Assembly: GCA_024278215.1 (NCBI GenBank)
Contig: JAJRTR010000159.1
Coordinates: 1 to 12,452 of the forward strand
Source: a bacterium
GTDB taxonomy: Bacteria > UBP15 > UBA6099 > JAJRTR01
DNA: 12,452 bases
Reading direction: 5' to 3'
The position numbers and the translations under genes were made by a program. The stretch's first letter is position 1, and the number at the start of each line of letters is the position of its first letter. The notes beneath the pieces are model-generated. The model did not search any database, had not been told where the DNA came from, and worked only from the letters and a program-made list of their open reading frames with translations. Shown here one piece after another: positions 1 to 12,452 of this stretch.

Positions 1-2
1 AC

Positions 3-181
3 GAGCCAATTGCAAAATTCTGATTCGGCTGCGGTTGGCTGCAATTGTCAACAGCTGCATTGTCGGCACAAAATCTTCCTCGACGTACTCTACAAGTACG
101 CCTGCGGGGATTTTGCACCTCCGCTTTGCTTTAGTCCAATTTCGCTCGACCTCGCTTCGAACATAATTTTGCAACTGGCTC
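3..181 (+). repeat. Foldback repeat, copy 1 (179 bp)
   Basis: First of three dispersed copies of one element in this window; the others are at 3171-3348 and 7828-8006. The ends are inverted repeats: GAGCCAATTGCAAAATT at 3-19 against AATTTTGCAACTGGCTC at 165-181, with one mismatch. The central part forms a second hairpin, GTACT at 85-89 pairing with AGTAC at 95-99 around a 5-base loop, flanked by further imperfect pairing. The whole unit is therefore a long imperfect palindrome. It contains no convincing gene; an open frame crosses it at 10-219 but runs through both inverted ends. It may be a MITE-like or REP-like element, or a structured RNA. The left flank is cut by the window edge, so a target duplication cannot be judged. 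Confidence 0.85.
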
Positions 182-267
182 TTACGAAATATCTGTATTC
201 GCACAAGTTCAGCAGATAACAAAAATGCACTGCGTGGAATTTCAGTTGTAAGACGCTGAATGTAAAA

Positions 268-1212
268 TCAATTTGTTGTTATGTCTGAGATGTCAAATAC
301 TTTAATGGACCTGCTGCCGTCGTCGACGACGTACAGCCGGTCGTCGTCGTCGATCCTGATCCTGCTCGGCGAAAGGAACCTGAACCCGAACTCTCCTGTG
401 TCTTTCACACGCGCTGTCAGCTCTCCGAACGAATCGAAAACGTCCAGTGTGTTTTCATCTTTGTTCAGTGCCCAGATATTATGTTTCTGATCAGTGGCGA
501 TGGAAACAATATTGGGATGGTCTTCTGTTGCGAACGCGGCTTTCATTGAAAACGAGTCGGCCATTTTGCCGTTTGCCATAAATTTGTAAACCATGCTGCT
601 TTTGCCGTCGAGCACAAGCAGGACATTCGGGAACGCTGTTGTGGCGTCGATGATGTTCAACGCCGGTTTTTTGCCTTTGCGGGACTTGCTTTTCGGATAC
701 AGTTGTGTGAGTTTTTTTGCTGCGGAGTTCAACGAGTAGATGATGCCCTGTTCGGTATCGATCAACCAGAGTGTCTGATCGAAATAGGCGGTGGCGAGAT
801 CGACTTTGACATCACGTTTTCCGAGGGTGTTTGTCCATGGCGAGCGCAGGCTGCCGGTCGGGGTGAGATTCTTCAGCGAGCGTTGCGAGATGATAAAAAT
901 AGTGTTGTCGAAAAGCGACACGCCTGCCGGTGCCTCGACACGCTGGGATATTCTGATCTGGTCGATCGGCTCGCCGGTCGCCGCGTAGTAGCGGCTTAAC
1001 ACCGCCGGTGTGTTGTGGAGTACGTATAATATGTTGTCCGCCGGATTGATGCTGATCGAGTGTATCGCGCTGAAAAAACCGCTGGACGGAAAACTGCTGA
1101 TCTCGTATAGCAACTCGGGTTCGATCCAGTGGTAATCCTGCTGCCACGCGCGGGCGTTGCCGGAAAAGACGAAAACGATAAATGAAATAATTATATAATA
1201 TTTAAGTTTCAT
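268..1212 (-). CDS. Secreted NHL-like beta-propeller protein
   Basis: A 314-residue protein of unknown specific role. Residues 1-22 look like a Sec signal peptide: Lys2 and Lys4, a hydrophobic stretch from about 5 to 17, and an ARA site at 20-22. The rest contains repeated blade-like segments of the form 'hydrophobic-xD-xx-N-hydrophobic-WALN/LYVVD...VFD'. They are clearest near residues 54-67, 145-165, 235-262 and 285-308; the last is a typical NHL blade (LYVVDDGSRSIKVFD). This supports a six-bladed propeller exported to the periplasm or cell surface, probably for binding rather than catalysis. The gene is divergent from the glycosyltransferase at 1355 and stands alone. No Shine-Dalgarno site precedes the ATG; a promoter-like -10 ends only 6 bases before it (see 1219-1248). 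The family assignment is good but the ligand is unknown. Confidence 0.75.
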   Translation of the reverse strand: MKLKYYIIISFIVFVFSGNARAWQQDYHWIEPELLYEISSFPSSGFFSAIHSISINPADNILYVLHNTPAVLSRYYAATGEPIDQIRISQRVEAPAGVSLFDNTIFIISQRSLKNLTPTGSLRSPWTNTLGKRDVKVDLATAYFDQTLWLIDTEQGIIYSLNSAAKKLTQLYPKSKSRKGKKPALNIIDATTAFPNVLLVLDGKSSMVYKFMANGKMADSFSMKAAFATEDHPNIVSIATDQKHNIWALNKDENTLDVFDSFGELTARVKDTGEFGFRFLSPSRIRIDDDDRLYVVDDGSRSIKVFDISDITTN

Positions 1213-1218
1213 TCTGTT

Positions 1219-1248
1219 ATTTTATGCTGATCGGCGGTAATATTGCAA
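1219..1248 (-). promoter_or_regulatory. Candidate promoter for the beta-propeller gene
   Basis: Read on the minus strand, TTGCAA (1248-1243) is followed after 18 bases by TAAAAT (1224-1219). Transcription would be expected to start at or within a base or two of the ATG at 1212. That fits the lack of a ribosome binding site and would make the mRNA leaderless. The hexamers match the sigma70 consensus at 4 and 5 of 6 positions. No start site is proven. Confidence 0.45.
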
Positions 1249-1354
1249 CAGTGCGCCCATGCCATTTTTTGTTCTGGCTCGTTGCCTGTGTATGCCGCAG
1301 GGGGTTAAACTATTATAACAAATAAAAGATCGAAAGTATATAAAGAACCAGCGG

Positions 1355-2353
1355 ATGGGAACTGAGACAGACAACATGATCGACCTTAGTATTGTTATCC
1401 CGATGTACAATGAGCGGGACAACGTGGACAGGACTTTGTCGCTGATCGGCGAAACGATGGCTGGTTTCCGTGGCGGCTGGGAATTGATACTGGTCGACGA
1501 CGGGAGCGACGACGACACACTTGCTGTCGCGCGCGCCGCCGCGGAACGTGTGCCGTGGCTGCGGGTGTTGTCTTACGAGCGCAATCGCGGGCGCGGCAGG
1601 GCTATGCGCACCGGGTTCGACGCGGCGCGCGGCGAAATCATAATCACCACCGACTTCGATCTCAGCTACAGCCCCGATCACATACTTAAAATATACGATG
1701 CTTTCCGAGAGAACCAGGACGTCGACGTCGTGCTCGGCTCGGCCTATATGCCCGGCGGAACAGTGAAGGATGTGCCGTTTATGCGCCACGCGGCCAGCAG
1801 GCTCGGCAACCGCGTGCTGAGCTTTGCTATGGACGGTAAGGTGCATACGATAACCTGCATCCTGCGCGGTTACAGGCGACATGTGCTCGAGTCGCTCGAA
1901 CTGGAGTCGGAAGGCAAGGAGATACACCTTGAGATACTGTCGAAAGTGTTGTCGCTGGGCTACCGTGTGCTGGAGGTCCCGGCGCACCTGCGCGGTCGCA
2001 CGGGCGGCAAATCGAAATTCAAGCTGAAAGCCACTTCTCTGACACATCTTGTGTTTACGTTTTTCGAGAGGCCGATGATAGTCTTCGGCGGGCTCGGCGC
2101 TTTGATGCTGCTGCTTGGAATTGTCGTGGGAGCGGCCATAGTGTTCATGCGCTATTCAGGCACTCTCAACCCCGAACGGCCGCTTATGACGCTGATGGTG
2201 TTGCTTGTACTTGTTGGCATACAGGTGCTGACTGTCGGTTTCATCGCGCTCCAGATACTTAAATTGCGCAAAGAGATATACAGGATTCAGGCGCAGAACC
2301 TGCGGCTCGAAAAGCTGATGCGCGAACTAAGGGACGACCCCCCGCATGAATGA
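1355..2353 (+). CDS. Family 2 glycosyltransferase with two C-terminal membrane helices
   Basis: A 332-residue GT-A glycosyltransferase of the dolichol-phosphate-mannose synthase / GtrB type. It probably transfers a sugar from a nucleotide donor to a polyprenyl-phosphate carrier at the inner face of the membrane. Visible motifs are LSIVIPMYNE (11-20), the donor-site VDDGS (47-51) and the metal-binding DFD (100-102). Positively charged residues follow near CILRGYRR (168-175), and GGKSKF lies at 217-222. Hydrophobic segments at about 241-265 and 276-302 should anchor it, followed by a charged, probably coiled-coil tail (303-326). The start is uncertain: ATG 1376, seven codons downstream, would give the more typical MIDLSIVIP beginning, and neither start has a strong ribosome site. 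Its end overlaps the methyltransferase by 8 bases, so the two are co-translated. Confidence 0.85.
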   Translation: MGTETDNMIDLSIVIPMYNERDNVDRTLSLIGETMAGFRGGWELILVDDGSDDDTLAVARAAAERVPWLRVLSYERNRGRGRAMRTGFDAARGEIIITTDFDLSYSPDHILKIYDAFRENQDVDVVLGSAYMPGGTVKDVPFMRHAASRLGNRVLSFAMDGKVHTITCILRGYRRHVLESLELESEGKEIHLEILSKVLSLGYRVLEVPAHLRGRTGGKSKFKLKATSLTHLVFTFFERPMIVFGGLGALMLLLGIVVGAAIVFMRYSGTLNPERPLMTLMVLLVLVGIQVLTVGFIALQILKLRKEIYRIQAQNLRLEKLMRELRDDPPHE

Positions 2354-3107
2354 CGGACCCCGTGAAGAGAGATATGAAATAGAAGGCCGCGTCTTTGTGA
2401 AGAGATACGAGGGCGGCGGCGTGAGGTTTTTCCGCGACGGCGAAGAACTCGACATAGTGGAATGGAACCGCGTGCTCAACGAAGTGCAGCCCATGCGCCT
2501 GCTCGATGAGCACCCAAACCCGGTGGTGCGACTTAAAGAAACGCATCGGCGCGCGGCGTTTATAAAGTTTATCGGCGATGTGGGCGGCATGGCCGTGGCG
2601 GATGTCGGCTGCGAGGAAGGCCGGCTGGCGGAGATGCTGCTGCCGAAATGCGAGAGGCTGTATTGTGTCGACATAGACGAGGCGATGCTTGCCGGCGCGA
2701 GGAGCAGGTTGGGCGCGGCGCGGATTGAATATGTACAGAGCGACGTGCGGAAAATCGGTTTGCCCGACGACTTGATTGACGTGTGTGTCGCCGCGGAAGT
2801 GCTCGAGCACCTGCCCGAGCCGCGGGAGGGTATCGACGAACTCGTGAGAATCACAAAACCGGGCGGGCGCATATTTATCAGTGTGCCGAATGAAAAGCTT
2901 CTTTTAACTGTCAAGCGGGTTGCCGGAAAGCTGGGCATGGGCCGCAGCCTCGGAAAACTCAGCGCCGGGCTCGCTGTGGGCCATGTGCAGATTTTCACGG
3001 CTGACCGTATCAGGGAAATATGCCGGGGGCGCGTTCGGATAGATAAGCTGAAATACAGCGCGCCGTTTTACCTTAATATTTTCGCGGCGGGCAGACCGCT
3101 GAAGTGA
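2346..3107 (+). CDS. Class I SAM-dependent methyltransferase
   Basis: A 253-residue protein with a Rossmann methyltransferase core of the Methyltransf_11 type. Motif I is VADVGCEEG (84-92), the acidic ribose-binding strand is VDID (108-111), motif II is SDV (132-134), motif IV is AAEVLEHL (149-156), and the following strand is KPGGRIFISVPN (171-182). The first 70 residues are charged and do not match the core; they may be a substrate or partner domain. The gene overlaps the glycosyltransferase by 8 bases, so it probably methylates a glycan or lipid-linked product in the same pathway. The substrate cannot be read from the sequence. A ubiquinone-type or other small-molecule methyltransferase is possible but less likely in this context. 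Confidence 0.8.
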   Translation: MNDGPREERYEIEGRVFVKRYEGGGVRFFRDGEELDIVEWNRVLNEVQPMRLLDEHPNPVVRLKETHRRAAFIKFIGDVGGMAVADVGCEEGRLAEMLLPKCERLYCVDIDEAMLAGARSRLGAARIEYVQSDVRKIGLPDDLIDVCVAAEVLEHLPEPREGIDELVRITKPGGRIFISVPNEKLLLTVKRVAGKLGMGRSLGKLSAGLAVGHVQIFTADRIREICRGRVRIDKLKYSAPFYLNIFAAGRPLK

Positions 3108-3125
3108 GAAGATACAGGTGTACGA

Positions 3126-3154
3126 TTGGCGTTGGCGCGGCAGATGAATATAAT
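3126..3154 (+). promoter_or_regulatory. Candidate sigma70 promoter upstream of repeat copy 2
   Basis: TTGGCG (3126-3131), 17 bases, then TATAAT (3149-3154). The -10 is a perfect match and the -35 matches at 4 of 6 positions. The predicted start is near 3161, just before repeat copy 2 at 3171. The repeat would therefore lie inside the 5' untranslated region of the flavoprotein gene at 3379. Confidence 0.5.
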
Positions 3155-3170
3155 ATATTCTATATATGGT

Positions 3171-3348
3171 GAGCCAATTGCAAAATTCTGATTCTGCTGC
3201 GGTCGGCTGCTATTGTCCATAGCTGCGTTGTCGGTGCAAAATCGTCCTCGACGTACTCTATAAGTACGCCTGCGAGGATTTTACACCTCCGCCTTGCTCC
3301 GAACAATTTCGCTCGACCTCGCTATGAACATAATTTTGCAATTGGCTC
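3171..3348 (+). repeat. Foldback repeat, copy 2 (178 bp), possible 5-bp target duplication
   Basis: Second copy of the element at 3-181, same orientation. Its 17-base ends (3171-3187 and 3332-3348) are perfect inverted repeats. The central hairpin is GTACT (3253-3257), loop ctata, AGTAC (3263-3267), with imperfect pairing beyond it (AAAATC..CCTCG against CGAGGATTTT). The base string ATGGT occurs immediately before (3166-3170) and immediately after (3349-3353) the element, as expected for a 5-bp target-site duplication left by insertion. It sits between a promoter and a strong ribosome site. Confidence 0.85.
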
Positions 3349-3378
3349 ATGGTGAAGAATTGAAAGGGGGTAGTAAAG

Positions 3379-3951
3379 ATGAAAGTGGTGGCGTTTAACG
3401 GAAGTGCGAGGAAGGAAGGCAACACGGCGGCGTGTCTGAAGAAAGTGCTCGGGGTGCTGGAGGCGGAAGGGATCGAGACGGAGCTGGTGAACCTGGCGGG
3501 GAAGAAGCTTGGTGGCTGCCGGGCGTGCTACAGGTGCATGGAAAAGAAAGACAGGAAGTGCCACGGCCCGAATGACGACATGAATGAACTTATAGAGCTG
3601 TTCGACAGGGCCGACGGCGTGATCATCGGCTCGCCCACATACTTCAGTTCGGTCTCGACGGAGACGAAAGCGCTCATTGACAGGGTGGGGCTTGTCGGAA
3701 AAGCCAACGGTCACATTTATGAGCACAAAGTCGGCGCGGCGGTCGCTGTGGCAAGGAGGCACGGTGCAACAGATGTTTTCACACAGATAAACAGGCTTTA
3801 CCTTATAAACCTGATGATAGTGCCCGGTTCGATCTACTGGAATCTCGCTATGGGCAAGGACCCCGGCGATGTTCTCAAAGACGAAGAAGGTATGCAGACG
3901 ATGGAAAGCCTCGGCAAAAACATGGCCTGGCTGTTGAAGAAGTTGCAGTGA
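3379..3951 (+). CDS. Flavodoxin-fold FMN oxidoreductase, iron-sulfur flavoprotein type
   Basis: A 190-residue protein of the NADPH-dependent FMN reductase / iron-sulfur flavoprotein superfamily. The FMN phosphate loop is GSARKEGNT (8-16), and the isoalloxazine loop is SPTYFSSVS (85-93). A cysteine cluster C47-x2-C50-x2-C53, with C61 as a possible fourth ligand, resembles the compact 4Fe-4S motif of Isf-type proteins. The last spacing is longer here (seven residues between C53 and C61 rather than five), so cluster binding is likely but unproven. The role would be soluble electron transfer or reduction of a small acceptor. A very strong ribosome site (AAGGGGG, 3363-3369) sets the start. It lies on the same strand as the polyamine genes but is separated from them by 172 bases and a strong inverted repeat, so it is probably an independent unit. 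Confidence 0.85.
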   Translation: MKVVAFNGSARKEGNTAACLKKVLGVLEAEGIETELVNLAGKKLGGCRACYRCMEKKDRKCHGPNDDMNELIELFDRADGVIIGSPTYFSSVSTETKALIDRVGLVGKANGHIYEHKVGAAVAVARRHGATDVFTQINRLYLINLMIVPGSIYWNLAMGKDPGDVLKDEEGMQTMESLGKNMAWLLKKLQ

Positions 3952-4012
3952 CATAATGCAGTTCGGGGCCGGTGTCGCCGCCTGATGTTTCAAGTGGATA
4001 AACAGCAATGGT

Positions 4013-4050
4013 GTGCAATGCACAAAAGTTTGTTCTTTTGTGCATTGCAC
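4013..4050. repeat. Perfect 16-bp inverted repeat with nested palindromes
   Basis: GTGCAATGCACAAAAG (4013-4028) and its exact reverse complement (4035-4050) are separated by a 6-base loop (tttgtt). Each arm also contains an 11-base palindrome, GTGCA-N-TGCAC (4013-4023 and 4040-4050), so the structure can be read as one long hairpin or two operator-like sites about 27 bp apart. It lies 62 bases after the flavoprotein stop and 73 bases before mtnP. As RNA it would be a very stable hairpin and could end transcription, but no U-tract follows the stem. A regulator-binding site is an equally good reading. Confidence 0.8.
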
Positions 4051-4123
4051 CTGTTGAGCCGATTAGCGAGAATATTTTCTTAATGAGCTTGATGTTGTCA
4101 ACTACTATTATGGGAGACTTTTT

Positions 4124-4978
4124 ATGCCGTCAACAGCGATAATTGGTGGAAGCGGACTGTACAACCTCGAAATCGAAAACGCGAAAACTGTAAAAACAGA
4201 AACTCCGTTCGGCGACCCGTCGGAAGAGATTCTGGTCGGAAAACTCGGCGGCGTGGAAGCCGCTTTTCTCGCGCGTCACGGTCGCGGGCATACGATCACA
4301 CCGTCGGAGATAAACTTCCGCGCTAACGTATGGGCGCTGGCGTCGCTGGGTGTCGAGCGGGTGATTTCCATCAGCGCCGTGGGCGGCATGAAGGAAGAAA
4401 ACTCGCCGGGCACTCTCGTATTCCCAGACAATTTTATTGATAACACGCGCTCGCGCCGGAAGACTTTTTACACCGACGGATTCGTCGGCCACATCTCGCT
4501 TGCGCACCCAGTGTGCCCCGAGATGCGCAGGCTTCTGTATGAGTCGGGAAAACGACAGGGTTATGATGTCCGCGACGGCGGCACCTATATATGTATCGAG
4601 GGACCGAACTTCTCGACGCGCGCCGAGTCGCTCGTGTATCGCAGTTGGGACGTCGACGTTATCGGCATGACGAATGTGCCCGAGATGAACCTGTGCCGCG
4701 AGGCTGGGATGTGCTATGCGACTATCGCCTGCGTAACGGATTACGACTGCTGGCGCGAGGAGGACGAGGGCGTCAACATCGACGACATACTCAGAACACT
4801 CAGGGAGAATGTGAGCAAGGCCATATCCATCGTCGCCGACACGATCGGCGCAGTCGCGGGCGAAAGAAGCTGTGACTGCCTCGCGGTGTCGAAGATGGCA
4901 CCGCTGACGCAACTGAAAGATATTCCCAATAATAAGAAGTCCGATCTCGAACCGATACTCAGGCGTATTATAAGCTGA
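4124..4978 (+). CDS. mtnP: S-methyl-5'-thioadenosine phosphorylase
   Basis: A 284-residue trimeric-type purine nucleoside phosphorylase of the MTAP branch. It cleaves 5'-methylthioadenosine, the by-product of aminopropyl transfer, to adenine and 5-methylthioribose 1-phosphate in the cytosol. Visible motifs are GGSGLY (8-13), the phosphate-site RHGRGH (51-56), EGPNFSTRAES (159-169), the sugar-site GMTNVPE (181-187) and TDYDCW (205-210). Its two aspartates fit recognition of a 6-amino purine, which separates MTAP from guanosine/inosine phosphorylases. Length is normal. The ribosome site GGGAG (4112-4116) lies 7 bases before the ATG. It is the first of three polyamine-related genes on this strand, so its role is probably product removal for the aminopropyltransferase downstream. 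A broader adenosine phosphorylase activity cannot be excluded. Confidence 0.93.
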   Translation: MPSTAIIGGSGLYNLEIENAKTVKTETPFGDPSEEILVGKLGGVEAAFLARHGRGHTITPSEINFRANVWALASLGVERVISISAVGGMKEENSPGTLVFPDNFIDNTRSRRKTFYTDGFVGHISLAHPVCPEMRRLLYESGKRQGYDVRDGGTYICIEGPNFSTRAESLVYRSWDVDVIGMTNVPEMNLCREAGMCYATIACVTDYDCWREEDEGVNIDDILRTLRENVSKAISIVADTIGAVAGERSCDCLAVSKMAPLTQLKDIPNNKKSDLEPILRRIIS

Positions 4979-5175
4979 CAGCGTTTTTCATCTTTTTTTT
5001 CGCTTGACGCTTCCATCGTTACTGCCAGGTGAGCCGGGGCAAAACAGGGCCCCGGAACGATAAGAAATTCGGTTCCCGGTGTTCAACGCTTTTGTTTTTA
5101 CCGAATCCCGAACTCCGATTATCAGACACCGGCCTGTTCGGTTCCGGCTATGCCGGGTTAGGGAAACACGTTCAA
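4979..5175 (+). other. Structured leader between mtnP and the fusion gene
   Basis: This 197-base interval is treated as non-coding, although the downstream frame is open back to a GTG at 5029. Codon choice there (ctt ttg ttt tta, cgg, ggg) is unlike the gene body, and family members begin near the later ATG. It contains an 8-T tract soon after the mtnP stop (4993-5000), a 7-bp GC hairpin (CCGGGGC 5034-5040 with GCCCCGG 5049-5055), and a smaller one (CCGGC 5144-5148 with GCCGG 5152-5156). I do not recognise a known riboswitch class. It may be a leader, or a terminator followed by a new start of transcription. Confidence 0.4.
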
Positions 5176-7317
5176 ATGGAATCGCTAACAGAAGATGTGG
5201 CGGCGGCGGTGGACTTGCGTGAAGGCCCCGAGGGTGTGCGCTCGATAATCGAAGCGGTGCCTTCCGGCGGTGGTATCCCGCTGAAAGAACTTGCCCGAAG
5301 TGTGCGGCTTCCGCTGCCTGTTGTCGCCGCCGTGCGCCGTGAACTCGAGAAAAGAAATGTCTTCATACGCAGTGGCGGAGTGGCGCTTTCGGAATACGGC
5401 AGGGAGCTTCTTCAATCATCCGGCGGCGCGACGGACGTCGATTTCCGTTGCGAAGCGTGCGGCGGGTCCGGCAGCAGCATACCGGATAACCTGCGCGGAC
5501 TTCTCGACACTGTCGAAAAAGCGTTCGGGGACATGCCGCGTGTTGATGTAAGTCTTGACCAGGCTTTCGCAACAGCGGAAACGTCCTTGAAACGCGCTAT
5601 GCTCGCACTCGAACGCGGCACGCTGGCGGGCAGGTGCGTCGCTTTCCTCGGCGACGACGACCTCGTCTCTTTTTCCGCCGCGCTGCTCCTGCGTGAACTC
5701 GGCGCGGACGGTTCCACCGAACTCGTCGTTTTTGAAATCGACAAAAGAATCACTGCTTATATTCATGCCCTTGCCGACGCGCACGGACTCGGCGTCAGGT
5801 GTGTCGAACATGATTTGAGACACCCGTTCCCCATCGAGTTTAAAGAATCGTTCCACTGTTTCTTCGCCGATCCGCCCTATACGCTGCCGGGGCTGAAGCT
5901 GTTTTTGTCGCGCGGCGCCGAGTTGTTGCGCCGGAAATCCGGTCTGCACGCGTTTCTTTCTTTTGCGCACAAGGACCCGGAATTCACAGTCGAGATGTTC
6001 GCCCTGATAGCCGAGACAGGCTTTGCCGTCGCGGAGGTCGCGCCCGGTTTCAATATGTATCGCGGCGCGGACATCATCGGCAACACCGGACAGATGATAC
6101 ACCTTAAAAGCTCCGCCGTAACGACATCCTTGCTCGATACCGGAAAGTATTCGCTTCCCATATATACCGGCGAGTTGAAAGTTACCGTCAGGAACTATGT
6201 CTGTGCCGCTTGCGGCGAAAAGACGGAAGTGGGCCGGGGGGCCGCGCTCCACACTATCGAAGAGCTTAAAGAGGCCGGTTGCCCCGTCTGCGGCGGAAAA
6301 AAGTTCCGCTTCAAGGGCAGGAAAAAAGCTGTGGCCGGTGCGAGCGCAGCCGAAAAAAGCTGTATAAGAAGCAGTGTCGACACATACAGGAAGGTCTTTT
6401 TCGAAGGGATCGAACTCAACAGGCTGCACCCCGAAGACGCGGCGGAACTGAAAAGAGGATTCGCCGGCGCGGGCGCGCGGGCGTGGTGCTGTTTCGTGCC
6501 GTTTCTGCATTTCACGAGCGAGGCGGCGCGCAGGCAGATATACTGGAAGCGCGGCGCGGACGGTCCGATCATTCTATATCGCAAAGAGAAGAGCAGCATA
6601 AAATGGGAACTCTACACGCTGGCGGCTTCGACGCGCGCCGGTGCGCTCGAAGCGGTCGAACTGATGGACCGGCTGAACGGAAATCGACTTGGTCGCATCC
6701 TGTGGGCGGGCGCGCTGCAGGCCGAGTTGCTGAAGGGTGACAGAAGTTTCTCCGTCGAATACCGTGACAGCGAATACTTATATGACGCCGCGCGCGTAGC
6801 CGCACTCAAAGGACCCGAATTCGCGGACGTTCGAAAAAAGCTAAACAGGTTTGCGCGCGAGAATCCCGGCGTCGAGTTCGTCGAAATGAAGCCGGAGGAT
6901 ATACCGGAATGCCTGCGGCTGCTTGAAGCGTGGGACGCGGCGTATCGGGAGCGCAACATTGAAGCGCCGCTTCTCGATCACGATTACACAAAAAACGCGC
7001 TGGCGCGATTCGATGATTTTGCCGCGCCCGACTTTATGGGCTGGACACTGAAAGCGGCGGGCCGCATTGCGGCATTCGCGCTTGCCGGGGAGATGACGCC
7101 GCAACTTGCGAACTTTTTCGCGCTCAAAACAGACCTCGACATCAGGGGTTGCAGCGCATACATGCGGTGGCGGGTTATCGGATTCCTCGCGGGCCTCGGA
7201 TACAGCCGCGTCAACGATGCCTCGGACCTCAATCTGCCCGGTTTGAAACGGCACAAATCGAAATTCCGACCCGTCGAGAAACTCGACATCTACAAGATTC
7301 TGCGAAGAAGGGATTGA
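5176..7317 (+). CDS. BpsA-type aminopropyltransferase fused to zinc ribbon and DUF2156 domain
   Basis: A 713-residue protein counted from ATG 5176; an extension from GTG 5029 would add 49 residues but looks non-coding. Residues 1-80 resemble the winged-helix start of branched-chain polyamine synthase (BpsA, DUF43), followed by its CEACGG motif (92-97). The catalytic half (about 100-310) keeps the family signature GDDD (159-162), an acidic strand FEID (186-189), DLR (213-215) and DPPYT (232-236). Known BpsA enzymes move aminopropyl groups from decarboxylated SAM onto spermidine. A four-cysteine zinc ribbon follows (C343, C346, C369, C372). Residues from about 400 to the end match the DUF2156 / lysylphosphatidylglycerol-synthase C-terminal type of paired GNAT folds, including YLYDAARVAALKG (534-546) and the terminal DLNLPGLKRHKSKF (684-697). 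The neighbours mtnP and speD support a polyamine role. The function of the DUF2156 half, possibly acylating or aminoacylating the polyamine, is inference. GGG lies about 12 bases before the chosen ATG. Confidence 0.85.
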   Translation: MESLTEDVAAAVDLREGPEGVRSIIEAVPSGGGIPLKELARSVRLPLPVVAAVRRELEKRNVFIRSGGVALSEYGRELLQSSGGATDVDFRCEACGGSGSSIPDNLRGLLDTVEKAFGDMPRVDVSLDQAFATAETSLKRAMLALERGTLAGRCVAFLGDDDLVSFSAALLLRELGADGSTELVVFEIDKRITAYIHALADAHGLGVRCVEHDLRHPFPIEFKESFHCFFADPPYTLPGLKLFLSRGAELLRRKSGLHAFLSFAHKDPEFTVEMFALIAETGFAVAEVAPGFNMYRGADIIGNTGQMIHLKSSAVTTSLLDTGKYSLPIYTGELKVTVRNYVCAACGEKTEVGRGAALHTIEELKEAGCPVCGGKKFRFKGRKKAVAGASAAEKSCIRSSVDTYRKVFFEGIELNRLHPEDAAELKRGFAGAGARAWCCFVPFLHFTSEAARRQIYWKRGADGPIILYRKEKSSIKWELYTLAASTRAGALEAVELMDRLNGNRLGRILWAGALQAELLKGDRSFSVEYRDSEYLYDAARVAALKGPEFADVRKKLNRFARENPGVEFVEMKPEDIPECLRLLEAWDAAYRERNIEAPLLDHDYTKNALARFDDFAAPDFMGWTLKAAGRIAAFALAGEMTPQLANFFALKTDLDIRGCSAYMRWRVIGFLAGLGYSRVNDASDLNLPGLKRHKSKFRPVEKLDIYKILRRRD

Positions 7318-7396
7318 GTTTTTTATCTGCCGTCTTCTTTCATTTTCAGAAACCGTATATATTTGAAATGTTGTGAACTATCGTTCAGGAGAAGAG

Positions 7397-7813
7397 ATGC
7401 CGGAAGAAAAACACGTAGAAAAAATGAGTTCGCTGGAACTCGATTTCAGCGGCGCGATGGAACAGGCGGACAGAGACCTTGTGCGCACACTGGGCACACA
7501 GGTGACATTCTGGGGCTTCGGCTGCGACCGCGAAGCTATCGACGCGCCCTGCAAGATTGTGCTGGAGATGGAAAAATACGTCGCCGCCAATAAGTTGACA
7601 TTAAAAGACAAACTCGTTTCGCGCTTCGAGCCGCAGGGACTGACCGTAGTGCTCGTGCTCGAGGAGTCGCATCTGCTCGTGAACACATGGCCCGAGCACG
7701 GCGTGATACAGGTAGAGATTTTCTCCTGCCGAGAGATTGAAACCGGCGGCATGTTGGAAATCTTCGAGCGGGTCTTCAAGTCCGCCAGGACATATATGCA
7801 CGAGTTGAAATAA
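7397..7813 (+). CDS. speD: SpeD-type S-adenosylmethionine decarboxylase with altered active-site residues
   Basis: A 138-residue pyruvoyl enzyme of the bacterial/archaeal SpeD class. It would decarboxylate SAM to provide the aminopropyl donor for the enzyme encoded just upstream. The proenzyme should self-cleave between E90 and S91 in LEESHLLVNTWPEHG (88-102), S91 becoming the pyruvoyl group. The catalytic cysteine is C111, 20 residues after the serine as in the Thermotoga enzyme (S63 and C83). Two processing residues differ: the Thermotoga H68 position is N96, and S55 is T83. Either processing works with these replacements or the enzyme has changed substrate; SpeD relatives that decarboxylate ornithine or arginine are known. 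The start at 7397 is set by AGGAG (7387-7391); the frame is open back to a GTG at 7373. The gene follows the fusion gene by 79 bases. Confidence 0.85.
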   Translation: MPEEKHVEKMSSLELDFSGAMEQADRDLVRTLGTQVTFWGFGCDREAIDAPCKIVLEMEKYVAANKLTLKDKLVSRFEPQGLTVVLVLEESHLLVNTWPEHGVIQVEIFSCREIETGGMLEIFERVFKSARTYMHELK

Positions 7814-7827
7814 TTGTGTTGATAAAT

Positions 7828-8006
7828 GAGCCAATTGCAAAATTCTGATTCGGCTGCGGTCGGCTGCAATTGTCCATAGCTACGTTGTCGGCACAAAATC
7901 ATCCTCAACGTACTCGGCGAGTACGCCTGCGGGGATTTTGAACCTCCGCCTTGCTTCTGAAAAATTTCGTTCGACCTCGCTACGAACATAATTTTGCAAT
8001 TGGCTC
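7828..8006 (+). repeat. Foldback repeat, copy 3 (179 bp)
   Basis: Third copy of the element at 3-181 and 3171-3348, in the same orientation and beginning 14 bases after the speD stop. The 17-base inverted ends (7828-7844 and 7990-8006) match perfectly. The central hairpin differs from the other copies but keeps and lengthens its pairing: GTACTC (7910-7915), loop ggc, GAGTAC (7919-7924). Only a short direct match (AAT) touches both ends. A longer, imperfect similarity begins with AATTGTG at 7812 and again at 8007. Confidence 0.85.
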
Positions 8007-8073
8007 AATTGTGGTTAATGATTCGCTAAGGCCCGTATCACGGATTGAGAAAAACAAAGGCCGCAGTAGAGTA

Positions 8074-8102
8074 TTGACAAAAAAGGCTGTGCCCCCTATG
8101 AT
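8074..8102 (+). promoter_or_regulatory. tRNA operon promoter
   Basis: TTGACA (8074-8079), 17-base spacer, TATGAT (8097-8102). This is a full-consensus -35 with a 5-of-6 -10 at ideal spacing. The predicted start is near 8109, three bases before the first tRNA, as is usual for stable-RNA operons. Confidence 0.85.
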
Positions 8103-8111
8103 TTATCTTGC

Positions 8112-8185
8112 GGCGACGTAGCCAAGTGGTCTAAGGCAGAGGTCTGCAAAATCTCCATTCGGCGGTTCAAATCCGCCCGTCGCCT
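8112..8185 (+). tRNA. tRNA-Cys (GCA)
   Basis: Complete 74-base cloverleaf. The acceptor stem GGCGACG (8112-8118) pairs with CGTCGCC (8178-8184), with discriminator T at 8185. The anticodon stem GAGGT/ATCTC encloses loop CTGCAAA, giving anticodon GCA. The T arm contains GGTTCAAATCC. The 3' CCA is not encoded. It is followed after 8 bases by tRNA-Val and shares its promoter and terminator. Confidence 0.95.
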
Positions 8186-8193
8186 TGTAACAG

Positions 8194-8265
8194 GGGTGGT
8201 TAGTTCAGTGGGAGAACGCTTCCCTGACGCGGAAGAGGCCACAGGTTCAAGTCCTGTACCACCCA
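8194..8265 (+). tRNA. tRNA-Val (GAC)
   Basis: Complete 72-base cloverleaf. The acceptor stem GGGTGGT (8194-8200) pairs with ACCACCC (8258-8264), with discriminator A at 8265. The anticodon stem CTTCC/GGAAG encloses loop CTGACGC, giving anticodon GAC. The T arm ACAGG-TTCAAGT-CCTGT is perfect. CCA is not encoded. It is the second gene of a two-tRNA transcript. Confidence 0.95.
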
Positions 8266-8272
8266 CTGCCCG

Positions 8273-8299
8273 GGCTCGCGGAAGCGGGCCGGTTTTTTT
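8273..8299 (+). terminator. Intrinsic terminator of the tRNA operon
   Basis: GGCTCGC (8273-8279), loop GGAA, GCGGGCC (8284-8290), with one G-U pair, then GG and seven T residues (8293-8299). It stands 7 bases after the tRNA-Val end. Confidence 0.85.
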
Positions 8300-8433
8300 G
8301 TGCAAGGCGCTAAGCAGAAAAAACGGGCGGAGTGAAGCTTGATTTAGATGGAACTGGGAACAGGCGAGTTTTTTCTCTTGTCGAGCTTCGGATTCATAAC
8401 CTGTGAGAATCGGAAGAGTCTCCAATATTCCTG

Positions 8434-8462
8434 TTGACTGCAAAGATGTTTTTTGCTATACT
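8434..8462 (+). promoter_or_regulatory. Promoter of the infC-rpmI-rplT operon
   Basis: TTGACT (8434-8439), 17-base spacer, TATACT (8457-8462); five of six matches in each hexamer. The predicted start near 8469 gives a leader of about 60 bases. The 8300-8433 stretch before it holds nothing I recognise. Confidence 0.8.
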
Positions 8463-8474
8463 CCGATGTTGCGT

Positions 8475-8496
8475 CCCCCGGAATGGGGTGTTTTTT
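8475..8496 (+). promoter_or_regulatory. Terminator-like hairpin in the infC leader
   Basis: CCCC (8475-8478), short loop, GGGG (8485-8488), then TG and six T residues (8491-8496), all within the predicted leader. GTTGC at about 8469-8473 could also pair with GCAAC (8521-8525) near the start codon. Operons of this type are often autoregulated by ribosomal protein L20 through leader RNA. This element could serve that purpose, but the stem is short and the link is inference. Confidence 0.3.
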
Positions 8497-8531
8497 AATC
8501 ATGCGCGGAAGCGAGGTGCTGCAACCAGCCT

Positions 8532-9065
8532 TTGAAACAAAGAAAAAAGAAACGAGTGTATGTCCAGCGCACCCGGATAAATGGAGCGATCAAGGCCCCT
8601 AAAGTGCGAACGATCAATAGCGCGGGTGAGCAATTGGGGATACTCCCAATAGAAGAAGCTTTAAGGGTTGCCGAACAGGAACAGCTTGACCTTGTCGAGG
8701 TCGCTCCGGATGCCGATCCGCCCGTTTGCAGGATCATGGATCACGGGAAATATATTTTCGAGAAGCGCAAGAAAACGAAGAAATCGAAAGTAAAGACCTC
8801 TGTGCTGAAAGAGATCAAGTTGAGGCCGAAGATCGGCCAGCACGACTACGACTTCAAATCGCGGCACGTCGAGAGATTCCTCAAGGACGGTGATAAGGTC
8901 AAAGCGACAATTATGTTTCGGGGCAGGGAAATGGACTTTACCGAGCGTGGCAGGGACCTGCTCCTGCGCCTGGCGGCGGACCACAAAGATTATTCCGTGG
9001 TCGAGCGGATGCCGAAGCTTGAAGGAAGAAATATGATCATGATACTGGCGCCGAATAAGAAATAG
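8532..9065 (+). CDS. infC: Translation initiation factor IF-3
   Basis: A 177-residue IF-3, of usual length. It binds the 30S subunit, prevents premature joining of 50S and checks initiator tRNA and start codon choice. The N-terminal domain begins near RTRINGAIKAPKVR and contains GEQLGI and LDLVEVAP; a lysine-rich linker (EKRKKTKKSK) leads to the C-terminal domain with KEIKLRPKIGQHDYD and FRGREM. The chosen start is TTG at 8532, with GAGGTG (8513-8518) 13 bases upstream. No ATG gives a full-length product, and GTG 8556 is an alternative. A rare start codon is a known feature of infC in other bacteria and allows IF-3 to limit its own synthesis. First gene of the operon with rpmI and rplT. Confidence 0.95.
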   Translation: MKQRKKKRVYVQRTRINGAIKAPKVRTINSAGEQLGILPIEEALRVAEQEQLDLVEVAPDADPPVCRIMDHGKYIFEKRKKTKKSKVKTSVLKEIKLRPKIGQHDYDFKSRHVERFLKDGDKVKATIMFRGREMDFTERGRDLLLRLAADHKDYSVVERMPKLEGRNMIMILAPNKK

Positions 9066-9077
9066 GAGTGAAACGAA

Positions 9078-9275
9078 ATGCCGAAGATGAAGACACATAA
9101 AGGCGCGTACAAGCGTCTCAGAAAAACAGGTTCGGGAAAGTATGTCAGAAAGAAAGAAGGCATGGGACACCTGCTTTCCCATAAATCGAGAAAACGCAAA
9201 AGAAGACTTAAACAGGTGGCGGTGATCAAACAGGGCGGACAGACCCGCCAGGTGAAACGGCTCATCCAGACATAA
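9078..9275 (+). CDS. rpmI: 50S ribosomal protein L35
   Basis: A 65-residue basic protein beginning [12 protein letters not shown], with the family's [21 protein letters not shown] block. It is a structural component of the large ribosomal subunit. AGGAG (9064-9068) overlaps the infC stop codon, so translation of the two is closely linked. The 51 bases before rplT carry only the next ribosome site. Confidence 0.96.
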
Positions 9276-9326
9276 TCGCCGCAGGCAGACTAATACATTG
9301 CTTATGATGGAAGAAGGAGATACGAG

Positions 9327-9683
9327 ATGACACGTGTGAAACGAGGAGTTACAGCCCGGCAAAGAGCCAAAAAGGTCATGAAAAGGACCAAGGGCTACAG
9401 GGGCGCGCTGAGCCGCCACTACAGGGCCGCCAGCAGTGCTGTTATGCATTCGGATGTCTATGCGTATCGGGACAGGAAAAACCGCAAACGCGAATTCCGC
9501 AGGCTGTGGATCGCCCGCATAAACGCGGCAACCCGCGCCCACGGCATGAGTTACAGCGTTTTCATGTGCGCCCTCAAGAAAGCCGGAGTCGAACTCGACA
9601 GAAAAACTCTCTCCGAAATGGCTATTCACGAGCCCTCTGCATTCTCGCAGCTTGTCGAGCTTGCGCGCGAACACGCCGCCTGA
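9327..9683 (+). CDS. rplT: 50S ribosomal protein L20
   Basis: A 118-residue basic protein, the normal length. It binds 23S rRNA early in large-subunit assembly and in several bacteria also represses its own operon through leader RNA. Family landmarks are [18 protein letters not shown] at the start, then [32 protein letters not shown] and [15 protein letters not shown] strong ribosome site, AAGGAG (9313-9318), precedes the ATG. It is the last gene of the operon; pheS does not follow as it does in many bacteria. Confidence 0.97.
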
Positions 9684-9707
9684 CACAACACTTTTTTATG
9701 TTAATCG

Positions 9708-9737
9708 CACCGCTTCATTTTTCTTGGGCGGTGTTTT
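9708..9737 (+). terminator. Weak candidate terminator after rplT
   Basis: CACCGC (9708-9713) pairs with GCGGTG (9728-9733) across a 14-base loop, followed by TTTTGG. It lies 25 bases after the rplT stop. The long loop and short T run make it weak, but it is the best stem in a T-rich interval (9684-9850) that otherwise holds nothing I recognise. Confidence 0.45.
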
Positions 9738-9850
9738 GGTTTATTTAACGCTTCTATGTTGTCTATTGCATCTTTGCTTTTTCCTTTTTTTTCATCTATC
9801 CTGTTCGATGATAAAGTGCAGGTTTATATGCAACATGGAGACGCTTGAAA

Positions 9851-10069
9851 ATGGAACAGTTCAATAAATTACAGGCGACTCAGCTATATTGCCCGCGCTG
9901 CCGGGTTGCCACGCCCGTGAAAGAGCGACTGTTACTTGTGCTGCCCGACGGCGAATTGTATGAGTATATTTGCGCCCGGTGCGGCGAGTCGCTGGGCAAG
10001 AGAAAAGTCAAAGGCGGCAATGAGCAGCAGGGTTCCGGGCCGGGCGCGGGTCGCTCGTTTTACATATAA
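9851..10069 (+). CDS. Small zinc-ribbon protein of unknown function
   Basis: A 72-residue protein with two CxxC knuckles: C14-C17 (YCPRC) and C41-C44 (ICARC). The 23 residues between them contain a hydrophobic strand LLLVLPDGELYEY. This is a rubredoxin-like or zinc-ribbon fold that probably binds one zinc. The C-terminal 25 residues are rich in glycine and charge and are likely disordered. ATG 9851 is chosen because GGAG (9837-9840) lies 10 bases upstream; a TTG two codons earlier is possible. It is monocistronic, with a palindrome straight after its stop. I do not recognise a specific family or role. Confidence 0.7.
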   Translation: MEQFNKLQATQLYCPRCRVATPVKERLLLVLPDGELYEYICARCGESLGKRKVKGGNEQQGSGPGAGRSFYI

Positions 10070-10092
10070 CCCGCATTTGTGAAATATGCGGG
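10067..10092 (+). repeat. 25-bp stop-codon palindrome, copy A
   Basis: The TAA stop at 10067-10069 is followed directly by CCCGCAT (10070-10076), a 9-base AT-rich loop and ATGCGGG (10086-10092). Nearly the same sequence follows the stop of the response regulator (10833-10858). It would form a 7-bp hairpin at the mRNA end and may protect the 3' end or assist termination; no T run follows. Confidence 0.7.
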
Positions 10093-10129
10093 ATAAGCAT
10101 TACACATGGTGACGCGAAGAAATATTCAG

Positions 10130-10158
10130 ACGGCCTGAAGTGTTACAGGTCGTTTTTT
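10130..10158 (+). terminator. Candidate intrinsic terminator
   Basis: ACGGCCTG (10130-10137) pairs with CAGGTCGT (10146-10153), including one G-U pair, across an 8-base loop, and a six-T run (10153-10158) follows. It would end the transcript of the small zinc-ribbon gene. It leaves only about 70 bases for a promoter of the next gene, where I see no clear one. Confidence 0.6.
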
Positions 10159-10229
10159 CCGATGACCCGGATAAAGCAGCTAAAAAATATGGAAGATGAA
10201 AACATAGAGCGGGAGAGAATCGATAAGTA

Positions 10230-10835
10230 ATGGCAAACGAAAAGAAATTTGTGCAATCCGCGCGGATCAAACTGGAAAATGTCGTGCCGGGCATGGCGCT
10301 TGCGGAAGAAATAAAGAATGCAGCGGGCGGCATCGTTCTGGCAGCCGGAGCGACACTGTCGCGAAACGACATCGAGATTATAAGCAGGATGGGCGTCGAT
10401 AAAGTCTACATCGAGAAAGTCGAAGTGCAGAAGGAGCACAACGCGCTACGAGGCAAAAAAGCCGTCGTCATAGAAGACGCTCTGTTTTTCCGGCACATGT
10501 TTGCAAAAATGCTCTACCGGATGGGCATCTTCGTCGCGGACGATGTGGAAACAGCCGAAGAAGGCATTGTCAGCGCTAAAAAATATTCTCCCGATCTGCT
10601 TGTCGTGGATGTTCATCTGCCGGGCAAAAGCGGTATTGAAGTTATAAAACAAGTCAGGAAAAAACTACCCTGCGTAAAATTCCTTGCTGTTTCCTCGGAC
10701 AAAAGTCGTGACAATATCATCAATGTTGTTAAGGCCGGCGCGGATGAATTTCTCCTGAAGCCCATAAGATGGGAAGTCTTCAGCGCCCGTGTCATGAGTC
10801 TGATTGCGCGGGACGATACCATGCAGCGGGGCTAA
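10230..10835 (+). CDS. Response regulator: N-terminal PGM-type module plus receiver domain
   Basis: A 201-residue protein. Residues 76-198 form a CheY-like receiver: acidic pair E82-D83, phosphoacceptor D127 in LLVVDVHLPG (123-132), S155/S156 and K177 in FLLKPI. All the residues needed for phosphorylation are present. Residues 10-64 (VVPGMALAEEI, then GGIVLAAGATLS and MGVDKVYIE) resemble the short domain found before HD-GYP phosphodiesterases, here without an HD-GYP domain. The receiver is C-terminal, the reverse of most regulators, and there is no DNA-binding domain. It may therefore signal by protein contact or relate to cyclic-di-GMP control. No sensor kinase is in the window. The ribosome site is modest: GGGAG (10211-10215), 14 bases before the ATG. 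Confidence 0.82.
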   Translation: MANEKKFVQSARIKLENVVPGMALAEEIKNAAGGIVLAAGATLSRNDIEIISRMGVDKVYIEKVEVQKEHNALRGKKAVVIEDALFFRHMFAKMLYRMGIFVADDVETAEEGIVSAKKYSPDLLVVDVHLPGKSGIEVIKQVRKKLPCVKFLAVSSDKSRDNIINVVKAGADEFLLKPIRWEVFSARVMSLIARDDTMQRG

Positions 10836-10859
10836 CCCGCGTTTGTTAAATATGCGGGT
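10833..10859 (+). repeat. 25-bp stop-codon palindrome, copy B
   Basis: Same element as 10067-10092, again beginning at a TAA stop (10833-10835). ACCCGCGT (10835-10842) pairs with ATGCGGGT (10852-10859), the changed base giving a G-U pair. The two copies differ at two of 25 positions and neither change breaks the stem. Confidence 0.7.
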
Positions 10860-10944
10860 CGCAACCCGGGGTAATCAGGAAAGTATTTGGACAACGAGCT
10901 TTCGCGAGAAAATTGAAATCGCGCGCGATGCAAACAAGATTGTG

Positions 10945-10973
10945 AAGACACCCCCGTGTAAAATGAATATAAT
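10945..10973 (+). promoter_or_regulatory. Candidate promoter of the sugar symporter gene
   Basis: AAGACA (10945-10950), 17 bases, TATAAT (10968-10973). The -10 is a perfect match; the -35 keeps GACA. The -10 ends 6 bases before the ATG at 10980, so the transcript would begin at or next to the start codon, and no ribosome site is present between them. Confidence 0.5.
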
Positions 10974-10979
10974 ACCTGC

Positions 10980-12338
10980 ATGTCCGAAAAGTTGCCGAAG
11001 TTTCCATTAACCGGTTCGCTGGCGTACTCGGCCGGGGCGGTGGGCTACCAGATTCTCGACCGGGTGCTGATGGGCGTGGTGATGTTTTTCTACCTGCCGC
11101 CCGCCGAGAACAGCAACCCGCAGCTTGTGCCGATAAAGATATTCGGACTGCTTTTTATTTTCGGCAGGGTTGTCGACTCGCTGGCCGACCCGCTGGTGAG
11201 CCTGTGGACCGACAGGTCGCGCTCGCCGCGCGGACGGCGCGTGCCGTTCATGCTCTATGGCGGTTTGCCGCTGGCGGCGTCGCTTGTACTGATGTTTTTT
11301 CCGCCTGTGAAAGGTGTCTCGAACCTGAATGTCGCATGGCTCGCGCTGTTTCTCGGGCTCTACTTCTTTTTCTTCACATATTACCTGTGTCCCTATCTCG
11401 CGCTGCTGCCCGAGCTGGCGCGTTCGCCGCGCGACCGCATCAATCTCTCTTCGCTCGCCGGGCTCGGTATGCTCATCGGCACTATTATCGGCACTGTTTT
11501 CTGGGCGCCCCTGGTCGACGCTTTCGGCTACAGGGGGATGGCTCTTATTATGGGCGGACTCGCTGTTGTGTTCCTCTATATGCCGGTGCTTGCAGTCGAC
11601 GAAAAGAAGTACTGCGAATCGAGCACATGCGACATGGGCCTTGTCGAATCGCTCACGACTACCTTTAAGAACAGACCGTTCGCCATCTACCTTTTCGGCA
11701 ATGTCACATTCTGGTTCGGTTTCAATATCATTTCGGGCGGCATCACTTATTACATAACGGTGCTGCTGGGACTGCCGCTTTCGCAGGTTCCGAAATTCAT
11801 GGCCGCTACTTTCGGCATGACCATACTTTTCATTCCCGTGATGAACATCATTGTGAAAAAGATCGGCAAGCGCAATACGATGATATTGCTGCTCGCGCTT
11901 TTCGGACTGATTCTTCCGCCGATATATTTCATGGACTCGCAGTCGCTGCCGATATCGAATGTTCTGTATGGTTACATCCTGCTGGGGCTGGCGGGCATAC
12001 CGGTGGCGGGCCTTTTTATCGTGCCGAACGCTATTGTGGCCGACCTTACGGATTACGACGAGATGCTTACGGGCCAGCGCCACGAGGCGATGTATTTCGG
12101 AGCCCAGGGTTTCTGCCAGAAGGTCATAATGGGGATATCGACATACCTGATGACGCTGTTGTTCTCGTCGTTCGGCAACAGTATCGCGGAGCCGCTGGGG
12201 GTGCGGCTCACAGGGCCGGTGGCAGGGATGTTCGCCGTGATAGGTCTTGTGGCATTCCTCTTCTTTCCCCGCGATATCGAGCACCGGGTCGAGGAGTTCC
12301 GGCGGGAGAAGGAGCGCCGCGTGGCTGCCGAGCAATAG
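10980..12338 (+). CDS. GPH-family sugar:cation symporter (MFS)
   Basis: A 452-residue polytopic membrane protein with about 12 hydrophobic segments, of the glycoside-pentoside-hexuronide (MelB-like) branch. It should import a sugar or glycoside with Na+ or H+. The family signature between helices 2 and 3 is visible: D66, D70-P71 and D78 in FGRVVDSLADPLVSLWTD (61-78), followed by SPRGRRVPF (82-90). A second family block, DYDEMLTGQRHEAMYFG, lies in the C-terminal half. Those aspartates correspond to cation-binding positions in MelB. No sugar-metabolism genes are nearby, so the substrate is unknown. The start ATG has no Shine-Dalgarno site and a TATAAT ending 6 bases upstream, which suggests leaderless translation. 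The C-terminus is charged and cytoplasmic. Confidence 0.87.
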   Translation: MSEKLPKFPLTGSLAYSAGAVGYQILDRVLMGVVMFFYLPPAENSNPQLVPIKIFGLLFIFGRVVDSLADPLVSLWTDRSRSPRGRRVPFMLYGGLPLAASLVLMFFPPVKGVSNLNVAWLALFLGLYFFFFTYYLCPYLALLPELARSPRDRINLSSLAGLGMLIGTIIGTVFWAPLVDAFGYRGMALIMGGLAVVFLYMPVLAVDEKKYCESSTCDMGLVESLTTTFKNRPFAIYLFGNVTFWFGFNIISGGITYYITVLLGLPLSQVPKFMAATFGMTILFIPVMNIIVKKIGKRNTMILLLALFGLILPPIYFMDSQSLPISNVLYGYILLGLAGIPVAGLFIVPNAIVADLTDYDEMLTGQRHEAMYFGAQGFCQKVIMGISTYLMTLLFSSFGNSIAEPLGVRLTGPVAGMFAVIGLVAFLFFPRDIEHRVEEFRREKERRVAAEQ

Positions 12339-12389
12339 GTGGCGCGGCGCAGTGTGGATTCGGGATTCGGGAAGATCAAAGACTTTCAT

Positions 12390-12414
12390 CGTTCCGGGGC
12401 TCCGGTCCGGAACG
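12390..12414. repeat. 8-bp inverted repeat after the symporter gene
   Basis: CGTTCCGG (12390-12397) and CCGGAACG (12407-12414) surround a 9-base loop, 51 bases after the stop. It may be part of a terminator, but no T run follows. The rest of 12339-12452 holds nothing I recognise. Confidence 0.4.
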
Positions 12415-12452
12415 TATAGACTGAACGTTCCGAGTTCACCATAAAAACTTCG

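What the first reader, a model, noticed from the sequence alone, without database searches (positions are those of the whole stretch)
5176..7317. Aminopropyltransferase fused through a zinc ribbon to a DUF2156 acyltransferase-like module
Seen: one uninterrupted frame joins an intact BpsA-type catalytic half (GDDD, DPPYT), a four-cysteine ribbon and a roughly 310-residue DUF2156 module. Known: BpsA transfers aminopropyl groups to polyamines; DUF2156-type C-terminal domains in MprF-like proteins transfer amino acids from aminoacyl-tRNA to lipids. Inferred: the fusion makes a polyamine and then conjugates it (aminoacyl or acyl polyamine), or modifies a lipid or other acceptor with aminopropyl units. 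I know of no described pathway with this pairing.
Basis: partly seen in the sequence, partly recalled or inferred. Interest (0 to 1): 0.82.

Follow-up and report, generated by a model that had tools for sequence, protein, structure and literature searches.

The report
Polyamine synthase fused to acyltransferase-fold module
One bacterial gene joins an enzyme half that builds polyamines to a second half shaped like enzymes that hand over amino acids from transfer RNA, and in another phylum the same two halves sit side by side as separate genes in all 23 genomes that carry the second one, which points to an undescribed pathway that makes and then caps a polyamine.

Summary
Frame 5176-7317 (+) encodes 713 aa: BpsA-type aminopropyltransferase (GDDD at 159, DPPYT at 232), a Cys4 ribbon (C343, C346, C369, C372) and a tandem-GNAT DUF2156 module. 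It lies between MTA phosphorylase and an AdoMet-decarboxylase homologue. The single-ORF fusion was found only here, but the pairing recurs. In one phylum (Latescibacterota-like) all 23 genomes with this DUF2156 subfamily have BpsA directly upstream on the same strand (two with SpeD between). The 14 BpsA-linked DUF2156 modules examined form one clade (100/100). Related ribbon-BpsAs are fused or adjacent to a single-domain GNAT in Bathyarchaeota, Streptomyces, Paenibacillus and Acetivibrio, and fused to SpeD in others, so the aminopropyltransferase reading and a post-synthetic N-acylation theme are both supported. The DUF2156 model resembles tRNA-dependent transferases (MprF, FemX, Sbb17) more than acyl-CoA tandem GNATs; it lacks the CoA loop and keeps the GLxxxK lysine. 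Best reading: a bifunctional enzyme that aminopropylates an amine and then N-aminoacylates (or N-acylates) the polyamine. Donor, acceptor and activity are untested. Caution: the genome's only SpeD has Asn where catalytic His68 is expected. New variant of known kinds; interest 0.62.

The parts
5176..6090 (+). BpsA-type aminopropyltransferase module (residues 1-305): winged-helix-like N-terminal part and Rossmann catalytic core; GDDD 159-162, DPPYT 232-236, FNMY 292-295
   Evidence: Pfam BpsA_C E 2e-40; phmmer to T. kodakarensis BpsA 5xnc E 3e-25; model pLDDT 92, best fold 5xnc Z 29.9
6163..6174 (+). Y330-T-G-E333: tyrosine and acidic residue at the place of the BpsA C-terminal acidic tail; an acidic residue at this position in the ribbon-type and Latescibacterota rows read
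   Evidence: alignments A1 and A4; equivalence to the acidic aminopropyl-carrier tail of Tk-BpsA is inferred, not tested
6202..6291 (+). Cys4 zinc ribbon, C343-x2-C346 and C369-x2-C372
   Evidence: weak Pfam Zn_ribbon_8 hit 341-377; positions; conserved in BpsAs of Bacillota, Actinomycetota and, in part, Bathyarchaeota, absent from most Latescibacterota BpsAs
6331..6480 (+). linker and first helices before the DUF2156 core; contains a possible internal GTG start at 6331
   Evidence: low-confidence first 20 residues of the model
6484..7314 (+). DUF2156 (LPG_synthase_C) tandem-GNAT module, residues ~437-713; VNDASDL at 679 and GLKRHK (K694) motifs
   Evidence: Pfam E 2e-16; AlphaFold model pLDDT 92.8; 2HQY Z 31.8, MprF Z ~20, FemX Z 19.4, Sbb17 Z 18.4; one clade with 13 other BpsA-linked modules, 100/100
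7373..7813 (+). speD homologue (AdoMet decarboxylase family), 55 nt after the fusion; the pyruvoyl-forming Ser and the Cys are present, Asn replaces the catalytic His
   Evidence: Pfam AdoMet_dc E 1e-19; alignment of the ESH..(H/N)TWPE...C block; the only SpeD in the genome
4124..4978 (+). S-methyl-5'-thioadenosine phosphorylase, recycles MTA, the by-product of aminopropyl transfer
   Evidence: NCBIfam TIGR01694 above its cut-off, 307 bits

Best explanation
The protein is a bifunctional polyamine-modifying enzyme. The BpsA half takes the aminopropyl group of decarboxylated AdoMet (made by the neighbouring SpeD) and adds it to an amine such as agmatine, putrescine or spermidine, releasing MTA, which the neighbouring phosphorylase recycles. 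The DUF2156 half then transfers an acyl group, most likely an amino acid from aminoacyl-tRNA, to an amino group of that polyamine. Shown here: the two modules, their folds, the operon, and conservation of the pair. Inferred: both catalytic activities, their order, the acceptor and the donor.
For: BpsA half: fold and GDDD/DPP residues of BpsA; SpeD and MTAP next door; close relatives are fused to SpeD in Clostridia, Bacteroidota and WWE3, so decarboxylated AdoMet is the likely donor. Pair conservation: in the phylum of G287, 23 of 64 genomes hold this DUF2156 subfamily, all 23 directly behind BpsA on the same strand (65-146 nt between domain matches, or 647 nt with SpeD between); hypergeometric p 3e-12 for co-occurrence, not corrected for kinship, in 9 genera. 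The 14 BpsA-linked DUF2156 form one clade, 100/100, against 24 others; none of the 45 sampled genomes with ordinary DUF2156 has BpsA above cut-off. Same logic with another acyltransferase: BpsA-GNAT fused in Bathyarchaeota and Streptomyces, adjacent in Paenibacillus, Acetivibrio and others. In G287 and G400 the only aminopropyltransferase found is this BpsA (no SpeE; in G401 only a 23-bit trace) and pyruvoyl arginine decarboxylase is present, so agmatine is a candidate acceptor. aa-tRNA donor: nearest folds after 2HQY are MprF, FemX and Sbb17/Sba18 (Z 18-21) ahead of acyl-CoA tandem GNATs (Z 15 and below); CoA loop [QR]xxGx[GA] absent in 38/38 and the GLxxxK lysine (K694) invariant, also in MprF; a C-terminal lysine is catalytic in FemX (K305) and DhpH-C (K329) (PMC12945691); the K694-K305 match is inferred.
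Against: No activity has been shown for any member of this BpsA subgroup or of this DUF2156 subfamily. The closest solved structure, 2HQY, has no known function. The window SpeD carries Asn at the position of T. maritima His68 and is the genome's only SpeD, so decarboxylated AdoMet supply is uncertain. The Glu259 equivalent of Tk-BpsA is not conserved and the acidic carrier tail is reduced to one residue. No clear diamine-forming decarboxylase was found in G000. BpsA phylogeny mildly rejects one origin for the DUF2156-linked BpsAs (p 0.03-0.04), so the pairing may be older or re-formed.
Confidence: 0.45

Rival explanations
1. The DUF2156 half is an acyl-CoA or acyl-ACP N-acyltransferase, so the product is an acetyl- or fatty-acyl polyamine, not an aminoacyl one.
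For: The partner enzymes in Bathyarchaeota are ordinary GNATs, four of five with the CoA loop RxxGxG; GNAT-fold polyamine acetyltransferases are known (one, DpA 8A9N, is among the fold matches); tandem GNATs using acyl-CoA have Z 14-15.
Against: CoA loop absent in the DUF2156 family, 38/38 rows; tRNA-dependent transferases are the better fold matches.
Confidence: 0.2
2. The aminopropylated or aminoacylated acceptor is a lipid or a macromolecule (nucleic acid or protein), not a free polyamine.
For: DUF2156 domains of MprF act on phosphatidylglycerol (PMC8131360); a conserved gene for a membrane-like protein without Pfam match lies just upstream of BpsA-DUF2156 in Latescibacterota; the BpsA fold is near METTL5-type RNA methyltransferases (Z 20); zinc ribbons often bind nucleic acid.
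Against: No membrane domain in the fusion; BpsA itself (Z 30) is well above METTL5; MTAP, SpeD and SpeD fusions point to small-molecule polyamine metabolism.
Confidence: 0.12
3. The BpsA-like half is a SAM-dependent N-methyltransferase (DPPY motif), so the protein makes a methylated and acylated amine.
For: DPPYT resembles amino-methyltransferase motifs and weak hits to N6-adenine methylase families occur.
Against: SpeD is fused or adjacent in many relatives, MTAP is adjacent here, and BpsA structures are the top fold matches.
Confidence: 0.06
4. The DUF2156 half does not catalyse; it senses polyamine or charged tRNA and regulates BpsA.
For: Function of the 2HQY group is unknown; some GNAT-fold domains are regulatory.
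Against: Many invariant polar residues in the subfamily, including the VNDAxDL motif and K694, and parallel fusions with a different GNAT.
Confidence: 0.1
5. The single reading frame is an assembly or base-call error joining two separate genes.
For: No second BpsA-DUF2156 single-ORF fusion found in the 386 relatives, 64 genomes of the G287 phylum or 75 loci; none of the six other held genomes of its phylum has the DUF2156 module; an in-frame GTG with AGGA upstream exists at 6331.
Against: Uniform codon GC3 through the junction (0.58-0.75), an intact linker of about 50 residues, and the same C-terminal fusion site used with GNAT and SpeD in other lineages.
Confidence: 0.07

Closest known systems
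BpsA, branched-chain polyamine synthase (Thermococcus kodakarensis, Thermus thermophilus; PDB 5XNC, 6J27; EC 2.5.1.128)
   Same: Catalytic fold (Z ~30), GDDD, the Asp of DPP, FNxY; fits an AdoMet-decarboxylase/MTAP context
   Different: Acidic C-terminal tail replaced by YTGE plus a Cys4 ribbon and a 330-residue second module; Glu259 position not kept; relatives widespread in genera not known as thermophiles
2HQY, Bacteroides thetaiotaomicron DUF2156 protein of unknown function
   Same: Nearest solved relative of the second module (Z 31.8; profile E 1.5e-20)
   Different: Scores with the other DUF2156 clade, which is not linked to BpsA; function unknown
MprF (aminoacyl-phosphatidylglycerol synthase) C-terminal DUF2156 domain
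   Same: Tandem-GNAT fold (Z ~20), GLxxxK...P motif
   Different: No transmembrane flippase part; no significant sequence match (best E 0.01-0.2); likely soluble acceptor
FemX and natural-product aminoacyl-tRNA transferases (Orf11, Sbb17/Sba18 acting on streptothrisamine; DhpH-C, PacB)
   Same: Fold (Z 18-19); precedent for tRNA-dependent amide formation on a small amine
   Different: Not detected in the PDB profile searches by sequence; none known to me to act on polyamines
gamma-Glutamylpolyamine synthetases (GlnA2, GlnA3) and SpeG-type polyamine acetyltransferases
   Same: Conjugate an acyl group to a polyamine
   Different: Glutamine-synthetase-like or single-GNAT enzymes; ATP- or CoA-dependent; catabolic or detoxifying; not known to be fused to a synthase

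Membership tests
BpsA / PF01861 family | Curated profile match and BpsA fold | tested here: met
   138.8 bits against a cut-off of 27; 5xnc Z 29.9, 2.7 A over 233 residues
BpsA / PF01861 family | GDDD motif and DPP aspartate (Asp159, Asp160, Asp225 in T. kodakarensis) | tested here: met
   G159-D162 and D232 align with them; invariant in 49 rows
BpsA / PF01861 family | C-terminal acidic cluster that carries the aminopropyl group | tested here: not met
   Replaced by YTGE and the ribbon, one acidic residue left; definition from PMC12979288
BpsA / PF01861 family | Aminopropyl transfer from decarboxylated AdoMet giving branched polyamines | not testable with these tools
   needs an assay
DUF2156 / PF09924 (LPG_synthase_C) | Curated profile match and tandem-GNAT fold | tested here: met
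   60.3 bits against a cut-off of 27.5; 2HQY Z 31.8
MprF | N-terminal membrane flippase joined to the synthase domain | tested here: not met
   N-terminal partner is BpsA plus ribbon
MprF | Sequence membership among aminoacyl-phosphatidylglycerol synthases | tested here: inconclusive
   Best MprF sequence match E 0.013-0.2 while 2HQY is 1e-20 to 1e-86; fold shared
aminoacyl-tRNA-dependent GNAT-fold transferases | Two GNAT folds, no CoA pyrophosphate loop, catalytic C-terminal lysine | tested here: inconclusive
   First two met; an invariant lysine is present, but its match to FemX Lys305 was not superposed
aminoacyl-tRNA-dependent GNAT-fold transferases | Use of charged tRNA | not testable with these tools
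   needs an assay
AdoMet decarboxylase class 1b (window speD) | Ser63, His68, Cys83 of T. maritima | tested here: not met
   Ser and Cys present, His replaced by Asn; residue roles from PMC10407285

The most novel reading that the evidence does not exclude
A tRNA-dependent branch of polyamine metabolism: an aminopropyltransferase coupled to an aminoacyl-tRNA transferase makes aminoacyl-polyamines, linking charged-tRNA pools to polyamine chemistry, with GNAT-based versions in archaea and other bacteria.
Probability: 0.3. Interest if true: 0.85.

Novelty: new variant of a known kind. Interest (0 to 1): 0.62.

Why it matters
BpsA is known for branched polyamines in thermophiles. Here is a large, uncharacterised BpsA branch in Bacillota, Actinomycetota, Bathyarchaeota, Latescibacterota and others that repeatedly teams with acyltransferase-fold enzymes. 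If the inference is right, these organisms make capped polyamines that have not been looked for, and the DUF2156 version would be a tRNA-dependent route to them. The hypothesis is directly testable with a handful of cloned genes and mass spectrometry, and it would give a function to one clade of the DUF2156 family, whose nearest solved structure has been 'unknown function' since 2006.

Tried and rejected
A genome-contig scan with the whole fusion protein found no relative; a scan with the BpsA-ribbon alignment gave 75 loci. One alignment mixing BpsA and DUF2156 rows was useless because MAFFT placed the DUF2156 rows over BpsA, so the halves were modelled separately and their relative orientation is unknown. 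Searches of open-licence papers for DUF2156 with polyamine, BpsA fusions, aminoacyl-polyamines or FkbH with aminopropyl found no description; absence there is weak evidence, because subscription papers are not held and some queries were narrow. One origin for all DUF2156-linked BpsAs was tested and is mildly disfavoured, so I do not claim it. The methyltransferase and artefact readings were considered and rated low (see rivals).

Full report
OBSERVATION. The frame 5176-7317 on the + strand encodes 713 residues without a stop. Pfam places BpsA_C at 110-305 (E 2e-40), LPG_synthase_C, the former DUF2156, at 525-706 (E 2e-16), and a weak zinc ribbon at 341-377. GDDD is at 159, DPPYT at 232, and the ribbon cysteines are C343, C346, C369 and C372. 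The open frame extends upstream to GTG 5029, so the start codon is not certain.

SURROUNDINGS. Upstream is an MTA phosphorylase (4124-4978; TIGR01694 above cut-off). Downstream, 55 nt away, is an AdoMet decarboxylase homologue (7373-7813, E 1e-19). MTA is the by-product and decarboxylated AdoMet the donor of aminopropyl transfer, so the three genes read as one polyamine gene cluster. The whole genome (G000, 4.5 Mb, 95% complete) has only this SpeD and no canonical spermidine synthase, only two weaker hits inside long frames.

FOLD OF EACH HALF. A model of residues 1-390 (pLDDT 92.2) matches T. kodakarensis BpsA 5xnc (Z 29.9, 2.7 A over 233 residues) well above RNA methyltransferases (Z 20 and below). 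A model of the C-terminal 330 residues (pLDDT 92.8) is a tandem GNAT: 2HQY of unknown function Z 31.8, then MprF synthase domains Z 19-21, FemX 18-19, the streptothrisamine-modifying tRNA-dependent enzymes Sbb17/Sba18 about 18, and only then acyl-CoA tandem GNATs (15.0 and below).

THE PAIRING IS CONSERVED. A survey of 386 genomes for PF01861 separated thermophile-type BpsAs from a divergent group. G287 has BpsA-ribbon, SpeD and a stand-alone DUF2156 as three overlapping genes, and that DUF2156 is 33% identical to the window's module over 277 residues. In the phylum of G287 (64 genomes) 23 have this DUF2156 subfamily at 339-504 bits and 29 have BpsA. All 23 DUF2156 genes lie directly behind BpsA on the same strand, two of them with SpeD between. 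The fusion into one frame was seen only in the window.

THE SUBFAMILY. Ordinary DUF2156 proteins of 45 other sampled genomes score 21-88 bits with the same profile, and none of those genomes has BpsA above the cut-off. In a tree, the 14 BpsA-linked modules form one clade at 100/100 against 24 others. The BpsA tree does not show one clade for the DUF2156-linked BpsAs (AU p 0.03-0.04), so repeated or exchanged pairing is possible.

OTHER PARTNERS. A scan of 84,980 named species genomes with the ribbon-BpsA alignment gave 75 loci. Domain scans show BpsA-ribbon-GNAT fusions in Bathyarchaeota and Streptomyces and BpsA-AdoMet decarboxylase fusions in Clostridia and Dysgonamonadaceae. An HMM built from some of these GNATs finds the same GNAT right behind BpsA in Paenibacillus, Acetivibrio, Eubacteriaceae, Streptosporangiaceae and Allokutzneria, several followed by an FkbH-domain protein. 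SpeD fusion makes decarboxylated AdoMet the likely BpsA substrate; recurrent GNAT-fold partners make a second, acyl-transfer step likely.

MECHANISM. GDDD and the DPP aspartate of BpsA are kept. In T. kodakarensis BpsA, acidic C-terminal residues carry the aminopropyl group (PMC12979288). Here that tail is reduced to Y-T-x-[E/D], followed by the ribbon, so a single carrier residue (E333) or direct transfer is conceivable; this is inference. In the DUF2156 half the CoA pyrophosphate loop is absent in 38 of 38 rows and a GLxxxK lysine (K694) is invariant, also in MprF. A C-terminal lysine is catalytic in FemX and DhpH-C (PMC12945691). I therefore prefer aminoacyl-tRNA as donor, at roughly two to one over acyl-CoA. 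In G287 and G400 no spermidine synthase was found, and in G401 only a 23-bit trace, while pyruvoyl arginine decarboxylase is present, so agmatine is a candidate acceptor there.

WEAK POINTS. The window SpeD has Asn where T. maritima His68 is needed for processing and catalysis (PMC10407285). No clear diamine-forming decarboxylase was found in G000; the two PF02784 hits were not resolved between lysine/DAP and ornithine/arginine decarboxylases. No member of either subfamily has been assayed. The fusion itself rests on one MAG contig.

VERDICT. A real, recurrent association of two known enzyme kinds in a new arrangement, not described in the papers searched: new variant of a known kind. The tRNA-dependent reading would be the most surprising outcome and is not excluded.

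Noticed in passing
L055, L051, L102, L073, L079, L087, L092 (about 5000-7700): A conserved gene trio ribbon-BpsA, GNAT, FkbH-domain protein (TIGR01686) in Bacillota and Actinomycetota, in L051 and L102 beside a large PKS-like ORF: possibly an unrecognised aminopropyl/acyl pathway.
   Followed up: partly
L069:137-1681, L085:2648-4186, L088:4932-6560, L117:4653-5990: BpsA fused C-terminally to AdoMet decarboxylase in Clostridia, Dysgonamonadaceae and WWE3.
   Followed up: partly
window 7373-7813: speD homologue with Asn at the catalytic His position (ESHLLVNTWPE); either inactive, altered in substrate, or differently processed.
   Followed up: partly
L108, L111-L116, L118, L120, L122 (Nocardiopsis): BpsA-like proteins with GDHD instead of GDDD (read in L108, L111, L116) and a C-terminal region of about 250 residues without a Pfam match in the one scanned.
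   Followed up: no
L179, L180, L181 (G423, G424, G429): BpsA with a C-terminal extension of about 220 residues without ribbon, DUF2156 or clear Pfam match.
   Followed up: no
L097:3893-4978 and equivalents in 11 other loci: A conserved gene, by its sequence a membrane protein, without Pfam match directly upstream of BpsA-DUF2156 in Latescibacterota.
   Followed up: partly
G402, G406, G409, G410 (L196, L198, L203, L207): SpeD and SpeE matches in one 409-439 aa frame (SpeD-SpeE fusions) in genomes that also hold the BpsA-DUF2156 pair.
   Followed up: no
L045:113-2505, L046:5861-7012 (G269): Three divergent BpsA-like paralogues in one genome, two of them in tandem.
   Followed up: no
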